This document shows positions 1 to 64,000 of a stretch of 64,000 bases of DNA, piece after piece. The position numbers and the translations under genes are program-made. Source of the stretch: Candidatus Siliceabacter maunaloa. GTDB lineage: Bacteria; Actinomycetota; Thermoleophilia; Solirubrobacterales; Solirubrobacteraceae. How positions within the stretch are numbered: the first letter of the stretch is position 1; each line of letters opens with the position of its first letter. The stretch covers positions 62,001 to 126,000 of the forward strand of contig JANDLV010000002.1 of assembly GCA_024330185.1 (NCBI GenBank). The letters run 5' to 3'. The notes beneath the pieces are model-generated. The model made no database searches and was not told the origin of the DNA. It saw only the letters and a program-made list of their open reading frames with translations.

Positions 1-135
1 GTCCTTGACGCTGCCCCCGGGGTTGTAGGCCTCGAGCTTGCCGAACAGCCGCGCGCCGGCGTCGGGCGCGAGGCGCGTGAGCTCGACCATCGGCGTGTTG
101 CCGATGTGCTGGGCGAGGTTTGTGGGGACGGCCAT
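1..135 (-). CDS. Cysteine synthase, N-terminal part (cut by window edge)
   Basis: The first 45 residues of a PLP-dependent cysteine synthase / cystathionine beta-synthase family enzyme, which makes cysteine from O-acetylserine (or a related activated serine) and sulfide in the cytoplasm. The start reads MAVPTNLAQHIGNTPMVEL, matching the family's conserved IGNTPLV opening. It runs into NPGGSVKD, whose lysine carries the PLP cofactor. The ATG at 135 follows a TACCCT hexamer by 8 nt, consistent with a leaderless start. CysK and CysM types cannot be separated from this fragment, and the rest of the gene lies outside the window. Confidence 0.9.
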   Translation of the reverse strand, partial: MAVPTNLAQHIGNTPMVELTRLAPDAGARLFGKLEAYNPGGSVKD

Positions 136-143
136 GCGCGGCC

Positions 144-149
144 AGGGTA
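144..149 (-). promoter_or_regulatory. -10-like TACCCT of the cysteine synthase gene
   Basis: A TANNNT hexamer ends 8 nt before the ATG at 135, the spacing expected if transcription starts at or next to the start codon. No -35 or Shine-Dalgarno sequence is evident. Confidence 0.4.
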
Positions 150-173
150 TCCCCGCCCTCGGTCCTGCGGTGC

Positions 174-2219
174 TCACCCCCGCAGCGCGATGGCGGGGAG
201 GCGCTCGCCGTCGTACACGCGGCACGTGGCCGCTGCGTCCAGGTCGACCTCCGGCCACCACTCGGCCGGGCGCCCGAGGACGAAGCCCTGGCCGTAGGTG
301 ACCCCGAGGCCCTTGAGCAGGCGCAACTCCTCGAGGTGCTCGATGCCCTCGGCGCACACCTCGGCGCCCGTGCACGAGGCGAAGTGCACGAGCGAGGAGA
401 CCAGCGCCGCTTTGGCCGGGTCGCGATGGATGTCCTGGATGAGCCCGCGATCGACCTTGATGATGTCCGCCCGCATGCGCATCACCCACTGCAGGCCGGC
501 GTAGCCGCCGCTGGCGTCGTCCACAGCGATGCGTGCTCCCCGGGCGCGCAGCCGGTCGAGCGCCGCCTGCAGCGCGTCGTGTTCGTTGATGCGCTCCTGC
601 TCGGTGATCTCGATGACCAGCCCGTCCAGCCGGGCCGGCAGCGCAGCCGCGACCTCGTCGGTCAGCACCGCCGACGGGCTGAGGTTCAACGAGAGGAACG
701 TCCCGGGCGGGCGGTCGGGCGCCGCCAGGGCCGCCGCGACCGCGGTCGCCTCGAGCGCCGGCCCCAGCCCCAGGCGATGCGCGTGCTCGAACCACCAGGA
801 GGCCGGCAGGTGCTGGCGCGCGTTGAATCGGGCCAGTGCCTCGTAGCCTGCGACGCCGCCGTCGGCCAGGGCGACGATCGGCTGGAAGTGCGCGGAGACG
901 TTGGAGCCCGCCTCGATGAGTCCGGCGAACTCCACGCGCTGCTCGCAGGTGACCACGACGACGTGCTCGGGGTCGTAGCGACGCGTGCGGTCGCGGCCGC
1001 AGCCCTTGGCCCAGTAGAGCGCGCCGTCGGCCAGCAGGGCCAGCGACTCGGCGTCGCCGGCGTCCGCGGGCAGGCACGCGACGCCGGCCGAGCACGTCAG
1101 CTCGAAATCCGGCGGCGAGGCGGCGCGGACGGCGTTGCGCACGGCCTCACACACCTCGATTGCGTCGGGGCCGTCGCTGTCGGGCAACAGCAGAGCGAAC
1201 TCGTCGCCTCCCAGCCGCGCCGCGAAGCCGGCTTCGGGTACGACATCGCGGATCGCCGCACCGACGAGGGCGAGGATGCTGTCGCCGAACGGATGCCCGC
1301 GCGCGTCGTTGGCACTCTTGAAGTGGTCGAGATCGACGATGGCAAGCGCCAGCGGACGGTCGTCGGTGCGGGCCCGCTGGATCTGGGTGACCAGCTCCTC
1401 CTGGAAGTGACGGTGGTTGGCCAGGCCGGTGAGCGGGTCGCACAGGACGAGCGCCTCGAGGCGGCGGTTGTCCTCCTCGAGCTGGGCGGCCATCGCGTCG
1501 AAGTCGTGGGCCAGGGCGCCCAGCTCGTCGCGCCGGGTCCACCCCATCCGCGTGTCGAGACGGCCGCCGGCGATGCGCCTCGTGGCCAGGCGCAGCCGGT
1601 ACAGCGGCGCGAAGATGCCTCGATCGAGCACGAGCGCGGTCACGACCGTGAAGCCGAGCAGGAGCGCCCCGAGCCCGAGCAGGAGATGGCGGGTGCGTCG
1701 GTCGACCGCCGCGGCGAAGGGCGCGAAGTCGGCGCTCAGCTCGAGGGTGCCGGCGCCGTCAGCGCCGTCGCCCAGGGGTACCGCGACCCGGGTGATGTCG
1801 ACGCCGCCGTCGCGGCTCGCGGTGTGCGCGGGCCTGCCCGCCACCGTGACGCGGCGCGACAGCGTCGGGTCACCGGGGGCGGTGCCCACGAAGGCGAGCA
1901 CCGATCCCCGCGGGTCTCGCACCGCAGCGCCGTGCAGCCGCTCGTCGACGGCCATGAGCGCCTCCAGGCGGCGCCGCACCCGGTTGGGCTCGCGGGCGTC
2001 GACCACCCCGGCGGTCGCAGCCTGCGCCGTGGAGATGAGCTGCTGGCGGCCGCCGTCGCGGTAGGCCCCCTCGAGCTCCGCGCCCGAGAGCTGCGCCGCC
2101 ACGACGGCGCACCCGCCGGCCGCCACCAGGATCGCCACGCTGACCTGGACGCGCAGCGATCGTGCCGCGCGCCCAAGCCACCGCGAGAGGCGATCAGTCG
2201 CCGCGACCACGCTCGCCAT
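174..2219 (-). CDS. Membrane GGDEF-EAL protein (c-di-GMP turnover)
   Basis: A 681-residue inner-membrane protein predicted to make and/or degrade cyclic di-GMP. Two membrane segments (about 23-43 and 178-202) enclose an extracytoplasmic sensor region. A HAMP-like linker, a GGDEF domain and an EAL domain follow. The active-site GGDEF (336-340) is intact, but no RxxD product-inhibition site is seen just upstream. The EAL domain keeps YEALAR (about 460), the NLS asparagine, EITE, a DD pair, IKVDRG, AEGIE and YGQGF, so both activities look possible. I chose the ATG at 2219 because an upstream extension would lie in the neighbour's tandem repeats; it overlaps the upstream gene by 26 bp. Confidence 0.9.
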   Translation of the reverse strand: MASVVAATDRLSRWLGRAARSLRVQVSVAILVAAGGCAVVAAQLSGAELEGAYRDGGRQQLISTAQAATAGVVDAREPNRVRRRLEALMAVDERLHGAAVRDPRGSVLAFVGTAPGDPTLSRRVTVAGRPAHTASRDGGVDITRVAVPLGDGADGAGTLELSADFAPFAAAVDRRTRHLLLGLGALLLGFTVVTALVLDRGIFAPLYRLRLATRRIAGGRLDTRMGWTRRDELGALAHDFDAMAAQLEEDNRRLEALVLCDPLTGLANHRHFQEELVTQIQRARTDDRPLALAIVDLDHFKSANDARGHPFGDSILALVGAAIRDVVPEAGFAARLGGDEFALLLPDSDGPDAIEVCEAVRNAVRAASPPDFELTCSAGVACLPADAGDAESLALLADGALYWAKGCGRDRTRRYDPEHVVVVTCEQRVEFAGLIEAGSNVSAHFQPIVALADGGVAGYEALARFNARQHLPASWWFEHAHRLGLGPALEATAVAAALAAPDRPPGTFLSLNLSPSAVLTDEVAAALPARLDGLVIEITEQERINEHDALQAALDRLRARGARIAVDDASGGYAGLQWVMRMRADIIKVDRGLIQDIHRDPAKAALVSSLVHFASCTGAEVCAEGIEHLEELRLLKGLGVTYGQGFVLGRPAEWWPEVDLDAAATCRVYDGERLPAIALRG

Positions 2220-3696
2220 GCTCCCGCTCACGCTCGTCGCGCTCACGGTCACGGGCGTCCTGGCGCTCGTCGCGCTCACGCTCACGGGCGTCCTGGCGCT
2301 CGTCGCGCTCACGCTCACGCTCGTCCTGGCGCTCGTCGCGCTCACGGTCACGGTCCACGGCCACCGGGCCGATCACGCGGACGCGCACCGCGTGCGGGTC
2401 GGCCAGCTCGCGCCCCTCGCGCATGTTGCTCATGCGGGCCACGTAGGAGAGCTCACCCGAGCGTCCGCCCCGACGGACGTCGATGACGCCCAGGCCCGGG
2501 GTGGCGCCGACGGCGGCGTGGCCGCCCGAGCCCGGGCTGGGACCGCGCAGCGCGACGTACACCGTCTTGCCGTCGGGCGCGATGTCCATGAGGTCGGGCG
2601 CCGGGTCCGGGCTGACGTCACCCTCCAACGAGAAGGTCTCGACCACCTTGTCGCGGCGGGTGTCGACCACCGTGATGTCGTTGGCGATGCGGTCGTTGAC
2701 CCACAGGTAGCGCTCCTTCTTCGTGAGCAGGACCCCGTGCGAGTCGACGTCGCCCTCGGCGTTGCGGCTGTAGATCAGCCGGGGCGCGGGCATGTTGGGC
2801 GCGGCCGGCCGCGTGGTCGAGAAGTCGTCCACGTCGAAGCCGTAGACCTCGTGCTCGGCCGGGTTGGTTTCCAGAGCGCCGGCGCCGCTGTTGATGTACA
2901 TCTTCCCGCGCGCCTCGATGCCACCACAGCCGTTGGGCCGCACTGCCTCGCGGTCGTACTCGGCGATGATCCGCATCGGCGTGGTCGTGTGGTCGACGAC
3001 GAACATGCCGCCGCCGCGCAGCGTAACGAAGGAGATGCGGCCCGAGTCGTCGGTGCGCGGGCAGATCGGTGCGTTGTCGGGGCGCAGCGCGGGGTCCTGG
3101 CGCAGGGCGCCGCTCGGCGTGGTGCCGTTGGCCAGCTCCAGCGTGGCATCGTCCTCGAGCGTGAACCGCTCGTTCTCGTAGTCGGTCGCGATGCGCTGGA
3201 AGAGCTTGCCGTTCTGGTTGGCGACGAGCAGGTGGCGCTGGTCGGGCGTCGGCCACACGGCGTGGGCCTGGGAGCCCGCGTCGATGCACTCCACCGGCTC
3301 CCGGGTCTCGGTGTCCAGGAACAGGACGTGGCCGCTGGCCACGAAGGCCAGCGCGGCGTGGCTGTTGCCGTCGCGCGAGTCGGGGCCGCCGTTGAAGACG
3401 ATCATGTGCGGGCGCACCGGCGCAGTGCCCGTGCGCTCCAGGCACAGGTCGCGCGCCTGTGCCCCGAGGTCGATGCGCTCGGGCTCGGCCGAGGCGCCGT
3501 CCTCTTGCAGCTCACGGTCGGCGTAGATGTAGAGGGTCCCCCCGCCGTCGGGGCGAGTGTCGGACTGGTCGACGGTCCAGACCTCGTGCGAGGCCGCGCC
3601 GTGTCGTCGATCGTCTGGGGCGGCCGCGACCGCGGCCGCGGTGACGGCGACGCTGATCGCCAGGACGGCGGCGGCAAGGGTGATGCGAGTGCGCAT
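2194..3696 (-). CDS. Secreted beta-propeller protein with charged repeat tail
   Basis: 500 residues. A signal peptide (about 1-25, ending near AAA) precedes a body that reads like a YVTN/LVIVD-type beta-propeller: recurring HAVWPTPDQRHLLVANQNG, KERYLWVNDR and DIAPDGKTVYVALRG segments with DTR turns. It is probably exported; no substrate or catalytic residues are recognised. The C-terminal 50 or so residues are an 11-residue repeat made almost wholly of D, E, R and Q, encoded by a 33-bp tandem repeat (about 2220-2355). The tail overlaps the start of the GGDEF-EAL gene, so the two are probably co-transcribed. No catalytic function is assigned. Confidence 0.75.
   Translation of the reverse strand: MRTRITLAAAVLAISVAVTAAAVAAAPDDRRHGAASHEVWTVDQSDTRPDGGGTLYIYADRELQEDGASAEPERIDLGAQARDLCLERTGTAPVRPHMIVFNGGPDSRDGNSHAALAFVASGHVLFLDTETREPVECIDAGSQAHAVWPTPDQRHLLVANQNGKLFQRIATDYENERFTLEDDATLELANGTTPSGALRQDPALRPDNAPICPRTDDSGRISFVTLRGGGMFVVDHTTTPMRIIAEYDREAVRPNGCGGIEARGKMYINSGAGALETNPAEHEVYGFDVDDFSTTRPAAPNMPAPRLIYSRNAEGDVDSHGVLLTKKERYLWVNDRIANDITVVDTRRDKVVETFSLEGDVSPDPAPDLMDIAPDGKTVYVALRGPSPGSGGHAAVGATPGLGVIDVRRGGRSGELSYVARMSNMREGRELADPHAVRVRVIGPVAVDRDRERDERQDERERERDERQDARERERDERQDARDRERDEREREHGERGRGD
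2220..2355. repeat. 33-bp tandem repeat (about 3.5-4 units) within the propeller gene
   Basis: Units of 33 bp differ by single substitutions and encode the 11-residue module RQDARERERDE and variants. The period is a multiple of three, so unit number can change without frameshift. The array ends at the start codon of the downstream GGDEF-EAL gene. Confidence 0.8.
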
Positions 3697-3785
3697 GGCA
3701 GGACCTCGGGTCGAAGGGGTACCCGCTCACCATCGGCCGCGTCGACCCGTGACTTGAGTACCCGTGCGGCGATAGCGCCGAAGGG

Positions 3786-4178
3786 TCAGATGTAGTACAT
3801 CGCCTGCCCACCCGCACGGCGCTCAGCCTCGACGAGGTCGGCGATCGTCTGGGCCGCGAGCACGGCGCGGGCGGCGGCGGCGGCCTGCGCGATGATGCCC
3901 TCGGCGTCGCGGCCCAGCGGGCCATCGAGGAGCTCGATGACGTGCAGGACGGTCACGTCGGCGGGCTCGCGGGCGAAGGCGTAGCCGCCCTTGACCCCGC
4001 GCTGGGAGCGCAGGAGGCCGGCGCGACGCAACGTGGCGAAGAGCTGCTCGAGGAACTGGACGGGGATGTCGCGGCGGCGGGCCAGCTCAGCGATGGGCAC
4101 GGGGCCCCCCGCGCCACTGCATCCGAGCTCGGTGAGCGCCCTCAGCGCATACGGCGACTTTGCGGTTATGGAGAACAT
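3786..4178 (-). CDS. Rrf2-family transcriptional regulator
   Basis: A 130-residue DNA-binding protein starting MFSITAKSPYALRALTEL. It has the Rrf2 winged helix-turn-helix (PIAELARRRDIPVQFLEQLF, then a wing GLLRSQRGVKGGY), which normally acts as a dimer. The three cysteines that hold the Fe-S cluster in IscR/NsrR are absent; only one cysteine, near residue 20, is present. It therefore belongs with the cluster-free (CymR/YwnA-like) members. The ORF stays open upstream to 4841 but only this segment is conserved in character, so the ATG at 4178 is preferred. It is divergent from the VanZ-like gene. A target cannot be deduced; the cysteine synthase gene about 3.6 kb away is only a speculative link. 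Confidence 0.85.
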   Translation of the reverse strand: MFSITAKSPYALRALTELGCSGAGGPVPIAELARRRDIPVQFLEQLFATLRRAGLLRSQRGVKGGYAFAREPADVTVLHVIELLDGPLGRDAEGIIAQAAAAARAVLAAQTIADLVEAERRAGGQAMYYI

Positions 4179-4240
4179 CGAACCCGGATTCCGATCGGGG
4201 CCCGCCTCAGGCAGCCACTGTGACGGCCTTACGGCGCCCC

Positions 4241-4246
4241 TATGTT
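4241..4246 (+). promoter_or_regulatory. -10-like TATGTT of the VanZ-like gene
   Basis: This hexamer ends 7 nt before the ATG at 4254 and overlaps an earlier in-frame ATG at 4242. It favours 4254 as the real start. Confidence 0.4.
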
Positions 4247-4253
4247 CGAGGAT

Positions 4254-4703
4254 ATGCGATGGATACCCGCGCTGGCCATCATGGCCGTGCTCTTCTTCCT
4301 CTCCGCCCAGCCCGACCTGGGCACGGGCTGGCCCTGGGACCTGCCGCTGCGCAAGGCAGGCCACATGGCGGCCTACGGAGCGCTGTGGCTCGCGCTGCTC
4401 TACGCGGTCGGCGAGCGACGGCCCGCACTGGCCACGGCGCTGGCGCTGGCCTACGCGGTCAGCGACGAGTGGCACCAGAGCTTTGTGCCGGGCCGTACCG
4501 GCACGGTGACCGACGTGGCCATCGACGCCCTGGGAGTAGGGCTCGCGGCGGCGGCGTGGGTCTGGTGGCGCACCGGAAGGAACCAGGTTTCGCCCTCCGG
4601 TGGTCGCAAGCGCCCACCTCCGGGAGAAGAGGTTTCGCCCTTCGGTCGTCGCAAGCGCCGACCTCCGGGCGACGTTACAGCCAGCCGCGCTCGGTCGCGA
4701 TGA
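4254..4703 (+). CDS. VanZ-like membrane protein
   Basis: A 149-residue membrane protein with the VanZ-like fold: several hydrophobic helices and the family signature KAGHMAAYGALWLAL followed by SDEWHQSFVPGRTGTVTD and a last membrane helix. VanZ itself gives low-level teicoplanin resistance; most homologues have no known role. The last 40 or so residues are not VanZ sequence but two 15-residue repeats (VSPSGGRKRPPPGE-like) encoded by two copies of the dispersed palindromic repeat described at 4586. The repeat has apparently extended the reading frame, and the end overlaps the convergent HDOD-LuxR gene by 29 bp. Confidence 0.8.
   Translation: MRWIPALAIMAVLFFLSAQPDLGTGWPWDLPLRKAGHMAAYGALWLALLYAVGERRPALATALALAYAVSDEWHQSFVPGRTGTVTDVAIDALGVGLAAAAWVWWRTGRNQVSPSGGRKRPPPGEEVSPFGRRKRRPPGDVTASRARSR
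4586..4675. repeat. Two tandem 45-bp units of a dispersed palindromic repeat
   Basis: Each unit has an outer arm TCGCCC, a TTC/TCC internal loop, an inner stem closed on AA (GGTCG-CGC-AA-GCG-CGACC type) and a return arm GGGCGA or a variant. The units lie inside the 3' end of the VanZ-like gene, up to the stop codon of the convergent gene. Related copies are at 5808-5853, 36564-36611 and, truncated, 35675-35691. Confidence 0.7.
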
Positions 4704-5763
4704 GGACCGCGCGGGCGCGGTCGTGGGCGCCCAGCTTGCGGTAGACGTTGTGCAGGTGCGTGCGCACCGTGCTCGTGGAGAGGCCCAGGGCGTGGGCGAT
4801 CTGCTTGTATACCTTGCCCTCGGCCAGCAGGCGCAGCACATCCTGCTCGCGATCTGACAGTGGGCAGGGCTCGGTCATCCGGGTGCGCGCGACGGTCGGA
4901 TAGGGCAGGTCGAACATCACCGTGCGCAGGTCGCTGGGCCCCAGGCCCAGGGTACGGGCCACGCCGAGCATCTCAGCGGGGGCGACGACGCCGCCCAGGA
5001 CGTAGTGGGCCAGCATGTCGGCCAGGCGGACGACTGCGGCCTCGCCGATGGCGTCGGCCGCGTGGTGGCGCTCGATGACCGAGGCCACGCCGTCCGGCAG
5101 GCCCCACCGCCGGGCCAGCACGCCGCCAACCAGCCCGTGGTCGACGCCCAGCTCGCGGCGCTCGCGCTGTAGACGCTCCCCGGGCGTGCGCGCGCCGTTG
5201 AGGATCTGGCTCGGATAGCCGGAGTAGGCGTGCAGCAGCACGAGCTTGCCGATGTCGTGCAGCAGTGACGTGACCATGAGGCGGTCGCGGTTCTCGACGC
5301 CACCGATCTGTTGGGCGATGCGGTCGGCCGCGCGCTGGGTGGCCACGGCGTGCAGACGGAAGCGCTCCGGGGTGGCGTCCCACTGGGTGGAGCGCTCGAA
5401 GAAGTCGAAGGTGACCGTGCGGGCGGCCAGGGTGCGCAGGGCGGAGGGGCCGAGCAGCTCGACGGCCTGGACGATGCTCGCGACGCGCCCGCGGGTCGGG
5501 CCCTTGACGGCGTTGGCCAGGCGCATGACGGCGATGACCAGAGCGACGTCGGACTCGATCGCTGCGATGACGTCGCCACCGGCCACGGGCTCGTGCTCGA
5601 CGACGCGCAGCAGGCGGTCGCGGGACTCGGCCAGGGCCGGGAAGCTCTCGAGGGCCTCGAAGGCGGCGGTCAGCCGGCGGCCGTGACCCTCGTTGTGGCG
5701 GCGCTCGACGGCGGCCGCGCGGTGCGGGCGTGCGGGGGCGGAGGCGGGAGCGGGATGACTCAT
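4675..5763 (-). CDS. HDOD-domain / LuxR-type HTH regulator
   Basis: A 362-residue cytoplasmic protein. After a short Ala/Pro-rich leader it has an HDOD domain (about 35-285) and then a LuxR/GerE helix-turn-helix (about 297-355: LSDREQDVLRLLAEGKVYKQIAHALGLS, split here only as a description, then STVRTHLHNVYRKLGA). The HDOD part keeps an HD pair at 169-170 (LLHDIGK) and later ERHH, so a phosphohydrolase remnant is possible, although most HDOD proteins are signalling scaffolds. It is probably a transcription factor controlled through the HDOD input domain. It lies downstream of gltX on the same strand, separated by a palindromic repeat, and is convergent with the VanZ-like gene. Confidence 0.85.
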   Translation of the reverse strand: MSHPAPASAPARPHRAAAVERRHNEGHGRRLTAAFEALESFPALAESRDRLLRVVEHEPVAGGDVIAAIESDVALVIAVMRLANAVKGPTRGRVASIVQAVELLGPSALRTLAARTVTFDFFERSTQWDATPERFRLHAVATQRAADRIAQQIGGVENRDRLMVTSLLHDIGKLVLLHAYSGYPSQILNGARTPGERLQRERRELGVDHGLVGGVLARRWGLPDGVASVIERHHAADAIGEAAVVRLADMLAHYVLGGVVAPAEMLGVARTLGLGPSDLRTVMFDLPYPTVARTRMTEPCPLSDREQDVLRLLAEGKVYKQIAHALGLSTSTVRTHLHNVYRKLGAHDRARAVLIATERGWL

Positions 5764-5807
5764 GCCAGGGCTATCGGCATTTCGTCCAGGACGGTTGAGC
5801 GTCTATC

Positions 5808-5853
5808 TGACGTCGCCGGAGGTCGCCGGTTCCGGCGACCGAAGGCGAAAGCC
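5808..5853. repeat. Dispersed palindromic repeat, full unit
   Basis: Contains the perfect palindrome GGTCGCCGG-TT-CCGGCGACC (5821-5840), flanked by GGA/GAA internal-loop triplets and CGCC/GGCG outer arms. It begins TGACGTC and ends GAAAGCC, like the copy at 36564. It lies between gltX and the HDOD gene and could act as a transcript-end hairpin. Confidence 0.75.
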
Positions 5854-5871
5854 GTTCTCCCAGACGCTGCC

Positions 5872-7209
5872 TCAGGCGATCCGCACGGCCTGCCCGAGCG
5901 CCCCGTCGATCCGGCTCAGCGCCTCGTCGCGACCCAGCACGGCCAGCGACTCCCAGATCCCCGGGGAGACCGTGGTACCGGCTATGGCCACGCGCACGGG
6001 CTGGAAGACCTGCTTGGCCTTGACGCCGCGACGCTCGACCACCCCTCGCAGGGCGGCCTCCACGGACGGCGCGTCGAAGGCGTCAAGCGTTGCCAGCGCC
6101 TCACGGACCTCCGCCAGCGCGGCGCGGCCCTCCTCGTCCAGCCAGCGCTCGCGGGCGGAGGGGTCGTCGGCCGGCCCGTCGTGGAGGAAGCCCGCCAGCG
6201 GCCAGAAGTCGGCGAGGGTCTGGATCTTCTCCTGGGCGATGACCACCGAGGGGCGAAGGCCGTCGCGGCCGGTGTAGGCCTCCAGGCGGCGGGTCAGCTC
6301 CTCCTCCCCCAGCTCGCGCAGGTAGCGCCCGTTCATCCAGCGCAGCTTGTCGACGTCGAAGCGCGCCGGGTTGCGCGACACCCGCTCGACGGTGAAGCGG
6401 CGCACGAGGTCGTCGGTGGAGACGATGGTCTCGTCGTCGGTGTCGCCCCAACCCAGCAGCGCGAGGTAGTTGCGCACCGCCTCGGGGAGGAAGCCCCGTT
6501 CGCGCAACTCCTGCACGGAGGCGGCCCCGTGGCGCTTGGAGAGCTTCTTGCCGTCGGGGCCGTGCAGGAGGGGCAGGTGCGCGTAGGCCGGCTGATCGGC
6601 GCCCAGGGCCGCGAGGACGAGGAGCTGCTTGGGCGTGTTGGAGAGGTGATCCTCACCGCGCACGACGTGGGTGATCGCCGCGTCGAGGTCGTCGACGGCG
6701 ACCGCGAAGTTATAGAGGACGCTGCCGTCGGCGCGGGCGATGACCGGGTCGTCGAGGTGCTCGTGGGCGAAGGTGGTGTCGCCGCGGATGAGGTCGTGGA
6801 CCACGGTCGCGCCCTCGGGCACGCGCAGGCGGATCGCCCCGTCGGCCTCGGGCTCCCCGCGAAAGCCCCACTCGGCGCCGTGGCGGTCCTTGTAGGCCCT
6901 CACGTCCTGTGCGGTGGCGGTGGAGTGGTAGGTGTGCCCGCCCTCCTCGAGCGTGCGCAGGACCTCGGCGTGGCGCTCGGCGCGCTCGGACTGGAGGATC
7001 GGCCCCTCGTCGAAGTCCAGCTCCAGCCAGCGCAGGGCGTCGAGGATCTGCCCGACGTTCTCGGGGGTCGAGCGCTCGCGGTCGGTATCTTCGACGCGCA
7101 GCACGAAGGTGCCCCCGGCGTGCCGCGCCATGAGCCAGTTGTACAGGGCGGTGCGCGCCCCGCCGATGTGCAGGGCGCCGGTGGGCGACGGTGCGAAGCG
7201 GACCCTCAT
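5872..7209 (-). CDS. gltX: Glutamyl-tRNA synthetase
   Basis: A 445-residue class I aminoacyl-tRNA synthetase that charges tRNA-Glu. The N-terminus MRVRFAPSPTGALHIGG carries the HIGH-type motif. KLSKRHG (about 220) is the KMSKS-type loop, and a helical anticodon-binding C-terminus follows. The length is slightly short of the usual 460-490. Discriminating versus non-discriminating specificity cannot be decided from sequence alone. The ATG at 7209 sits 6 nt after a TAGTCT hexamer and is 27 bp from the divergent endonuclease IV gene. Confidence 0.97.
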   Translation of the reverse strand: MRVRFAPSPTGALHIGGARTALYNWLMARHAGGTFVLRVEDTDRERSTPENVGQILDALRWLELDFDEGPILQSERAERHAEVLRTLEEGGHTYHSTATAQDVRAYKDRHGAEWGFRGEPEADGAIRLRVPEGATVVHDLIRGDTTFAHEHLDDPVIARADGSVLYNFAVAVDDLDAAITHVVRGEDHLSNTPKQLLVLAALGADQPAYAHLPLLHGPDGKKLSKRHGAASVQELRERGFLPEAVRNYLALLGWGDTDDETIVSTDDLVRRFTVERVSRNPARFDVDKLRWMNGRYLRELGEEELTRRLEAYTGRDGLRPSVVIAQEKIQTLADFWPLAGFLHDGPADDPSARERWLDEEGRAALAEVREALATLDAFDAPSVEAALRGVVERRGVKAKQVFQPVRVAIAGTTVSPGIWESLAVLGRDEALSRIDGALGQAVRIA

Positions 7210-7215
7210 GCGGCC

Positions 7216-7221
7216 AGACTA
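7216..7221 (-). promoter_or_regulatory. -10-like TAGTCT of gltX
   Basis: This hexamer ends 6 nt before the gltX ATG, the leaderless spacing seen repeatedly in this window. It lies in the 27-bp gap shared with the divergent nfo gene. Confidence 0.4.
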
Positions 7222-7236
7222 CGCCACATCCTCGCG

Positions 7237-8097
7237 GTGCTGATCGGCGCCCACGTGTCCCCCGCCGGGGGACCCGCCAAGGCCGTGGAGCGGGGCGTCG
7301 AGCGCGGCTGCCGGGCCATCCAGATCTTCAACCAGAACCCGCGGGCGTGGAAGCCGCGCGACTACTCCGACGAAGAGGTCGCCGCCTTCCGGGAGGCCAT
7401 GGACGGCAGCGACGTCGACGCGCTGCTCATCCACGCGGTCTACCTGCTCAACTGCGCCTCCGACGACGAGGACATCCGCGCGAAGTCCCTGCGCTCGCTC
7501 ATCTCCTCGCTGCGCGCGGGGGCGGCGCTGGGCGCGCACGCCGTCGTGCTGCACCCCGGCTCGGCCAAGACGGGCGACGTCGGGGAGGCGATCGCGCGGG
7601 CCGGTGCCACCATCCGCGAGGCGCTCGCGGAGTCCGACGGCTGCCCGCTGCACCTGGAGAACACCGCGGGCGCGGGCGGCACCCTGGGACGCTCCTTCGA
7701 GGAACTGGCCGCGCTGGTCGATGCCGCGGGCGGCGACGAGCGGCTCGGTGTGTGCCTCGACTCATGCCACCTGCTGGCCTCGGGCTTCGACGTTCGTACC
7801 CCCTCGGGGGTGGCGGCGGCGCTCGACGACTGCGTGTCCGCGGTCGGATTGGAGCGCATCGGCTCACTGCACCTCAACGACTCCCAGACCCCGCTGGGCT
7901 CCAACCGCGACCGCCACGCCGCCGTCGGCGCAGGCGAGCTGGGCGCGGACGGCTGCGCCGCCTTCCTGGGCGATCCGCGCTTCGACGACCTACCCTGCGT
8001 GCTCGAGACCCCGGGCCCCGATGGCAAGGGCCCCGACCGCGACGAGATCGCCCTGGCCGTCGCGCTGCGCGAGCGCGGCCGCGCGGGGCCCGATTAG
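7237..8097 (+). CDS. nfo: Endonuclease IV (AP endonuclease)
   Basis: A 286-residue metal-dependent apurinic/apyrimidinic endonuclease for base-excision repair. It shows the AP_endonuc_2 TIM-barrel signatures: IGAHVSPAGGPAKAVERG, IQIFNQNPRAWKPR, HAVYLLN, VVLHPGS, LENTAGAGGTLGR, VCLDSCHLLASG, HLNDSQTPLGSNRDRHA and CVLETPGPDGKGPD. These supply the His, Glu and Asp ligands of the three-zinc site. The GTG at 7237 is chosen because the conserved sequence begins at once and no other start precedes it. The short gap to gltX leaves almost no room for a leader. The 3' end overlaps the next convergent gene by 4 bp. Confidence 0.95.
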   Translation: MLIGAHVSPAGGPAKAVERGVERGCRAIQIFNQNPRAWKPRDYSDEEVAAFREAMDGSDVDALLIHAVYLLNCASDDEDIRAKSLRSLISSLRAGAALGAHAVVLHPGSAKTGDVGEAIARAGATIREALAESDGCPLHLENTAGAGGTLGRSFEELAALVDAAGGDERLGVCLDSCHLLASGFDVRTPSGVAAALDDCVSAVGLERIGSLHLNDSQTPLGSNRDRHAAVGAGELGADGCAAFLGDPRFDDLPCVLETPGPDGKGPDRDEIALAVALRERGRAGPD

Positions 8098-8345
8098 CGC
8101 GCCGGCCGCCAATGACCCCAACCCCGCTCCGACGTTGCTTCGCGCGGGAGCGAGACCTCCTGGTACAGGAGCATATGAAGGTCGCTGGCAATGGCGAACC
8201 TCGGGTGCTGCTTGGCGCGGATGATCTCCACGACGTCATGCGGCGCGCGGTTGCGCTCCAAGGCGTCGATGACCTGCTCCTTGGTCGCCGGATAGTCGAG
8301 GCCCTGCGTGTACCTCCTGGCTACGTCGATCGGCGATTCGTGCAC
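8094..8345 (-). CDS. DUF2795-like small protein
   Basis: An 83-residue soluble protein. IDVARRYTQGLDYPATKEQVIDALERN resembles the DUF2795 pattern (a short domain of unknown function in actinobacteria, split here into its recognisable parts DYPATKEQ and VIDALERN), followed by APHDVVEII. The GTG start at 8345 is preceded by a good GAGGAG Shine-Dalgarno about 8 nt upstream, which is unusual here, where many genes look leaderless. It is convergent with nfo, overlapping by 4 bp. No function is known. Confidence 0.65.
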   Translation of the reverse strand: MHESPIDVARRYTQGLDYPATKEQVIDALERNRAPHDVVEIIRAKQHPRFAIASDLHMLLYQEVSLPREATSERGWGHWRPAR

Positions 8346-8442
8346 CCTGTGCTCCTCTTGGTCGGTTCTCGATCGTGAAGATATCGCTTCCCACGCGGAT
8401 CGACCACTCCGACGCCGCCAGTCAAGGGGTGCAGCGCCGCGC

Positions 8443-11400
8443 TCAGGCCGCCTCGGCGGGGCCGGCCAGCTCGAGGGCGGCGGGGCCGAGGAGGCTGGCG
8501 ACGTCGGCGCGCAGGGCGGCGCAGGGACGGACGGCGAAGTCCTCGCCCAGGCGCAGCGTGCGGGGTGCGCCGGTGCTCATGGCCAGCGTTAGGACGGGCC
8601 GGGCCGGGCCGGGGTAGCGGGCGAAGAGCTCCTTGAGGTCGTCGATGACCGTGGCGGGCAGGGCGGCGGCGTCGAGACGCAACGGGAGGATCACCGGCTC
8701 GGCCGCACGGGTGGTCCTGGCCGTCTCGCGGGCCTTGGCGACCTCCTCCTCCGAGGGCTCGAAGCGGTCGACGGTCTGCAGGACCACGCACGTCTTGTCC
8801 TTGTCCTTGTGGTCCACGCGGCCGCGGACGACGACGACCTGGTCGAGGGACAGCTCGGCCTCGTACTCGCCCAGCACCTTCTCGAATGCCAGGATCTCCA
8901 CCGAGCCCTCGAGGTCGTCGAGGGTGGCGAAGAGCATCGACCCGCCGTTGCGGGTGCGGATCTTCTTGGCCGCGGTGATGATGCCCCCGACCGTGACCCA
9001 GTCCTTGTCGCGGCGCTGCGCCAAGGCGGTGAGCGAGCAGTCGACCCGGGCGACCAAGGCCTCGCGCACCTGCTTGAGGGGATGGGCCGAGAGGAACAGG
9101 CCGATCGACTCCTTCTCCACGGCGAGCAGCTCGGGCTGGGCGAACTCCTCGAGGGGGATCGGCGGGTGCTGGGGTCGTGCGAAGGGCGCCGGGGCGTTGC
9201 CGTCGGAGCCCGCGTCCATGCCGGCGGGGGCGGCCGGCTGGGCATCGAAGACGTCGAAGATGGAGCCCTGACCGATCTGGGCATCCTGCTGCATCTTCTG
9301 GCCGGCGCCCTGCGCCTGCTCGAGCACGGCGAGCATCCCCTTGCGGCTGGCGCCGGTCGACCCGAACGCCCCGCACTTGATCAGCGCCTCGATGGCCTTC
9401 TTGTTCACCGCGCGGCCGTCCACCCGCTCGCAGAAGTCCCACAGCGAGGCGAATGGCCCGCCCTCGGTACGCGCGGCCTTGATCGCCTCGACCGCCGCGA
9501 AGCCGACGCCCTTGACCGCGTCCAGCCCGAAGCGGATGTCCCCGTCGACGACGACGAAGTCGTGGTCGGACTCGTTGACGTCGGGAGGCAGGATCTCGAT
9601 GCCCATCTCCTCGGCCACCGCCGCGAAGAACGGCACCTTGTCCTTCGTGGACATCACCGAGGAGATCAGCGCCGCCATGTACTCCGCCGGGTAGTTCGCG
9701 CGCAGCCACGCGGTCCGGTACGCGATCAGCGCGTAACAGGCGGCGTGCGAGCGATTGAAGGAGTAGTCAGCGCTCTTGACGTTGGTCTGCCAGAGCCAGT
9801 CGATGACCTCGGAGGACGTGCCCGACTCCTGGCAGCCGTGGCGGAACTCCGGCTCCAGCGCGGCCATCTGCTCGCGGTTCTTCTTGCCGATGGCCTTGCG
9901 CAGGTCGTCCGCGCGGGCGCCGGAGAAGCCGGCGAGCGCCTTGGAGATCTGCATGGCCTGCTCCTGGTACAGGATCACGCCGTAGGTGGGACCGACGATG
10001 GGCGACAGGCGCTCGTCGCGCACGCTCACCCCGCCCGGGTCGCGCTTCCCGCGCGCGTAGGTGGGAATCTGGTCCATCGCCCCGGGGCGGTAGAGCGAGA
10101 CGAGGGCGACGAGGTCGTCGAACTCGGTGGGGCGCACGAGGCGCAGTGCGTCGCGCATGCCCTCGGACTCGAACTGGAACACGCCGACGCTGTCGCCGCG
10201 GGCCAGCATCCCGTAGGTCTTCTCGTCGTCGAGGGGCAGGCGGGTCATGTCCGTCCGCTCGCCCGTCGAGCGCTCGATGATGTCCAGCGCGTCCTCGATG
10301 ACGTCGAGGTTGCGCAGGCCCAGGAAGTCCATCTTGAGCAGTCCGAGGTCCTCGATCGGGCCCATGGGGAACTGGGTGACCTGGCGGTACACGCGGTTGC
10401 CCTGGTCGTCGACCTCGTTGGCGTCGGCGAGCTGGAGGGGGACGATCTCGGTCAGCGGCCGGTCGGCGATGACGACCGCCGCCGCGTGGATGGAGGAGTT
10501 GCGCACGATCCCCTCCAGGCCCCGGGCGACGTCGATGATCTCCTTGGCCGTCGGGTCGGCATCGTAGGCGCCGCGCAGCTCCTGCCCCGCTTCCAGGCAC
10601 TTGGCGAAGCTCGGCGACCGGCCCTGCTCGGGGTCGGGGATGAGCTTGGCCAGCCGGTCGCCCACCGCGTAGTCGTGGCCCAGCACGCGGGCGGCGTCGC
10701 GCGTGGCCGCGCGCGGGAACATGCGCCCGAAGGTCACGATCTGGGCCACCGCCTCACGCCCGTACTTCTCGGTCACGTACTTCATGACCCGCTCGCGGCC
10801 GCGCACCGAGAAGTCGATGTCGATGTCGGGCATCGACACGCGCTCGGGGTTGAGGAAGCGCTCGAAGAGCAGGCCATAGCGCAGCGGGTCGACGTCGGTG
10901 ATCGACAGGCAGTAGGCCACGATCGAGCCGGCCGCCGAGCCTCGCCCGGGGCCCACGGCGATCCCGTTGTCCTTGGCGAACGTGACGAAGTCCCACACGA
11001 TGAGGAAGTAGGCCTCGAAGCCCATGCGATGGATGACGCCCAGCTCCATCTCGGCGCGCTCGACGGCCTCGGCCGGCGGCGGGGAGCCGTAGCGCAGCGC
11101 CAGGCCCTCCATGACCCGCTCGCGCAGGTAGGCCTCCTCGCCGGCGCCTTCCGGCGTGGGGTAGGAGGGGATGAGCTGCTTGCCCAGCTCGATCGTCGTG
11201 TCGCAGCGCTGCGCGATCTCGAGCGTGGACTGGAGCGCCTCGGGCCACTCCGCGAAGGCCGCGGCCATCTCCTCGTCGTCCTTGAGGAAGAACTCGTTGG
11301 TGTCGAAGGTCAGCTTCGGCTCGGCCAGCGTGGACTTCGTCTGCACGCACAGCAGCGCTGTGTGATGGTGGTAGTCCTCGCGGCGCAGGTAGTGCACGTC

Positions 11401-12015
11401 GGCGGTGCCCACGAGCGGGCGGCCGACCTCCCGGGCGATGCGCACGATGCCCGCATTGGCCCGGTCCTGTAGGGCCAGGCCGTTCTTCTGCACCTCGAAG
11501 AAGACGTCCTGGGGGCCGAAGACCTGGAGGAGCTCGTCGGCGTGGGCGCGCGCCTCGTCGGGCCGCCCGTCCACGATGCGCTGGCAGAAGCGCGAGGCCA
11601 GGCACCCCGTGAGGGCGATGACCCCGTCGGCATGGCGTGACAGCAGCTCCATGTCCACCGTCGGCTTGCCGCGGTGCAGGCCCTCGAGGAAGCCGGCGCT
11701 GGAGAGCTCGACGAGGTTGCGGTAGCCCGCGTCTGTCTCGGCCAGCAGCGTGAGGTGGTTGCGCTCCTTGCGCGGCGTGGTGTCGCGACGGTCGTCCACG
11801 AGGTAGACCTCGCAGCCCTGGATCGCCTTGATCCCGTGCTTCTGACAGGCCTTGAAGAGCTCGACCGCGCCGTTCATCACACCGTGGTCGGTCAGGCCCA
11901 GGGCTGGCTGGCCGAAGGCCGCGGCGCGCTGGGCCAGCGCGTCGATCGAGCACGCCCCGTCGAGCAGGGAGTACTCCGAGTGGACGTGCAGATGGGCGCT
12001 GGTGGGGGCGGCCAC
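8443..12015 (-). CDS. dnaE: DNA polymerase III alpha subunit
   Basis: The 1190-residue catalytic subunit of the replicative DNA polymerase. An N-terminal PHP domain (HLHVHSEYSLLDGA, LTDHGVMNG) precedes the polymerase core with the catalytic aspartates in PDIDIDF. The beta-binding/HhH region and a C-terminal OB fold (VTVGGIITAAKKIRT) follow. The PHP motif histidines look intact, so proofreading exonuclease activity is possible. Length and order are those of DnaE rather than PolC. The GTG at 12015 lies 9 nt after TAGGTT and no Shine-Dalgarno is seen. No neighbouring gene is clearly in its operon. Confidence 0.98.
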   Translation of the reverse strand: MAAPTSAHLHVHSEYSLLDGACSIDALAQRAAAFGQPALGLTDHGVMNGAVELFKACQKHGIKAIQGCEVYLVDDRRDTTPRKERNHLTLLAETDAGYRNLVELSSAGFLEGLHRGKPTVDMELLSRHADGVIALTGCLASRFCQRIVDGRPDEARAHADELLQVFGPQDVFFEVQKNGLALQDRANAGIVRIAREVGRPLVGTADVHYLRREDYHHHTALLCVQTKSTLAEPKLTFDTNEFFLKDDEEMAAAFAEWPEALQSTLEIAQRCDTTIELGKQLIPSYPTPEGAGEEAYLRERVMEGLALRYGSPPPAEAVERAEMELGVIHRMGFEAYFLIVWDFVTFAKDNGIAVGPGRGSAAGSIVAYCLSITDVDPLRYGLLFERFLNPERVSMPDIDIDFSVRGRERVMKYVTEKYGREAVAQIVTFGRMFPRAATRDAARVLGHDYAVGDRLAKLIPDPEQGRSPSFAKCLEAGQELRGAYDADPTAKEIIDVARGLEGIVRNSSIHAAAVVIADRPLTEIVPLQLADANEVDDQGNRVYRQVTQFPMGPIEDLGLLKMDFLGLRNLDVIEDALDIIERSTGERTDMTRLPLDDEKTYGMLARGDSVGVFQFESEGMRDALRLVRPTEFDDLVALVSLYRPGAMDQIPTYARGKRDPGGVSVRDERLSPIVGPTYGVILYQEQAMQISKALAGFSGARADDLRKAIGKKNREQMAALEPEFRHGCQESGTSSEVIDWLWQTNVKSADYSFNRSHAACYALIAYRTAWLRANYPAEYMAALISSVMSTKDKVPFFAAVAEEMGIEILPPDVNESDHDFVVVDGDIRFGLDAVKGVGFAAVEAIKAARTEGGPFASLWDFCERVDGRAVNKKAIEALIKCGAFGSTGASRKGMLAVLEQAQGAGQKMQQDAQIGQGSIFDVFDAQPAAPAGMDAGSDGNAPAPFARPQHPPIPLEEFAQPELLAVEKESIGLFLSAHPLKQVREALVARVDCSLTALAQRRDKDWVTVGGIITAAKKIRTRNGGSMLFATLDDLEGSVEILAFEKVLGEYEAELSLDQVVVVRGRVDHKDKDKTCVVLQTVDRFEPSEEEVAKARETARTTRAAEPVILPLRLDAAALPATVIDDLKELFARYPGPARPVLTLAMSTGAPRTLRLGEDFAVRPCAALRADVASLLGPAALELAGPAEAA

Positions 12016-12024
12016 GGAACGGGA

Positions 12025-12030
12025 AACCTA
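12025..12030 (-). promoter_or_regulatory. -10-like TAGGTT of dnaE
   Basis: Ends 9 nt before the dnaE GTG; leaderless spacing, no -35 recognised. Confidence 0.4.
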
Positions 12031-12116
12031 GCCGCCGGATCGGACGGGCCGCGGGGCGTCCCCGCACCGTCCGGGAAACCGTCCCGCGAACCCGGGCGGC
12101 CCGCCCTCAGCCAGGC

Positions 12117-14543
12117 TCAGTCCTCGATGGGCAGGCCCTGCACGCGATCGAACCAGGCGTGCAGGCGGGCGACGGCGGCCGGGTCGCCGGTGACCGCCGC
12201 GCTCACCCCGTCGGGCAGCGGCTCGCGGGCGACGAGCGGCAGGAGGGCCCGCGCAGGGACCTCGACGGTGGCGTTGGGCAGGCCTTCGGGCATCTCGTCG
12301 GGCGCTGCCTCGGTGACGGTCAACGGCGCGCCGCCGGTGGTGGCGACGTGCCACACGGCCTCCTCGTCGCCCGTGACGCGGTAGGTCACCGCGAGCGGGT
12401 GGTCGTCGGTCCAGCGGCGGTCGACCGCCCGGGCCAGCAGGGTGAAGACCAGGCCGGGACCGAGGCTCTCCCCGCTGCGCGCGAGCGCGGCGAGGGACAG
12501 GGGCGCTCGGCGGGCGCGCAGCAGCCGCCACAGCCGCCGGCGGCTGCCCTCGACGTGGGCGCCGCGCAGGCGCCAGCGGGCGCTGCCCGTGGCCAGGCGG
12601 GCCACGGTGCGGACCGGGCCCGCGACGCGGAAGTCGACGCCGCCGGCGCCCGGGGCGGGCTGGGAGCGCGGCTCGACGCTCGCCTCACCGCCACCAAGCA
12701 CGACGCGTAGGGTCCCCGCGCCCTCGAGCGTGAGGTCGTAGCGCAGCGGACGGTCGAGGACGTGGCGCTGGGCGGGCAGCAGCGCGGCGACGATCTCGGC
12801 GGCCAGGGCGGTGTCGTCCCGGGCTATTGCCTCGACGGCCTCGGCGAGCCACTCGTCCTCGTAGCGGTCGCCGTCGGGGACGACGCGGGTGGGAAAGGCG
12901 GTCGTGTGGAGCGCGGGTGTGGGCACGGCCGCGTCGGTGGGCGCGGGAGCGTCGGCGGGAGGCGCGGGCGCGGCGGGAGGCGCGGGAGCGGCGGTGGGCG
13001 CGGGCGCCGGCGTGCTTGCGGAGGGTTGCCCCTCCTCGCCGTTGGTGTGGCCGTTCTCCCGCAGGCGCCGCGCCGCGGCGCCCAGGTCGGCGACCAGTCC
13101 CCCGGCGCCCGGGCCGCCCCGCCGTGGTCGGGCGCGCTCGAGCTCCTCGGCCAGCGCGCTGAGCTGGGCGCCCTGCGCCCGGTCGACCGGCGGGCGCGGG
13201 GGCGGCTCTTCGGCCGGCTCGGGAGCCTGCGACGGACTGTCGGGCTCGGCCGACTCGACGACGGCGATCCCGCGCGCGGCGAATGCGGCCAGCTCGGCAC
13301 GCACCCCCTCGACCGCGGTCGTCAGCTCGCCGCGGAGAGCGGCGAACTCCGTCTCGCGGCGCGCCCGCTCGTCGGCGAGCTCCAGGCGCAGGGTCCCGGC
13401 CGAATCGACGGCCAGTGGCTCGACGGTCGTCGCGGGGGGCGCGGGGACCGAGGCGGCGGAGTGGGGCTCCTCGTCGCCGGGCTCCTGAACGAGGGACAGG
13501 CCCCCGGAGGGCGGCACGGACGAGGCCTCGAGGCTCGCCACCCGCTCGGCCAGCGCGTCACGCTGTGCCTCCACCGTCGCGAGGTGGTCGGTCAGAGCGC
13601 CACGCTGCTCCTGGGTCGCGTCGAGGCGGCCGGCGAGCTCGGTGCGCTCGCTCTGCGCTGCGGCGAGTCGCTCCGCGAGGCCGGCCCGCTGCGCATCGGC
13701 GGCGGCGAGCAGCTCGGCCACGGCGGTCCGTTCGCTCTCCGCGGCGGCCAGCCGCTCGATCAGGCCGGTACGCTCCGCGCGCGCGGCGAGCATGCGCTGT
13801 CTGAGGTCGTCGGCCTCGACCACCCGGGCGCGCAGCTGGTCGACCTCCTCGGCGCGCTCCTCGGCCTCGGCCAGCCGCGCGCGGGCGTCGGCCAGCTCGG
13901 CGCCCAGGGCGTGCTCGAGCTGGTGGCGCTCCTCCTCGGCCTCCTCGCGCAGCGCGCGCTCGGCGTGCTCGCGCTGGGTGGCGGTCAGCAGAGCGCGGTC
14001 GCGCTCGTACAGTTGGGCCTGCGCGGCGTCGCGCTGTGCGATCACCTCGCGCAGGCGCTCCTCCAGCCCGCCGAGCTGGGCCTCCAGTGCCGCTGATGCG
14101 CGCTCGGCCTCCACGGCGCGGCGCGCCAGCTCGTCCTCGACCAGCTCGGCCCGCCGGGCGCGGCGCTCGGCGAGCACCGCGCGGTCGACCACCTCGGCCG
14201 GCTCGGGCTCCTGCGTCGCGCCGGCCTGCGCGGGGGGCAGGGCGACCTCGTCGATGCCCACCCGCATGCCCAATGGCCCGTTGAGCAGCCGGCGCAGCTC
14301 GCCGGGCACCGGGAAGGCCGCGCTCCACTGGCCCGGCCTGGAGGTGGGCGGCGTCGTGAGCGCCGGGAACATGTGGCGGTGGCGCTCCTCGTCGATGAGC
14401 AGGAAGGCCAGCCCCGCGGGGAGGGCGCCCCGCCAGGCGCCGAAGACCCGCACCTCCAGCGCGCCGCGCGCGCCGGGCACCCACTCGACCCGATCGACCT
14501 CCAGCACCGGGGACGCGGAGCCGCCGGGCTGGGGAGCGGTCAT
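12117..14543 (-). CDS. Coiled-coil protein with tandem SCP2-like C-terminus (tentative)
   Basis: An 808-residue protein not matched to a named family. Residues about 1-120 look like a beta-rich domain (VDRVEWVPG, FGAWRG, FPALTTPP). A long Ala/Glu/Arg coiled coil (about 130-430, with heptad-like ERLAAAESERTAVAELL units) follows, then a Pro/Ala linker and a globular C-terminus of about 250 residues. The C-terminus looks like two SCP2-type lipid-binding folds in tandem: DFRVAGPVRTVARLATG, then ATVEVPARALLPLV with AVTGDPAAVARLHAWFD. That assignment is by eye and uncertain. The ATG at 14543 overlaps the stop of the 48-residue membrane peptide (ATGA), implying translational coupling. Confidence 0.7.
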   Translation of the reverse strand: MTAPQPGGSASPVLEVDRVEWVPGARGALEVRVFGAWRGALPAGLAFLLIDEERHRHMFPALTTPPTSRPGQWSAAFPVPGELRRLLNGPLGMRVGIDEVALPPAQAGATQEPEPAEVVDRAVLAERRARRAELVEDELARRAVEAERASAALEAQLGGLEERLREVIAQRDAAQAQLYERDRALLTATQREHAERALREEAEEERHQLEHALGAELADARARLAEAEERAEEVDQLRARVVEADDLRQRMLAARAERTGLIERLAAAESERTAVAELLAAADAQRAGLAERLAAAQSERTELAGRLDATQEQRGALTDHLATVEAQRDALAERVASLEASSVPPSGGLSLVQEPGDEEPHSAASVPAPPATTVEPLAVDSAGTLRLELADERARRETEFAALRGELTTAVEGVRAELAAFAARGIAVVESAEPDSPSQAPEPAEEPPPRPPVDRAQGAQLSALAEELERARPRRGGPGAGGLVADLGAAARRLRENGHTNGEEGQPSASTPAPAPTAAPAPPAAPAPPADAPAPTDAAVPTPALHTTAFPTRVVPDGDRYEDEWLAEAVEAIARDDTALAAEIVAALLPAQRHVLDRPLRYDLTLEGAGTLRVVLGGGEASVEPRSQPAPGAGGVDFRVAGPVRTVARLATGSARWRLRGAHVEGSRRRLWRLLRARRAPLSLAALARSGESLGPGLVFTLLARAVDRRWTDDHPLAVTYRVTGDEEAVWHVATTGGAPLTVTEAAPDEMPEGLPNATVEVPARALLPLVAREPLPDGVSAAVTGDPAAVARLHAWFDRVQGLPIED

Positions 14544-14686
14544 TCCCCGCGGCCCTTGGCGGCCAGGGCGGCGACCCCGGCGATCACCACGGCGCCCGCA
14601 GCGACCTTGAGGTGCATGGCGTAGCGGCGGCGCAGGAACCACCAGCCGCCGCGCCAGACGGCGAATCCGAGCAGCTTGTAACCCAT
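14540..14686 (-). CDS. 48-residue membrane peptide coupled to the coiled-coil gene
   Basis: MGYKLLGFAVWRGGWWFLRRR begins this small protein. One hydrophobic segment (VAAGAVVIAGVAALAA) near the C-terminus suggests a single membrane helix preceded by a strongly basic region. Support for it being real: an ATGA overlap with the coiled-coil gene, an upstream TAGGAT 7 nt from the ATG, and tight spacing (36 bp) downstream of argG. It may anchor or regulate the coiled-coil protein. No family is recognised. Confidence 0.6.
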   Translation of the reverse strand: MGYKLLGFAVWRGGWWFLRRRYAMHLKVAAGAVVIAGVAALAAKGRGE

Positions 14687-14693
14687 GAGGGCG

Positions 14694-14699
14694 ATCCTA
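14694..14699 (-). promoter_or_regulatory. -10-like TAGGAT before the 48-residue peptide
   Basis: Ends 7 nt before the ATG at 14686. It would give the peptide and coiled-coil genes their own leaderless promoter, separate from argG. Confidence 0.4.
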
Positions 14700-14722
14700 C
14701 CCCGCCCTGCGAGGGAAGAGAA

Positions 14723-16000
14723 CTACGTGGGCGGATCGTTGCGCAGCCGCCACGCCATGCGCGACTGCAGCGACCACAGCTCGATGAAGCCCGGCGAGGC
14801 CTGCTGGCTGAACAGGCCGCCCGAGGCGGTGAAGGAGGCCAGCGCCTCGTCGTAGACGGCGTTGGGGGACTGGCGGGTGACCACCCGCGCGGAGCCCTTG
14901 TAGAGCTTGATCCCGATCGTGCCGGTGACCTGCTCGTTGACGCGCTCCATGTAGGCGTCGAGGTCCCCGCGCAGCGGCTCCCACCACAGGCCCGCGTAGA
15001 CGAGGTAGGCCCACTGGCGGTCCAGGTCGGCCTTGAACTGGTTCTGGTGGATGGTGCAGACGAGCTTCTCGAGCTCGCGGTGGGCCAGGAGCACGATGGT
15101 CGCGGCCGGCACCTCGTAGATGTCACGCACCTTGAGGCCGACGATCCGATCCTCGATGTGGTCGACGATGCCCACGCCGTGGCGACAGCCCATCTCCGCC
15201 GCGCGCTCCAGCAGCGCGACGAGGCCCAGCCGCTCGCCGTCCAGCGCCACCGGCACGCCCCGCTCGAAGGTCACCTCGACGATCTGCGTCTCGTCGGGCG
15301 CCCGCTCGGGCGGGGTGACGAGCTGGAAGACGTCGTCGTCGGGCGCGTGATCGAGCTCCTCGATCCAGCGGCCCTCGGAGCTGCGCCCCCACAGGTTGTC
15401 GTCGATCGAGTAGGGCGGCGTCCCCTCACTGGGACCCTTGACGTGGATGCCGTTGCGCCGCGCGTAGGCCATCTCCTCCTCGCGGCCCATCTGCCAGCCG
15501 CGCACGGGGGCGATGACCTTCAGCTCGGGGGCCAGCGTGGCCACGGTCGCCTCGATGCGCACCTGGTCGTTGCCCTTGCCCGTGCAGCCGTGGGCGATGG
15601 TGTCGCAGCCCACGCGGCGCGCGTGCTCGACCGCGAGCTTGGCGATCAGCGGCCGCCCCAGGGCAGTGAACAGCGGGTAGCCGCCGCCGTAGAGGCCGTT
15701 GGCCTTGATGGAGGGCAGCACGTACTCGCGCGCGAACTCCTCCCGCGCGTCGACCACGAACGTGTCCACCGCTCCCAGGTCGCGCGCCTTGCCCTCCACG
15801 ACGCCGTAGTCCTCCCCCGGCTGGCCCAGGTTGACCGTCAACGCGACCACCTCGGCGTCGTACTCGTCCTGGATCCACTTGAGCATCACGCTGGTGTCCA
15901 GCCCGCCCGAGTAGAGGAGCAGGACGCGGTGCACCTCCCCCTTCTCGGCGAGGTAGGAGGCGGTTCTGGTGTGCTGGGTCTGCTCGGTGATCTCGGCCAT
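14723..16000 (-). CDS. argG: Argininosuccinate synthase
   Basis: A 425-residue cytoplasmic enzyme that joins citrulline and aspartate using ATP, the penultimate step of arginine synthesis. The PP-loop YSGGLDTSVMLKW, HGCTGKGNDQVR, SIDDNLWGRS and the C-terminal KLYKGSARVV are all present. The length is in the normal range for the family's longer type. The other arg genes here (argCJBD, 22-26 kb) are in a separate operon; argF and argH are not in the window. The ATG at 16000 lies 10 nt after TAGGGT. Confidence 0.97.
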   Translation of the reverse strand: MAEITEQTQHTRTASYLAEKGEVHRVLLLYSGGLDTSVMLKWIQDEYDAEVVALTVNLGQPGEDYGVVEGKARDLGAVDTFVVDAREEFAREYVLPSIKANGLYGGGYPLFTALGRPLIAKLAVEHARRVGCDTIAHGCTGKGNDQVRIEATVATLAPELKVIAPVRGWQMGREEEMAYARRNGIHVKGPSEGTPPYSIDDNLWGRSSEGRWIEELDHAPDDDVFQLVTPPERAPDETQIVEVTFERGVPVALDGERLGLVALLERAAEMGCRHGVGIVDHIEDRIVGLKVRDIYEVPAATIVLLAHRELEKLVCTIHQNQFKADLDRQWAYLVYAGLWWEPLRGDLDAYMERVNEQVTGTIGIKLYKGSARVVTRQSPNAVYDEALASFTASGGLFSQQASPGFIELWSLQSRMAWRLRNDPPT

Positions 16001-16010
16001 GGGGCCGCGA

Positions 16011-16016
16011 ACCCTA
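16011..16016 (-). promoter_or_regulatory. -10-like TAGGGT of argG
   Basis: Ends 10 nt before the argG ATG. No Shine-Dalgarno lies between. Confidence 0.35.
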
Positions 16017-16040
16017 CGGGTCGCTCGTCGAGGTAGGTCC

Positions 16041-17444
16041 TCACGACCTGTCCCCGTACAGGTCCTCGGGCATGACGAGCCGGTAACGCTCCGGATCGGC
16101 GGCGGCGAGCTCGATCAGGCGGGGATCGAAGCCCGAGCGGGAGAAGAAGTAGTGCCTGCGCACCTCGCCGGCGTCCGGGATGTGCGCCTCCATGCGCGTG
16201 AGGAAGACGTCCTCACCACGGTCCAGTGGCGCGTTGGTCCACTGGCAGCTTGCCAGCGCCGTGATCCTCCCGTCGGCGTCGACGGCTGCGCCGTCGACCT
16301 CCAGCTCCTCGGTGCGTCGAGCCTGTGTGCGCACCTTTCCCCACCAGGGACCGGCTCGGGCGGCTTCCTCCTCGCGCTTCATGTACTCCAGGCAGATGGC
16401 CTCCCAGGCCGGCCTGGACACGAAGTGGTCGAGCTGCGGGAGGACCGTGCCCTCGAGGTGACGCCTCGCTTCATCGCGCGTGCGCAGGCGGGAGCGGTAG
16501 GGCTCGACGAAGCGAAAGGTGAAGTTGAGGAAGCCGTCGAGGATGGCCCAACTCGTCTTCTTCGACGACGGCCCGGCGGTGACCGGTCGCCGCTGCACGA
16601 CCAGGTCCAGACGCTCCAGGGTCCTCAGCACCTGGCTTGCCTGTGAGGAGCCCAGCCCGGTGGCGTTGGCGATCTGTGAGGTGCGCGTGTGGCCGCGGGC
16701 GACGGCCTCCAGCACGGCGACGTGGTTGAGCGGGTCGGCAAGCTCCCGGCGCAGCAGCAGCTCGGCCTCCTCGTGCAGGAAGCCGTCGCGGTGGAGGATG
16801 TGGCGCAGGATGTTCTCGCCGAGCGGAACGCGGTCATCGAAGGCCTGGAGGTAGTAGGGCATGCCCCCACAGACGGCGTAGGTGCGGACCTTGTCCTCGG
16901 GCGAGTAGGCGGGGACGAACTGCGCCGCGGAGGCGAACGGCTTGAGCGCGAGCTGGCCGGTCCGTCGCCCGTACATGCGCCCCGCGAGCACCTCGTCGCG
17001 GAAGAAGCTCACCTCGCTGCCGGCGAGGACCAGCATCAGGGGCAGCGAGCTGCCGGCCGCCCGCCACCAGCGGTTGAGCAGCGTGGGCAGCTCGCGCTGC
17101 CGCGTGGCCAGGTACTGGAACTCGTCGAGGACGATGAGCGTGGGCCCGGATCGAGCGAAGTCCGCCAGCGCCGTCAGCGCCGCGTCCCAGCCGGGCAGCG
17201 GCGCCTGCCGGTAGAGCGCGTTGGCGGTTGCGACCGCGAGCTCCCCGGAGAGCGCGTGCAGCTGGTTGCGCTCGGTGGTGTCGGTCGCCTCGAAGTAGAA
17301 GGAGCGCCTGCCCTGTGCGAAGTGGGACAGCAGCTCGGTCTTCCCCACCCGCCGTCGCCCCCACACGATGAAGAAGCTCGCACCCGTTCGCTGCCAGTGA
17401 TCCTCTAGCGCCGCCAGCTCGTCGATGCGATCGAAGAACTGCAC
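16041..17444 (-). CDS. DUF234-type (archaeal-like) AAA ATPase
   Basis: A 467-residue soluble protein of the STAND-like ATPase group common in archaea and scattered in bacteria. Walker A is WGRRRVGKTELL (about 29-40) and Walker B is LIVLDEFQYLA. A winged-helix segment (TRTSQIANATGLGSSQASQVLRT-type, described in parts) lies near 250-280. The C-terminal DUF234-like region (PAWEAICLEYM, then ELEVDGAAVDADGRI) resembles PD-(D/E)XK nuclease folds. The substrate is unknown; relatives are discussed as defence, transposon or regulatory ATPases. The GTG start lies 6 nt after TACTAT in an AT-rich patch unlike the surroundings, suggesting a strong or acquired promoter. Confidence 0.8.
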   Translation of the reverse strand: MQFFDRIDELAALEDHWQRTGASFFIVWGRRRVGKTELLSHFAQGRRSFYFEATDTTERNQLHALSGELAVATANALYRQAPLPGWDAALTALADFARSGPTLIVLDEFQYLATRQRELPTLLNRWWRAAGSSLPLMLVLAGSEVSFFRDEVLAGRMYGRRTGQLALKPFASAAQFVPAYSPEDKVRTYAVCGGMPYYLQAFDDRVPLGENILRHILHRDGFLHEEAELLLRRELADPLNHVAVLEAVARGHTRTSQIANATGLGSSQASQVLRTLERLDLVVQRRPVTAGPSSKKTSWAILDGFLNFTFRFVEPYRSRLRTRDEARRHLEGTVLPQLDHFVSRPAWEAICLEYMKREEEAARAGPWWGKVRTQARRTEELEVDGAAVDADGRITALASCQWTNAPLDRGEDVFLTRMEAHIPDAGEVRRHYFFSRSGFDPRLIELAAADPERYRLVMPEDLYGDRS

Positions 17445-17450
17445 TTCAAA

Positions 17451-17456
17451 ATAGTA
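17451..17456 (-). promoter_or_regulatory. -10 TACTAT of the DUF234 ATPase gene
   Basis: Close to TATAAT-type consensus and 6 nt from the GTG, inside an AT-rich stretch (about 17446-17492) that stands out in this GC-rich window. Confidence 0.5.
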
Positions 17457-17461
17457 GTAGG

Positions 17462-17474
17462 CAATAAGTTATTG
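17462..17474. promoter_or_regulatory. Palindrome CAATAAGTTATTG, candidate operator
   Basis: A perfect 6+1+6 inverted repeat upstream of the ATPase -10 hexamer, in the -35/spacer region. This is where a dimeric repressor would block transcription. The ATPase itself has a winged-helix region, so autoregulation is conceivable but unproven. Confidence 0.45.
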
Positions 17475-17547
17475 GTGCGTAATATGTTGTGGGCCCCCGC
17501 GGCGTCCGAGCCGGCGCCTAGCATCCGGCGGCATGCGGGAAGCGAAC

Positions 17548-17787
17548 TCAGGCTGCGCTGCGCTGGGCCTCGCGCAGTTCCTCGGGCAGCGGCATGGGCG
17601 TCCCCAGCCGCTCGAGGGCGCGCACGAGGGTGAGGAAGCGCTCGCGATCCTTGGCGGCCGCCCCGCTGCGGTCCTCGACCTCGGCGGCGATGTCCAGCAC
17701 GTGGTAGCGCGCGTACCAGGAGGCGGCGCCGTGCAGGGCGCGGGCCTCCTCGTCGGAGAGCTGGGCCAAGGTTTCGGCGGGGCTCAT
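17548..17787 (-). CDS. Small hypothetical protein (79 residues)
   Basis: A soluble, helical, acidic protein beginning MSPAETLAQLSDEEARALHG and ending LPEELREAQRSAA. No family is recognised. The ORF is open further upstream, but the ATG at 17787 has a TAGCCT hexamer 8 nt before it and begins the compositionally normal part. It is an isolated gene between the ATPase and the restriction-modification operon. Confidence 0.6.
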   Translation of the reverse strand: MSPAETLAQLSDEEARALHGAASWYARYHVLDIAAEVEDRSGAAAKDRERFLTLVRALERLGTPMPLPEELREAQRSAA

Positions 17788-17795
17788 GGGCAAGA

Positions 17796-17801
17796 AGGCT
17801 A
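17796..17801 (-). promoter_or_regulatory. -10-like TAGCCT of the 79-residue gene
   Basis: Ends 8 nt before the ATG at 17787. The same hexamer precedes the restriction operon, the aminotransferase and the nhaA leader ORF. Confidence 0.4.
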
Positions 17802-17837
17802 CGCGCAGTCGCGGACAGCAGGACCACCGAAACCGCG

Positions 17838-17957
17838 ATGGCTCTGACCGCTCATCAGCGCGATCTCGTGGAGCGCCTGCGGGCGACGCTCGATGCCCGT
17901 GCCGGCACATACCGAGCCCTCAACGGAGCTGCGGACGTCGGCGAGTACCTGAGCTGA
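17838..17957 (+). CDS. 39-residue ORF, possible gene remnant
   Basis: MALTAHQRDLVERLRATLD starts a short amphipathic ORF that ends EYLS just before the convergent endonuclease gene. Its composition looks protein-like, and it may be the remaining 5' end of a gene truncated when the restriction-modification operon arrived. No Shine-Dalgarno or -10 hexamer is clear, and no family is recognised. Confidence 0.25.
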   Translation: MALTAHQRDLVERLRATLDARAGTYRALNGAADVGEYLS

Positions 17958-17983
17958 TCGTCCAGGCCTCCCAGACTCCCCGT

Positions 17984-19057
17984 TCAACTGAGCCACTCAA
18001 GTCGCACCACTCCGTCCGGCTCGTCGAGAAACCAAAGGTGCGTACCCCAGGCCACTCGAGCGGCACGCCGGCGAAAGGCCTCGTGAGTGCGCGACAGGAA
18101 GGCGGTGAGGAAGGCGCAGCTGGTGGCCTCGATGCCGTGAGCCTCCGCCCAGCGGAGCAGTTCCTCCCGGCGCGCCTCGTGGATCTCGCCATCAGACGCG
18201 GCAGCCTCCACGAACCAGAATCGTCCACTGTCGGCGTCGAACAGCAGCGCATCGGGCAACAGGTCGGCGACCTCGATCCGAAGCCCGAGGTCACGTAGCA
18301 GCTCGTCGTCGGAGACGTCGACCTTGCGCTTGCTCTGCGAGATCGCGACCACGCCCGGAGCGCCAAGCAGCTTTGGGGCAAGACGTTCGATGACGCCCTT
18401 GAGGATGAGCGAACTGTCGCCCGGAGTAAGTGGTCGCACGGAGCCGTTGGGCAGACGTACCTCAACCGCATGACCGGCCGCACGCCGTTCCGCTTCGAGG
18501 CGCACCCTCACGCGACCCACTGTTCCAAGGTTTGCGGTCTGCCATACGCGGATCGTCTCGTCGAGCTCTTCACCCTCGAGCTGGGGTCTGAACAAGGACG
18601 CGAAGTCGCCGCGAAGCGTCCACCCGGGTCTCGGCGAGGTTGTGGGAATCGAAGAGTCGTGTGCCATGGCCCCGAGCCGAAGCCACTCGCGGAATGTCTC
18701 GTCACGCAGCGGCTCGCGCGAGTTGTCGGCGTACCATTGCCGGTGCTCGATCCCCCACTCATCGAGCAGGGAGAGGAGCGCGCGATGGCCCCGCAGGGCG
18801 GCTCGGTACCACCGCTCCCGTTCCTCGTGGAACCGTTCCGGTCCCGAAGCGGCGGCTCGCGCGGCAACGCCATCGCACATCCAAAGGATCATGCTGGGTC
18901 GAAGGGGATTGTGGCCCTCCATGGCCCCGCAGTAGAGGCAGCCGTAGACGGCCGCTGCCGCGAGGGGCCCGGCGACAGCACGAGGATCGTCAACGACGCC
19001 GCTGGGAAAGACGGCACGCAATCGTTCCCCACATTGCTCGCGTGTGAGGAGCTTCAC
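17984..19057 (-). CDS. BsuBI/PstI-type type II restriction endonuclease
   Basis: 357 residues; predicted to cut double-stranded DNA at a specific short palindrome. The C-terminal third matches the BsuBI/PstI family pattern: LPDALLFDADSG, then WFVEAAASDGEIHEARR, then FLTAFLSRTHEAF and ARVAWGTHLWFLDEPDGVVRL. The N-terminal two-thirds is helical and would supply DNA recognition. The GTG start overlaps the methyltransferase stop by 4 bp (GTGA), so R is translated after M. BsuBI and PstI recognise CTGCAG; whether this enzyme does cannot be read from sequence. It is the last gene of a three-gene operon. Confidence 0.85.
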   Translation of the reverse strand: MKLLTREQCGERLRAVFPSGVVDDPRAVAGPLAAAAVYGCLYCGAMEGHNPLRPSMILWMCDGVAARAAASGPERFHEERERWYRAALRGHRALLSLLDEWGIEHRQWYADNSREPLRDETFREWLRLGAMAHDSSIPTTSPRPGWTLRGDFASLFRPQLEGEELDETIRVWQTANLGTVGRVRVRLEAERRAAGHAVEVRLPNGSVRPLTPGDSSLILKGVIERLAPKLLGAPGVVAISQSKRKVDVSDDELLRDLGLRIEVADLLPDALLFDADSGRFWFVEAAASDGEIHEARREELLRWAEAHGIEATSCAFLTAFLSRTHEAFRRRAARVAWGTHLWFLDEPDGVVRLEWLS

Positions 19058-20715
19058 GCGAACGCCTTCGCCAAGACCCCGGCGACCTCGTTGCTCGGTA
19101 CGCCGGCGAGCGCGGCGAGCGTCTCATCGGGCGGCAGAGGAAGCGCTTCGAGCTCGTACGCCGAGACGGCGACTGTCCCCGTAAGGCACCGATAGAGACG
19201 GTCCAGCGTTGGGGTGTTCAGCAGAGCGGTGAGCAGCTCGGCCGAGAGTCGACCGTCGGACCCGTCGATTGGGCGAAGCACGTTGACGTGGTTCTCGACA
19301 ACGACCGCCCCGCCCCAGTCGCGAAGGGTCTGGGCGGTCAGGCAAGCCACGATGAGCCGCCGCGGCTGCTCAGGCGCGGTGGTGCGCTGCACCAGGACGG
19401 CAGGCTCCGTCAGCACCATGAAGCCGTCGCGTTCGCGCGGCATCAGCCAGCGTTGAGCATCACGCGCGGTGTTGCGGCGTACGGTTCCGGCCGCGATGTC
19501 GGCCGCCCACAGAATTGGCACCGCACCGCTGCATTCCGCAGCGCTGATCTGCCGCTTGTGCCGATTCCAGACCAAGGGACCGGTACTCGCCTTCCAGCCG
19601 TAGTCACGCAGCCGCCGTGTCATTTGACTCGCTGCATGGATAAGCGCCACATCCGCACGCGCTCGCGGCAGGAGCCAGGGAAGCTCGGGGTCTACCGTGG
19701 GCAGCGCTTGGCGGCCGAGGTCGACACTGCGCACCCTGCCATTGACGACCTGTGTCGAGCAGGCGACACGCGTGGTGGGCGCTCCCTTATGGAAGACGGC
19801 GAGGCAGGTCTCCTGCAGAACGCCGGACGCAAAGACACCGGAGCGATCATCAATCAGACGCAAACGCGTGAGCGGCGCTCGCTCACCGAGGAAACGGCGC
19901 AATCGGCGGTAGTAGGCGCCACCCAGGAAGCTGGCTGGGAGTACAGCCGCCACGACTCCACCCGAGACAACCCTCTCGACCGCCGCGTGCAGAAAGACCG
20001 CGTACCAGTTGGCGTGCCCGTAGAGGGAGCTCGCCCACCGTCGACGGCTGTCAGCATCAAGCGCCGCACGGCCGTAAGGAGGATTCATGAGTACCACGGA
20101 TGCACTGTCGAATTGCAGATCAAGCCCGTTCCCGGTGCTTATGAGCTGCGGCAGCGGCGCACGCTCACGCTCCGGAACGCGCACCCACAGGGGCAAGAGC
20201 TCAGCCGCTAGGACGGCGTTGCCGATCCAAGCGGCGAATGGGTCGTTCTCGACCCCGGTGAATGACTTGGCCGCTCGCAGTAGTGCGCCTAAAGCATTGC
20301 TGCCGTCCCACTCTTGGACGTACTGACGCAGTGGACGAAGCAGCAGAGCACCAGCTCCGCTCGCCGGATCGACCACCGGGCCTTCGGGAAGAGTGATACC
20401 GCTGCGCTCGACTTCACGCCAGAGCGCATTGGCCAACGGTCTAGGGGTGTAATGCCGTCCGTATTGCTGGCGCTCAGTATGGGAAAGCGCTCCGGCGTAC
20501 GCTTCGCCGAGAGCGAAGCCAGAGCTGTAGCGGAGGGATTCTCCGGGTGTTTCGCCGAGTTCGATCGGCGGCACCGAGAGGGCTTGCCGCCAGTGCTGCC
20601 AAGCCGGGGGCATACCCGCAAGCCGGGCGCGTCGCGCCCACCAGGCGGGAACAGCTTCGACGACTCGCGCCACGGCCGGTTGGGTGGCGCCGGACGGGTC
20701 GATCACCTCGATCAC
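19054..20715 (-). CDS. N6-adenine DNA methyltransferase of the R-M operon
   Basis: A 553-residue S-adenosylmethionine-dependent DNA methyltransferase protecting the site cut by the neighbouring endonuclease. Motif X-like QYGRHYTPRPLANAL is near 84-98. The SAM-binding VVDPASGAGALLL is near 114-126 and the catalytic NPPYGR is at 211-216, with a C-terminal target-recognition half. This arrangement (gamma-type, N6-adenine) fits M.BsuBI/M.PstI. The GTG start overlaps the stop of the coiled-coil gene (GTGA). No solitary control (C) protein gene is seen. Confidence 0.88.
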   Translation of the reverse strand: MIEVIDPSGATQPAVARVVEAVPAWWARRARLAGMPPAWQHWRQALSVPPIELGETPGESLRYSSGFALGEAYAGALSHTERQQYGRHYTPRPLANALWREVERSGITLPEGPVVDPASGAGALLLRPLRQYVQEWDGSNALGALLRAAKSFTGVENDPFAAWIGNAVLAAELLPLWVRVPERERAPLPQLISTGNGLDLQFDSASVVLMNPPYGRAALDADSRRRWASSLYGHANWYAVFLHAAVERVVSGGVVAAVLPASFLGGAYYRRLRRFLGERAPLTRLRLIDDRSGVFASGVLQETCLAVFHKGAPTTRVACSTQVVNGRVRSVDLGRQALPTVDPELPWLLPRARADVALIHAASQMTRRLRDYGWKASTGPLVWNRHKRQISAAECSGAVPILWAADIAAGTVRRNTARDAQRWLMPRERDGFMVLTEPAVLVQRTTAPEQPRRLIVACLTAQTLRDWGGAVVVENHVNVLRPIDGSDGRLSAELLTALLNTPTLDRLYRCLTGTVAVSAYELEALPLPPDETLAALAGVPSNEVAGVLAKAFA

Positions 20716-21896
20716 GCCTTGTTGCGCTGACGCATGTCGCGGGCTGCGATCTCGATCTCGTCCGGCGTAGACAGAAGATCGATCTCCTCGCTGGTCTGCT
20801 CAGGCGCAGAGGGCTCGACCCGACCGAACGAGCGACGCGTCATGAGGATGCGCTCGCGGACCTGCTCCTTTGCAGGCAGCGGCTCGATGAAGGGGCCGAA
20901 CACTCGCATGTCCAACTCCTTGTCGCGCGATCTCTTGTCGCGGCCGCGGTGATCTCGCGCCTGGGCTCCCGTGAACACGCCAAGACCAATCAGGGCACCG
21001 GACACTCCAAGCTTGGCAAGCAACTGACGTGCATCGGCCTCCGGTTCAGAAGCGGCCAAACCCGCGAAGATAACGGCCGCACCGAGAGCGCAAAGCGTGA
21101 CCGCTAGCAGGATCCAATACGCCTTCCTCTCGCCTATTGCGTCATCGCGAAAGTGGTTCGCGGTGCTAGCTGCGCTGACCGCCCCCACTAGCCCCGCCGC
21201 CTCAGAGCGCATGCGCGACAGATCATCGACCAACTCCTCGGCCTGCGTGTCGATCCTCGAGCGCACCTCCGACCACTGCTCTTCGGCGCGCTCTTCCCGG
21301 GAGGTCTGTTCTTCGAGGAACTCCGCCTGTTGACGCTCCACGAGCTTGGCGACATCTTCATTAGCCGCCGAAGCCGACGCCTCCATGGCTTGGAGGCGAT
21401 CTTGCAGCTCCTGCATCAATGCCTCGCCACTCTTCTTGGTGGTCTCCAGCGTCGTCGTCGACCCCTCCGCAATGTCATCCAGCTTCTGCCGGAGCGTCTG
21501 GATCTCGTCATGCAGTGCGTTCTGATGCTGTGATGCTGACCTACGGAAGCTGGTGGCAGCATCCCGTCCAGCCTGCTCGAAGTCGCGTCCTTGAGCGGCT
21601 GGAAGCTGTGCCGCCTGACCGATCAATGCGTCGGCAAAGCTCACGGGGTTGGCCGCGACCGAACTCGTGTTACTGGTTATCTGCTCGAGCAAACGGGTCA
21701 GCTCGGTGTGGACCACATCGATCAGGAGTTCCGGTTCGGTGCGCTCTAGAACGAGGCTCAGATAGCCCGACGCCGCTTCAAGACGCGCAAAGTCATCCGT
21801 CCGTTGCGCTCGCTGGTCCTTGTCGAGTCCATGCAGGGCGTTCTGTGCGCTCTCCAGCAGCTTGGACAGGGCCCGTAGGCGTTCCTCGCCAGCCAT
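20712..21896 (-). CDS. Membrane-anchored coiled-coil protein, first gene of the R-M operon
   Basis: A 394-residue protein of unknown function. Residues 1-255 are helical with a long coiled coil (about 110-235: Q, E, K and A rich). Two membrane helices follow (about 260-281 and 292-312), then a basic stretch (DHRGRDKRSRDKEL) and a cytoplasmic tail ending RNKA. No enzymatic motif is visible. It is transcribed first, from a leaderless-type TAGCCT promoter, and is joined by a GTGA overlap to the methyltransferase. It is therefore a fixed partner of the restriction-modification pair rather than a bystander. It could place the system at the membrane or act as a second defence effector; both are inference. 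Confidence 0.8.
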   Translation of the reverse strand: MAGEERLRALSKLLESAQNALHGLDKDQRAQRTDDFARLEAASGYLSLVLERTEPELLIDVVHTELTRLLEQITSNTSSVAANPVSFADALIGQAAQLPAAQGRDFEQAGRDAATSFRRSASQHQNALHDEIQTLRQKLDDIAEGSTTTLETTKKSGEALMQELQDRLQAMEASASAANEDVAKLVERQQAEFLEEQTSREERAEEQWSEVRSRIDTQAEELVDDLSRMRSEAAGLVGAVSAASTANHFRDDAIGERKAYWILLAVTLCALGAAVIFAGLAASEPEADARQLLAKLGVSGALIGLGVFTGAQARDHRGRDKRSRDKELDMRVFGPFIEPLPAKEQVRERILMTRRSFGRVEPSAPEQTSEEIDLLSTPDEIEIAARDMRQRNKA

Positions 21897-21904
21897 AGCA
21901 AGAC

Positions 21905-21910
21905 AGGCTA
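21905..21910 (-). promoter_or_regulatory. -10-like TAGCCT of the membrane coiled-coil/R-M operon
   Basis: Ends 8 nt before the ATG at 21896. It makes the operon independent of the upstream argD transcript. Confidence 0.45.
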
Positions 21911-21996
21911 GAACCGGCGTCGGACGGAACGATGCCAGAGAACCGCTGACGGATCGCTGCGTGGCGGACCGGACGTGGCCGTGTCCCGCTCGCCCG

Positions 21997-23259
21997 TCAG
22001 CCCACCAGCAGGTCCTCCAATAGTCCCAACGCCTCGTCCACCTCGGCCTGGCCGATTGTCAGCGGTGGCAGGAAGCGCACGGTCGTCGGCCCGGTGGCGT
22101 TGAGGACGAGGTGGTGGTCGAGCAGCGCGCGGCGTACGATCGCGGGCGCTCCCTCGGGGTGGTCGGGCGTGAGCTCGGCGGCGAGCATGAGGCCGCGGCC
22201 ACGGACCTCGACGACGCCGGGCAGCTCGCGCAGGCCCTCGGCCAGGCGCTCGCCCAGCTCGAGGACGCTCGCTTGGAGGGCGGGGTCGCCCAAAACGTCC
22301 ACAACGGCCAGGGCCGCGGCGCACTGGACGGGCCCGCCGGCGAAGGTGGAGCCGTGGTCGCCGGGCTCCAGCACCTGGGCCAGCTTCGGCCCGCAGACCA
22401 GCGCGCCGATCGGCAGGCCGTTGGCCAGCGCCTTCGCGCAGGTCAGCGCGTCGGGGCGTACGCCGCTGTGCTCCCAGGCCCAGAAGCGCCCGGTGCGCGA
22501 CAGGCCGCACTGCACCTCGTCGAAGATCAGCGCCGCGCCGTGGCGGTCGCAGGCCTCGCGCGCCGCGCGCAGGACGTCGTCGCCCAGCACGTACACGCCG
22601 CTCTCGCCCTGCACCGGCTCGAGGATCAGCGCGGCTGTCTCGTCGTCGACGGCTGCAGTGATCGCGGCCGCGGTGGGTTGGACGGCGACGAAGCCCGGGA
22701 CGAGCGGCGCGAACGGCGCCTGCTTGCTCTCCTGGGGCGTGGCCGACAGCGCCCCGTACGTGCGCCCGTGGAAGCCGCGGTGCAGCGACACGATCTTGCC
22801 CCGATGGAGCAATACCACCTCGCCCCCGCGGCCGGCCTTGCGCGCCACCTTCAACGCCGCCTCGACGGCCTCGGTGCCCGAGTTGGCGAAGTGCACGCGA
22901 CTGCCCTCGCCCAGCGAGGCCGCCAGGCGCTCGGCCAGACGCAGCTGGGGCTCGGAGTAGAAAAGGTTCCCGGTGTGCACGAGACGCTGCGCCTGCGCGC
23001 GGATGGCCTCGACCACCGCGGGGTGGGAGTGGCCGCACGAGGTCACAGCCAGGCCGGTCTGGAAGTCCAGGTACTCGACGCCCTCGGTGTCCCACATCCG
23101 GGCCCCCTCGCCGCGCACGAAGGCGACGGGCTGCCGGGCGTAGGAGCGCGTGAGCGCATCGCGCTCGAGCGCCTGGAGGTCGGCGAGGGGGACGCCCGAC
23201 GACGAACGATCGGTCGATCCACGACCCTCAGCGTCGGCAATCGACCGATCGCGCGTCAC
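21997..23259 (-). CDS. argD: Acetylornithine aminotransferase
   Basis: About 420 residues; a PLP class III aminotransferase converting N-acetylglutamate semialdehyde to N-acetylornithine. It shows the cofactor-site pattern: NSGTEAVEAALKVARK, GFHGRTYGALSAT, EPVQGESGVYV, IFDEVQCGLSRTG and the lysine in CAKALANGLPIGA. I favour the GTG at 23259, which overlaps the argB stop (GTGA), over an earlier GTG at 23277. The first 25 or so residues are poorly conserved and contain a 12-bp inverted repeat (23207-23251). It is the last gene of the pheST-argCJBD transcript. Confidence 0.93.
   Translation of the reverse strand: MTRDRSIADAEGRGSTDRSSSGVPLADLQALERDALTRSYARQPVAFVRGEGARMWDTEGVEYLDFQTGLAVTSCGHSHPAVVEAIRAQAQRLVHTGNLFYSEPQLRLAERLAASLGEGSRVHFANSGTEAVEAALKVARKAGRGGEVVLLHRGKIVSLHRGFHGRTYGALSATPQESKQAPFAPLVPGFVAVQPTAAAITAAVDDETAALILEPVQGESGVYVLGDDVLRAAREACDRHGAALIFDEVQCGLSRTGRFWAWEHSGVRPDALTCAKALANGLPIGALVCGPKLAQVLEPGDHGSTFAGGPVQCAAALAVVDVLGDPALQASVLELGERLAEGLRELPGVVEVRGRGLMLAAELTPDHPEGAPAIVRRALLDHHLVLNATGPTTVRFLPPLTIGQAEVDEALGLLEDLLVG
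23207..23251. repeat. 12-bp inverted repeat at the argB-argD junction
   Basis: CGATCGGTCGAT (23207-23218) and ATCGACCGATCG (23240-23251) are exact inverted copies around 21 bp. In the mRNA the hairpin would start 5 nt after the argD GTG, where it could tune argD translation. Confidence 0.6.
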
Positions 23260-24104
23260 GACGCCGGCCGGATCCACGTGCCGATCCCCGCGTCGGTGAA
23301 CAGCTCGAGCAGCAGCGAGTGCGGGAGGCGGCCGTCAATGATGTGCGCGTGGCTGACGCCGCCGTGGATGGCGTTGAGGCAGGCCTCGAGCTTGGGCCGC
23401 ATGCCGCCGGCGACCCCGTCGAGCGCCGTCTCGACCTCGTCGGCGCCGGCCCGGTGGATGAGGGACTCCGGATCGCCGGGCTCGCGCAGCCAGCCGATGA
23501 CGTCGGTCAGGAAGATCACCTTGTGGGCGCCCAGCGCGCGCGCGACCGCGCCCGCGGCCTCGTCGGCGTTGACGTTGTAGGAGTGGCCCTCGCGGTCGGC
23601 GCCCGCGGAGGCCACGACCGGGATGTAGTCCTCGGCGACGTGGTGCAGCACGTCGACGTCGACGCGCTCGATGCGCCCCACGAAGCCGATGTCCTCGCCC
23701 CCGGGCGCGGCCTGGCGGGACACGCGGAACAGCAGCCCGTCGTCGCCGCACAGGCCCACCGCCGGCTGCCCGTGGCGGTTGAGGCGCAGCACGATGTCCT
23801 TGTTGACCTTGCCGACCAGCACCATCTTGGCCACCTCGACCGTGGCCTCGTCGCTGACCCGCAGGCCGCCCACGAACTCCACCGGCAGGCCGAGGCGCTC
23901 CATGTAGGTCGTGATGTCCGGCCCCCCGCCGTGCACCACCACCGGGTTGATGCCGACGTACTTGAGCAGCACCACGTCGCGGGCGAACTCCTCGCGGAGC
24001 TGGGGGTCGGACATGGCCGCGCCGCCGTACTTGATCACCACGGTGCGCCCGTGGAACTCGCGGATGTAGGGAAGCGCCTCGAGGAGGGTGCCGATGTCCC
24101 TCAT
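23256..24104 (-). CDS. argB: N-acetylglutamate kinase
   Basis: A 282-residue amino-acid kinase that phosphorylates N-acetylglutamate, usually the arginine-feedback step. Motifs are VVIKYGGAAM, VVHGGGPDI, VEFVGGLRVSD and the ATP-site NVNADEAAGAVARAL with FLTDVIGWL. The N-terminal helix typical of arginine-sensitive hexameric enzymes seems present (MRDIGTLLEALPYIREF). The ATG overlaps the argJ stop by 4 bp (ATGA). Confidence 0.96.
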   Translation of the reverse strand: MRDIGTLLEALPYIREFHGRTVVIKYGGAAMSDPQLREEFARDVVLLKYVGINPVVVHGGGPDITTYMERLGLPVEFVGGLRVSDEATVEVAKMVLVGKVNKDIVLRLNRHGQPAVGLCGDDGLLFRVSRQAAPGGEDIGFVGRIERVDVDVLHHVAEDYIPVVASAGADREGHSYNVNADEAAGAVARALGAHKVIFLTDVIGWLREPGDPESLIHRAGADEVETALDGVAGGMRPKLEACLNAIHGGVSHAHIIDGRLPHSLLLELFTDAGIGTWIRPAS

Positions 24105-25354
24105 GTCGTGTACTCCGCGTTGATCCGGATGTACTCGTGGCCCAGGTCGCTGAAGAAGACCTCGGTCTCGGCGCCGTCGCCGGGCACGGTGACCACGTAC
24201 TCCACCTCGCTGGCGCGCACCCGGCGGGCCAGGTCCTGGTGGTCGTGGGGGACCGCCACCCCAGCGCGGCAGACCGCGACGCCCTCGATGTCCACGTCGA
24301 CGGGCAGCGGCGCGGCGCCGGGCAGCGCGGCGCCGACGGCCTGCACGATGCGCCCCCAGTTGGGGTCCGCGCCGTGCAGGGCGGTCTTGACCAACGGGGA
24401 GTCGGCGACCGCGCGGGCGACCGCCTCCACGGCGGCCTCGTGGCCGCCGCGCACCACCACGCGACCCACCCGCTCGGCGCCCTCGCCGTCGCGGGCGATC
24501 ATCAGCGCGAGCTGACGCAGGAGGGCGTCCATGGCCTCGCCCAGGCGCAGCTCGTCCTGGCTGTCGGGCGCGACGTGCACCCCGCTGGCACCCGAGCACA
24601 GCAGTATCGCCGTGTCGTTGGTGGAGAGCTGGCCGTCGACGGTGATGCGGTCGAACGAGCGCTTGACGCACACGCCCAGGAGGAGGTCGGCGGTCTCGGG
24701 GGCCAGCGCGGCGTCGCACTCCACGAAGCACAGCAGGGTGGCCGAGAACGCCGGGGCGATCATGCCCGCGCCCTTGGCCTGGGCGCTCAGCCGCACGGTG
24801 CCCGACGGCAGCTCCACCTCGAGGCTGGCCTGCTTCTCGAAGGCGTCGGTGGTGCGGATGGCCCGCGTGAGGCCCTCGTCGCCGTCGGCGCTCAGCGCGC
24901 CGGCGGCCTGCTCCAGGCCGCGCTCGACCGCGTCGCCGTCCAGCGGGACGCCGATAACCCCGGTGGAGCAGACCGCGACCTGCCCTCCATCGACCCCCGC
25001 CAGCCGGGCGGCCACAGCCTGCATGCGCGCAGCAGTCTCGAAGCCCTCAGGACCCGTCGCGCAGTTGGCGTTGCCGGCGTTGACGGCCACGGCGCGCAGG
25101 CCCTCCAGGGTGCACCGCTCGCGGGTCAGCAGCACGGGCGGCGCCTGGGTGGCGGAGCGCGTGAAGCGCGCCGCGCTGACGGTGTCGGGCGGATCGCTGA
25201 CCAGCAGGCCGACGTCGGGCCGCCCGGAGGGCTTGATGCCCGCGGCCACGCCCGCCGCGCGGAAGCCCGCGGGCAGGCCCCCGGGCAGCTCACGCACGTG
25301 GGGCGGGCACTCGACCCAGCGCGAGGAGAAGAACGGGACGCCGGGTGGGGTCAC
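24101..25354 (-). CDS. argJ: Glutamate N-acetyltransferase / amino-acid acetyltransferase
   Basis: A 417-residue OAT-family enzyme that recycles the acetyl group from N-acetylornithine to glutamate and may also use acetyl-CoA. It is made as a proenzyme that cleaves itself. The site is the Ala-Thr bond in KGAGMIAPAFSATLL, where the threonine becomes the N-terminal nucleophile of the beta chain. Compared with the usual IAPNMATML this has one extra residue before the Ala-Thr. The GTG at 25354 overlaps the argC stop (GTGA). Confidence 0.95.
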   Translation of the reverse strand: MTPPGVPFFSSRWVECPPHVRELPGGLPAGFRAAGVAAGIKPSGRPDVGLLVSDPPDTVSAARFTRSATQAPPVLLTRERCTLEGLRAVAVNAGNANCATGPEGFETAARMQAVAARLAGVDGGQVAVCSTGVIGVPLDGDAVERGLEQAAGALSADGDEGLTRAIRTTDAFEKQASLEVELPSGTVRLSAQAKGAGMIAPAFSATLLCFVECDAALAPETADLLLGVCVKRSFDRITVDGQLSTNDTAILLCSGASGVHVAPDSQDELRLGEAMDALLRQLALMIARDGEGAERVGRVVVRGGHEAAVEAVARAVADSPLVKTALHGADPNWGRIVQAVGAALPGAAPLPVDVDIEGVAVCRAGVAVPHDHQDLARRVRASEVEYVVTVPGDGAETEVFFSDLGHEYIRINAEYTT

Positions 25355-26424
25355 GGCGCCAGTCCTTCCCGCTCGTCGCGCCCGAACATCAGGTTGAGAT
25401 TCTGCACGGCGTTGGATGAGGCGCCCTTCCACAGGTTGTCCAGCGCGCAGAACACGAGCGCCTTGCCCGTGCGCGCGTCGGCGTGGACGAACAGTCGCGC
25501 GACGTTGGTGTCGCGTACGTCGCGGGGGCCCGGCGGCGCTCCGACCAGCTCGACGAACGGCTCGGCGGCGTAGGCCGCCTCGTAGAGCCCGCGCAGGTCG
25601 CCGAGGCCGCCCGAGGGCGTGACGTAGCAGGAGACCAGCTCGCCCTGGTCGACGGGCATCAGGTGGGGCACGACGGTCGCGGTCACCGTCGCCCCCAGCA
25701 GGGCGAGCTCCTGGTCGACCTCGGGCGCGTGGCGATGGCCCTCGACCTTGTAGGGCGTGACGTTCTCGTCCACGGCGACGAAGTGCGTCGTTGGCGTGGC
25801 CGCGCGGCCGGCGCCGCTGACGCCGGTCTTGACGTCGACGACCACGTCGGCGATCAGGCCCTCGCGGGCCAGGGGCGCCAGCGCGATCAAGGCGGCGGTG
25901 GGGAAGCAGCCGGGGTTGGCGACGAGGTCGGCGCCGGCGATGGCCTCGCGGTGCAGCTCGGGCAGGCCGTACACGCCCTCGTCGAAGAGGGTGGGCGCGC
26001 CGTGCTCCCCGTACCAGGCCTCGTAGACCGCGCTGTCACGCAGGCGGAAGTCGGCGCTGAGGTCGACCACGCGAACCCCCCGCTCGCGCAGGGCCGCGAC
26101 GATGGGCGCGGCGGCGCCGTGGGGGTAGGCGACGATCGCCGCGTCGACGTCGCCGTGGCGGTCGAGGTCGAGCTCCTCCAACGTGGCGCCCACGCGGTGG
26201 CGGGGGTATAGGTCGTCCAGGCGCACGCCGGCGTCGCTGCGCGAGGTCACCCCGGCCAGCACGAAGTGCGGGTGGCGGTCGATGAGCCGCGCGGCGAGCG
26301 CGCCGGTGTAGCCGGAGGCGCCGGCGACGAGGACGCGAGGGGTGCCGGAGGCGGCGAGCCCTGATGGCGAGCCCAGTGGTCGTAACGCCCCCGGAGGTGG
26401 GCCCACCGGTCGTACCTCACCCAC
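25351..26424 (-). CDS. argC: N-acetyl-gamma-glutamyl-phosphate reductase
   Basis: A 357-residue NADPH-dependent reductase. The dinucleotide fold RVLVAGASGYTGA begins near residue 30. The active-site cysteine is in NPGCFPTAA, followed by KTGVSGAGR and HRHAPEVDQEL. The first 28 residues (Gly/Pro/Leu-rich, before GTPRVLV) are not part of the family fold and come from a palindrome-rich stretch at 26350-26420. The GTG at 26424 overlaps the end of pheT by 8 bp, joining phenylalanyl-tRNA synthetase and arginine genes in one transcript. Confidence 0.95.
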   Translation of the reverse strand: MGEVRPVGPPPGALRPLGSPSGLAASGTPRVLVAGASGYTGALAARLIDRHPHFVLAGVTSRSDAGVRLDDLYPRHRVGATLEELDLDRHGDVDAAIVAYPHGAAAPIVAALRERGVRVVDLSADFRLRDSAVYEAWYGEHGAPTLFDEGVYGLPELHREAIAGADLVANPGCFPTAALIALAPLAREGLIADVVVDVKTGVSGAGRAATPTTHFVAVDENVTPYKVEGHRHAPEVDQELALLGATVTATVVPHLMPVDQGELVSCYVTPSGGLGDLRGLYEAAYAAEPFVELVGAPPGPRDVRDTNVARLFVHADARTGKALVFCALDNLWKGASSNAVQNLNLMFGRDEREGLAP

Positions 26425-28894
26425 GCTGCACCGCCTCCAGCTCGTCGCCCAGGGCCGCGACGATCTTCCCGCGCGCCCGGTCGGCGTCCTCGTCGGTCAG
26501 CGTGCGGTCGGGGGCGCGGAACTCGAGGTGCAGGGCCAGCGAGCGGCGGCCCTCCCCCACCTGCTCGCCCTCGTAGACGTCGAAGACCTCCGTGTGGGTC
26601 AGCAGGGTGCCGCCGGCACCCCGGGTCACCGCCAGCACCCGCTCGGCGGGCACGTCGGCAGGCAGGACGACGGCGAGGTCCTGGCGCACGGCCGGGTGGC
26701 TCGTGACGTCCTCGTAGCGCTCGGCGGCGGGCGCGGCGGCGATCACGCGGCCCAGGTCGACGGCGAACGAGGCAACGGGGTCGTCGAGCTCCCACGAGCG
26801 CGTGACCAGCGGGTGGACCTCGCCCAGCCAGCCGACGCGCTCCCCGGCGACCAGCACCGCCGCGCTGCGGCCCGGGTGGAGGTAGGGCTCCTGGGCCGGC
26901 GTGACCTGCCACTCCACGCGCAGGGCGTGCAGGACGGCGGCCAGCAGGCCCTTGGCGGCGAAGAAGCCCGCGCGGGGCGGCTGCGGCGTGCCCCAGGTGG
27001 CCCGGGCGAGCGCGCCCTGGAGCAGGACGGCCAGCGCGTGGTGCTCGTGAGGAAGTCCTCCCACCGACCCGGTGGGAGGGTCTCCCGCCGCGCGGTAGAC
27101 GGCGCCCGATTCGAACAGGGCCAGGTCGCGCTGCCCGTGGGCGGCGTTGTGGCGCGCGGCGTCCAGCAGCGAGCCCAGGATCGTCGGGCGAAGGACGGCC
27201 TGCGCCTCGCTCATGGGGTTGAGCAGCTCCACGACCTCGCGCAGCGGGCTGTCGGCGGGCAGGCGCAGGCGGTCCAGCAGCTCGCGCGACGTGAAGCTCC
27301 AGCCAACGACCTCGTGCAGTCCTCGCCCGACGAGGACGTCCTCGGCCCGGCGGCGCAGGCGCTGGGGACGATCGAGCATGCCCGCGGCGCCACGACGGGC
27401 GGGCAGGGTGGCGGGCAGGCGCTCCAGCCCGTCGATGCGTGCGACCTCCTCCACGAGGTCGGCCTCGCGGGTGACGTCGTGGCGGCGGAAGGATGGGACG
27501 GTGACCAGGAGGGCATCGGCGGCCGCCTCCACCCCGAAGCCCAGCGCCCGCAGGATCACCTCCTGGCGCTCGGTCGCGACGGCCTGGCCGAGCAGGCGCT
27601 CGACCGTCCGGGCGCGTAGCTCGATCACTGCGGATTGCGTGCCCGCCCGCCCCGCCCCGCCGACGTCGATCAGGGCCGGGCGCGGCGTCGCGCCGCACAG
27701 GTCGACCATGAGCCGGTGGGCGACGGCCTGGGCCTCGACGGCCTGCTCGGGCGCCAGCCCCTTCTCGAAGCGCGAGCTGGCCTCGCTGCGCAGGTCCAGG
27801 AGCTGGGCGGTCCGGTGGATGTTGGGCCCGTCCCAGGTGGCCACCTCCATCAACACCCTCGTCGTGCCCTCGCGCACCTCGGAGCGCTCACCGCCCATCA
27901 CGCCCGCGATCGAGGTGGGGCCGTCGGCGTCCTCGATGAGCACCATCTCGCCGTCCAGGCGGCGCACCTGTCCGTCCAGCGTGGTGACCTCCTCGCCCTC
28001 GGTGGCGCGGCGCACGGTCAGCGCCCCTCCGGCCACGCGGTCGAGGTCGAAGGCGTGCAACGGCTGGCCGGTGAGCAGCATCGCGTAGTTGGTGATGTCC
28101 ACCACGTTGCTGATCGGGCGCTGGCCGGCGGCCATCAGGCGCGCCTTGAGCCACGGCGGCGACGGGGCGATGGTCACGTCGTCGTAGGCCACCGCCGTGA
28201 AGCGCGGGCACAGGTCGGGGTCGCGCACCTCGATGCGCACGCCGTCGACCTCGCAGCCCCACCCCGGCGACAGCCCCTCGGTCCACGGCGGCGGGGTCAG
28301 CGGCGCGCCGGTGGCGGCGTGGACCTCGCGGGCGACGCCGTACACCCCCAGGCAGTCGGGCCGGTTGGGCGTGATCTCCAGCTCCAGCACGTCGGTGGCG
28401 ATCCCCGGCAGGACGTCTTGGAGCGGAGTGCCGGGAACGATGGCGTCGGCCTCGTCCTCCTCGGGGACCAGCAGGTCGTCGAGAACCATGATCCCGCCGT
28501 GGTCGGTGCCGATGCCCAGCTCGTCCTCGGCCAGGATCATCCCCGCCGAGTCGACGCCGCGCAGCTTCGCGGTGCCCAGGCGCGTGCCGTCGGGCATGAT
28601 CGCGCCGGGCTGGGCCACGGCGACGGTCTGGTCGGCCGCCACGTTGGGCGCGCCGCAGACGATCTGGGCCACGTCGCCCTCCCCCACCGACACGCGGCAC
28701 ACGCTCAGGCGATCGGCGTCGGGGTGGCGCTCGGCGGCGAGAACACGGCCGACGACGAAGAACTCCAGAGCGTCGACGCCGTGGCGGTGGATGCGCTCGA
28801 CCTCCGTGCCGGTCATGGCCAGTCGCGTGGCCAGCTCGCGCACCGGCAGCGCGGGCGAGCAGAAGTCGTGTAGCCACTCGAGTGGCACCCTCAT
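26417..28894 (-). CDS. pheT: Phenylalanyl-tRNA synthetase beta subunit
   Basis: 825 residues. The beta subunit of the alpha2-beta2 enzyme charging tRNA-Phe. It starts MRVPLEWLHDF and has the EMAP-like tRNA-binding domain (VGRVLAAERHPDADRL, IVCGAPNV, GVDSAGMILAEDELGI). The B3/B4 editing domain, B5 and a C-terminal ferredoxin-fold anticodon-binding domain (YEDVTSHPAVRQDLAVVLP) follow. The ATG overlaps the pheS stop (ATGA). Confidence 0.97.
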   Translation of the reverse strand: MRVPLEWLHDFCSPALPVRELATRLAMTGTEVERIHRHGVDALEFFVVGRVLAAERHPDADRLSVCRVSVGEGDVAQIVCGAPNVAADQTVAVAQPGAIMPDGTRLGTAKLRGVDSAGMILAEDELGIGTDHGGIMVLDDLLVPEEDEADAIVPGTPLQDVLPGIATDVLELEITPNRPDCLGVYGVAREVHAATGAPLTPPPWTEGLSPGWGCEVDGVRIEVRDPDLCPRFTAVAYDDVTIAPSPPWLKARLMAAGQRPISNVVDITNYAMLLTGQPLHAFDLDRVAGGALTVRRATEGEEVTTLDGQVRRLDGEMVLIEDADGPTSIAGVMGGERSEVREGTTRVLMEVATWDGPNIHRTAQLLDLRSEASSRFEKGLAPEQAVEAQAVAHRLMVDLCGATPRPALIDVGGAGRAGTQSAVIELRARTVERLLGQAVATERQEVILRALGFGVEAAADALLVTVPSFRRHDVTREADLVEEVARIDGLERLPATLPARRGAAGMLDRPQRLRRRAEDVLVGRGLHEVVGWSFTSRELLDRLRLPADSPLREVVELLNPMSEAQAVLRPTILGSLLDAARHNAAHGQRDLALFESGAVYRAAGDPPTGSVGGLPHEHHALAVLLQGALARATWGTPQPPRAGFFAAKGLLAAVLHALRVEWQVTPAQEPYLHPGRSAAVLVAGERVGWLGEVHPLVTRSWELDDPVASFAVDLGRVIAAAPAAERYEDVTSHPAVRQDLAVVLPADVPAERVLAVTRGAGGTLLTHTEVFDVYEGEQVGEGRRSLALHLEFRAPDRTLTDEDADRARGKIVAALGDELEAVQRG

Positions 28895-30000
28895 CCGAAC
28901 TGCTCCAGGAAGCGCAGGTCGTTGTCGTAGAACAGGCGCAGGTCGGGGATCGCGTGCTTGAGCATCGCGATGCGCTCGACGCCCAGGCCGAACGCGAAGC
29001 CGCTGACCTTCTCGGGGTCGTAGCGGTCGTCGTCGACGTGGGCGTAGACGTTGGGATCCACCTCGCCGGCGCCGAGGATCTCCAGCCAGCTCGTGCCCTT
29101 GCACAGCGGGCAGCGCGAGCCGTCGCGCAGGTGGCCCTCGGTGCAGTTGAAGCACGACACGTCGACCTCGACGCTGGGCTCGGTGAAGGGGAAGAAGTGC
29201 GGGCGCAGGCGGACCTCGCGCTCGTCGCCGAAGATCGCGCGGGCGAAGGCCAGCAGCGTGCCCTTGAGGTCGGCCAGCGTGACGTCCTTGTCGACGGCCA
29301 GGCCCTCGATCTGGTGGAACTGCGGCGTGTGCGTCGCGTCGGAGTCGCGGCGGTACACGCGCCCGGGGACCACGACGTAGAGCGGAGGCGGGTGGGCCTC
29401 CATGGCGCGTATCTGCATCGGGGACGTATGGGTACGCAGAACGAGGTCCGAGGGAGTGCTCCGCGGGGCATCCGGCCCCGCGACCGGTGACTGACCGGCG
29501 GCCTCCGGCCGCCGTACATAGAACGTGTCCGTGCGATCCCGGGCCGGATGGTTCGGCGCGTGGTTGAGCGCGTCGAAGTTGTAGTGGACGAGCTCCACCT
29601 CGGGCCCCTCCAGGATGGTGAAGCCCAGGCCCAGGAAGACGTCCTCGATCTCGCGGCGCGTGGCGGTGAGCAGGTGCAGGCGTCCGGCCGGCTGGGCGGG
29701 GTAGCCGGGAAGCGTGACGTCGACGCGGTCGGCGGCCAGGCGGACGTCGAGCTCGGCGGCCTCCAGCTCGCGGGTGCGCCCGGCGATCAGCGCCTCGAGC
29801 GCTTGGCGGGCCTGGTTGGCCGCCTTGCCGACACCACCGCGCTGCTCGGGTGGCAGGTCGGCCACGCCGCGCAGGAGGTTGGGCAGCTCCGCGCGACGAC
29901 CGAGATGGCGCACGCGCACCTCCTCCAGAGCGGCCGTGGTGGCCGCCTGCGCAACCGCGCCCTCGCCCTCGGCGCGAAGCTGCTCGATGCGCTCGATCAC
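28891..30000 (-). CDS. pheS: Phenylalanyl-tRNA synthetase alpha subunit
   Basis: A 369-residue class II catalytic subunit. It has an N-terminal coiled coil (about 1-90), motif 2 region GRVYRRDSDATHTPQFHQ, the cysteine-rich CFNCTEG/CPLCKGT segment and motif 3 GFAFGLGVERIAML. Between DTFYV and LRTHTSP there are about 25 extra residues (163-187) encoded by two perfect hairpins, an insertion most PheS proteins lack. The GTG start overlaps the methyltransferase stop (GTGA). Confidence 0.97.
   Translation of the reverse strand: MIERIEQLRAEGEGAVAQAATTAALEEVRVRHLGRRAELPNLLRGVADLPPEQRGGVGKAANQARQALEALIAGRTRELEAAELDVRLAADRVDVTLPGYPAQPAGRLHLLTATRREIEDVFLGLGFTILEGPEVELVHYNFDALNHAPNHPARDRTDTFYVRRPEAAGQSPVAGPDAPRSTPSDLVLRTHTSPMQIRAMEAHPPPLYVVVPGRVYRRDSDATHTPQFHQIEGLAVDKDVTLADLKGTLLAFARAIFGDEREVRLRPHFFPFTEPSVEVDVSCFNCTEGHLRDGSRCPLCKGTSWLEILGAGEVDPNVYAHVDDDRYDPEKVSGFAFGLGVERIAMLKHAIPDLRLFYDNDLRFLEQFG
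29462..29514. repeat. Two perfect hairpins inserted in pheS
   Basis: CGCGGGGC-ATCCG-GCCCCGCG (29462-29482) and CGGCGGCC-TCC-GGCCGCCG (29496-29514) are adjacent inverted repeats inside the pheS coding region. They encode the extra segment around residues 163-187 without breaking the frame. Confidence 0.6.
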
Positions 30001-30707
30001 GCCGCCAACCTACCGGCGAGCTCGTACAGGCCAACCGTCGTCGCCATCGCCGCGTTGAGCGAGTCGCCGCGGATCGGGATGCGGGCGATCCGGTCGCACA
30101 CGGCGACCACCTCGGGCGGGAGGCCGGCGCGCTCGGCGCCGACGAGGAGGGAGAGGGCAAGCCCCTCGTCGCACAGGACGCCGCCGGGTCGGTCGGCCAC
30201 CTGGGCGGCCACCGCCGCCAGCGGCTCGCCCTCCCCCGCCACGAGCGCCACCTTCTCGCCGGGAAGTCCCTCCACCCCGCCGCGAACGACGGGCACCGTG
30301 AAGATCGCCCCCATCGACGCCCGCACCGCCTTGGGCCCGAAGGGGTCGGCGCAGCCGGGGCCCAGGACGACGCTGCCCGCGCCGAAGGCGTGCGCGCTGC
30401 GCAGCACCGCGCCGACGTTGCCCGGGTCGCCCAGCCCGTGGAGATACACGCACAGGGGCCCGACCGGGGCAGCCGCCCACCTCTCTTCGAAGATTCCGAG
30501 CTCCCGCGAGCCAGAACCCAAGGACGACACCTTGGCCAGCACCTCGGGGTCCACGTCGACGCCGGCGCGCAGGCGCGCGACCGACGCCCACCCAGCCGCG
30601 TCGGCGGCGGCCAGCAGATCCTCCCCCTCGGCCACGAACCGCCCGTCGCGCCGGCGCTGGAGGCGGCGGATGTCCTTGAGGAGGGGGTTTTGGTGGGAGG
30701 TGATCAT
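29997..30707 (-). CDS. SpoU/TrmH-type RNA 2'-O-methyltransferase
   Basis: A 236-residue SPOUT methyltransferase acting on rRNA or tRNA ribose. It has an N-terminal substrate-binding domain (SHQNPLLKDIRRLQ, GRFVAEGEDLLAAA). The knotted catalytic domain carries motif 1 LGDPGNVGAVLRSAHAFGA, motif 2 IPIRGDSLNAAMA and motif 3-like GLYELA. The order rplT - this gene - pheST is common in bacteria. It is the first gene after the rplT terminator, so it probably heads the pheST-arg operon. The exact modified nucleotide is unknown. Confidence 0.9.
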   Translation of the reverse strand: MITSHQNPLLKDIRRLQRRRDGRFVAEGEDLLAAADAAGWASVARLRAGVDVDPEVLAKVSSLGSGSRELGIFEERWAAAPVGPLCVYLHGLGDPGNVGAVLRSAHAFGAGSVVLGPGCADPFGPKAVRASMGAIFTVPVVRGGVEGLPGEKVALVAGEGEPLAAVAAQVADRPGGVLCDEGLALSLLVGAERAGLPPEVVAVCDRIARIPIRGDSLNAAMATTVGLYELAGRLAA

Positions 30708-30753
30708 GACGAGTCAGGCGACGGCGAGAGAGAGCTACGCGATGGCGTGATGC

Positions 30754-30792
30754 AAAAAAAGGGCGCCGGTTCCAAAAGAGGAAGCGGCGCCC
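30754..30792 (-). terminator. Strong Rho-independent terminator after rplT
   Basis: On the minus strand, GGGCGCCG and CGGCGCCC form an 8-bp GC stem, extended by TTCC/GGAA around a TCTTTT loop, followed by seven T residues. It lies 28 bp past the rplT stop and is the clearest intrinsic terminator in the window. Confidence 0.9.
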
Positions 30793-30820
30793 GGTGGAGG
30801 GTCGGTGTCGACTGGGCGTG

Positions 30821-31180
30821 CTAGGCGGCCGACGCCTCCCGGGCGGCATCGGCGAATCGGCTGAAGGTCTCGGGGTCGCGCACGGCGATGTCGGCCAGCA
30901 CCTTGCGGTCCAGCTCGATCCCGGCGGCGATGAGCCCGTGCATGAAGACCGAGTAGCTCATCCCGTTCTGGCGCGCGGCGGCGTTGATGCGGGTGATCCA
31001 CAGGCGGCGGAAGTCGCGCTTGCGGTTGCGCCGGTCGCGGTAGGCGTAGGAGTCGGCCTTCATGACCGCTTCCTTGGCGCGCTTGTAGTTGGAGTGCGCC
31101 TCGCCGCGATAGCCCTTGGCCCGCTCGAGGGTCGCCCGGCGCTTCTTGCGCGCGTGGACGGAGCGCTTCACGCGGGTCAT
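30821..31180 (-). CDS. rplT: Ribosomal protein L20
   Basis: 119 residues; binds 23S rRNA early in assembly of the large subunit. The sequence [15 protein letters not shown] and the conserved [20 protein letters not shown] and [11 protein letters not shown] segments are typical. In other bacteria L20 also represses its own operon through mRNA structure. The ATG overlaps the rpmI stop by 4 bp (ATGA). Confidence 0.98.
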
Positions 31181-31377
31181 CGCTTCACCTGCAGCAGGTC
31201 CTTGACGCGCCGCTCGTCGACCTTCTTCAGGTAGGTCGGCCGCCCCAGATGACGCTTGCGCTTGGGCGACTTCTTCTCGAGGATGTGGCTCGTGAAGGAG
31301 TGACGGCCGCGAACCTTGCCGTTCGCGGTCGTCTTGAAGCGCTTCTTGGCCCCCGAGTGGGTCTTCATCTTGGGCAT
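31177..31377 (-). CDS. rpmI: Ribosomal protein L35
   Basis: 66 residues starting [20 protein letters not shown], a clear L35. Normally rpmI follows infC directly. Here about 1.6 kb with a methyltransferase gene and an RDD-family pseudogene separates them. It is coupled to rplT by a 4-bp overlap. Confidence 0.98.
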
Positions 31378-31435
31378 GGCGGGCGTGGAGTATGGCAGGA
31401 AGCCTGGCCGAGCTGTCGGTCGCGGCGGCGTTTGC

Positions 31436-31900
31436 TCAGGGGGCGTCGTGTCTTGTGTGCTGCTGTTGGTGGGCGTCGAGGACGACGGTGCGGGCGAGGA
31501 GGTCGTGGATGGCGCGGCGGGTGCGCCCTTCGAAGAAGGGCAACAGGTGGTCCGCAACGAAATAGAGTGGGATGAAGGCCAGCAGGCTTCGTCCAAGCAC
31601 TTCGCGGACCAGTCCCCCGGCCCAGGCCGATTGGCCCTGCGGTCTGTTTGTCGACTACGCGTACGCGGGTGGCCTGCTTGCCCACGGTCTGTCCCGCGTG
31701 GGACCCGCTGCGTCGCAGCAGGATGGGCGCGTAGAGCAAGGTGGAAGGTCAGCAGGGCGCCGGCGACGGGGAAGGCGATCGCGTTGGGGACGTCGTCGGG
31801 ATGGAAGATGACCGCGACGGCGTGGTGGTCGGCGGCTGCGCGACAGGCGGGCCAGGAGGCGGTCCAGGAGCATCTCATCCAGGTAGGCGCGACGGGCCCC
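31436..31900 (-). pseudogene. RDD-family membrane protein, broken by three frameshifts
   Basis: Translating three frames in turn recovers one RDD protein. [15 protein letters not shown] gives the arginine/aspartate start. [21 protein letters not shown] is in a second frame. [22 protein letters not shown] is in a third, and [20 protein letters not shown] then [12 protein letters not shown] returns to the first. The shifts fall near 31840, 31740 and 31600, the last beside a GGGGG run. All three have the same sign, so the overall frame is restored. The protein ends at the TGA at 31436. It is either a decaying gene or clustered sequencing error. Confidence 0.7.
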
Positions 31901-31916
31901 GGGGCGGCGCCTAGTC

Positions 31917-32822
31917 CTAGTCGCTTCCGCGCCGCGCCGCCACGAGCAGCGCGTGCCCCATCAGGACGACTCGTCCACCGCGCTCGGTCGCCTCCGCGGC
32001 GACCGCGCGCTCGGCGGCGTCTCGCAGCGTGGCCGCGCGGTCGGCCGGCAGGCGCGCCAGCGCACCGGCCAGCGGGCCCAGGACGACGGTCAGGCGGTCC
32101 ACCGCCTCCTCCCGGGAGTCGAAGGCCATGCGCACCGGCACCGGCTCGCGGGTGCCCAGCTTGGCCCAGCCCTTGAGCCCGTCGCGCACCGCGTCCGCCG
32201 TGGCCCAGGCCACCGGACCGTCCCTCCCCCCGCCCACGGGCGCCTCGGCGATGGCGGCCAGGCGCAGCAGCCGCCCCACCGCGCCCTCGCGCCCCCACAG
32301 CACCACCGCGATCCGCCCACCCGGCCGGGTCACCCGCGCGAGCTCGTGCAGTGCCCGCTTCGGGCGGACGCAGAAGGCCGGCGCGAAGGTGGACAGAGCG
32401 GCATCGAACTCGCCGTCTGCGAAGGGCAGCGACTCCAGGTCGCCGTCACGCCAGTCGATCTTCAGGCCCTCGGCGTCAGCGCGCTCGCGTGCGCGCTCCA
32501 CGAGCGGTTCGATCGGGTCGCAGCCGACGACCTCGGCGCCCATCCGCGCGGCGGCCAGCGCGAGGTTGCCGTCACCGCACCCGGCGTCGAGGACGCGGTG
32601 GCCAACGTCGATGAAGACGCTCTCGACCAGCGTGTCGGCGGCGTGGCGCCACAGCATGCCGTCGGACTCCCCCCAGTCCATCAGGAGCCGCGTGGCCGGG
32701 TCCAGCGGCTCGCCGGCCTCTCCGCGGTCCTGCTCGGTGGCCGGCTCGTCGGGCAGGAGCCGCTGGCGCAGCCCCGTGAAGAGTGCGCGGCGGGAGACCC
32801 CGCCTTCGGAGGCGTCAGACAA
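31917..32822 (-). CDS. SAM-dependent methyltransferase between infC and rpmI
   Basis: About 301 residues; a class I (Rossmann-fold) methyltransferase. [20 protein letters not shown] is motif [20 protein letters not shown] gives motifs II-III and [13 protein letters not shown] is the later strand. The substrate is unknown; small molecules or quinones are typical for this subgroup. The start is uncertain: TTG at 32822 ([15 protein letters not shown]) is preferred because the paralogue at 36618-37577 aligns there (SDRAVSRRGLL), but a TTG at 32885 is also open. The likely start lies inside the 3' arm of the 162-nt RNA element. Confidence 0.8.
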
Positions 32823-32968
32823 CAAGTACGCATTCCGGCGGGCCCCGCCCGCCGCTACCGGCACCCGGCGCCCGCAGCCGAACAACCAGTGCGACAGCGG
32901 CCACCGGGCACCGGTAGCGACGACCCGGACTCCCCCGGGTTATGCGCACTTGTTGCCCGACGCCTCCG
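32807..32968 (-). promoter_or_regulatory. 162-nt structured RNA / inverted-repeat element after infC
   Basis: The outer arms 32942-32968 and 32807-32833 are inverted copies matching at 24 of 27 positions. The inner arms 32904-32919 and 32853-32868 match at 14 of 16. In minus-strand RNA all five differences become G-U pairs, giving unbroken 27-bp and 16-bp stems; in plus-strand RNA they would be A-C mismatches. Small hairpins GCGGGC-CCC-GCCCGC and CCCGG/CCGGG lie between the stems. The element starts 4 nt after the infC stop, and its 3' arm contains the likely TTG start of the methyltransferase. No family is recognised; a miniature mobile element with long terminal repeats is the alternative. 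Confidence 0.7.
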
Positions 32969-32972
32969 TCGC

Positions 32973-33620
32973 TCATCCCGCGTTGGCGGCAGCGTCGCCG
33001 CTGCCGGCGCTCGCGGCGGCGGCGGCCTCGTCGCGCTCCTGCACCGCTTCCTCGTCCACGGTGCCCGCGATCACGGACTTGGACGGGCCGAGCATCATGG
33101 TCATGTTGCGCCCGTCCTGGGTGGGGCGCTGGTCCACGGTGGCCAGCTCGCTGAGCTCCTCGGCCAGGCGGTTGAGGATCGCCTCGCCACGCTCGGGATG
33201 GGTCACCTCCCGCCCGCGGAACATGATGGTCACCTTGACCTTGTCCTTGTGGCGCAGGAAGCGCTCGACGTGGCCCTTCTTGGTCGCGTAGTCGTGCTCG
33301 GCGATCTTGGGGCGGAACTTGATCTCGCGCACCACGATCGACTGCTGGTGCTTGCGCGCCTGCTTCTGCTTCTGGGCCTGCTCGTACTTGTACTTCGAGT
33401 AGTCGAGCACCCGGCAGACGGGCGGGCGGGCCTGCGCGGCGACCTCCACGAGGTCGAGCTCGCGCTCGCGGGCGTAGTTCTGGGCGTCCTCGGTCTTCAT
33501 GACGCCGACCTGCTCGCCGTTCTCGTCGACCAGCCGCACCTCGGGAGCGCGGATGCGCTCGTTGACACGGGTCTGATCCCGCTCGGGCGGGCGCCGGTCG
33601 AACCTGCGGGGAACCGGCAC
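32973..33620 (-). CDS. infC: Translation initiation factor IF-3
   Basis: 215 residues. IF-3 binds the 30S subunit, prevents premature 50S joining and checks the start codon. RVNERIRAPEVRLVDENG starts the N-domain and DYSKYKYEQAQKQKQARK the linker. REIKFRPKIAEHDYATK and VTIMFRGREVTHPERG are in the C-domain, followed by an Ala-rich tail of about 35 residues not found in E. coli. The GTG at 33620 is the annotated choice; upstream in-frame AUA or CUA codons are possible because infC often uses rare starts. A 95-bp gap separates it from thrS. Confidence 0.97.
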   Translation of the reverse strand: MPVPRRFDRRPPERDQTRVNERIRAPEVRLVDENGEQVGVMKTEDAQNYARERELDLVEVAAQARPPVCRVLDYSKYKYEQAQKQKQARKHQQSIVVREIKFRPKIAEHDYATKKGHVERFLRHKDKVKVTIMFRGREVTHPERGEAILNRLAEELSELATVDQRPTQDGRNMTMMLGPSKSVIAGTVDEEAVQERDEAAAAASAGSGDAAANAG

Positions 33621-33695
33621 TAGATGTATGACCTGCGCTTCAAGCGGTGCGGCGCGAGCGCGGAATGTCGTGCTTCGTCTCGATCAACGCGAATC

Positions 33696-33701
33696 AGTGT
33701 A
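33696..33701 (-). promoter_or_regulatory. -10-like TACACT in the thrS-infC gap
   Basis: A TANNNT hexamer 75 nt before the infC GTG; if used it gives infC its own leader of about 70 nt. Weak evidence alone. Confidence 0.3.
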
Positions 33702-33715
33702 GCCCACCGCGCCGG

Positions 33716-35653
33716 CTAGGCGCTGCGCTCGCGCGTGACCTGCGCGATGCGGGCCGCGAAGGCCTCGGCGGTCTCGCTGCCCGTGTCCCCCTCCCCGTGG
33801 CGGCGCACCGAGACGGTGCCCTCCTGTGCCTCCCGGTCGCCCAGGACGAGCATGTAGGGCACCTTGCGCAGCTCGGCGTCGCGGATCTTGCGCCCCACCG
33901 ACTCGGTGCGCTCGTCGGCCTCGGCGCGCACGCCTGCGGCCCGCAGGCGCGTCAGCACGCCTCGCGCGCCCTCCGCGTGGCGGTCGGAGATCGGAAGGAC
34001 CGCCGCCTGCACGGGCGCCAGCCAGACCGGCAGCTCGCCGGCGGTGTCCTCGACGAGGATCCCGATGAAGCGCTCGTAGGAGCCCATGAGAGCGCGGTGG
34101 ATCATCACCGGGCGGTGCTCGGCGTTGTCGGCCCCGGTATAGGTCAGCTCGAAGCGCTCGGGCATCGAGTAGTCCAGCTGCACCGTGCCCAGCTGCCAGG
34201 AGCGCCCGAGCGAGTCGGTGACGTGCAGGTCGATCTTGGGCCCGTAGAAGGCGCCGTCGCCCGGATTGACCCGGTGGGACAGGCCGCGGCCCTCGAGCGC
34301 GTGCTCCAGCGCGGACTCCGCGCGATCCCACATCGCGTCGTCGCCTATGCGCTCGTCGGGGCGGGTGGACAGCTCGACCTCCACGTCGTGCAGGCCGAGT
34401 ACCGCGTAGGTGGCGAAGGCGAGCTCCAGGCAGGCGGCCACCTCGGCCTGCACCTGCTCCTCGGTGCAGAAGACGTGGGCGTCGTCCTGGGCGAAGTGAC
34501 GCACGCGCAGCAGGCCGTGCAGCGTGCCCGAGGGCTCGTCGCGGTGCAGCAGACCGGGCTCGCTGTAGCGCACCGGCAGGTCGCGGTAGGACCACCGCTG
34601 GGAGCCGAACAGGTGCGCGTGGCCGGGGCAGTTCATGGGCTTGAGGCCCATCGGCCGGTCCTCGCTGTCGGTGAGGAACATGTGCTCCTGGTACTTGTCC
34701 CAGTGTCCGGAGGTCCGCCACAGCTCGGCGTCGTAGAGCTGGGGGGTCTTGACCTCGCTGTAGCCGCGCTCCTCCCCCATCTCGCGGCTGAGCTGGACGA
34801 GGCCGTTGAACACGCGTGTCCCGTGGGGCAGCCAGAACGCCGCCCCCGGGGCGAGGTCGGAGAACGTGAACAGGCCGAGCTGGGGCCCGAGGCGGCGGTG
34901 GTCGCGGGCGCGGGCCTGCTCCAGGCGCTCGAGGTGCTCGTCCAGGGCCTCCTTGCTGAGGAAGGCCGTGCCGTAGATACGCGTGAGCATCTCCCGCCTG
35001 GCGTCCCCGCGCCAGTAGGCGCCGGCCACCGACTGGAGCCTGAAGGCCCTGATGCGCTTGGTCGACGGCGCGTGCGGGCCGCGGCAGAGGTCGGTGAACG
35101 GCCCGTTGGTGTAGAGGGAGACCGTCGTGACGGGGTGGGCGGGGTCGGCATCGCGGACCAGGTCCTCGATCAGCTCGACCTTGAAGTCCTGCCCCTCGGT
35201 GCGAAAGCGCTCCAACGCCTCCTCCACGCTGACCTCCTGGCGCACGAAGGGCTCGTCGGCCCTGACGTGCTCGCGCATCCTCGCCTCGATGCGCTCGAAG
35301 TCGGCGTCGGTGACGGTGACGCCCTCGGGGAAGGCGAAGTCGTAGTAGAAGCCGTTGTCGATCGGCGGGCCGATCGTGATGCGCACGCCGGGGAAGAGCT
35401 CGAGCGCGGCGGTGGCCAGCACGTGCGCCGTGTCGTGACGGATGAGCTCGAGCGCCTCCTCGGTGTCGCGCTGCGTGATGATCGCCAGCTCCTGCCCGTC
35501 GCGCAGCGGGGCGCTCAGATCCCTGACCGCCCCATCGTCGCGGATGGCCAGGGCGGCACGCGCGAGCCCCGGGCCGATCGCCGCCGCGGCGTCGGCGCCC
35601 GACGCGCCGTCGTCGAGGTCCAGGGGGGTGCCGTCAGGGAGCGTGACCCGCAT
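33716..35653 (-). CDS. thrS: Threonyl-tRNA synthetase
   Basis: A 645-residue class II synthetase. It has an N-terminal TGS domain (about 1-60). The editing domain carries HDTAHVLATAALELFPG and the C-terminal side of the editing site. The catalytic core includes MKPMNCPGH-type KPMNCPGHAHLFGSQ (zinc cysteine), RDEPSGTLHGLLRVRHFAQDD and HRALMGSYERFIGIL. A C-terminal anticodon-binding domain follows. The ATG at 35653 lies 7 nt after TAGGAT, so no leader remains for a T-box; none is seen. Confidence 0.98.
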   Translation of the reverse strand: MRVTLPDGTPLDLDDGASGADAAAAIGPGLARAALAIRDDGAVRDLSAPLRDGQELAIITQRDTEEALELIRHDTAHVLATAALELFPGVRITIGPPIDNGFYYDFAFPEGVTVTDADFERIEARMREHVRADEPFVRQEVSVEEALERFRTEGQDFKVELIEDLVRDADPAHPVTTVSLYTNGPFTDLCRGPHAPSTKRIRAFRLQSVAGAYWRGDARREMLTRIYGTAFLSKEALDEHLERLEQARARDHRRLGPQLGLFTFSDLAPGAAFWLPHGTRVFNGLVQLSREMGEERGYSEVKTPQLYDAELWRTSGHWDKYQEHMFLTDSEDRPMGLKPMNCPGHAHLFGSQRWSYRDLPVRYSEPGLLHRDEPSGTLHGLLRVRHFAQDDAHVFCTEEQVQAEVAACLELAFATYAVLGLHDVEVELSTRPDERIGDDAMWDRAESALEHALEGRGLSHRVNPGDGAFYGPKIDLHVTDSLGRSWQLGTVQLDYSMPERFELTYTGADNAEHRPVMIHRALMGSYERFIGILVEDTAGELPVWLAPVQAAVLPISDRHAEGARGVLTRLRAAGVRAEADERTESVGRKIRDAELRKVPYMLVLGDREAQEGTVSVRRHGEGDTGSETAEAFAARIAQVTRERSA

Positions 35654-35660
35654 CGGCGCG

Positions 35661-35666
35661 ATCCTA
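35661..35666 (-). promoter_or_regulatory. -10-like TAGGAT of thrS
   Basis: Ends 7 nt before the thrS ATG; leaderless spacing at the head of the thrS-infC-rpmI-rplT cluster. Confidence 0.45.
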
Positions 35667-35674
35667 GTGAGCGG

Positions 35675-35691
35675 TGACGTCGTCCGAAGGC
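35675..35691. repeat. Truncated copy of the dispersed palindromic repeat
   Basis: TGACGTCGTCCGAAGGC is identical to the first 17 bp of the unit at 36564-36611, but the central stem is missing. It lies upstream of thrS. Confidence 0.55.
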
Positions 35692-35752
35692 GAGCACCCT
35701 TCTCCCTCTGTGCGACCAGTCACAGCAGAACATCCGTTCGTGCCTGTGTTGC

Positions 35753-35758
35753 TACGGT
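35753..35758 (+). promoter_or_regulatory. -10-like TACGGT of the Rpf-like gene
   Basis: If used, transcription would begin near 35765 and leave a structured leader of about 105 nt before the GTG at 35873. Confidence 0.3.
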
Positions 35759-35779
35759 GCTTCGCGTCGGCCGTGCGCC

Positions 35780-35852
35780 CGTGAACTCTCCGGGTGCCCC
35801 GGGCCGACGAGTTCCTCTCACGCAATCCACCGGCGCCGCGTTGTGCGACCGC
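35780..35852 (+). promoter_or_regulatory. Structured 5' leader of the Rpf-like gene (candidate)
   Basis: Two stem-loops precede the Shine-Dalgarno. CGTGAACTC pairs with GAGTTC plus a bulged TCACG, around an inner CCGGG/CCCGG hairpin. A second hairpin, CCGGCG...CGCCGG, comes next. In other actinobacteria rpf genes often carry a cyclic-di-AMP (ydaO) riboswitch, but I do not see that motif's conserved core here, so only a structured leader is claimed. Confidence 0.4.
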
Positions 35853-35872
35853 CGGGACGAAAGGGGGCCTTC

Positions 35873-36562
35873 GTGCCCATGCACTCCAAGCGAATCCTCG
35901 GCGCCTGCCTCGCTGGTGCCGTCCTCGCGCCGGCCGCTCCGGCGCTGGCCCAGGACGGCGACGAGCGGCTGCGTCCGGTGCTCGCCAACGCCATCACCGG
36001 CGCCGACGGCGTGACCGCTCAGGCGGCCGACGCCGCCCACAAGCGCCTTGTGCGCCGCCACATGACCGTGGCGCGCCGCTATGCCGATCTCAAGTACATC
36101 GCGCTCGACGAGCCTGCGCTGGGCGCCGCCCACATGGCCAACACCGGCCGCGAGGTGCGCGAGGCCACCCAGGGCCTGCGGGCGAAGAACGAGACCCTGC
36201 GCGAGGAGCGCCGCGAGCGGCGCGAGGAGCGCCGGGTCGCGGAGCGTGAGGGTGGGGCGAGCGCCACGGGCGCGGCCGCCGGCTCGGGCTCGGGCAGCAA
36301 CGGCTCCGGCGCGGACGCCTCCGGCTCCGGCGGCGCCCCGTCGGGCACGCTGCAGTCCATCGCCCAATGCGAGTCGGGCGGCGACCCGGGCGCAGTCGGC
36401 GGCGGCGGCGCCTACGGCGGCAAGTACCAGTTCGACCGCCAGACCTGGGGCAGCGTCGGCGGGTCGGGCGACCCGGCCGCCGCGCCGGAGAGCGAGCAGG
36501 ACAGCCGTGCCCAGAAGCTGCTCCAGGAGCGCGGCACGTCGCCCTGGCCGACCTGCGGGTAG
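35873..36562 (+). CDS. Secreted Rpf-like transglycosylase
   Basis: A 229-residue exported peptidoglycan-cleaving protein related to resuscitation-promoting factors. The GTG at 35873 follows AAAGGGGG by 5 nt. A signal peptide ends at APALA-Q, then comes a helical Arg/Glu-rich region and a Gly/Ser linker. The C-terminal transglycosylase-like domain reads SIAQCESGGDPGAVGG, then GGKYQFDRQTWGSVGG, and ends SPWPTCG. The glutamate in CESGG is the expected catalytic acid. It is probably involved in wall remodelling or resuscitation from dormancy. Confidence 0.88.
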   Translation: MPMHSKRILGACLAGAVLAPAAPALAQDGDERLRPVLANAITGADGVTAQAADAAHKRLVRRHMTVARRYADLKYIALDEPALGAAHMANTGREVREATQGLRAKNETLREERRERREERRVAEREGGASATGAAAGSGSGSNGSGADASGSGGAPSGTLQSIAQCESGGDPGAVGGGGAYGGKYQFDRQTWGSVGGSGDPAAAPESEQDSRAQKLLQERGTSPWPTCG

Positions 36563-36563
36563 A

Positions 36564-36611
36564 TGACGTCGTCCGAAGGCCGTCGGTTCCGGCGACCGGA
36601 GGACGAAAGCC
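36564..36611. repeat. Dispersed palindromic repeat, full unit
   Basis: TGACGTCGTCC-GAA-GG...CC-GGA-GGACGAAAGCC with an inner stem closed on TT. It has the same layout as 5808-5853, but the outer arms are TCGTCC/GGACGA instead of CGCC/GGCG, a compensatory change. It lies between convergent genes. Confidence 0.75.
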
Positions 36612-36617
36612 GCTCGC

Positions 36618-37577
36618 TCAGGTCGCCGCGCGGCGAGCGCGCACCACGAGGTAGGGCGCCGACAGCCCGATGCCCTCCGGGGCGGGCTGCGCCCACTTGG
36701 CGACCAGCGCGGCGACCTGGGCGCGCAGCTCCCCGGCCGCGCCGGCCGGGAGGAGGTCGTGGGCGGCGGCCAGCGGCGCGAGGGCGCTCCGCAACCGGCC
36801 TGCGGCCTCCTCCTCGTCAGCGAAGCGCATCTCGACGGTGGCCAGCTCGAAGTCGAGGTCCTCGCCGCCGAAGGGCTCGATCTCCTGGCGCAGGCGCTCC
36901 TCGCTGCCCCACGCGAGCGGACCGGGCACATCGACGGGCACAGGGTCCCACCGACCGGCAAGGCGTAGCAGGCCGCCGATCGGCCCGCGCGACAACCACG
37001 CGCTGAGGCCGACGCTCCCACCCGGGCGCACGACCCGGAAGAGCTCGGTCAACGTGGCGGCGGGGGTCTGCAGGCAGAACATCGGGGCCAGGCCGGCCAA
37101 CGCATGATCGAAGCTCGCCTCGGGGAAGGGCAGCGCTTCCAGCCCACCCTGGACAGGCTCCAGGGTCAGCCCCTGTCGGCGAGCGCGGGTACGGGCGTGC
37201 TCGCCCAACGCCGCGGAGGGCTCGCAGGCGGTGACCACCGCGCCGCGCAAGGCGCACCGCAGGGCGACGTTCCCGTCCCCCGCACCGGCGTCGAGCACCC
37301 GTTCCCCTGCTTGGTACCGGGCGCCGCCGACGAGCTGCGAAGCGGAGGCGTCCCACAACGCCATCTCGTGGCAGGCCTCCCAGGCGGCGGCCCACCGAGC
37401 TCGCAGTGACGGGGTGGGCTCGCCGCGCGACGGCGTCGGCTCCCGTGGTGACGGGAGGTCGTCGCGCACGGGGGTCGCCTCGTCGCCTCCGGGGGCCAGG
37501 TGACGCAACCCGAGGCCGAGCAGGCCACGGCGGGAGACGGCACGGTCGGACACGGCGAGCAGTCTACGAAGGCGCAT
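36618..37577 (-). CDS. SAM-dependent methyltransferase, paralogue of the infC-rpmI one
   Basis: A 319-residue class I methyltransferase. Motif I is VLDAGAGDGNVALRCALRGA and the later strand is VRPGGSVGLSAWL. It shares with the gene at 31917-32822 the order SD-xx-VSRRxL, a variable linker, motif I, F-C-x2-PxxxL, GR/GPIGGLLRLA and a C-terminal helical region, so the two are paralogues. The substrate is unknown. The ATG at 37577 has a close AAGGAG; a GTG at 37553 is an alternative. It is divergent from phoX, sharing a putative PHO box. Confidence 0.8.
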   Translation of the reverse strand: MRLRRLLAVSDRAVSRRGLLGLGLRHLAPGGDEATPVRDDLPSPREPTPSRGEPTPSLRARWAAAWEACHEMALWDASASQLVGGARYQAGERVLDAGAGDGNVALRCALRGAVVTACEPSAALGEHARTRARRQGLTLEPVQGGLEALPFPEASFDHALAGLAPMFCLQTPAATLTELFRVVRPGGSVGLSAWLSRGPIGGLLRLAGRWDPVPVDVPGPLAWGSEERLRQEIEPFGGEDLDFELATVEMRFADEEEAAGRLRSALAPLAAAHDLLPAGAAGELRAQVAALVAKWAQPAPEGIGLSAPYLVVRARRAAT

Positions 37578-37582
37578 CGCTC

Positions 37583-37604
37583 CTTCACCGGTGCTTCACA
37601 TCCT
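37583..37604. promoter_or_regulatory. Putative PHO box between methyltransferase and phoX
   Basis: CTTCACCGGTG followed at once by CTTCACATCCT: two 11-bp direct repeats with the CTTCAC/GTTCAC core of actinobacterial PhoP boxes. It lies about 80 bp before the PhoX start, which fits phosphate-starvation control of a phosphatase. The second unit is degenerate. Confidence 0.45.
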
Positions 37605-37680
37605 GATCGCAGGTCGTTGACAACGAGGGCCGCAGGTGAGGGAACCATTCCCGATGTCACGTCCCCCCCAAGGAGGATCG

Positions 37681-39192
37681 ATGCCCGAGTCCATCTCAGA
37701 ACTGAGCCGTAAGCGCTTCCTGCAGGGCAGCGCCGCCGTCGGTGGCGGCCTGGCCATCGGCGGCCCTCTCTCCGCGCTGGCCGCCCGCCGCGCCGAGGGC
37801 GCCCCGCCCGAGCGCGACCCCGGCTACGGGCCGCTGCGCCCGACGCCCGAGCAGGACAGCGGCGTGGAGTTCATCGCGCTGCCCAGGGGCTTCCGGTACC
37901 GCGTCGCCTCGCGCGAGAACGATCCGTCGACCGCCTTCGTGACCGATCCGGCCACGGGCGAGACCAGCCGTGAGACGGTGCCCACCCCGGGCATCTTCGA
38001 CGGCATGGGCGCCTTCGCGGGCCCCAACGGCACGACGGTTCTGATCCGCAACCACGAGAACCGCGGGCGCCCAGGCGAGAAGCCGTTGGTCGTCCCCGAG
38101 GACGACCGCTACGACCCCAACCCTGCGTTCAACGCGGGCAACACGCGTGTCGTGGTCGGCGGCGACCGGCGCGCACGGGAAACCGTGCACGTGCTCGGCG
38201 GGACCGCCGTCAACTGCGCGGGCGGTGAGACCCCCTGGGGCTCCTGGATCAGCTGCGAGGAGACCTTCGTCCCCGAGAGTGCCGGCAGCGAGAAGCACGG
38301 CTACTGCTTCGAGATCGACGCCTCGTCCGACGAGCCGGTGAAGGCCGAGCCCATCCGCGCCGCCGGGGCGTTCTCCCACGAGGCGGTCGCCTTCCTGGAC
38401 GGCATCCTCTACGAGACCGAGGACCGCAACGACAACGCGGGCTTCTACCGCTACCTCCCCAACCGCAGGCCCCGCAGGGCCGGTGACCTGGCCAGGTCGG
38501 GCGGCGTCCTGCAGGCCATCAAGCGCGTCGACCAGGACAACTTCGACGCCGACACCGCCACCGAGGGCGACTCCTTCGCCATCGAGTGGGTCACCATCGA
38601 CGATCCCGATCCCGCGGCGGACACGGTCCGCGTGGAGGCGCAGGAGAAGGGCGCCATCGCCTTCGACCGCCTGGAGGGCTGCTGGGTCGGCGACGGGAAG
38701 ATCTACTTCGACTCGACCAGCGGTGGGCCCGCGGGCTTCGGTCAGCTCTGGGAGTACGACCCCGAGGACGAGCGCCTGACGCTCATCTACGAGTCGCTGT
38801 CCCGCGAGGATCTGGAGAACCCCGACAACGTCGTCTTCGTGCCGGCGACCGGGGACATCTTCCTCCAGGAGGACAGCCCCGGAGAGCAGTTCGTCCGCGG
38901 CGTGACCCAGGAGGGGCGGATCTACGACTTCGCCCAGACCATCGTCAACGACAGCGAGTTCTGCGGCGGGTGCTTCTCGCCCGACGGCGAGACGTTCTTC
39001 CTCAACCAGCAGGGCGGCCGCGGCGTCGGCGAGAGCGAGGCCGAGCAGAACGAGGGCGGCGGCATCACCTACGCCATCTGGGGCCCGTTCCGGCGCGGCA
39101 ACGGCAACGGCAACGGCGGCGGCGGGCGCAACGAGGGCGGCGACGGCGGCCGCGGAGGCGGAGGCGGCGACGCCAGCGGCCGCGCCCGCTAG
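37681..39192 (+). CDS. phoX: PhoX-type (DUF839) secreted phosphatase
   Basis: A 503-residue exported alkaline-phosphatase-like protein. The ATG follows AAGGAGG. A twin-arginine-type leader (SRKRFLQGSAAVGGGLAIGG) indicates folded export. The DUF839 body has RGFRYRVASREN, FDGMGAFAGPNG, IRNHENR, GGETPWGSWISCEET, GAFSHEAVAF and LENPDNVVF, as in Ca/Fe-dependent PhoX enzymes. The last 45 or so residues are a Gly/Asn/Arg-rich tail. It probably releases phosphate from organic esters outside the cell; PhoX specificity is inferred from family and context. Confidence 0.85.
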   Translation: MPESISELSRKRFLQGSAAVGGGLAIGGPLSALAARRAEGAPPERDPGYGPLRPTPEQDSGVEFIALPRGFRYRVASRENDPSTAFVTDPATGETSRETVPTPGIFDGMGAFAGPNGTTVLIRNHENRGRPGEKPLVVPEDDRYDPNPAFNAGNTRVVVGGDRRARETVHVLGGTAVNCAGGETPWGSWISCEETFVPESAGSEKHGYCFEIDASSDEPVKAEPIRAAGAFSHEAVAFLDGILYETEDRNDNAGFYRYLPNRRPRRAGDLARSGGVLQAIKRVDQDNFDADTATEGDSFAIEWVTIDDPDPAADTVRVEAQEKGAIAFDRLEGCWVGDGKIYFDSTSGGPAGFGQLWEYDPEDERLTLIYESLSREDLENPDNVVFVPATGDIFLQEDSPGEQFVRGVTQEGRIYDFAQTIVNDSEFCGGCFSPDGETFFLNQQGGRGVGESEAEQNEGGGITYAIWGPFRRGNGNGNGGGGRNEGGDGGRGGGGGDASGRAR

Positions 39193-39206
39193 TCCGCCGC
39201 GAGGGT

Positions 39207-39244
39207 CCGACCGGCCGCCGGCGACCACGCCGGCGGCCGGTCGG
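39207..39244 (+). terminator. 17-bp stem-loop terminator after phoX
   Basis: CCGACCGGCCGCCGGCG (39207-39223) pairs perfectly with 39228-39244 around an ACCA loop and is followed by TTCGCTTC. There is no long U tract, but the stem is very stable and lies 15 bp past the stop. Confidence 0.7.
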
Positions 39245-39253
39245 TTCGCTTCA

Positions 39254-39279
39254 GCCGTGGGCCGAGATCGGCCCACGGC
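39254..39279. terminator. Second perfect stem-loop after phoX
   Basis: GCCGTGGGCCGA-GA-TCGGCCCACGGC, a 12-bp inverted repeat 10 bp after the first stem; together they insulate phoX from the aminotransferase. Confidence 0.55.
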
Positions 39280-39300
39280 ACCGCGGCCGAAGGGCACGGT

Positions 39301-39306
39301 TAGCCT
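39301..39306 (+). promoter_or_regulatory. -10-like TAGCCT of the class V aminotransferase gene
   Basis: Ends 6 nt before the GTG at 39313. Confidence 0.4.
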
Positions 39307-39312
39307 CGGGGC

Positions 39313-40395
39313 GTGGATCCCGCCGCGCTGCGCGCCGCCTTCCCCGTCTTCGAGCGGCTCGCCTACCTCAACGCGGGCACGTGCGGCCCGGTTCCCCAGG
39401 AGGCGGTGCGCGCCCAGGCCCAGGCCGCCGAGGCAGGCGCCCGCGCGGGGCGCACCACGGCCTACTTCGAGCAGCTCGAGATGCTGCGCGAGCGCCAGCG
39501 GGCCGCCTACGCGGCGCTGGTGGGCGCGCGCCCCGAGGACATCGCGCTGCAGACCTCCACCAGCGAGGGGATCGTCCGCGTCCTGCAGGGCCTCGGCCTG
39601 GGCCCCGGCGACGAGATCCTGACGGTGGCCGACGAGCACCCCGGCCTGCTCGGCCCGCTCGCCGCCGCGCGCGAGCGCCTGGGCCTGGTCGTGCGCACCG
39701 CGACGCTGGCCGAGCTGCCCTTCCACGTCGGGCCACACACCCGGCTGGTGGCCTGCTCCCACGTGGCCTGGACCACAGGGGAGGTGGCGCCGGCGGCGCT
39801 GGCCGACGTCGGCCGCGACGTGCCGGTGCTGCTCGACGGCGCCCAGGGCGCGGGCGCCGTGTCCGTGGACACCCCCACGCTGGGCTGCGCCTTCTACGCC
39901 GCGGCCGGGCAGAAGTGGCTGTGCGGGCCGGTCGGCACGGGCTTCCTCTACGTGGCGCCGGCCTGGCGCGAGCGTCTGGCCGCCGTCGGCCCGACCTACC
40001 TCGCCCTGGCCGACCCCGCCTCGGGACTCGACGCCGGTCCCCACGCCGACGCCCGCGCCCACGACGCCTCCGCGCTGGGCCTGGAGGCGCTGGCCGGCGC
40101 CGCCGCGGCCTTCGCGACCCTGGCCGAGGTCGGCTGGGATGCCGTGCACCGCCGTGCCATCGGCCTGGCCGGGACCCTGGCGCAAGCCCTGCAGGGAGAC
40201 GGGCGCACGGTCGTCCCGCGCGGCGAGAGCACGCTGGTCGCCTGGGAGGACCCCACGCCCGCGCAGACCAGGGAGCGCCTGGCCCAGGCCGGCGTCATCG
40301 TGCGCGACCTGCCGGGCGGGCGGCACCTGCGCGCCTCCGTGGGCGCGTGGAACGACGAGGACGACCTCCAGCGCCTCCTCGCCGGGCTGGCCTGA
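39313..40395 (+). CDS. Class V aminotransferase / cysteine-desulfurase-like enzyme
   Basis: A 360-residue PLP enzyme. YLNAGTCGPVP opens the fold. QTSTSEGIVRVLQGLG and ADEHPG (in place of the usual EHxxN) bind cofactor and substrate, LLDGAQGAGAV supplies the aspartate, and GQKWLCGPVGTGFLY contains the PLP lysine. It could be a cysteine desulfurase, isopenicillin-epimerase-like or EgtE-like lyase; no cysteine desulfurase loop is certain. It is a single gene with a leaderless-type start. Confidence 0.8.
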   Translation: MDPAALRAAFPVFERLAYLNAGTCGPVPQEAVRAQAQAAEAGARAGRTTAYFEQLEMLRERQRAAYAALVGARPEDIALQTSTSEGIVRVLQGLGLGPGDEILTVADEHPGLLGPLAAARERLGLVVRTATLAELPFHVGPHTRLVACSHVAWTTGEVAPAALADVGRDVPVLLDGAQGAGAVSVDTPTLGCAFYAAAGQKWLCGPVGTGFLYVAPAWRERLAAVGPTYLALADPASGLDAGPHADARAHDASALGLEALAGAAAAFATLAEVGWDAVHRRAIGLAGTLAQALQGDGRTVVPRGESTLVAWEDPTPAQTRERLAQAGVIVRDLPGGRHLRASVGAWNDEDDLQRLLAGLA

Positions 40396-40422
40396 GGCTC
40401 CCGGGGGCCCAGCGGCGGGCCG

Positions 40423-41775
40423 CTACAGCCGCTCGGGCACGACGTTGCCCGCCTGGACCACCGCCCGGCGCACGTCACACAGCGCCAGCGCCACGAAGCC
40501 GGCGACGAAGAAGACCACCAGCGAGGCGATGGCCACCCGGTAGCTCCCCGTGAGCTGCACGGACAGGCCGAACAGCAGCGGGCCCAGCCAGGTCGTGGCC
40601 CGGCCGGCGATCTCGAACAGGCTGAAGGCCGCGGCCTCGCGTCCCGCGGGCGCCATGTGGCTGAACAGCGAACGCGACAGCGCCTGTGTGCCGCCCAGCA
40701 CCAGGCCGATGAGCACGGAGAGCACGATCAGCGGCGCGACCTGGCCGGCGGGCAGCGCCACCGCGGCGCCCAGCACGGCGACCCACACCACCAGGCTGGC
40801 CAGGATCACCCGCTTGGCGCCGTGGCGCACGGCCAGGGCACCGAGGGCCAGGGCGCCGCCGATGGCGGCGAACTGGACGATCAGGAACGCCGCCGCGACG
40901 ACGCCCTGGCCCAGCTCGAGCTCCTCCGTCGCGAAGACCGCGGCCTGGGAGACCACCGTCTGCACGCCGTCGTTGTAGAGCAGGTAGGCGCCCAGGAAGA
41001 GCAGCACCATCGGCGCGCCACGCAGCTCGCGCAGGGCCGCGCGGGCGCTGTGGCCGCCGGCGGGCGCCTGTGCGGGCGACGGTGCGGCGCCCGTCGGCAC
41101 AGGCCCGCTGCGCAGGCCCACGAGGGGCACGATGGTGAACAGCGCCCACCACGCCCCGCCGGTGAGCAGGCTCAGGCGCACGGCCTCGGACGGCTGGAGG
41201 GCCAGCACGTCCGTCTCGGCCAGCGTGAACAGCGCGAGGTGCGCGGCCAGCAGCAGGCCACCGCCCACGTAGCCCAGCGCCCAGCCGCGCGCGGACACCG
41301 TGTCGCGCTCGTCCGGCGGGGCCAGGCCGGGCAGGAAGGCGTTGTAGACCGACACCGAGCAGCCGAAGGCGATGGCGGCCAGCACGAACAGGCCGCCGCC
41401 CAGCAGGTAGGCCTCGCCCTGCACGAACCACAGCGCCATGGTGGCGAAGGCGCCCAGGAACGCGGTGATACCCAGCGTGAGGCGCCGCCTGCCGGTGCGA
41501 TCGGCCAGCGACGCCACGGCCGGCATGAAGACGATCTGGCCCAGCGCGGCGAGCGAGACCAGGTAGGGGTAGATCGCCTCGGCCCGCAGCGCGAGGCCCA
41601 GCGGCCTGACGAACCCGTCGGGGTCGGCCGCCGCCTGTGCCAGCTCGGTGAGGTAGGGGCCGAGGAAGACGCCGGCGACCGAGGTCGCGAACGCGGAGTT
41701 GGCCCAGTCGTAGACGTACCAGGAGCGCCGCCGACGGCGGACCGTGCGGTCGACCGCCGGTGCGCCCGTGCTCAC
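40423..41775 (-). CDS. UMF1-type MFS transporter
   Basis: A 450-residue permease with about 12 membrane helices. The opening WYVYDWANSAFATSV is the signature of the UMF1/Atg22-like MFS branch. The cytoplasmic loop SLADRTGRRR is the MFS motif A equivalent, and NDGVQTV and GGTQALSRSLFSHMAP are conserved late motifs. The substrate is unknown (amino acids in the eukaryotic relatives). The GTG at 41775 overlaps the SDR stop (GTGA). Confidence 0.85.
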   Translation of the reverse strand: MSTGAPAVDRTVRRRRRSWYVYDWANSAFATSVAGVFLGPYLTELAQAAADPDGFVRPLGLALRAEAIYPYLVSLAALGQIVFMPAVASLADRTGRRRLTLGITAFLGAFATMALWFVQGEAYLLGGGLFVLAAIAFGCSVSVYNAFLPGLAPPDERDTVSARGWALGYVGGGLLLAAHLALFTLAETDVLALQPSEAVRLSLLTGGAWWALFTIVPLVGLRSGPVPTGAAPSPAQAPAGGHSARAALRELRGAPMVLLFLGAYLLYNDGVQTVVSQAAVFATEELELGQGVVAAAFLIVQFAAIGGALALGALAVRHGAKRVILASLVVWVAVLGAAVALPAGQVAPLIVLSVLIGLVLGGTQALSRSLFSHMAPAGREAAAFSLFEIAGRATTWLGPLLFGLSVQLTGSYRVAIASLVVFFVAGFVALALCDVRRAVVQAGNVVPERL

Positions 41776-42506
41776 AAGGGCTGCTTGCTGGGACGGATGA
41801 GCACCTCGTTGATGGCCACCCGCCGCGGTCGACCGACAGCGAAGGCGATCACGTCGGCGATGTCCTGGGAGGTGAGTGCCTCGACCTTCTCGTACATCGC
41901 CCGGGCGCCCTCCTGGCTGCGGGGGTGGGTGATGTGGTCGGTCAGCTCGGTGTCCACCGCGCCCGGCTCGACAACGATCACCCGCACGTCGGGGAGCAGC
42001 TCCTGGCGCAGGGCCTCCGACCAGCCGTTGAGACCCCACTTCGTCGCGTTGTAGACCGAGGAGCCCTTGCCCGCGGTGCGCCCGGCCACCGAGGAGATGT
42101 TCACGAGATCGCCGCCCCCGTCGCGCAGCTGGTCGAGGAAGACCTCGGTGGTCGTCATCGCGCCCAGCAGGTTGATCTCCACCATCCGCCGGGTCTCCTG
42201 GGCGTAGTCGGGGCCGAAGGGCGAGAGGAGCATCTGCCCGGCGTTGTTGATCAGGATGTCGGCGCCGCCGAGCTCGTCGTGCACGCGGGCCGCGGCCTGC
42301 TCGAGGGACGCCCGGTCGGTCACGTCGGCGGTCACCGCGATGGTGTCTCCTCCCAGCTCCCGGGCCAGCGCCTCGATGCGGTCGGAGCGTCGCGCCAGCA
42401 GCGCCACCCGGGCGCCGGCGGCCGCCAGGGTGTGCGCGGTCGCCTCCCCGATCCCGCTCGATGCGCCGGTGATGACCGCCGTGCGGCCGCTGATCTCGTC
42501 GGACAT
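41772..42506 (-). CDS. Short-chain dehydrogenase/reductase
   Basis: A 244-residue classical SDR. The nucleotide-binding TGASSGIGEATA, NNAG, active-site Ser in NISSVAG and YNATK (Tyr and Lys) are all present. The ATG at 42506 has a clear AAAGGAG 7 nt upstream, one of the few strong Shine-Dalgarno sites here. It is coupled to the MFS gene, which suggests a shared substrate; its identity is unknown. Confidence 0.9.
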   Translation of the reverse strand: MSDEISGRTAVITGASSGIGEATAHTLAAAGARVALLARRSDRIEALARELGGDTIAVTADVTDRASLEQAAARVHDELGGADILINNAGQMLLSPFGPDYAQETRRMVEINLLGAMTTTEVFLDQLRDGGGDLVNISSVAGRTAGKGSSVYNATKWGLNGWSEALRQELLPDVRVIVVEPGAVDTELTDHITHPRSQEGARAMYEKVEALTSQDIADVIAFAVGRPRRVAINEVLIRPSKQPL

Positions 42507-42525
42507 GTCGTGCTCCTTTGTCGTA

Positions 42526-43326
42526 TCAGGAGGGGTCGGGCCGGGCCAGCGCGGCGCAGTGGGGCACGCCCTGGCCGCCGGCGGCCAGACGGCGGAGGAT
42601 GCGCGGCGCCACGGAGGGATGGGCCACACCGAAGGGGATGGCGTAGGGACGCGTCGCGCGCTGAACGCGGAAGCCCGCGGTGACCAGCATCTGCCTGTGG
42701 GCGGCCACATTGGGCAGCCACCACTGGCAGAGCTCCGCCTCGGCGTTGAGGCGCGACACGGGGGTGCGCGGGTGACGCAGGCTCAGGCCGAGCTCCACCT
42801 GCTCGGCCGAGAGGAACCACCCGTCGCAGACCGAGCGGATGGCCTCGAGCGCGCGGATGGGCTCGCGCAGGTGCAGCAGCAGGCTGCCGCACACCACGAC
42901 GTCGAAGGTGCCGACCACCTCAGGGGACAGGTCGTAGGCGCTGAGCTCCAGCTTGCGCACCGAGGAGCCCAGCAGCTCGCGGGCGGCGTCGAAGCCCCTG
43001 CCCTTGCGCCCCGCGATCTGCGCCAGCGCCGCCGGCCCCCGCTCGCGCATGCGGGCCGGCCAGTCCCAGTCCCGGTGGTCGGACACGTCGGTGGCCACGA
43101 CCTCCCGTGCGCCTCGGCGCTCGAGCTCGAAGGCCAGGAAGCCGTCGTAGGTGCCCACGTCCAGGCAGCGCGTGCCGCGCACGTCCGGGAAGGGCATCCG
43201 CTCGACGATCGGGCGCAGGTCGAACCACCCGGGGGTGGCGGTCCCGTCGGGCAGCGCGATCGTGTGGTACCACAGCGCCACGCTGGCGACGGCCCGGGCG
43301 ATGTCCGTCGGGGCGCAGGCGCTCAC
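42526..43326 (-). CDS. CmoB-like (DUF1698) SAM methyltransferase
   Basis: 266 residues. WYHTIALPDGTATPGWFDLRP and RCLDVGTYDGFLAFELERRGA match the DUF1698 methyltransferase pattern, related to CmoB but without its full tRNA-modification context. The true substrate is unknown. The GTG at 43326 follows TAGAGT by 8 nt. It lies 19 bp upstream of the SDR gene, so the three genes to 40423 may be one transcript. Confidence 0.8.
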   Translation of the reverse strand: MSACAPTDIARAVASVALWYHTIALPDGTATPGWFDLRPIVERMPFPDVRGTRCLDVGTYDGFLAFELERRGAREVVATDVSDHRDWDWPARMRERGPAALAQIAGRKGRGFDAARELLGSSVRKLELSAYDLSPEVVGTFDVVVCGSLLLHLREPIRALEAIRSVCDGWFLSAEQVELGLSLRHPRTPVSRLNAEAELCQWWLPNVAAHRQMLVTAGFRVQRATRPYAIPFGVAHPSVAPRILRRLAAGGQGVPHCAALARPDPS

Positions 43327-43334
43327 GCGGTGCG

Positions 43335-43340
43335 ACTCTA
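43335..43340 (-). promoter_or_regulatory. -10-like TAGAGT of the DUF1698 methyltransferase gene
   Basis: Ends 8 nt before the GTG at 43326, in the gap with the divergent lipid kinase gene. Confidence 0.4.
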
Positions 43341-43402
43341 GTGGCGACCACCAGCCGGTAGGTGCTGGGTAACCGGCCCGTGGGCCCGGTGTAGGCCCGG
43401 CG

Positions 43403-44389
43403 ATGACCTCCCCCGCGACCGCGTCGGGCCTCGAGCGCCTCGGCGACGCCTTCTCCCTCACCGCCCCGCTCAAGCGCCGGCGCATGCTGGTCGTCGTCAA
43501 CCCCCACGCCACCACGGTCTCCGACCGGCTCAAGGGCCTGGTGGTGCACGCGCTCAACGGTCGCTACGAGGTCGACGCGGTGGACACCCAGCGCCGCGAC
43601 CACGCCTCGGACCTGTGCCGTGAGGCCGCCCACGAGGGCTACGACGTGGTGGTGTCCTTCGGCGGCGACGGGACCGTCAACGAGGTGGCCAACGGGCTCG
43701 CGGGCTCAGACACGCCGCTGACCTGCCTGCCCGGCGGGGCGAGCAACGTCCTGTGCCGGATGCTGGGCATCCCCAACGACATCGTCGACGCCACCGAGCA
43801 CCTCCTGCGCATCGCCGACCGCTGGGAGCCGCGGCGCATCGACCTCGCGAGGGTCAACGACCGCCACTTCACCTTCTCGGCCGGCGTGGGGCTCGACGCT
43901 GCGGTGGTCGAGCGGGTCGACGCCCGCCCGCGCCTCAAGGCACGCTGGCGCGAGTGGTACTTCGCCTACGCGGGGGCGTCGACGTTCCTGCGCCGCTACG
44001 TGGTCAATCCGCCGCGCCTGGCGGTGCGCGCCGACGGGCGGAAGGTCGAGGGGGTCACCGCGATGGTCCAGAACGGCGACGTGTTCAGCTACTTCGGCCC
44101 GCGTGCGCTGTACGTCTGCGACGGCGGTGCGCTGGACGACGGGCGGCTGGGCGCCGTGCTGCTGCGCCGCGCCAGCCCCGTGGACATGCCCACCGTGCTG
44201 GCCCGCCTGTTCGGCCCGATGAAGGTCACCGGGCACCGGCGGGTGTCCTCGTGGGCCGGGCTCGACGGCCTGGAGGTCAACTCGATCGACGGCCGCCCAG
44301 TGCACCTCCAGGTCGACGGCGACCACATCGGCGAGGTCACCGAGGCACGCTTCTCGGTCACGCCCGGCGGCCTGTCCGTGGTGGCCTGA
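43403..44389 (+). CDS. Diacylglycerol-kinase-like lipid kinase
   Basis: A 328-residue DagK/YegS family protein that phosphorylates a lipid such as diacylglycerol using ATP. LVVVNPHATTVSD is the N-terminal strand. VSFGGDGTVNEVANGL contains the GGDGT nucleotide loop, and CLPGGASNVLCRML is the conserved second motif. The C-terminal beta domain ends in VDGDHIGEVTEARFSV. The substrate (diacylglycerol, sphingosine-like or other) cannot be fixed. Confidence 0.88.
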   Translation: MTSPATASGLERLGDAFSLTAPLKRRRMLVVVNPHATTVSDRLKGLVVHALNGRYEVDAVDTQRRDHASDLCREAAHEGYDVVVSFGGDGTVNEVANGLAGSDTPLTCLPGGASNVLCRMLGIPNDIVDATEHLLRIADRWEPRRIDLARVNDRHFTFSAGVGLDAAVVERVDARPRLKARWREWYFAYAGASTFLRRYVVNPPRLAVRADGRKVEGVTAMVQNGDVFSYFGPRALYVCDGGALDDGRLGAVLLRRASPVDMPTVLARLFGPMKVTGHRRVSSWAGLDGLEVNSIDGRPVHLQVDGDHIGEVTEARFSVTPGGLSVVA

Positions 44390-44499
44390 GCCCCCGCCGT
44401 CGGGGCCCATGGCGCTGTTCCTGCGCATCCGGGCCTCAAGCGATCGGTCTTGCACGCCGATGCGCGACTCGTCGGCCCTGCTTGTGTTCCGACCACGCG

Positions 44500-46284
44500 A
44501 TGCGACGCCTCCCCCTCCTTCTGCTCCCCGTCATCGCCGTCCTCGGCCTCCTCGCTGCGCCCGCGCTCTCGCTGGAGCGCTGGCGCCCCGGGCCCGTCGA
44601 CTTCACCCTCGAGCTGGCCGACGAGAGCCTGGACCGTGGCGCCAACGCGGGCGCGACCTACGTCTCGGACCCCATCCAGACGCCCAAGCGCTTCGACCTC
44701 ATGGGCCTGCAGTGGGCCGACAGCGAGGAGCCGATCGGCGTGTGGATCCGCACCCGCGACGGCGAGGAGCCGTGGAGCCCGTGGGTCGAGGCGGGCAACG
44801 AGCAGGGCGAGCCGGCCAGCGACGGTGTCTGGGCCGGCGGGGCCGACGCCTTCCAGGCGCGCTTCACCGCGCCGCCGGAGGACCTCGAGGCCAGCTTCGT
44901 CAACACCACCGGCACGGCCACGCCGGTCGAGGAGGCCGCCACCGAGCTGCGCGACGCCGCGAACACCGCCGTGCTGGCCACCGTGGGCAACGCGGTGGCC
45001 TGGGCGCAGGGCGCGAGCGGGCCGCCCTCGATCGTGCCCCGCGAGGCGTGGGCGGGCGACGACTGCCCGCCGCGCGAGGCCCCGAGCATGGGCAAGGTGG
45101 ACATGGCGTTCATCCACCACACCGTCTCCACCAACGACTACCGCCCCGACGAGTCGGGCGCGGTCATCCTGGCCATGTGCCGCTACCACCGCAACAGCCT
45201 CGAGTGGAACGACATCGGCTACAACTTCCTCGTCGACCGCTGGGGCAAGGTCTACGAGGGGCGCGCCGGGGGCATCGACCAGGCGGTGATCGGCGCCCAG
45301 ACGCAGGGCTTCAACAGCGTCTCCACCGGCGTCGCGGCCATCGGCACCTACACGTCGGCAACCCCGCCGCCCGAGCAGGTTTCGGCCATCGCCTCGCTGC
45401 TGGCCTGGAAGCTCCCCGCCCACGGCGTGCCCACCACCGGCGAGGCGACCGTCACATCCCTGGGCGGCTCGTCCAACCGCTTCCCCTCCGGCGAGCAGGC
45501 CACCTTCCAGCGCATCGCGGCCCACCGCGACGCGGGCAAGACCATCTGCCCCGGCGACGGGATGATCGCCCAGCTCGCCTCGCTGCGCTCCCAGGCCGGC
45601 GAGCGCGAGCAGCCGCTCAGCAGCCCCGGCGGGGCCAGCCAGGCGCCGCAGGGTGACCAGCCGGTCAGCGCGGAGATCCACGCGCCCAAGCTGGAGATCC
45701 TGCGCTCCGACATGGAGCGCTCGCGCAGCGTGCTCGACGTCCATGCTCCGATCACCGCGCGCGCCTCGGGCACGGCCGGCGTGGAACTGTACGCCGCCCA
45801 GCAGCGCCACGTCTTCGACGCGCCGGTCGACAGCCAGGGCCGGCGGATCAACTTCCGCGAGACCATCCCGACGGCACAGGCCCGCCTGGGCACCGGGATC
45901 CTCACCATCCGCTACCCGGGCGACGCCGACACACGGCCCCAGGAGCTACGCCTGCGCGCGGCCAACGGCCGGTCCAACCTCGCGCTGGAGCGCCCGCGCC
46001 TGGACGGCGGCGTCTTGAGCGCCGGTGGCACGATCAACCCGCGCGCCACAGGCGTCGTACGCGTATCGGTCAGCTACGTCCACCAGGGCCAGACCCACGT
46101 CGTCGAGCGCACCGCGCCCGTCGCCGGCGGGCGCTGGGCGCTGGCCGCGCCGCTGCCGCCCGAGGACAACATGCGCATCGCCCAGCGCACCGGCACCGTG
46201 CACTCCACCACCGCCTATACCGGCGACTTCGACGCGCGCCTGCGCGGCGAGGCGCAGTCCTACCAGGTCCTGGGCGCGCCGTAG
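44500..46284 (+). CDS. Secreted peptidoglycan amidase (PGRP/amidase-2 family)
   Basis: A 594-residue exported N-acetylmuramoyl-L-alanine amidase-like protein. The signal peptide (LPLLLLPVIAVLGLLAAPALS) precedes an N-terminal region of about 170 residues. The PGRP domain follows: IVPREAWAGDDCPPRE, FIHHTVSTNDYRPDE, CRYHRNSLEWNDIGYNFLVD, GRAGGIDQAVIGAQTQGFN, and a later AAHRDAGKTICPGDGM. The two histidines and the cysteine fit the zinc ligands. A C-terminal beta-rich region of about 220 residues probably binds the wall or other surface polymers. Confidence 0.88.
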   Translation: MRRLPLLLLPVIAVLGLLAAPALSLERWRPGPVDFTLELADESLDRGANAGATYVSDPIQTPKRFDLMGLQWADSEEPIGVWIRTRDGEEPWSPWVEAGNEQGEPASDGVWAGGADAFQARFTAPPEDLEASFVNTTGTATPVEEAATELRDAANTAVLATVGNAVAWAQGASGPPSIVPREAWAGDDCPPREAPSMGKVDMAFIHHTVSTNDYRPDESGAVILAMCRYHRNSLEWNDIGYNFLVDRWGKVYEGRAGGIDQAVIGAQTQGFNSVSTGVAAIGTYTSATPPPEQVSAIASLLAWKLPAHGVPTTGEATVTSLGGSSNRFPSGEQATFQRIAAHRDAGKTICPGDGMIAQLASLRSQAGEREQPLSSPGGASQAPQGDQPVSAEIHAPKLEILRSDMERSRSVLDVHAPITARASGTAGVELYAAQQRHVFDAPVDSQGRRINFRETIPTAQARLGTGILTIRYPGDADTRPQELRLRAANGRSNLALERPRLDGGVLSAGGTINPRATGVVRVSVSYVHQGQTHVVERTAPVAGGRWALAAPLPPEDNMRIAQRTGTVHSTTAYTGDFDARLRGEAQSYQVLGAP

Positions 46285-46324
46285 CAAGGCCCCGGAGCGG
46301 CCGGCTTCGCGGCGAGCCCCCGGC

Positions 46325-46330
46325 TAGCCT
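46325..46330 (+). promoter_or_regulatory. -10-like TAGCCT before the nhaA leader ORF
   Basis: Ends 7 nt before the ATG at 46338, not before the nhaA GTG. This supports translation of the leader peptide. Confidence 0.4.
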
Positions 46331-46337
46331 GGGGGCG

Positions 46338-46376
46338 ATGCCCGCCGCTCCCGTAACGGCTCGCCGACCCCGGTGA
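46338..46376 (+). CDS. 12-residue leader ORF overlapping nhaA
   Basis: MPAAPVTARRPR then TGA; the stop overlaps the nhaA GTG in a GTGA junction. The leaderless spacing to TAGCCT suggests that ribosomes load here and reach nhaA by coupling. It is too short for homology, so it is inferred from layout only. Confidence 0.4.
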   Translation: MPAAPVTARRPR

Positions 46377-47608
46377 GCACCGGCCCCGAGACAACCCCCC
46401 AGGCGGTCCGCCGGCGGGTCCGCCGGGCGGTGGACCCCCTCCCCGAGTTCCTGCACCAGGAGTCGTCGAGCGGGGTGGCGCTGCTGGTCGCCACCGTCGC
46501 CGCGCTGGTGTGGGCCAACGTCATCGGCGAGGCGAGCTACACGTCGTTCTGGGAGACCGGGCTGACGCTGGGCTTCGGCTCGCTCTCGCTGGAAGAGGAC
46601 CTACACGGCTGGGTCAACGACGGGCTCATGGTGCTGTTCTTCTTCGTGGTCGGCCTGGAGATCAAGCGCGAGCTCGCGGTGGGCCGGCTCAGCGACCGCA
46701 AGACCGCGCTGCTGCCGGTGATCGCCGCGGTCGGCGGGGTCGTCGTCCCCGCGCTGATCTTCGTGGCCATCATGGGCGGTCGCCCCGGCGCCGACGGCTG
46801 GGCCATCCCCATGGCCACCGACATCGCCTTCGCAGTGGGCGTGCTCGCGCTGCTGGGCGACCGCGTCTCGGCCGGGGTCAAGCTGCTGCTGCTGAGCATC
46901 GCGATCGTCGACGACCTGATCGCGATCTCGGTGATCGCGCTCTTCTACTCCGAGGGGATCTCGCTGCTGTGGCTGGCGGCCGCCGTGATCGGGCTGGGGA
47001 TGGTGGTCGGGATGCGCATGGTCGGCGTGCGGCGGGTGGCCGCCTACATCCCGGTCGGCCTGCTCGTGTGGGTTGCCGCCCTGGAGTCCGGCGTGCACCC
47101 CACCGTGGCCGGCGTGGCCCTCGCCCTCCTCACCCCCGCCCAGCCGGTGAACGGTCGCCGCGTGCTGGAGCAGCTAGAGCACCGGCTGCACCCCTGTTCC
47201 GCGTTCGCCGTCCTGCCCCTGTTCGCGCTGGCCAACGCCGGCATCGCCCTCGACGGCGAGGTGCTCGCCGACGCCGTGGCCAGCCCCCTGCCCTGGGCCA
47301 TCGCCGCGGGGCTGGTGGTGGGCAAGCTGCTGGGCATCGCCGGCGCGGCCCTGCTCGCGCTGCGCCTGCGCGTCGGCGCGCTGGGGGAGGACGTGCGCCT
47401 CGCGCAGGTGTGGGGCGTCGCCGCCCTGGGCGGGATCGGCTTCACCGTCTCGCTGTTCGTCGCACAGCTCGCCTACACCGACCCCGAGGTCATCGACCTG
47501 GCCAAGATCGGCATCTTCGCCGGGTCGCTCGTCAGCGCCGCGTTGGGGGTGGCGCTGCTGACGCGCGGCGCGCGGGCGGGGCCTGCGGAGCCGCCGGCGC
47601 CTCCTTGA
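46373..47608 (+). CDS. nhaA: Na+/H+ antiporter NhaA
   Basis: A 411-residue inner-membrane antiporter exchanging internal Na+ for external H+. PLPEFLHQESSSGVALL is the typical start. GLEIKRELAVG, WAIPMATDIAFAVGVLALLG and LSIAIVDDLIAI carry the conserved segments; the paired aspartates in VDD correspond to the ion-binding site. GGIGFTVSLFVAQLA and about 11-12 helices complete the fold. The start overlaps the stop of a 12-residue leader ORF. Confidence 0.95.
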   Translation: MSTGPETTPQAVRRRVRRAVDPLPEFLHQESSSGVALLVATVAALVWANVIGEASYTSFWETGLTLGFGSLSLEEDLHGWVNDGLMVLFFFVVGLEIKRELAVGRLSDRKTALLPVIAAVGGVVVPALIFVAIMGGRPGADGWAIPMATDIAFAVGVLALLGDRVSAGVKLLLLSIAIVDDLIAISVIALFYSEGISLLWLAAAVIGLGMVVGMRMVGVRRVAAYIPVGLLVWVAALESGVHPTVAGVALALLTPAQPVNGRRVLEQLEHRLHPCSAFAVLPLFALANAGIALDGEVLADAVASPLPWAIAAGLVVGKLLGIAGAALLALRLRVGALGEDVRLAQVWGVAALGGIGFTVSLFVAQLAYTDPEVIDLAKIGIFAGSLVSAALGVALLTRGARAGPAEPPAPP

Positions 47609-47669
47609 CCGCGCTCGCCCAGCTCCGGCGGGGTCACCGGGGCACGATCGCGGGCGCCGAGCTTCCCTC

Positions 47670-47699
47670 CCTCTCCTCACCGCTGCCGTTCGCCGGCGC
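47670..47699. repeat. 30-bp dispersed repeat, copy 1
   Basis: Identical over 30 bp to 52822-52851. On the minus strand it begins GCGCCGGCGAACGGCAGCGG and ends GTGAGGAGAGG. It lies in the convergent gap between nhaA and the NhaP-type gene. Confidence 0.7.
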
Positions 47700-47728
47700 C
47701 ACAGACCCGCCCCAGGCATAGCCACCCC

Positions 47729-49513
47729 TCACGGCGTCGCCAGGGCCCCGATGACCTCACGCCACCACGCCCGGTCGGCCTCGTCGCGGGCGTGACCCAG
47801 GCGCCGGCGCGCCGCCCCCTGGACCGCGACCGTCGGCCCCACCGCCATCACCGGGCCGGTGAAGGCCATGCGCCCATCCTCCAGGGCGACCACCGCGCCG
47901 GGCCGGTCGCGCCGGGTACGCACCTGCTCGACCACCGCGACGCCTTCGACGGCCTCGGGCCGGGAGGCATCCCCGTCCGCCGACCGCCACGGCCGCGTGC
48001 TGAAGATCGTGGTGCGCAGCGGCCCGCGCTGACGCCGCGGCGTGGCCAAGGGACCCTCCCGCCACAGGCCGAGCAGCTCGCGGAAGGCCACCGCGACCTC
48101 CTGACGCACCAGGACATGGAGGCGGTCCCCGGCGTCGATACGGCTGGAACCGCGCGGGGGGATGGCCTGGTCGTCGCGGATGATCACGTTGAGCAGCGCC
48201 TCGCGGGGAAGCTGCAGCTCGCGGACCACGCGCCCGACCACCGCGTCCCCCGGACGGACGCGGAACTCGATCACCTCGGCCCCCAGGCGCCGGGTCGTGG
48301 CCGGGTCGGCCAGCGGCGCGGGCAGCGCGGACTCCTGGGTGGTCATCCCGAGACGCTCGGCCAGGGGCTCGAAGGTCGGCCCTTGCACGAGGGTGGAGAT
48401 GAGCACGGCGAAGAAGACGATGTTGAAGAACTCGGCGCTGCCCGGCAGGCCCGCGATGACCGGGAACGTGGCCAGCACGACGGGCACCGCCCCCCGTAGC
48501 CCCGCCCAGGCCAGCACGGCACGCTCGCGCAGGTCGAAGCCCCGCACCGCCAGCACGGCGATCGGCCGCGCCACGAAGGTCAGGATGACCGCCAGCAGGA
48601 CGCCCTCCCAGGCGAAGTCGAGGAGCTGGCCGGGGAAGACGAGCAGGCCCAGGGCGAAGAACAGCGCTAGCTGGGCCACCCAGGCCAGCCCGTCGTGAAA
48701 GGTGACCAGGGTCTGGCGCGCCGGGGTCTGGAAGCTGCCCAGCACCAGGCCGGCCAGGTAGACGGCCAGGAAGCCCGAGCCGCCCACGACCGCCGCGCTG
48801 CCGAAGGCCAGGCCGACCGTGGCCACCGAGGCGACCGGGTACAGCCCGGCCGAGCCGAGGGTCACCCGTTTGAGCACCGCCACCGCGCCGAAGCCCACCG
48901 CCAGCCCGCCCGCGGCGCCGAGCAGGAGCTGCTGGGCGAAGAGGCCGAGCATGTCGGGCACGCCGTAGCCCGGCGTGGTGATCCACTCGATGAAGCCGAT
49001 GACCAGGAGCACCGCGACCGGGTCGTTGGAGCCCGCCTCCCCCTCCAGGGTCCGGGCCAGCCGCCGGCGCAGCGTGGAGCCGCGCAGCACGGCGAAGACC
49101 GCTGCGCTGTCGGTGGAGGCGACGATCGAGCCCAGCAGCAGCCCGTAGAGCAGCGGCAGGTCCAGCAGCCAGGCGGCGGCCAGCCCGGTGATGAGCGCGG
49201 TGACGACGGTGCCCAGCGTGGCCAGGATCGCCGCGGGCACGACGACCGGCCGGATCTCGCTCCACCCCGAGGCCAGGCCGCCCTCGAAGAGGATCAGCAC
49301 GAGCGCGACCACGCCGACGTCCTTGACCAGCTCGGTGTCGTCGACCTCGATCCATCCGAGCCCGTCGGAGCCCACGATCATGCCGATGGCCAGGAAGGCC
49401 AGCAGGCCGGGGAGCCGCAGGCGGCCGGCCAGCAGCGAGGCCAGCACCCCGGCGGCCAGCAGCAGGCCGCCGACGAGGAGCAGGCGGCCGTCCTCGAGGC
49501 CCTGGCCGATCAC
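47729..49513 (-). CDS. CvrA/NhaP2-type cation/proton antiporter with TrkA-C domain
   Basis: A 594-residue CPA1-family membrane protein. About 12-13 helices contain FEGGLASGW, IVASTDSAAVFAVLRG and EGEAGSNDPVAVLLV (the ND pair of the ion site). A cytosolic TrkA-C/RCK-C-type domain follows (IEFRVRPGDAVVGRVV then IDAGDRLHVLVRQE) and a CorC_HlyC-like tail. K+ or Na+ specificity is not readable. The GTG overlaps the previous gene's stop (GTGA). Confidence 0.88.
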   Translation of the reverse strand: MIGQGLEDGRLLLVGGLLLAAGVLASLLAGRLRLPGLLAFLAIGMIVGSDGLGWIEVDDTELVKDVGVVALVLILFEGGLASGWSEIRPVVVPAAILATLGTVVTALITGLAAAWLLDLPLLYGLLLGSIVASTDSAAVFAVLRGSTLRRRLARTLEGEAGSNDPVAVLLVIGFIEWITTPGYGVPDMLGLFAQQLLLGAAGGLAVGFGAVAVLKRVTLGSAGLYPVASVATVGLAFGSAAVVGGSGFLAVYLAGLVLGSFQTPARQTLVTFHDGLAWVAQLALFFALGLLVFPGQLLDFAWEGVLLAVILTFVARPIAVLAVRGFDLRERAVLAWAGLRGAVPVVLATFPVIAGLPGSAEFFNIVFFAVLISTLVQGPTFEPLAERLGMTTQESALPAPLADPATTRRLGAEVIEFRVRPGDAVVGRVVRELQLPREALLNVIIRDDQAIPPRGSSRIDAGDRLHVLVRQEVAVAFRELLGLWREGPLATPRRQRGPLRTTIFSTRPWRSADGDASRPEAVEGVAVVEQVRTRRDRPGAVVALEDGRMAFTGPVMAVGPTVAVQGAARRRLGHARDEADRAWWREVIGALATP

Positions 49514-50763
49514 AGGTAGCGCACCACGATGTACGCGGTGGCCATGATCATGCTCACGAGCGTCACCGGCACGCCGACCTTCAGGAACTCGATGAAGCCG
49601 ATGCGCCGACCCTCACGCTCGGCCATGCCGGCGGCGGCGACGTTGGCGGCGGCCGCGACGATCGTCGTGTTGCCGCCGAAGCAGGCGCCCAGCGCCAGCG
49701 CCCACCAGTAGTCGTCGTCGCCCGTGCCGGCGGCGATCTGCTCGACCACGGGGATCATCGCCGCGGTCATGGGGATGTTGTCGATCAGTGCCCCGCCCAC
49801 CGCTGCGAACCAGGCGATGCCCAGGAGCTCGGCGGAGCGGTTGCCGGCGGTGGTCTCCTGAATCCAGTCGGCGACCCGGGCGATGGCGCCGGTGTGCTCG
49901 AGCGCCCCGACCAGGACGAACAGGCCGAGGAAGAAGAACAGCGTCGGCCACTCGATCCCGCCCAGCGCCTCCTCCACGCTCTGGCTGGTGAGCAGCAGCA
50001 TGATCGTCGCGCCCGCCAGCGCGACGGTCGCCGGCTCGATGCCCAGCGGGCGATGCACGAAGAAGGCGACGATGGTGAGCACCAGGACGGGCAGCGTGCG
50101 CCGCAGCTCGTCGGGTCGCTCGATCGCGGCGCGGGCGTCCAGTGCCATGACGCGGTCGCGCGCCTCGGGTGCGATGCGCAGGCGGCGGCGGAAGGCCGCG
50201 TACAGCCCCAGCGTGCACACCACGCAGGCCGCGAGCGCGATCGGCGCGAGGTTGACCAGGAAGGCCATGAAGGAAAGGTCGGTCGCGCCCGCGATGAGGA
50301 TGTTCGGCGGATCGCCGATCAGCGTGGCCGTGCCGCCCAGATTCGAGACGACGATCTCGATGATGACCAGCGGGATCGGGTCGATCTCCAGCCGGTGGGC
50401 GACCAGGAAGGTGATGGGCACCATCAGCAGGACGGTGGTCAGGTTGTCCAGGAAGGCCGACAGCAGCGCCGTCGTGGCGGCCAGCGCGACGGTGACCCCC
50501 AGCGGCCGTCCCTTGCCGAGCTGGGCCGCACGGATGGCCATGTAGGCGTAGACGCCCGTCGGCTCGGTCACCTTGACGATGAGCATCATCCCGGCGAGCA
50601 GACCGATCGTGTTCCAGTCGACCGCCTCGATGGCGATCTCCTGGTCGATGGTCTGGGTGAGCAGGACGGCGATCGCGCCGGCCAGCGCGACCTTGGTGCG
50701 GGCGAAGCGGTCGCTGGCGATGGCGGCCAGGACGACGGCGAAGATCCCGATGGCGAGGGGCAT
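49510..50763 (-). CDS. ArsB/NhaD-type (SLC13-like) transporter
   Basis: A 417-residue permease of the ion transporter superfamily with about 11 helices. TALLSAFLDNLTTVLLMVPIT, IGDPPNILI and GALIDNIPMTAAMIPV are the duplicated motifs of ArsB/NhaD/CitM transporters. Na+/H+ exchange (NhaD-like) is favoured by the coupled NhaP2-type gene, but arsenite or anion transport is possible; no arsenic genes are nearby. Confidence 0.85.
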   Translation of the reverse strand: MPLAIGIFAVVLAAIASDRFARTKVALAGAIAVLLTQTIDQEIAIEAVDWNTIGLLAGMMLIVKVTEPTGVYAYMAIRAAQLGKGRPLGVTVALAATTALLSAFLDNLTTVLLMVPITFLVAHRLEIDPIPLVIIEIVVSNLGGTATLIGDPPNILIAGATDLSFMAFLVNLAPIALAACVVCTLGLYAAFRRRLRIAPEARDRVMALDARAAIERPDELRRTLPVLVLTIVAFFVHRPLGIEPATVALAGATIMLLLTSQSVEEALGGIEWPTLFFFLGLFVLVGALEHTGAIARVADWIQETTAGNRSAELLGIAWFAAVGGALIDNIPMTAAMIPVVEQIAAGTGDDDYWWALALGACFGGNTTIVAAAANVAAAGMAEREGRRIGFIEFLKVGVPVTLVSMIMATAYIVVRYL

Positions 50764-51053
50764 CAGGCCCAGCCCTCCTGGGCGTCGAGCACGATGGGGT
50801 GGGTGCCCAGCATGCGCAGGTCACCCAGAAGCTCGGTCAGGGCGGGCACGTTCTCGGGGACCGCCTCGTGGTCGTGGGGCTCAAGCTGCACGATGGCCAC
50901 GTGCACCGGGGGGCGCTCCAGCTCCACGCTGCAGAAGCGCACGTCGTCCACGTCGGAGCGCTCGCGCAGGCCCTCCACGCGGTCCACCACCCAGGTGTGC
51001 ATCTCGGCGTGCTGCGGGCCGGGTTCCTGCCAGATGACGATGAGGCGCACCAC
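50763..51053 (-). CDS. Small hypothetical protein preceding the antiporter operon
   Basis: 96 residues, soluble, with several histidines and acidic residues (EPGPQHAEMHTWVVD, EPHDHEAVPENV). No family is recognised. Its stop overlaps the transporter start by 1 bp (TGATG), so the two are coupled. It might be a cytosolic regulator or metal-binding partner of the antiporters, but nothing proves it. Confidence 0.6.
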   Translation of the reverse strand: MVRLIVIWQEPGPQHAEMHTWVVDRVEGLRERSDVDDVRFCSVELERPPVHVAIVQLEPHDHEAVPENVPALTELLGDLRMLGTHPIVLDAQEGWA

Positions 51054-51095
51054 CCACCCGATGGTCCGTGGTGCGGCCCCCGTCCACCATGTGCG

Positions 51096-51118
51096 CCGAC
51101 ACCCATCCTGGGTGTCGG
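51096..51118. terminator. 10-bp perfect stem-loop downstream of the response regulator
   Basis: CCGACACCCA-TCC-TGGGTGTCGG, with no U tract. It lies between the response regulator end and the antiporter operon. Confidence 0.45.
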
Positions 51119-51165
51119 TTCTCCGCCAGCGGACTGTGCCGGGGGGCCCGCCTCACGCGGCTCTT

Positions 51166-51184
51166 ACGACGCACGCTGCGTCGT
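51166..51184. terminator. 8-bp perfect stem-loop after the response regulator
   Basis: ACGACGCA-CGC-TGCGTCGT, 26 bp past the stop at 51211; with the hairpin at 51096 it may end the rel/two-component transcript. Confidence 0.4.
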
Positions 51185-51210
51185 CGGTGCACGGCCGCAT
51201 TCGGCACCCC

Positions 51211-51870
51211 CTACGGCTCCACGAGCCCCCGGCGGATGGCCCAGCGCGTCAGCTCGACCCGATCGCGCACGCCGAGCTTCTCGAGCACGTTGGCCCGGTG
51301 ACGCTCGACCGTACGCGGGCTGATCTGCAGCGCCCCGGCGATCTCCTCCCCCGAGTGGGACTCGGCGATGAGCTTGACGATCTCCAGCTCGCGCGGCGTG
51401 AGCGGGCTGTAGGGCGCCTCGCCCTCGCGGGCGCGCTCGATCCAGTCGCGCATCAGCGCGCTGACCGCCGCCGGATAGAGGAACGGCTCGCCGCGCAGCG
51501 TGGCGCGGCAGGCCTCGACCAGGTCGCGGTCAGCCGAGGACTTGAGCACGTAGCCGGCCGCACCCGCGCGCAGCGCCTCGAAGAGGTACTGCTCGCTGTC
51601 GTGGACCGAGAGCATGAGCAGGCGTAACTTCGGTCGAGCGCGCGAGAGCTGGGCGGCAGCCTGCAGGCCCGTCATCCGCGGCATCGAGACGTCGAGGACG
51701 GCGAGGTCGAGCTCGGGCTGCGCGGTGGCCATCTCGACGGCCTCGACCCCGTCGCCGGCCTCGGCCATCACCTCCAGGTCGGGCTGCATGTCGAGCACCA
51801 GGCGCAGTCCGCGGCGCACCATCACGTGGTCGTCGGCGAGCAGGAGGCGGGCCTTGAGGGGTGTCGTCAC
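51211..51870 (-). CDS. NarL/LuxR-family response regulator
   Basis: 219 residues. The receiver domain has LLADDHVMVRRGL (acidic pair), LAVLDVSMPRMTG with the phosphorylatable Asp, and GAAGYVLKSS (Lys). The C-terminal LuxR helix-turn-helix is LTPRELEIVKLIAESHSGEE and the following GALQISPRTVERHRANVLEKL. It is coupled to the upstream sensor kinase gene by a GTGA overlap; that kinase is frameshifted in this sequence. Targets are unknown. Confidence 0.92.
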   Translation of the reverse strand: MTTPLKARLLLADDHVMVRRGLRLVLDMQPDLEVMAEAGDGVEAVEMATAQPELDLAVLDVSMPRMTGLQAAAQLSRARPKLRLLMLSVHDSEQYLFEALRAGAAGYVLKSSADRDLVEACRATLRGEPFLYPAAVSALMRDWIERAREGEAPYSPLTPRELEIVKLIAESHSGEEIAGALQISPRTVERHRANVLEKLGVRDRVELTRWAIRRGLVEP

Positions 51871-52812
51871 AGCGGCACCTCCAAGCGCACCTCTGTACCG
51901 CGCGGCCCGCAGGCGCTGACGCTGAGAATCGCATCCACCAGCAGCGCGCGCTCGCGCATCCCGCGGATCCCGGCGCCCTCCTGAGCGTCTGCGGGCAGGC
52001 CGCGGCCGTCGTCGCGCACGGGTGAGCACGAGACGGTCGCCCGCCACCTCCAGGTCGAGCGTCGCCTCGTGGGCGCCGGCGTGACGGCGCACGTTGGTCA
52101 ACGCCTCCTGGGCGACGCGGTAGACGACGACCTGGGTCTCCGGCGAGAGCTCGGGCAGCTCGGCCGCGATCCGGGGCCGCACGCGCAGCCCGGCCGGCTC
52201 GATCGGCTGACCGACCAGCGCGGCCAGCGCGCTGCGCAGGCCCAGGTCGTCGAGCGCGTCGGGACGTAGGCGCCGCGCGATCGCGCGCACGTCCTCCAGC
52301 GAGCGCCGGGCCGCCTCGCGCGTCTCCTCCAGGTCGCCGGCCACCTCGCGTGGCACCCGGTGGCCGGCCGCCTCGAGCTGGAGGAGCACCGCGGTCAGCG
52401 ACTGGCCGACCTCGTCGTGCAGCTCCCGCGCGATCCGCCGCCGCTCGTCCTCCTGCGCGGCCAGCGCCCGACGTCCGCTCGTGCGCCGCTCGTCCTCCAG
52501 CCGGGCGAGCATGTCGTTCATGGCCTGGGACAGCTCGGTGACGTGCGGGTCGGCGCGCTCGACGGCCACCCGCGTGCCCGGGTGCAGCGGGTCGGCGGTC
52601 CGCGCGAGCTGCGTGAGGCGGTCGAGCGGGTCGAAGGCGCGGCGCAGGAGGAACGCGTTGGCCAGGGTAGTCGTCGCGACGTACACGATCAGCACGGCCA
52701 CCTCGTTGACCGCCACCCGCTCGCTGATCGTCAGCGGCGACAGCGCCAGCACAGCCGTGGCCGCGGCCAGCACGGCGGCGTTGGTGAGGACGACGCGGCG
52801 CAGGAGGGTCAT
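51867..52812 (-). pseudogene. NarL-type sensor histidine kinase with a 1-nt frameshift
   Basis: Two membrane helices (about 7-28 and 35-55) and a HAMP-like linker precede the HisKA_3 phospho-acceptor region RRIARELHDEVGQSLTAVLL. The HATPase N box is EALTNVRRHAG. After DRLVLT the frame breaks at the GGG run 52020-52022. Removing one base restores VRDDGRGLP, GIRGMRERA and a stop overlapping the response regulator start. It is either a real loss-of-function mutation or a sequencing error. The ATG at 52812 has GAGGAGAGG upstream within the 30-bp repeat. Confidence 0.85.
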
Positions 52813-52821
52813 GCGGAGCGA

Positions 52822-52851
52822 CCTCTCCTCACCGCTGCCGTTCGCCGGCGC
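52822..52851. repeat. 30-bp dispersed repeat, copy 2
   Basis: Exact copy of 47670-47699. Here it lies between rel and the kinase gene and carries the kinase Shine-Dalgarno-like GAGGAGAGG. Confidence 0.7.
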
Positions 52852-52880
52852 AGCCACACGCCGACGGAAGGCAGAAGGCC

Positions 52881-55271
52881 CTACGCCCCCGCCCCCGGCG
52901 TGACCCGATACGCGTCGAACACGCCCTCTATGTTGCGCAGGCGGTTGACGGTCGCCTTCAGCGCGGCCGTGTCGCCCACCTCGACGACGAAGCGGTTGCG
53001 CACCATCGGCTCGGCGACCGTGGTGCACCGGGCCTCGACGATGTTCACCCCGTGCTCGGAGAACGTGCGCGAGAGGTCCTCGAGCAGGCGGTGGCGGTCC
53101 CAGGCGTCGACCTGCAGCTCGACGAGGAAGGCGGTCTCGTGGTCGCCCTCCCAGTCCACGCGGGTGAACCGCTCGGGGTCGCGGCGCAGGTTGACCGCGT
53201 TGGGGCAGTCCTCGCGGTGGATGGTGATGCCACGGCCCAGGGAGATGTAGCCGACGATCTCGTCGCCGGGCACCGGGCGGCAGCACTTGGCCAGACGCAC
53301 GGGGACGTCGTCCACGCCCTCCACCCGGATGCCGTGGGCGCCCGAGGAGCCGCTGGGGCGCCGGGTCTCGTGGCCGGTGGGGCGCAGCAGGGCCTCGGCG
53401 GCGGACTGGGTGTCCTCGGCCGCCTCGCCCTGCTTGAGGCGCTGCATGACCTTGTTGACCACGACCTTGGGGCTGATCTTGGCCCCGCCCAGGGCGATGT
53501 AGAAGTCGTCGGCCTTGCGAAAGCCCATCTCGCGGATGACGTCGGCCAGCAGCGGCGAGCCGGTGATCTTCTGGGCGGGCAGGCCGCGCTTGCCCAGGTG
53601 CTCCTGCAGCAGGGCGCGCCCGGCATGCTCGGTGTCCTCGCGCGACTCGGCCTTGAACCACTGCTTGATCTTGTTGCGCGCCCGGGTGGTCTTGACCACG
53701 GCGAGCCAGTCGCGCGAGGGCCCGCGATCGCGCTTGGCGGTGACCACCTCGACGATGTCGCCGCTGCGCAGCTCGTAGTGCAGCGGCACCATCTTGCCGT
53801 TGACCTTGGCCCCCACGCAGCGGTGGCCGACATCGGTGTGGACCTCATAGGCGAAGTCCAGCGGCGTGGCGCCGGCGGCCAGGCTCTTGACCTCGCCCTT
53901 GGGCGTGAAGACGTAGACCTCGTCCTCGAAGAGGTCGATCTTCAGCGCCGCCATGAACTCCGTGGGGTCGGAGGTCTCCTGCTGCCAGTCGAGCATCGTG
54001 CGCAGCCACTTGAGCTTGGCGTCGGGGTCCTCCTTGGCGCCGCGGCCGTCGGAGCGCTTGTAGACCCAGTGGGCGGCCACGCCCAGCTCGGCCAGCTCGT
54101 GCATCTCGGCGGTGCGGATCTGGATCTCCAGGGGCAGCCCCTCGGGCCCGATCACCGTCGTGTGCAGCGACTGGTACATGTTGAACTTCGGCATGGCGAT
54201 GAAGTCCTTGAAGCGCCCCGGCAGCGGCTTCCAGAGCGCGTGGATGGAGCCGACCGCGCCGTAGCAGTCCTTCACCGAGCCGACGATGACCCGCATGGCC
54301 GTGAGGTCGTAGATCTCGTTGAACTCGCGGTCCTTCTTGGTCATCTTCGAGTAGATGGAGTAGAAGTGCTTCGCGCGGCCGGAGATCTGGGCCTCGATGC
54401 CCAGCGCCCCGAGCTCGCGCTGCAGGTACTCCCCCGCCTTGCCCACGTAGCGCTCGCGCTCGTCGCGCTGCTGGCTGACCATGCTCTTGATCTCCTGGTA
54501 CTTGCGCGGGTGCAGCGTGGCGAAGGCGAGGTCCTCCAGCTCCCACTTGATCGCGTGGATGCCCAGGCGGTGGGCGATCGGGGCGAAGATCTCCAGCGTC
54601 TCCTTCGCCTTGTCGATCTGCTTGTGCTTGGCCAGCGCGTCCAGCGTGCGCATGTTGTGCAGGCGATCGGCCAGCTTGATGAGGATGACCCGCACGTCGG
54701 CGGCCATCGCCACCATCATCTTGCGGAAGTTCTCGGCCTGGGCCTCGTCGCGCGACTGGAACGTGATGCCGGTCAGCTTGGTGACGCCATCGACGAGGTT
54801 GGTCACCTCCTCGCCGAACTGCTCGCGGACCTCGTCCAGCGACGCGCTGGTGTCCTCGACGGTGTCGTGCAGGAGCGCCGCGCACAGCGTCTCGGTGTCC
54901 AGGCGCAGGCCGGCGCAGATGCGCGCCACGCCGACCGGGTGGACGATGAAGTCCTCGCCCGACTTGCGCCGCTGGTCGGCGTGGTGCTCGCAGGCGAACT
55001 CGAAGGCCCGCTCGACCCGCTCGCGGTCGATGGGCGCCGTCTCGTCGCCGGCGTGCTCCTCGACGATGGCGAACAGGTCGCCCAGGAGGCGCTGCTCGAG
55101 CTCGGTGAGCTGGGCGACGGCCGGGCTCCAGCCGTCGTGGAGCTCGGGATGCTCGAGGCGGTCGACCCTCCGGCCCTCGGGCTCGATGGTGTGCGGCCCG
55201 TGGGCGTCCTCGTGGCCGGGGGCGCCGTTGCCGGTCGTCAGGCCGCCCGTGCGATCGGCGGGCTCAGCCAT
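52881..55271 (-). CDS. rel: Bifunctional (p)ppGpp synthetase/hydrolase
   Basis: A 796-residue stringent-response enzyme. The N-terminal HD hydrolase keeps HHADQRRKSGEDFIVHP and LLHDTVEDT. The synthetase has EIYDLTAMRVIV and KFNMYQSLHTTVIGP. TGS (VYVFTPKGEVKSL), a helical/zinc-finger-like region and a C-terminal ACT domain (RNRFVVEVGDTAALKATV) follow. Both catalytic halves look intact, so it should make and degrade (p)ppGpp. The start overlaps the recJ end by 34 bp. Confidence 0.96.
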   Translation of the reverse strand: MAEPADRTGGLTTGNGAPGHEDAHGPHTIEPEGRRVDRLEHPELHDGWSPAVAQLTELEQRLLGDLFAIVEEHAGDETAPIDRERVERAFEFACEHHADQRRKSGEDFIVHPVGVARICAGLRLDTETLCAALLHDTVEDTSASLDEVREQFGEEVTNLVDGVTKLTGITFQSRDEAQAENFRKMMVAMAADVRVILIKLADRLHNMRTLDALAKHKQIDKAKETLEIFAPIAHRLGIHAIKWELEDLAFATLHPRKYQEIKSMVSQQRDERERYVGKAGEYLQRELGALGIEAQISGRAKHFYSIYSKMTKKDREFNEIYDLTAMRVIVGSVKDCYGAVGSIHALWKPLPGRFKDFIAMPKFNMYQSLHTTVIGPEGLPLEIQIRTAEMHELAELGVAAHWVYKRSDGRGAKEDPDAKLKWLRTMLDWQQETSDPTEFMAALKIDLFEDEVYVFTPKGEVKSLAAGATPLDFAYEVHTDVGHRCVGAKVNGKMVPLHYELRSGDIVEVVTAKRDRGPSRDWLAVVKTTRARNKIKQWFKAESREDTEHAGRALLQEHLGKRGLPAQKITGSPLLADVIREMGFRKADDFYIALGGAKISPKVVVNKVMQRLKQGEAAEDTQSAAEALLRPTGHETRRPSGSSGAHGIRVEGVDDVPVRLAKCCRPVPGDEIVGYISLGRGITIHREDCPNAVNLRRDPERFTRVDWEGDHETAFLVELQVDAWDRHRLLEDLSRTFSEHGVNIVEARCTTVAEPMVRNRFVVEVGDTAALKATVNRLRNIEGVFDAYRVTPGAGA

Positions 55272-57730
55272 CGCCGGCCGTCCTCCAGGCGGCGCTGGGC
55301 CTCGCGGAAGGCCGCCGAGCGCTCGAGCTGGGTGGGGCGGGCGGGCGGCACGGCGACGCTTCGCGCGGGGATGTCGAGACGGACGAGTTCCAACTCGGCC
55401 AGCACGCGCAGGCAGCGGCCCGCCAGGGCGGGTGTGTGGGGACTCGGTCCGTCGCCACGCAGGGCGCCGGCGAGGTCGTCTCCGGCCGCGCTTCCCGTGT
55501 CGCGCAGGGCACGGTAGAGCGCGGTGAGGGGGGAGCGCAGGTCGTGCTCGCGAGCGTGGACATCCGCAGCGAAGGCTAGCTCAGGGTCACCCCACGCGAG
55601 GTGGGTCGTGCGACCGGGCGCCGGGGCGAGGAGCAGCGCCAGCGCGGCGGCCTCGGCGGGTGGATCGACCACGAGGACGTGATCGTGGCCGTCGAGGAGC
55701 CCGGGCAGGCGGGCGAGCGTCGCGTGGTCGGTGAGCGCGAAGCCGCCAAGGACCGGGGCGAGGTGGCGCGCCCGCACGCCCGCGTCCGCCGCAACGGCGA
55801 GCACCCGCTCGCCCCCGTGCACGAGCGCCGCGAGCGTCCCCGCGATCCCCGCGCCGCGGCGGTCGCGCACGTGGGCCGGCGCGGGCGCGGAGAGGGAAGC
55901 GGGTGCGGGCGCGGTGAGGGAGGCGGGCGCAGGCGCGGAGGGAAAGGCCGGCGCGGAGAGGGGCGTGGGCGGCGCCGTAGCCTCCTCCAGCGCGGCGGCG
56001 AGCCAGTCGTCCGGCCCGCCGAGGATCTCGATGGGCGCGGCCGGCGCGCAGGGGGCAGCGTGGCGCAGCACGAGGCGGGGCTCGACCGCACCGTTCCACT
56101 CGTTGACCTCCAGGGTGAACGTCGCGTCGACCGGGCCGGAGGTCTCGCACGGGATCCGCCCGCCGATGCCGAAGGCCACCGCGCGAGCGGTCCGCCCGCC
56201 GCTGCGCACGGTGAAGCGCACGTGGCGCCCCTCCCCCATCGGCCGCGGATCCTCTAGGCGGGCCGCGGGCACCAGCAGCGACACGTCGGGGTTGGCGGTG
56301 CCGAACGGCCCGAGGCGGGCCAGCTCCTCGGCCAGCTCGAGGCCCAGGTCGTCGCCGCTGACAACCGCGTCGGCGCGCTCGCGGGCGACGAGGTCGCCCG
56401 GCTCCAGGACCGAGGCCGCGTGGGCCTCGAAGGCGGCCCGGAACCCGTCGAGCGCGTCGCGGGCCACCGTGCACCCGGCGGCGGCGCGATGCCCGCCGTG
56501 GCGGCGCAGGTGCTCGGCCGCCGCGTCGAGGCCGCCCAGCAGGTCGAAGCCGGGGATGGAGCGGCCCGAGCCGGTGCCCTCCTCGCCGTCCAGTGCCACG
56601 AGCACGGCCGGGCGGTGGTGGCGCTCGGCGATGCGCGAGGCGACGATGCCGATCACGCCCGGGTGCCAGCCCTCGCCGACCAGCACGTAGGCGGGGCGCT
56701 CCCCCGCCTCGCGCACCTGGGCCTCGGCCTCGAAGAGGATCCGCGTCTCCACGTGGCGGCGCTCGCCGTTGGCGCGGTCGAGCTCCTGCGCGATCGCCTC
56801 CGCCCGCTCGGCGTCCCTGGTCAGCACGAGCTCGAGGCCCGCGTCGGCGCGGTACAGCCGCCCGGCCGCGTTGATCCGCGGCGCCAGGCGGAAGCCCAGG
56901 GCCTTGGCGTCCAGACGCCCGGGATCCACCCGCGCCACGCGCATCAACGCGCGCAGGCCGGCCTTGCGCGTGGTGGCCAGTGCGCGCAGCCCCTCGCGCA
57001 CCAGCCTGCGGTTCTCGCCCACAAGCGGGACGCAGTCGGCCACCGTGGCCAGGCCCACCAGGTCGAGGTCCTCCTCGGCGCCCGCGGGGTCCTCCCCTGC
57101 GCCGGCCAGCAGCGCGCGCGCGAGCTTGTGGGCCACGCCCGCGGCGCAGAGCTCGACGCACGGGTAGCCGGAAAGGCCCGGGTGGACGATCGGCGCGTCG
57201 GGCAGCCGCCCGTCGGCCCGCGGGGTGTGGTGGTCGGTGACCACCACGTCCATCCCCGCCGCCCGCGCCGCCGCGACCTCGTCGACCGCGGTGATGGCGC
57301 AGTCGACGGTGACCAGAAGCCGCGTCCCGCGCTGGGCCAGGCGCGCGACGGTGGGCGCCGCCAGCCCGTAGCCGTCCTCGGTGCGCCCGGGCAGGTACCA
57401 GTCCACGTCGGCGCCCAGCGAGCGCAGGCAGCGCACGAGGACCGCGGTCGAGCAGACCCCGTCCACGTCGTAGTCCCCGTGCACGGTGATCCTCGTGCCC
57501 GCCCATACGTGGCCCAGCACGAGGTCCACGGCGTCGTCGATGCCGGCGAAGGCGCCGGGCGCGTGCCGCTCGTCAGCGGCCAGCCACGCGGCGGCGGCGG
57601 CAGGGTCGCCCAGCCCGCGACGGACGAGCACCTGGGCCACGACGCCGCTCACGCCGACCTCGCGCTCCAGGCGCGCGACGGCGACCATGGCGCACGGCGC
57701 GATGTCCAGCAGGGGCGAGGGTGAGCTCAC
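55238..57730 (-). CDS. recJ: Single-strand exonuclease RecJ, long form
   Basis: 830 residues; a 5'-3' single-strand DNA exonuclease for repair and recombination. DHH motifs are ITVHGDYDVDGVCSTA, TVDCAI and VVTDHHTPRADG, then DHHA1 and OB-fold regions. After about residue 570 there is a low-complexity Ala/Pro/Ser linker and about 200 extra residues of unknown fold, so it is longer than typical RecJ. The GTG at 57730 follows TAGCTT by 6 nt; rel overlaps its end. Confidence 0.93.
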   Translation of the reverse strand: MSSPSPLLDIAPCAMVAVARLEREVGVSGVVAQVLVRRGLGDPAAAAAWLAADERHAPGAFAGIDDAVDLVLGHVWAGTRITVHGDYDVDGVCSTAVLVRCLRSLGADVDWYLPGRTEDGYGLAAPTVARLAQRGTRLLVTVDCAITAVDEVAAARAAGMDVVVTDHHTPRADGRLPDAPIVHPGLSGYPCVELCAAGVAHKLARALLAGAGEDPAGAEEDLDLVGLATVADCVPLVGENRRLVREGLRALATTRKAGLRALMRVARVDPGRLDAKALGFRLAPRINAAGRLYRADAGLELVLTRDAERAEAIAQELDRANGERRHVETRILFEAEAQVREAGERPAYVLVGEGWHPGVIGIVASRIAERHHRPAVLVALDGEEGTGSGRSIPGFDLLGGLDAAAEHLRRHGGHRAAAGCTVARDALDGFRAAFEAHAASVLEPGDLVARERADAVVSGDDLGLELAEELARLGPFGTANPDVSLLVPAARLEDPRPMGEGRHVRFTVRSGGRTARAVAFGIGGRIPCETSGPVDATFTLEVNEWNGAVEPRLVLRHAAPCAPAAPIEILGGPDDWLAAALEEATAPPTPLSAPAFPSAPAPASLTAPAPASLSAPAPAHVRDRRGAGIAGTLAALVHGGERVLAVAADAGVRARHLAPVLGGFALTDHATLARLPGLLDGHDHVLVVDPPAEAAALALLLAPAPGRTTHLAWGDPELAFAADVHAREHDLRSPLTALYRALRDTGSAAGDDLAGALRGDGPSPHTPALAGRCLRVLAELELVRLDIPARSVAVPPARPTQLERSAAFREAQRRLEDGRRWLSPPIARAA

Positions 57731-57736
57731 GCGCGC

Positions 57737-57742
57737 AAGCTA
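57737..57742 (-). promoter_or_regulatory. -10-like TAGCTT of recJ
   Basis: Ends 6 nt before the GTG at 57730, downstream of the hairpin at 57766-57810. Confidence 0.45.
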
Positions 57743-57765
57743 GGCGCCGGCGCGGACGGAACCAT

Positions 57766-57810
57766 CGAGTGTCGACCTGTTGGTCGTGGCGACTAACAAC
57801 TCGACACTCG
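57766..57810. terminator. Long stem-loop between the secDF cluster and recJ
   Basis: CGAGTGTCGA (57766-57775) pairs perfectly with TCGACACTCG (57801-57810). Inside, TGTTGGTC pairs with GACTAACA around GTGGC with one G-T. The position fits a terminator for the ruv-secDF transcript, but no U tract follows. Confidence 0.55.
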
Positions 57811-57858
57811 GCTGCGGCCGGCGTGAGAAGATCTCCCGGAACCCGACGCCCTGGGCGC

Positions 57859-58152
57859 TCAGGCCGGCTCGGCGAGCTCGGGGTCCTCGCCGGCCAGGCG
57901 CTCCTCGCGCGCGCCCAGCCAGTACACGATGGCCATGCCGATGACGGCGCCGGGGATGGCCTCGGCCGCGACCAGGATGGTGGTCTCGTCCTGCGAGGGG
58001 ACCGACAGGCCGTGGATGAGGAAGGGGAAGACCACCGAGCCGATCAGCGCGCCCACGAAGGCGCCGACGATGCCGCCCAGGAAGCGGTCGGGCAGGAAGA
58101 CCGTGAAGTGCCAGAGGGCGAGGCCCATCATGACCCACGCGAAGGCGGCCAT
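57859..58152 (-). CDS. Small membrane protein downstream of secDF
   Basis: 97 residues with about three hydrophobic helices (WVMMGLALWHFTVFL, GGIVGAFVGALIGSVVF and AIPGAVIGMAIVYWLG), rich in glycine. It resembles GlsB/YeaQ-type small membrane proteins but is not assigned. It is coupled to secDF through a 1-bp TGATG overlap. Confidence 0.7.
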   Translation of the reverse strand: MAAFAWVMMGLALWHFTVFLPDRFLGGIVGAFVGALIGSVVFPFLIHGLSVPSQDETTILVAAEAIPGAVIGMAIVYWLGAREERLAGEDPELAEPA

Positions 58153-61103
58153 CAGCGGTTGCGCCCGTGGCGACGCGAGCGGCGGCTGGCGGCGCCACCC
58201 TTGAGCTGCTTCTTCTCCCGGCCGGGCATGACGACCTCGTCGGGCGAGAGGTCGCGCCCGCGGGAGCCGCGCTGGGCGCCCTCGTCGCCGTCGCCCTCCT
58301 CCTCGTCGGCGTCACCCCCCTGCTGGCTACGCGCCACCGTCGCCGTGCTCGTGCGTGTCCGCTCGTCCTCGCTGTCGCGCATCATCTGCTGCCACTCGGA
58401 CTGGGAGACGCCCTGCTGGGGATCGTCGGGCGTGGTCAGCCGGCGGCGGCGCTCCTCGCTGGTCTCCTGGCGCGGCGCGACCTCGGCCGCCTCGCCGCCG
58501 ACCGTCGCCGTCGGGTAGGCGGGCACGTGCCCGAACTCCTGCACGAGGCGCGCGCGGCGGCGGCGGTAGATGGGCTCGCGGTCCTTCCAGGCGGTGAGCA
58601 CCGGGCCGGCGATGAAGACCGAGGAGTACGTGCCCGAAGCCGTGCCGATGATCAACGCCAGGGCGAAGTCGCGCAGGGTCTCACCCCCGAAGAAGAACAG
58701 CGCGAGCACCGGCAGCAGGGTGCAGAACGAGGTGTTCAGCGACCGCACGATGACCTCTGACAGCGAGCGGTTCATGATCTGCGAGAACGTGGCCCGCGGG
58801 AGGCGCGGCGTGTTCTCTCGCACGCGGTCGAACACGATGATCGTGTCGTAGAGCGAGAACCCCAGGATGGTCAGCAGGGCTGCGACCGTCGCGGTCGACA
58901 CCTCCGCGCCCAGCAGCGCGTACACGCCGGCCGTGATGAGCAGGTCGTGCATGATCGCGATGAGGATCGGCACCGCGACCTTCCACTCGAAGCGCAGCGC
59001 GATGTAGGCGGAGATGACCAGCAGCGACCCGATGACCGCGTAGATGGCCCCCTGGGCCACCGACTGGCCGAAGCTCGGGCCGATCGACGTCGCCGAGTAG
59101 GTCTCGCCGCCGCCGAAGGCCTCGTCCAGCGCCCCGTTGATCTCCTCGATCTGCGCGGGCTCCAGCGCCTCGGTGGCGATCAGCACGGTGTTGGGCGGCG
59201 TGCCGGGGCCCGTGACCTCCTGGACCTCGGCGTCGGCCAGCCCGGCCTCGGACAGCACGCCGCGGATCTCGTCCTCGCCGGCCGCCTGCTCCAGCGAGGC
59301 CCGTACCTGGGTGCCCGACTCGAAGTCGATGCTGAAGTCGATTCCCTGCCCGCCGATGGCCAGCGCGCCGATCACGAGGATCAGGCCCGAGGCGGAGAAG
59401 AACCACTTCGACCTGCCCATGAAGTCGAACGTGATGGGCCGCTTGGGCTTGCCCGCCCCCAGCGCGTTCTTGGAGCGCATGAACTTGGCGCGGGCGGTCG
59501 TGCCGATGATGGCCTGGGTGAACAGGACCGCCGTGAAGAACGAGACGATCGTGCCCAGGCCCAGCGTGAGCGCGAAGCCGCGCACGCCCGACGTGGCCAG
59601 GACGAACAGGATGAAGGCCACCAACACCGTGACGACGTTGGCGTCGATGATGGTCGTCAGGCCCTTCTTGTAGCCCGCCGCCAGTCCGGCGGCCACCGAT
59701 CTGCCACCGCGGATCTCCTCCTTGACCCGTTCGAAGATGACGATGTTGGCGTCGGCCGCGACGCCCAGGGTCAGGATCAGGCCCGCGATGCCCGGCAGCG
59801 TCAGCGTCACCGGGATCAGCTTCATCAGCGCGAAGAAGTAGAGCCCGTAGACGAACAGCGCGGCGACGGCGATCACGCCCAGCACGCGGTAGAAGAGCAT
59901 GAGCGCCAGCGCGACGATCGCGAAGCCCGCGACGCCCGCGACTACGCCCTGGCGCAGCGACTCCGCGCCCAGGGTGGCCGAGATCTGATTCTGGGAGATC
60001 AGCTCCAGGTCGACGGGCAGCGCGCCGGTCTGCAGCACGCTGGCCAGGTCCTGCGCGCCCTGGATGTCGAAGCCCCCGCTGATCTGCGCGCCGGTGCGCC
60101 CGTCGATGCCGTCGGGGTTCTCCTGGTAGTCGATCTGCGGGACCGAGATGAGCGCGTTGTCCAGCACGATCGCGAAGTGCTGGTTGGAGGCGTCCGGCGG
60201 CTGGCCGGGCAGGCGGTTGGCAAGGCCGCGCTGGGAGATCTCGCTGGTGACCGCCTCCCACTGCGTTCGTCCCTCGTCGGTGAACTCGAAGGTGACGATG
60301 GGCTGGCCGGTGCCCCCCGGCGAGGTGTCGCTGTTCTGCTCGGGGCTCTCGATGTCGGTGCCACGCAGCGCCGGGTCGTCACGCAGGACGTAGTAGCGCT
60401 CGACCTCGTCGGCGTCCACGTTCTCGGGCGCCTGCGCGCGCAGGATGACCACCCCGGGCGGGATCTCCTCGATCCGCACGTCGGCGGGAAGCTGCTCGGG
60501 CACCTGCTCGTCCTCGAAGAGCTCCTCGCGCACGGGCTCTGGCCCTTCCAGGACCTCGCGCTCCCGCGTGTTGACCAGGTAGAACAGGCCCTCGTGGGTG
60601 TTGTCGCCGTCGACCTCGGGCTCGACGCCCTTGGCCCGCTGCACCGCGCCGTAGAGCTCGACGGCGTCGGCGATGCCACCCGCGGCCTGCCCGCCGGTGA
60701 CCGTGGGGTCCTGGGAGCCCACCGAGCCGTCGGGCCCGACGACGCTGGCCTCCCAGTCGTAGAAGTAGAGCTGGGCGACGCGGCCGACCTGGTCGGCGGC
60801 CCGTTCCGTGTCACCCACGCCGGGCAGGGACACGTTGAGCTGGTCGCCGCCCGAGCGCTGGATCTCCGGCTCGTCGACGCCCAGGGCGTCGATGCGGTCG
60901 CGGATGACCTCGATGGCCCGTTCGATGGCCTCCTCCTCCAGGACGGGCTCCTGGGGCGTGGGCGTGGCCTCGTAGACCAGCGAGACACCGCCCTCGAGGT
61001 CCAGGCCCAGTTGTGTCTCCTTGGTGGCGACCACCACGCCCGAGCCCAGCAGGAGGCCGAAGACGATGAGGAGGATGAAGAGGTTGCGCCGGCGGTCGGT
61101 CAT
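58152..61103 (-). CDS. secDF: SecD-SecF fusion protein
   Basis: A 983-residue fused export component that uses proton-motive force to help SecYEG release translocated proteins. SecD half: LGLDLEGGVSLVYEA, P1 periplasmic domain, then FERVKEEIRGG-type late motif. SecF half from about residue 565: RSKWFFSASGLILVIGALA, IDFESGTQVRASL and IIVFDRVRENTPR. Twelve membrane helices are expected. The C-terminal 130 or so residues are a hydrophilic basic extension ending SRRSRRHGRNR. Separate SecD and SecF are common elsewhere; here they are one chain. Confidence 0.95.
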   Translation of the reverse strand: MTDRRRNLFILLIVFGLLLGSGVVVATKETQLGLDLEGGVSLVYEATPTPQEPVLEEEAIERAIEVIRDRIDALGVDEPEIQRSGGDQLNVSLPGVGDTERAADQVGRVAQLYFYDWEASVVGPDGSVGSQDPTVTGGQAAGGIADAVELYGAVQRAKGVEPEVDGDNTHEGLFYLVNTREREVLEGPEPVREELFEDEQVPEQLPADVRIEEIPPGVVILRAQAPENVDADEVERYYVLRDDPALRGTDIESPEQNSDTSPGGTGQPIVTFEFTDEGRTQWEAVTSEISQRGLANRLPGQPPDASNQHFAIVLDNALISVPQIDYQENPDGIDGRTGAQISGGFDIQGAQDLASVLQTGALPVDLELISQNQISATLGAESLRQGVVAGVAGFAIVALALMLFYRVLGVIAVAALFVYGLYFFALMKLIPVTLTLPGIAGLILTLGVAADANIVIFERVKEEIRGGRSVAAGLAAGYKKGLTTIIDANVVTVLVAFILFVLATSGVRGFALTLGLGTIVSFFTAVLFTQAIIGTTARAKFMRSKNALGAGKPKRPITFDFMGRSKWFFSASGLILVIGALAIGGQGIDFSIDFESGTQVRASLEQAAGEDEIRGVLSEAGLADAEVQEVTGPGTPPNTVLIATEALEPAQIEEINGALDEAFGGGETYSATSIGPSFGQSVAQGAIYAVIGSLLVISAYIALRFEWKVAVPILIAIMHDLLITAGVYALLGAEVSTATVAALLTILGFSLYDTIIVFDRVRENTPRLPRATFSQIMNRSLSEVIVRSLNTSFCTLLPVLALFFFGGETLRDFALALIIGTASGTYSSVFIAGPVLTAWKDREPIYRRRRARLVQEFGHVPAYPTATVGGEAAEVAPRQETSEERRRRLTTPDDPQQGVSQSEWQQMMRDSEDERTRTSTATVARSQQGGDADEEEGDGDEGAQRGSRGRDLSPDEVVMPGREKKQLKGGAASRRSRRHGRNR

Positions 61104-61107
61104 GGGG

Positions 61108-61554
61108 TCACTTGGACGGCGTGAGGATCACCAGCATCCCGCCGTCCTCGTCGTAGGCGGGGAAGAGGTCCGCGGTGGCCCGCGCGGGGAGGTCGCCCTC
61201 GGCGTTGACCTCCACGGGCTTGCGCATCGCCCGCACCCCCCACTCGAGCACGGTGCCGACGTGATCCGATCCGTCGTCGAAGCGTAGCCCGAGCACCTCG
61301 GCAACCGGACGGCCGATGACCCGCTCGTCGTCCAGACCGGTCAGCTCGAACGAGCCGCGCCCGCAGCTTATGACCCGCCCCTGCTGGTCGCAGGCGAAGA
61401 ACGCGGCGTCCGGAGCCGGGTAGTAGTCGTCCAGCATCTCGAAGAGGAACCCGAAGCCACAGCGCGCGCAGCCCTTGGCGCGGGTGGTGAACCCGGCGTG
61501 GCGATCGGTGTGCTCACTGCGGTGGCCGCAGTTGGGGCAGATGAAGAGGGGCAC
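61108..61554 (-). CDS. Zinc-ribbon PAS-domain protein
   Basis: 148 residues. An N-terminal zinc ribbon (CPNCGHRSEH and CARCGFGF) is followed by a PAS-like domain (FACDQQGRVISCGRGSFELTG, VIGRPVAEVLGL). It could be a small sensor or an adaptor; no output domain is present. It sits 17 bp after ruvB and 4 bp before secDF, so it is part of that transcript. The GTG at 61554 is chosen; no Shine-Dalgarno is clear. Confidence 0.75.
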   Translation of the reverse strand: MPLFICPNCGHRSEHTDRHAGFTTRAKGCARCGFGFLFEMLDDYYPAPDAAFFACDQQGRVISCGRGSFELTGLDDERVIGRPVAEVLGLRFDDGSDHVGTVLEWGVRAMRKPVEVNAEGDLPARATADLFPAYDEDGGMLVILTPSK

Positions 61555-61571
61555 CTTCGGGGAAGGGTAGG

Positions 61572-62588
61572 TCAGAACAGCGGCTCGGCAGCGGCGGGCG
61601 CGGGCAGCCCGAGGAGCGCGAACGCGCGCGGCGTCGCGGCCCGCCCGCGGGGGGTGCGCTTGAGGAAACCCTGCTGGAGGAGGTAGGGCTCGTAGACGTC
61701 CTCGATGGTGTCGGCCTCCTCGCCCACGGCGACGGCGAGGGTCGACAGCCCCACGGGCCCGCCGCCGAAGCGTGCGCAGATCGCGCGGAGCAGCTCGCGG
61801 TCCAGGCGATCCAGGCCGTGGTCGTCGATGTCCAGCAGCGCGAGGGCGTGCTGGGCCGCCTGCGCGGTGATGACGCCCTCGGCGCGGACCTCGGCGAAGT
61901 CGCGCGCCCGGCGCAGGAGGCGGTTGGCCACGCGCGGGGTGCCGCGGCTGCGCGCGGCGATGGCCTGCGCGCCCGCCTCGTCGATGGCGATGTCCAGGAT
62001 CTCCGCCGAGCGGCGCACGATCTCGGCCAGGTCACCGGCGTCGTAGGGCTCCAGGCGGTGCTGGAGCCCGAAGCGGTCGCGCAGCGGGGTGGTCAACAGG
62101 CCTGCGCGGGTGGTGGCGCCCACCAGCGTGAAGGGCGGCAGGTCGAGGGTGACGACGCGCGCGCCGGCGCCCTGGCCGACGGTGATGGGCAGCCGGCGGT
62201 CCTCCATGGCCGGGTAGAAGGTCTCCTCCAGCGCGCGCGGGAGGCGGTGGATCTCGTCCACGAAGAACACGCTGCGCGGCTCGAGTGCGGTCAGGAAGGC
62301 GGCGACGTCGCCCTTGCGCTCCAGCGCCGGCCCGGCGGTCTGCACGAAGGGCACCTCGAGCTCGGCCGCGACGATCTGGGCCAGGCTCGTCTTTCCCAGG
62401 CCGGGCGGCCCGGCCAGGAGGAGGTGGTCCAGCGCCTCGCCCCGCCGCGACGCGGCCTCCAGCGAGACCAGGAGCTGATCGCGCAGGTGGTGCTGGCCGA
62501 CGAAGTCCTCCAGGAGCTTGGGGCGCAGCGAGCGGTCGAGCTCGTCCTCGGGGGTGAGGACGGGCGTCTGGATGCGCTCGTCGCTCAC
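61572..62588 (-). CDS. ruvB: Holliday-junction helicase RuvB
   Basis: A 338-residue AAA+ motor for branch migration. [19 protein letters not shown] is Walker [12 protein letters not shown] Walker [21 protein letters not shown] the sensor-1 region, and [19 protein letters not shown] the sensor-2 helix. A C-terminal winged helix ([20 protein letters not shown]) binds DNA. The GTG at 62588 is 46 bp after ruvA. Confidence 0.97.
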
Positions 62589-62634
62589 GAGGTCGCGCCT
62601 CCGCCGGGGCGTGGCCGCTGCGCCCTCGCGTGAC

Positions 62635-63228
62635 TCACCGGCGCGCCTCGCGCAGCGCGGCGGCCAGCAGCTCCTCGGTCGTGGCGCCCCGGGCGGCGGC
62701 GAGCAGGCGCTCGGCCTCGCGCGGGTCGTAGCCCAGCTCGAGCAGGGCCGCGCGGGTCAGCGCGCGCGGGTCGTCGGCGCGCGTGACGACGATCTCCGGG
62801 TGGGTGGGGTCGATTCCGCCGGCGCTCGCCCCGACCTTCTCGCGCAGCTCGACCACGATGCGCTCCGCGGTGCGCTTGCCGATGCCGGGTACCGCCTGCA
62901 GGCGGGCAGTGTCGCCCGCGGCCAGGGCGGCGACCAGCTCGCGTGGCGTGCCGCCGCCCAGCACGGCAAGGGCCATCTTGGGCCCGACGGCCTGGACGCC
63001 CACGAGCAGGAGGAACAGGTCACGCTCCTCCTCGGTGGCGAAGCCGAACAGGGCCAGCGCATCGTCGCGCACCACGAGGTGGGTGTGCAGCACCACCGCG
63101 TTGCCCACTGCGGGGACCTGGCGCAGGGTCTCGGCCGAGACGGCCAGGCGGTAGCCGACGCCGTTGACGTCCACCACGACGTGGTCGGCGCGGCGCACCG
63201 CGACCTCGCCGCGCACCAGGGCGATCAC
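62635..63228 (-). CDS. ruvA: Holliday-junction recognition protein RuvA
   Basis: 197 residues. An OB-fold N-terminus ([24 protein letters not shown]), helix-hairpin-helix motifs ([38 protein letters not shown]) and a C-terminal RuvB-binding domain. The GTG at 63228 overlaps the ruvC stop (GTGA), giving the usual ruvC-A-B order. Confidence 0.97.
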
Positions 63229-63812
63229 GGAGTACCCACCGTCGCGCGGGGCGCGGCGTGCGGGGCCCCGCCACCGGCGCGGGGCGCGGCGCGCGGGGCG
63301 CGGCCCCCGGCCCGCTCCACCGCGGCGGCCATGGGCGCCTGCTGGGCGTGGCACACGGCGACGGCCAGCGCGTCGGCCGCGTGGTCGGGGCGCGGCGGCT
63401 CGGGCAGGGCCAGGAGGGCGGCGACCATCCGCGCGACCTGGTCCTTGGCCGCCCGCCCGCTTCCGCACACCGCCCCCTTGATCTGCTGGGGCGTGTAGGA
63501 GAAGCAGTCGATGCCCCGCTGGCCGGCGGCCAGGAGCGCCACGCCGCGGGCCTGGCCGACCGCGAAGGCGGTGCGCACGTTCTGGCCGAAGAAGAGGTCC
63601 TCGATGGCCAGCGCGTCGGCGCCGTGCTCGTCCAGCAGGTCGATCACCTGTCCGTGTATCGCGGCCAGGCGCCGCTCGGGCGCCAGCCCGGCGTCGGTGC
63701 GCACGACACCACCGTCCAGCGCGACCAGGCGTCCGCCCTCGCGGCGCACCACGCCGAAGCCCGTGTTGGCGGTGCCGGGGTCGATGCCGAGGACGATCAC
63801 CACCGTCGTCAT
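63225..63812 (-). CDS. ruvC: Holliday-junction resolvase RuvC
   Basis: A 195-residue endonuclease that cuts symmetric Holliday junctions. Acidic site residues are in VLGIDPGTANTGFGV, LAIEDLFFGQNVRTA and DHAADALAVAVCHAQ, and YTPQQIKGAVCGSGRAAKDQV is the conserved helix-turn segment. The last 30 or so residues are an Ala/Pro/Arg/Gly-rich extension. The ATG at 63812 is preferred over an ORF running to 63917 because the fold begins at once. Confidence 0.95.
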   Translation of the reverse strand: MTTVVIVLGIDPGTANTGFGVVRREGGRLVALDGGVVRTDAGLAPERRLAAIHGQVIDLLDEHGADALAIEDLFFGQNVRTAFAVGQARGVALLAAGQRGIDCFSYTPQQIKGAVCGSGRAAKDQVARMVAALLALPEPPRPDHAADALAVAVCHAQQAPMAAAVERAGGRAPRAAPRAGGGAPHAAPRATVGTP

Positions 63813-63920
63813 TCTGCGTGGTGGGCCGGACGCCTCCCCGGGCGGGCGTGGTGAAGGGCGGCTGGCATCAGCTGAGGGCTGCCCGCAAAGACCCGGCCGT
63901 ACTGCGGGGGCGACCACTAC

Positions 63921-63926
63921 TAGGAT
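63921..63926 (+). promoter_or_regulatory. -10-like TAGGAT before the gene at the window end
   Basis: Ends 9 nt before the GTG at 63936, the leaderless spacing. Confidence 0.35.
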
Positions 63927-63935
63927 CCTGCGCTC

Positions 63936-64000
63936 GTGAGCCCGGCCCGCAAGCTCCTGGACGCGATTCGCGTCGTCGCCGTCCTGGACGCCCTCCTGCT
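63936..64000 (+). CDS. Start of an unknown gene (cut by window edge)
   Basis: GTG then MSPARKLLDAIRVVAVLDALL to the window end. The hydrophobic run suggests the first membrane helix, and the VVAV-x-DALL pattern is reminiscent of DUF3817-type small membrane proteins, but too little is present to assign it. Confidence 0.4.
   Translation, partial: MSPARKLLDAIRVVAVLDALL

Follow-up and report, generated by a model that had tools for sequence, protein, structure and literature searches.

The structured region downstream of infC in the analysed window (a stretch of 64,000 nucleotides) is very probably a copy of a mobile element, a palindrome of about 160–170 bp that is dispersed, encodes no protein and would be non-autonomous and directed to T(N)A targets. 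The element recurs at unrelated sites and moves as a unit bounded exactly by the palindrome. Moreover, extensive compensatory changes have preserved the full-length hairpin, with its conserved apex, on a single fixed strand.

The structure of the window copy was evaluated via RNA folding. The minus-strand RNA of positions 32807–32968, which corresponds to the infC sense, formed a single hairpin with a stem of about 78 bp. Its energy was −141.5 kcal/mol, compared with −81.8 ± 4.4 kcal/mol in shuffled sequences (z −13.5; 0 of 200 shuffles), whereas the plus-strand RNA of the same region was 39 kcal/mol weaker (−102.5 kcal/mol, z −10.0). The initial annotation had described nested inverted repeats of 27 and 16 bp, and both were recovered: the outer 27-bp arms had a complementarity of 89%, and the inner 16-bp arms were located and paired in the fold (Table 1). 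In the list of inverted repeats of the window, the 47-nt and 27-nt arm pairs of the element held ranks 1 and 7. Two small hairpins had also been placed between the arms. That region was structured, but the minus-strand fold paired the two together within one continuous stem. When the window copy was aligned with its own reverse complement under scores favouring neither strand (strand-neutral self-alignment), 60 Watson–Crick pairs, 10 G-U pairs, 1 A-C pair and 8 other pairs were obtained. Hence, the one-sided bias is real, and the differences between the arms are nearly all G-U in the infC sense, as had been noticed. A scan of Rfam 15 gave no family at the gathering score, in keeping with the earlier description of an RNA-like element outside the named families, and relaxed E-values gave nothing but generic microRNA-type hairpin noise.

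Table 1. Positions of the element and its neighbouring features in the window.
Feature	Position	Strand	Basis
infC, translation initiation factor IF-3	32973..33620	-	Pfam PF00707/PF05198
ATG overlapping the infC stop (ATGA, 32976-32973), inferred original methyltransferase start (M-S-D-...), now split off by the element	32974..32976	-	Comparison with G001 and the paralogue
GAC, probable left copy of the 3-bp target duplication (tentative)	32968..32970	-	Sequence; G001 and in-window paralogue
Palindromic, very probably mobile element, 160 nt, one continuous hairpin	32808..32967	- (sense = infC strand)	Fold, homologues; boundaries by comparison
5' outer arm of the sense-strand stem	32942..32968	-	Inverted repeat I2
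5' inner arm (16 bp) of the sense-strand stem	32904..32919	-	Sequence; paired in fold
Apical hairpin CGCACTGGTTGTTC, diverged from the family apex CGTACTGGTGGTACG	32880..32893	-	Comparison with family copies
3' inner arm (16 bp) of the sense-strand stem	32853..32868	-	Sequence; paired in fold
3' outer arm of the sense-strand stem; TTG codons in methyltransferase frame	32807..32833	-	Inverted repeat I2
GAA, probable right duplication copy, one mismatch (tentative)	32805..32807	-	Sequence
Class I SAM methyltransferase ORF; listed first codons inside the element	31917..32885	-	Pfam PF08241, ORF list

The distribution of the element was explored by sequence and covariance searches. A blastn search of 60 related genomes with the window copy gave diverged copies in four of them (70–83% identity over the core), none at infC. 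Seven copies were used to build the first covariance model, in which 17 of 46 pairs showed compensatory changes; it matched in 39 of the 146 genomes of the family. About 60 loci were examined, and the unit was a palindrome of about 160–170 bp whose ends mostly read CTAGTG...CACTAG and whose apex was conserved. Flanking sequences were mutually unrelated save at a few homologous sites, and no recurring flanking gene was found beside them. A broader model (R2) was trained on 52 sequences, the window copy included. It gave 27 matches in the own genome (G000), which resolved into about 20 distinct full-length sites besides the window copy. The reading of a single copy in this genome, suggested by blastn at E ≤ 1 (one convincing copy, against about 21 by the model), was thereby overturned. 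The own-genome copies belonged mainly to three subfamilies, whose members were 86–100% identical and had unrelated flanks; among the copies examined, none was more than 85% identical to the window copy.

The hairpin was also detected in more distant organisms. A pattern scan of public genomes located it in several Lentzea species, Fodinicola feengrottensis, a Thermoleophilaceae MAG, an Actinomycetota MAG and a MAG labelled Deltaproteobacteria, and a Streptomyces plasmid also carries it. Matches at E ≤ 1e-6 occurred in at least 22 of 396 sampled Actinomycetota genomes, a lower bound with seven candidates scored per genome. Pattern matches in viral contigs and in the genome records L222, L235, L243 and L249 were not palindromes and were discarded as chance. 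The MAG labelled Deltaproteobacteria (BS150m-G23) contained two nearly identical copies (L239 and L255), which point either to transfer outside Actinomycetota or to a wrongly binned contig. In L137 and L142–L148 (genus g25) and in subfamily ii of the own genome, a subfamily was seen whose ends are GGG...CCC where others have GTG...CAC; its flanks were often TTA/TAA rather than CTAG.

Identical copies, empty sites and target duplications all indicated mobility. Genome G071 contained at least 40 copies, some of them cut by contig ends, and five were 100% identical across exactly CTAG...CTAG at unrelated sites. Three filled sites had empty counterparts with a single CTAG in the sister genomes G068, G070 and G035, and a remnant of the element with an internal deletion was present in G069. 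In the own genome, near-identical cores were surrounded by duplications of TA (within CTAG), TAA, TTA, TCA or CAA, indicating that the element duplicates a TA or a 3-bp, mostly TNA, target. Terminal inverted repeats with a target-site duplication were thus found in the family, with a tentative duplication (GAC/GAA) at the window copy. The copies were short (<300 bp), dispersed and multiple, and they shared no protein gene. Copies elsewhere with target duplications had been named in the initial annotation as the mark of a mobile element, and they were found together with the empty sites. Stem-shortened derivatives of the own genome (L390, L391, L396, L398 and L403) kept both ends and had lost the middle of the stem, as expected of replication across a palindrome. 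Many contigs of G071 started or stopped about 120–127 nt inside an element; assemblies therefore break at these repeats, and draft genomes give copy numbers that are too low. At L226 (Lentzea), near 333–518, a second end of another subfamily shared the CTAG of a hairpin element, which suggests that insertion, tandem or nested, took place at the CTAG of the element itself.

The window site was compared with that of G001, a genome of the same genus, which served as its empty counterpart. In G001 the methyltransferase gene follows infC directly without a hairpin, and its frame reads CTG-A-D-G-V-S-R-R(-G) just past the infC stop. The methyltransferase had been regarded earlier as the inserted gene, and this gene pair contradicts that assignment. 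No CTAG target is claimed for the window site, where G001 reads GGGTAGTCC. In the window, ATG AGC GAC (M-S-D) is followed by the element and then by GAA GGC GGG GTC TCC (E-G-G-V-S), and a paralogous methyltransferase in the window starts GTG-S-D-R-A-V-S-R-R(-G). The two SAM-methyltransferase ORFs (31917–32885 and 36618–37577, both on the minus strand) have similar N-termini (xSDxxVSRRxL) and flank the infC–thrS block. The most economical reading of these sequences is that the 160-nt element was probably inserted just downstream of infC, between methyltransferase codons 3 and 4, with a 3-bp GAC/GAA duplication in which one base has changed. The window copy is without the family's usual TA/TNA flanks, and the duplication, being one base off, is tentative. 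The 163 nt added would shift the frame, so that the remaining 322-aa ORF has only TTG/GTG starts near its beginning, all buried inside the hairpin; the 3' arm does overlap the likely present start, as had been pointed out. Judged from the sequence, translation of the methyltransferase is likely to be reduced or lost.

A copy that arrived by transposition may also have been co-opted, so that the window copy is now selected for control of the infC operon. The window copy is intact, with its 10 G-U pairs against 1 A-C pair, and it was the best own-genome match of model R2 (130 bits, as a member of the training set). However, a recent arrival fits this intactness equally, and no other genome examined has the element at the infC site. 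Co-option was therefore considered improbable.

The folded shape of the element, not its sequence, is retained across many actinobacteria. The 52 full-length copies from all organisms found were aligned with MAFFT without structure, and compensatory double changes were observed in 52 of 52 consensus pairs. Standard pairs filled 87.8% of the cells, compared with 61.1% after shuffling and 38–47% with the partner slid, and the covariation score was 0.682 versus 0.211. These compensatory changes back the structure proposed earlier. The strand bias was likewise general. G-U exceeded A-C by 555 to 108 across 63 copies in the strand-neutral self-alignment and, when 23 diverse representatives were scored against the consensus structure, by 154 to 13. 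The excess ranged from 5:1 to 12:1 and lay on one fixed strand whatever the direction of the neighbouring genes. The orientation of the element to these genes was even (21 ++ and 21 −− by heuristic ORF calls), indicating that transcription of the neighbours does not explain the bias. Furthermore, the sense strand was favoured by folding energy in 52 of 52 copies with RNA and DNA parameters alike; hence, the data fit RNA and single-stranded DNA equally.

A palindrome may also be kept perfect by template-switch correction at the DNA level instead of selection on one strand. The arms vary between copies yet remain complementary, and the stem-shortened derivatives are typical of replication across palindromes. 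However, template switching gives Watson–Crick pairs equally on both strands, which is at odds with the observed excess of G-U. Some wobble columns were conserved as well (UG in 36 of 52 copies), and the old copies of genus g18 had many mismatches. This explanation is thus very unlikely.

The fate of inserted copies was followed in genus g18. Among its 24 copies, the changes from the subfamily consensus at Watson–Crick pairs were 41 G-U, 38 A-C and 104 other mismatches. These copies decay without strand preference after insertion, indicating that the fold is probably kept for mobility, presumably in the mobile lineage, and not for host regulation. In the own-genome subfamilies the derived differences leaned to G-U (16 versus 5 A-C), and weak per-site constraint or a mix of ages is possible.

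The element had originally been interpreted as a cis-regulatory RNA of the infC–methyltransferase transcript, with a hairpin that masks the TTG start or terminates the transcript of infC. The sense-strand fold is very stable, the sole in-frame starts of the methyltransferase lie within the hairpin, and an incidental effect of the hairpin on this gene is likely. Nevertheless, regulation tied to infC is largely refuted by position and must now be regarded as most unlikely. The same genome has about 20 further copies at unrelated sites, whereas G001 has the gene pair without the hairpin. No convincing match to the element was obtained at about 30 infC loci of relatives (two blastn searches, with the stop-adjacent sequence read for about 25), and a position beside the same gene is thus not conserved. 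The sequence that follows the hairpin on the minus strand, AAGGCGGGGTC, contains no T run of the kind that marks an intrinsic terminator, and the decay of the g18 copies without G-U preference argues against a host function at each site.

For the mobile element, a trans-acting enzyme would cut T(N)A sites, often at stop codons according to heuristic ORF calls. The one-strand hairpin, as RNA or single-stranded DNA, would be required for mobility, and the inserted copies would then decay at their sites. Three candidate partners were rejected, since none was present in all the element-rich genomes searched: Y1/HUH transposases were absent from the element-rich genomes G071, G072 and G030, IS630-type DDE_3 transposases were nearly absent from those searched, and PF01609 DDE transposases were absent from G162. 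Among the families searched in the draft assemblies, no enzyme or autonomous IS with matching ends was found. In G000 and G071, elements of the IS982 and IS701 families occupy the CTAG target that the hairpin element also uses, but their terminal repeats do not match the hairpin. One IS701-family element (L416 1324–2746, G071) lies in the terminal CTAG of a hairpin element. The CTAG-flanked IS of G000 is IS982-like, and a link to IS5-like target choice was accordingly abandoned. The element may move via its own hairpin RNA in a SINE-like manner, in which an RNA hairpin of about 80 bp would be copied or guided into T(N)A sites, including stop codons, with its wobbles and apex bound by a trans-acting protein; this route is unlikely. 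Transfer as single-stranded DNA by a Y1 HUH transposase, as for REP/RAYT or IS200/IS605-type elements, is scarcely credible, since the one-strand hairpin, the tetranucleotide at the hairpin foot and the location at gene ends agree with it, whereas the lack of a Y1 transposase in genomes rich in recent copies, the length of 160–170 bp and the 2–3 bp target duplications on both sides do not.

The features tested place the element among the MITE-like palindromic repeats of bacteria (ERIC, YPAL and Correia), of which YPAL is the nearest in size. YPAL or RU-2 (Yersinia palindromic sequence) is a dispersed intergenic palindrome of about 168 bp that forms a hairpin, has target duplications and has moved recently, as its empty and filled sites show (PMC2229807, PMC2267715); the present element, likened by description, shares all of these properties. 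However, the ends of YPAL lack TA and its duplications span 3–26 bp (PMC2229807), whereas the element has T(N)A duplications, a conserved apex, a range of many genera and stems unrelated in sequence. ERIC/IRU (127 bp), Correia/NEMIS and RUP are non-autonomous repeats with terminal inverted repeats and TA termini, mostly intergenic and mostly A+T-rich (PMC2229807). The element is likewise short and non-autonomous, with terminal inverted repeats and TA at its termini, but it is G+C-rich, nearly all of it is paired, its wobbles are strongly biased to one strand, and no partner transposase is known for it. REP/BIME sequences are palindromes, often outside genes, which are thought to act as hairpins and are associated with Y1 transposases (RAYT); the element resembles them in its palindromic form, its frequent location outside genes and its presumed action as a hairpin. 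REPs, however, are 20–40 bp long and carry GTAG or CGTC tags (PMC3733652), whereas the element is 160–170 bp and several element-rich genomes have no Y1 gene. A recent MITE review (PMC10969869) contained no match for actinobacteria, Streptomyces or CTAG. The element seems to be absent from Rfam and the open-access literature, and it is called undescribed with respect to these resources.

These results describe a widespread mobile element whose shape is kept while its sequence has almost wholly turned over, so that sequence searches miss its copies. They also warn against taking strong covariation downstream of a gene as proof of a riboswitch, and the mobiliser of the hairpin element is a concrete target. 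Moreover, the element provides a testable case of a transposable element that inherits neither a protein nor a fixed sequence but the folded form of one of its strands.
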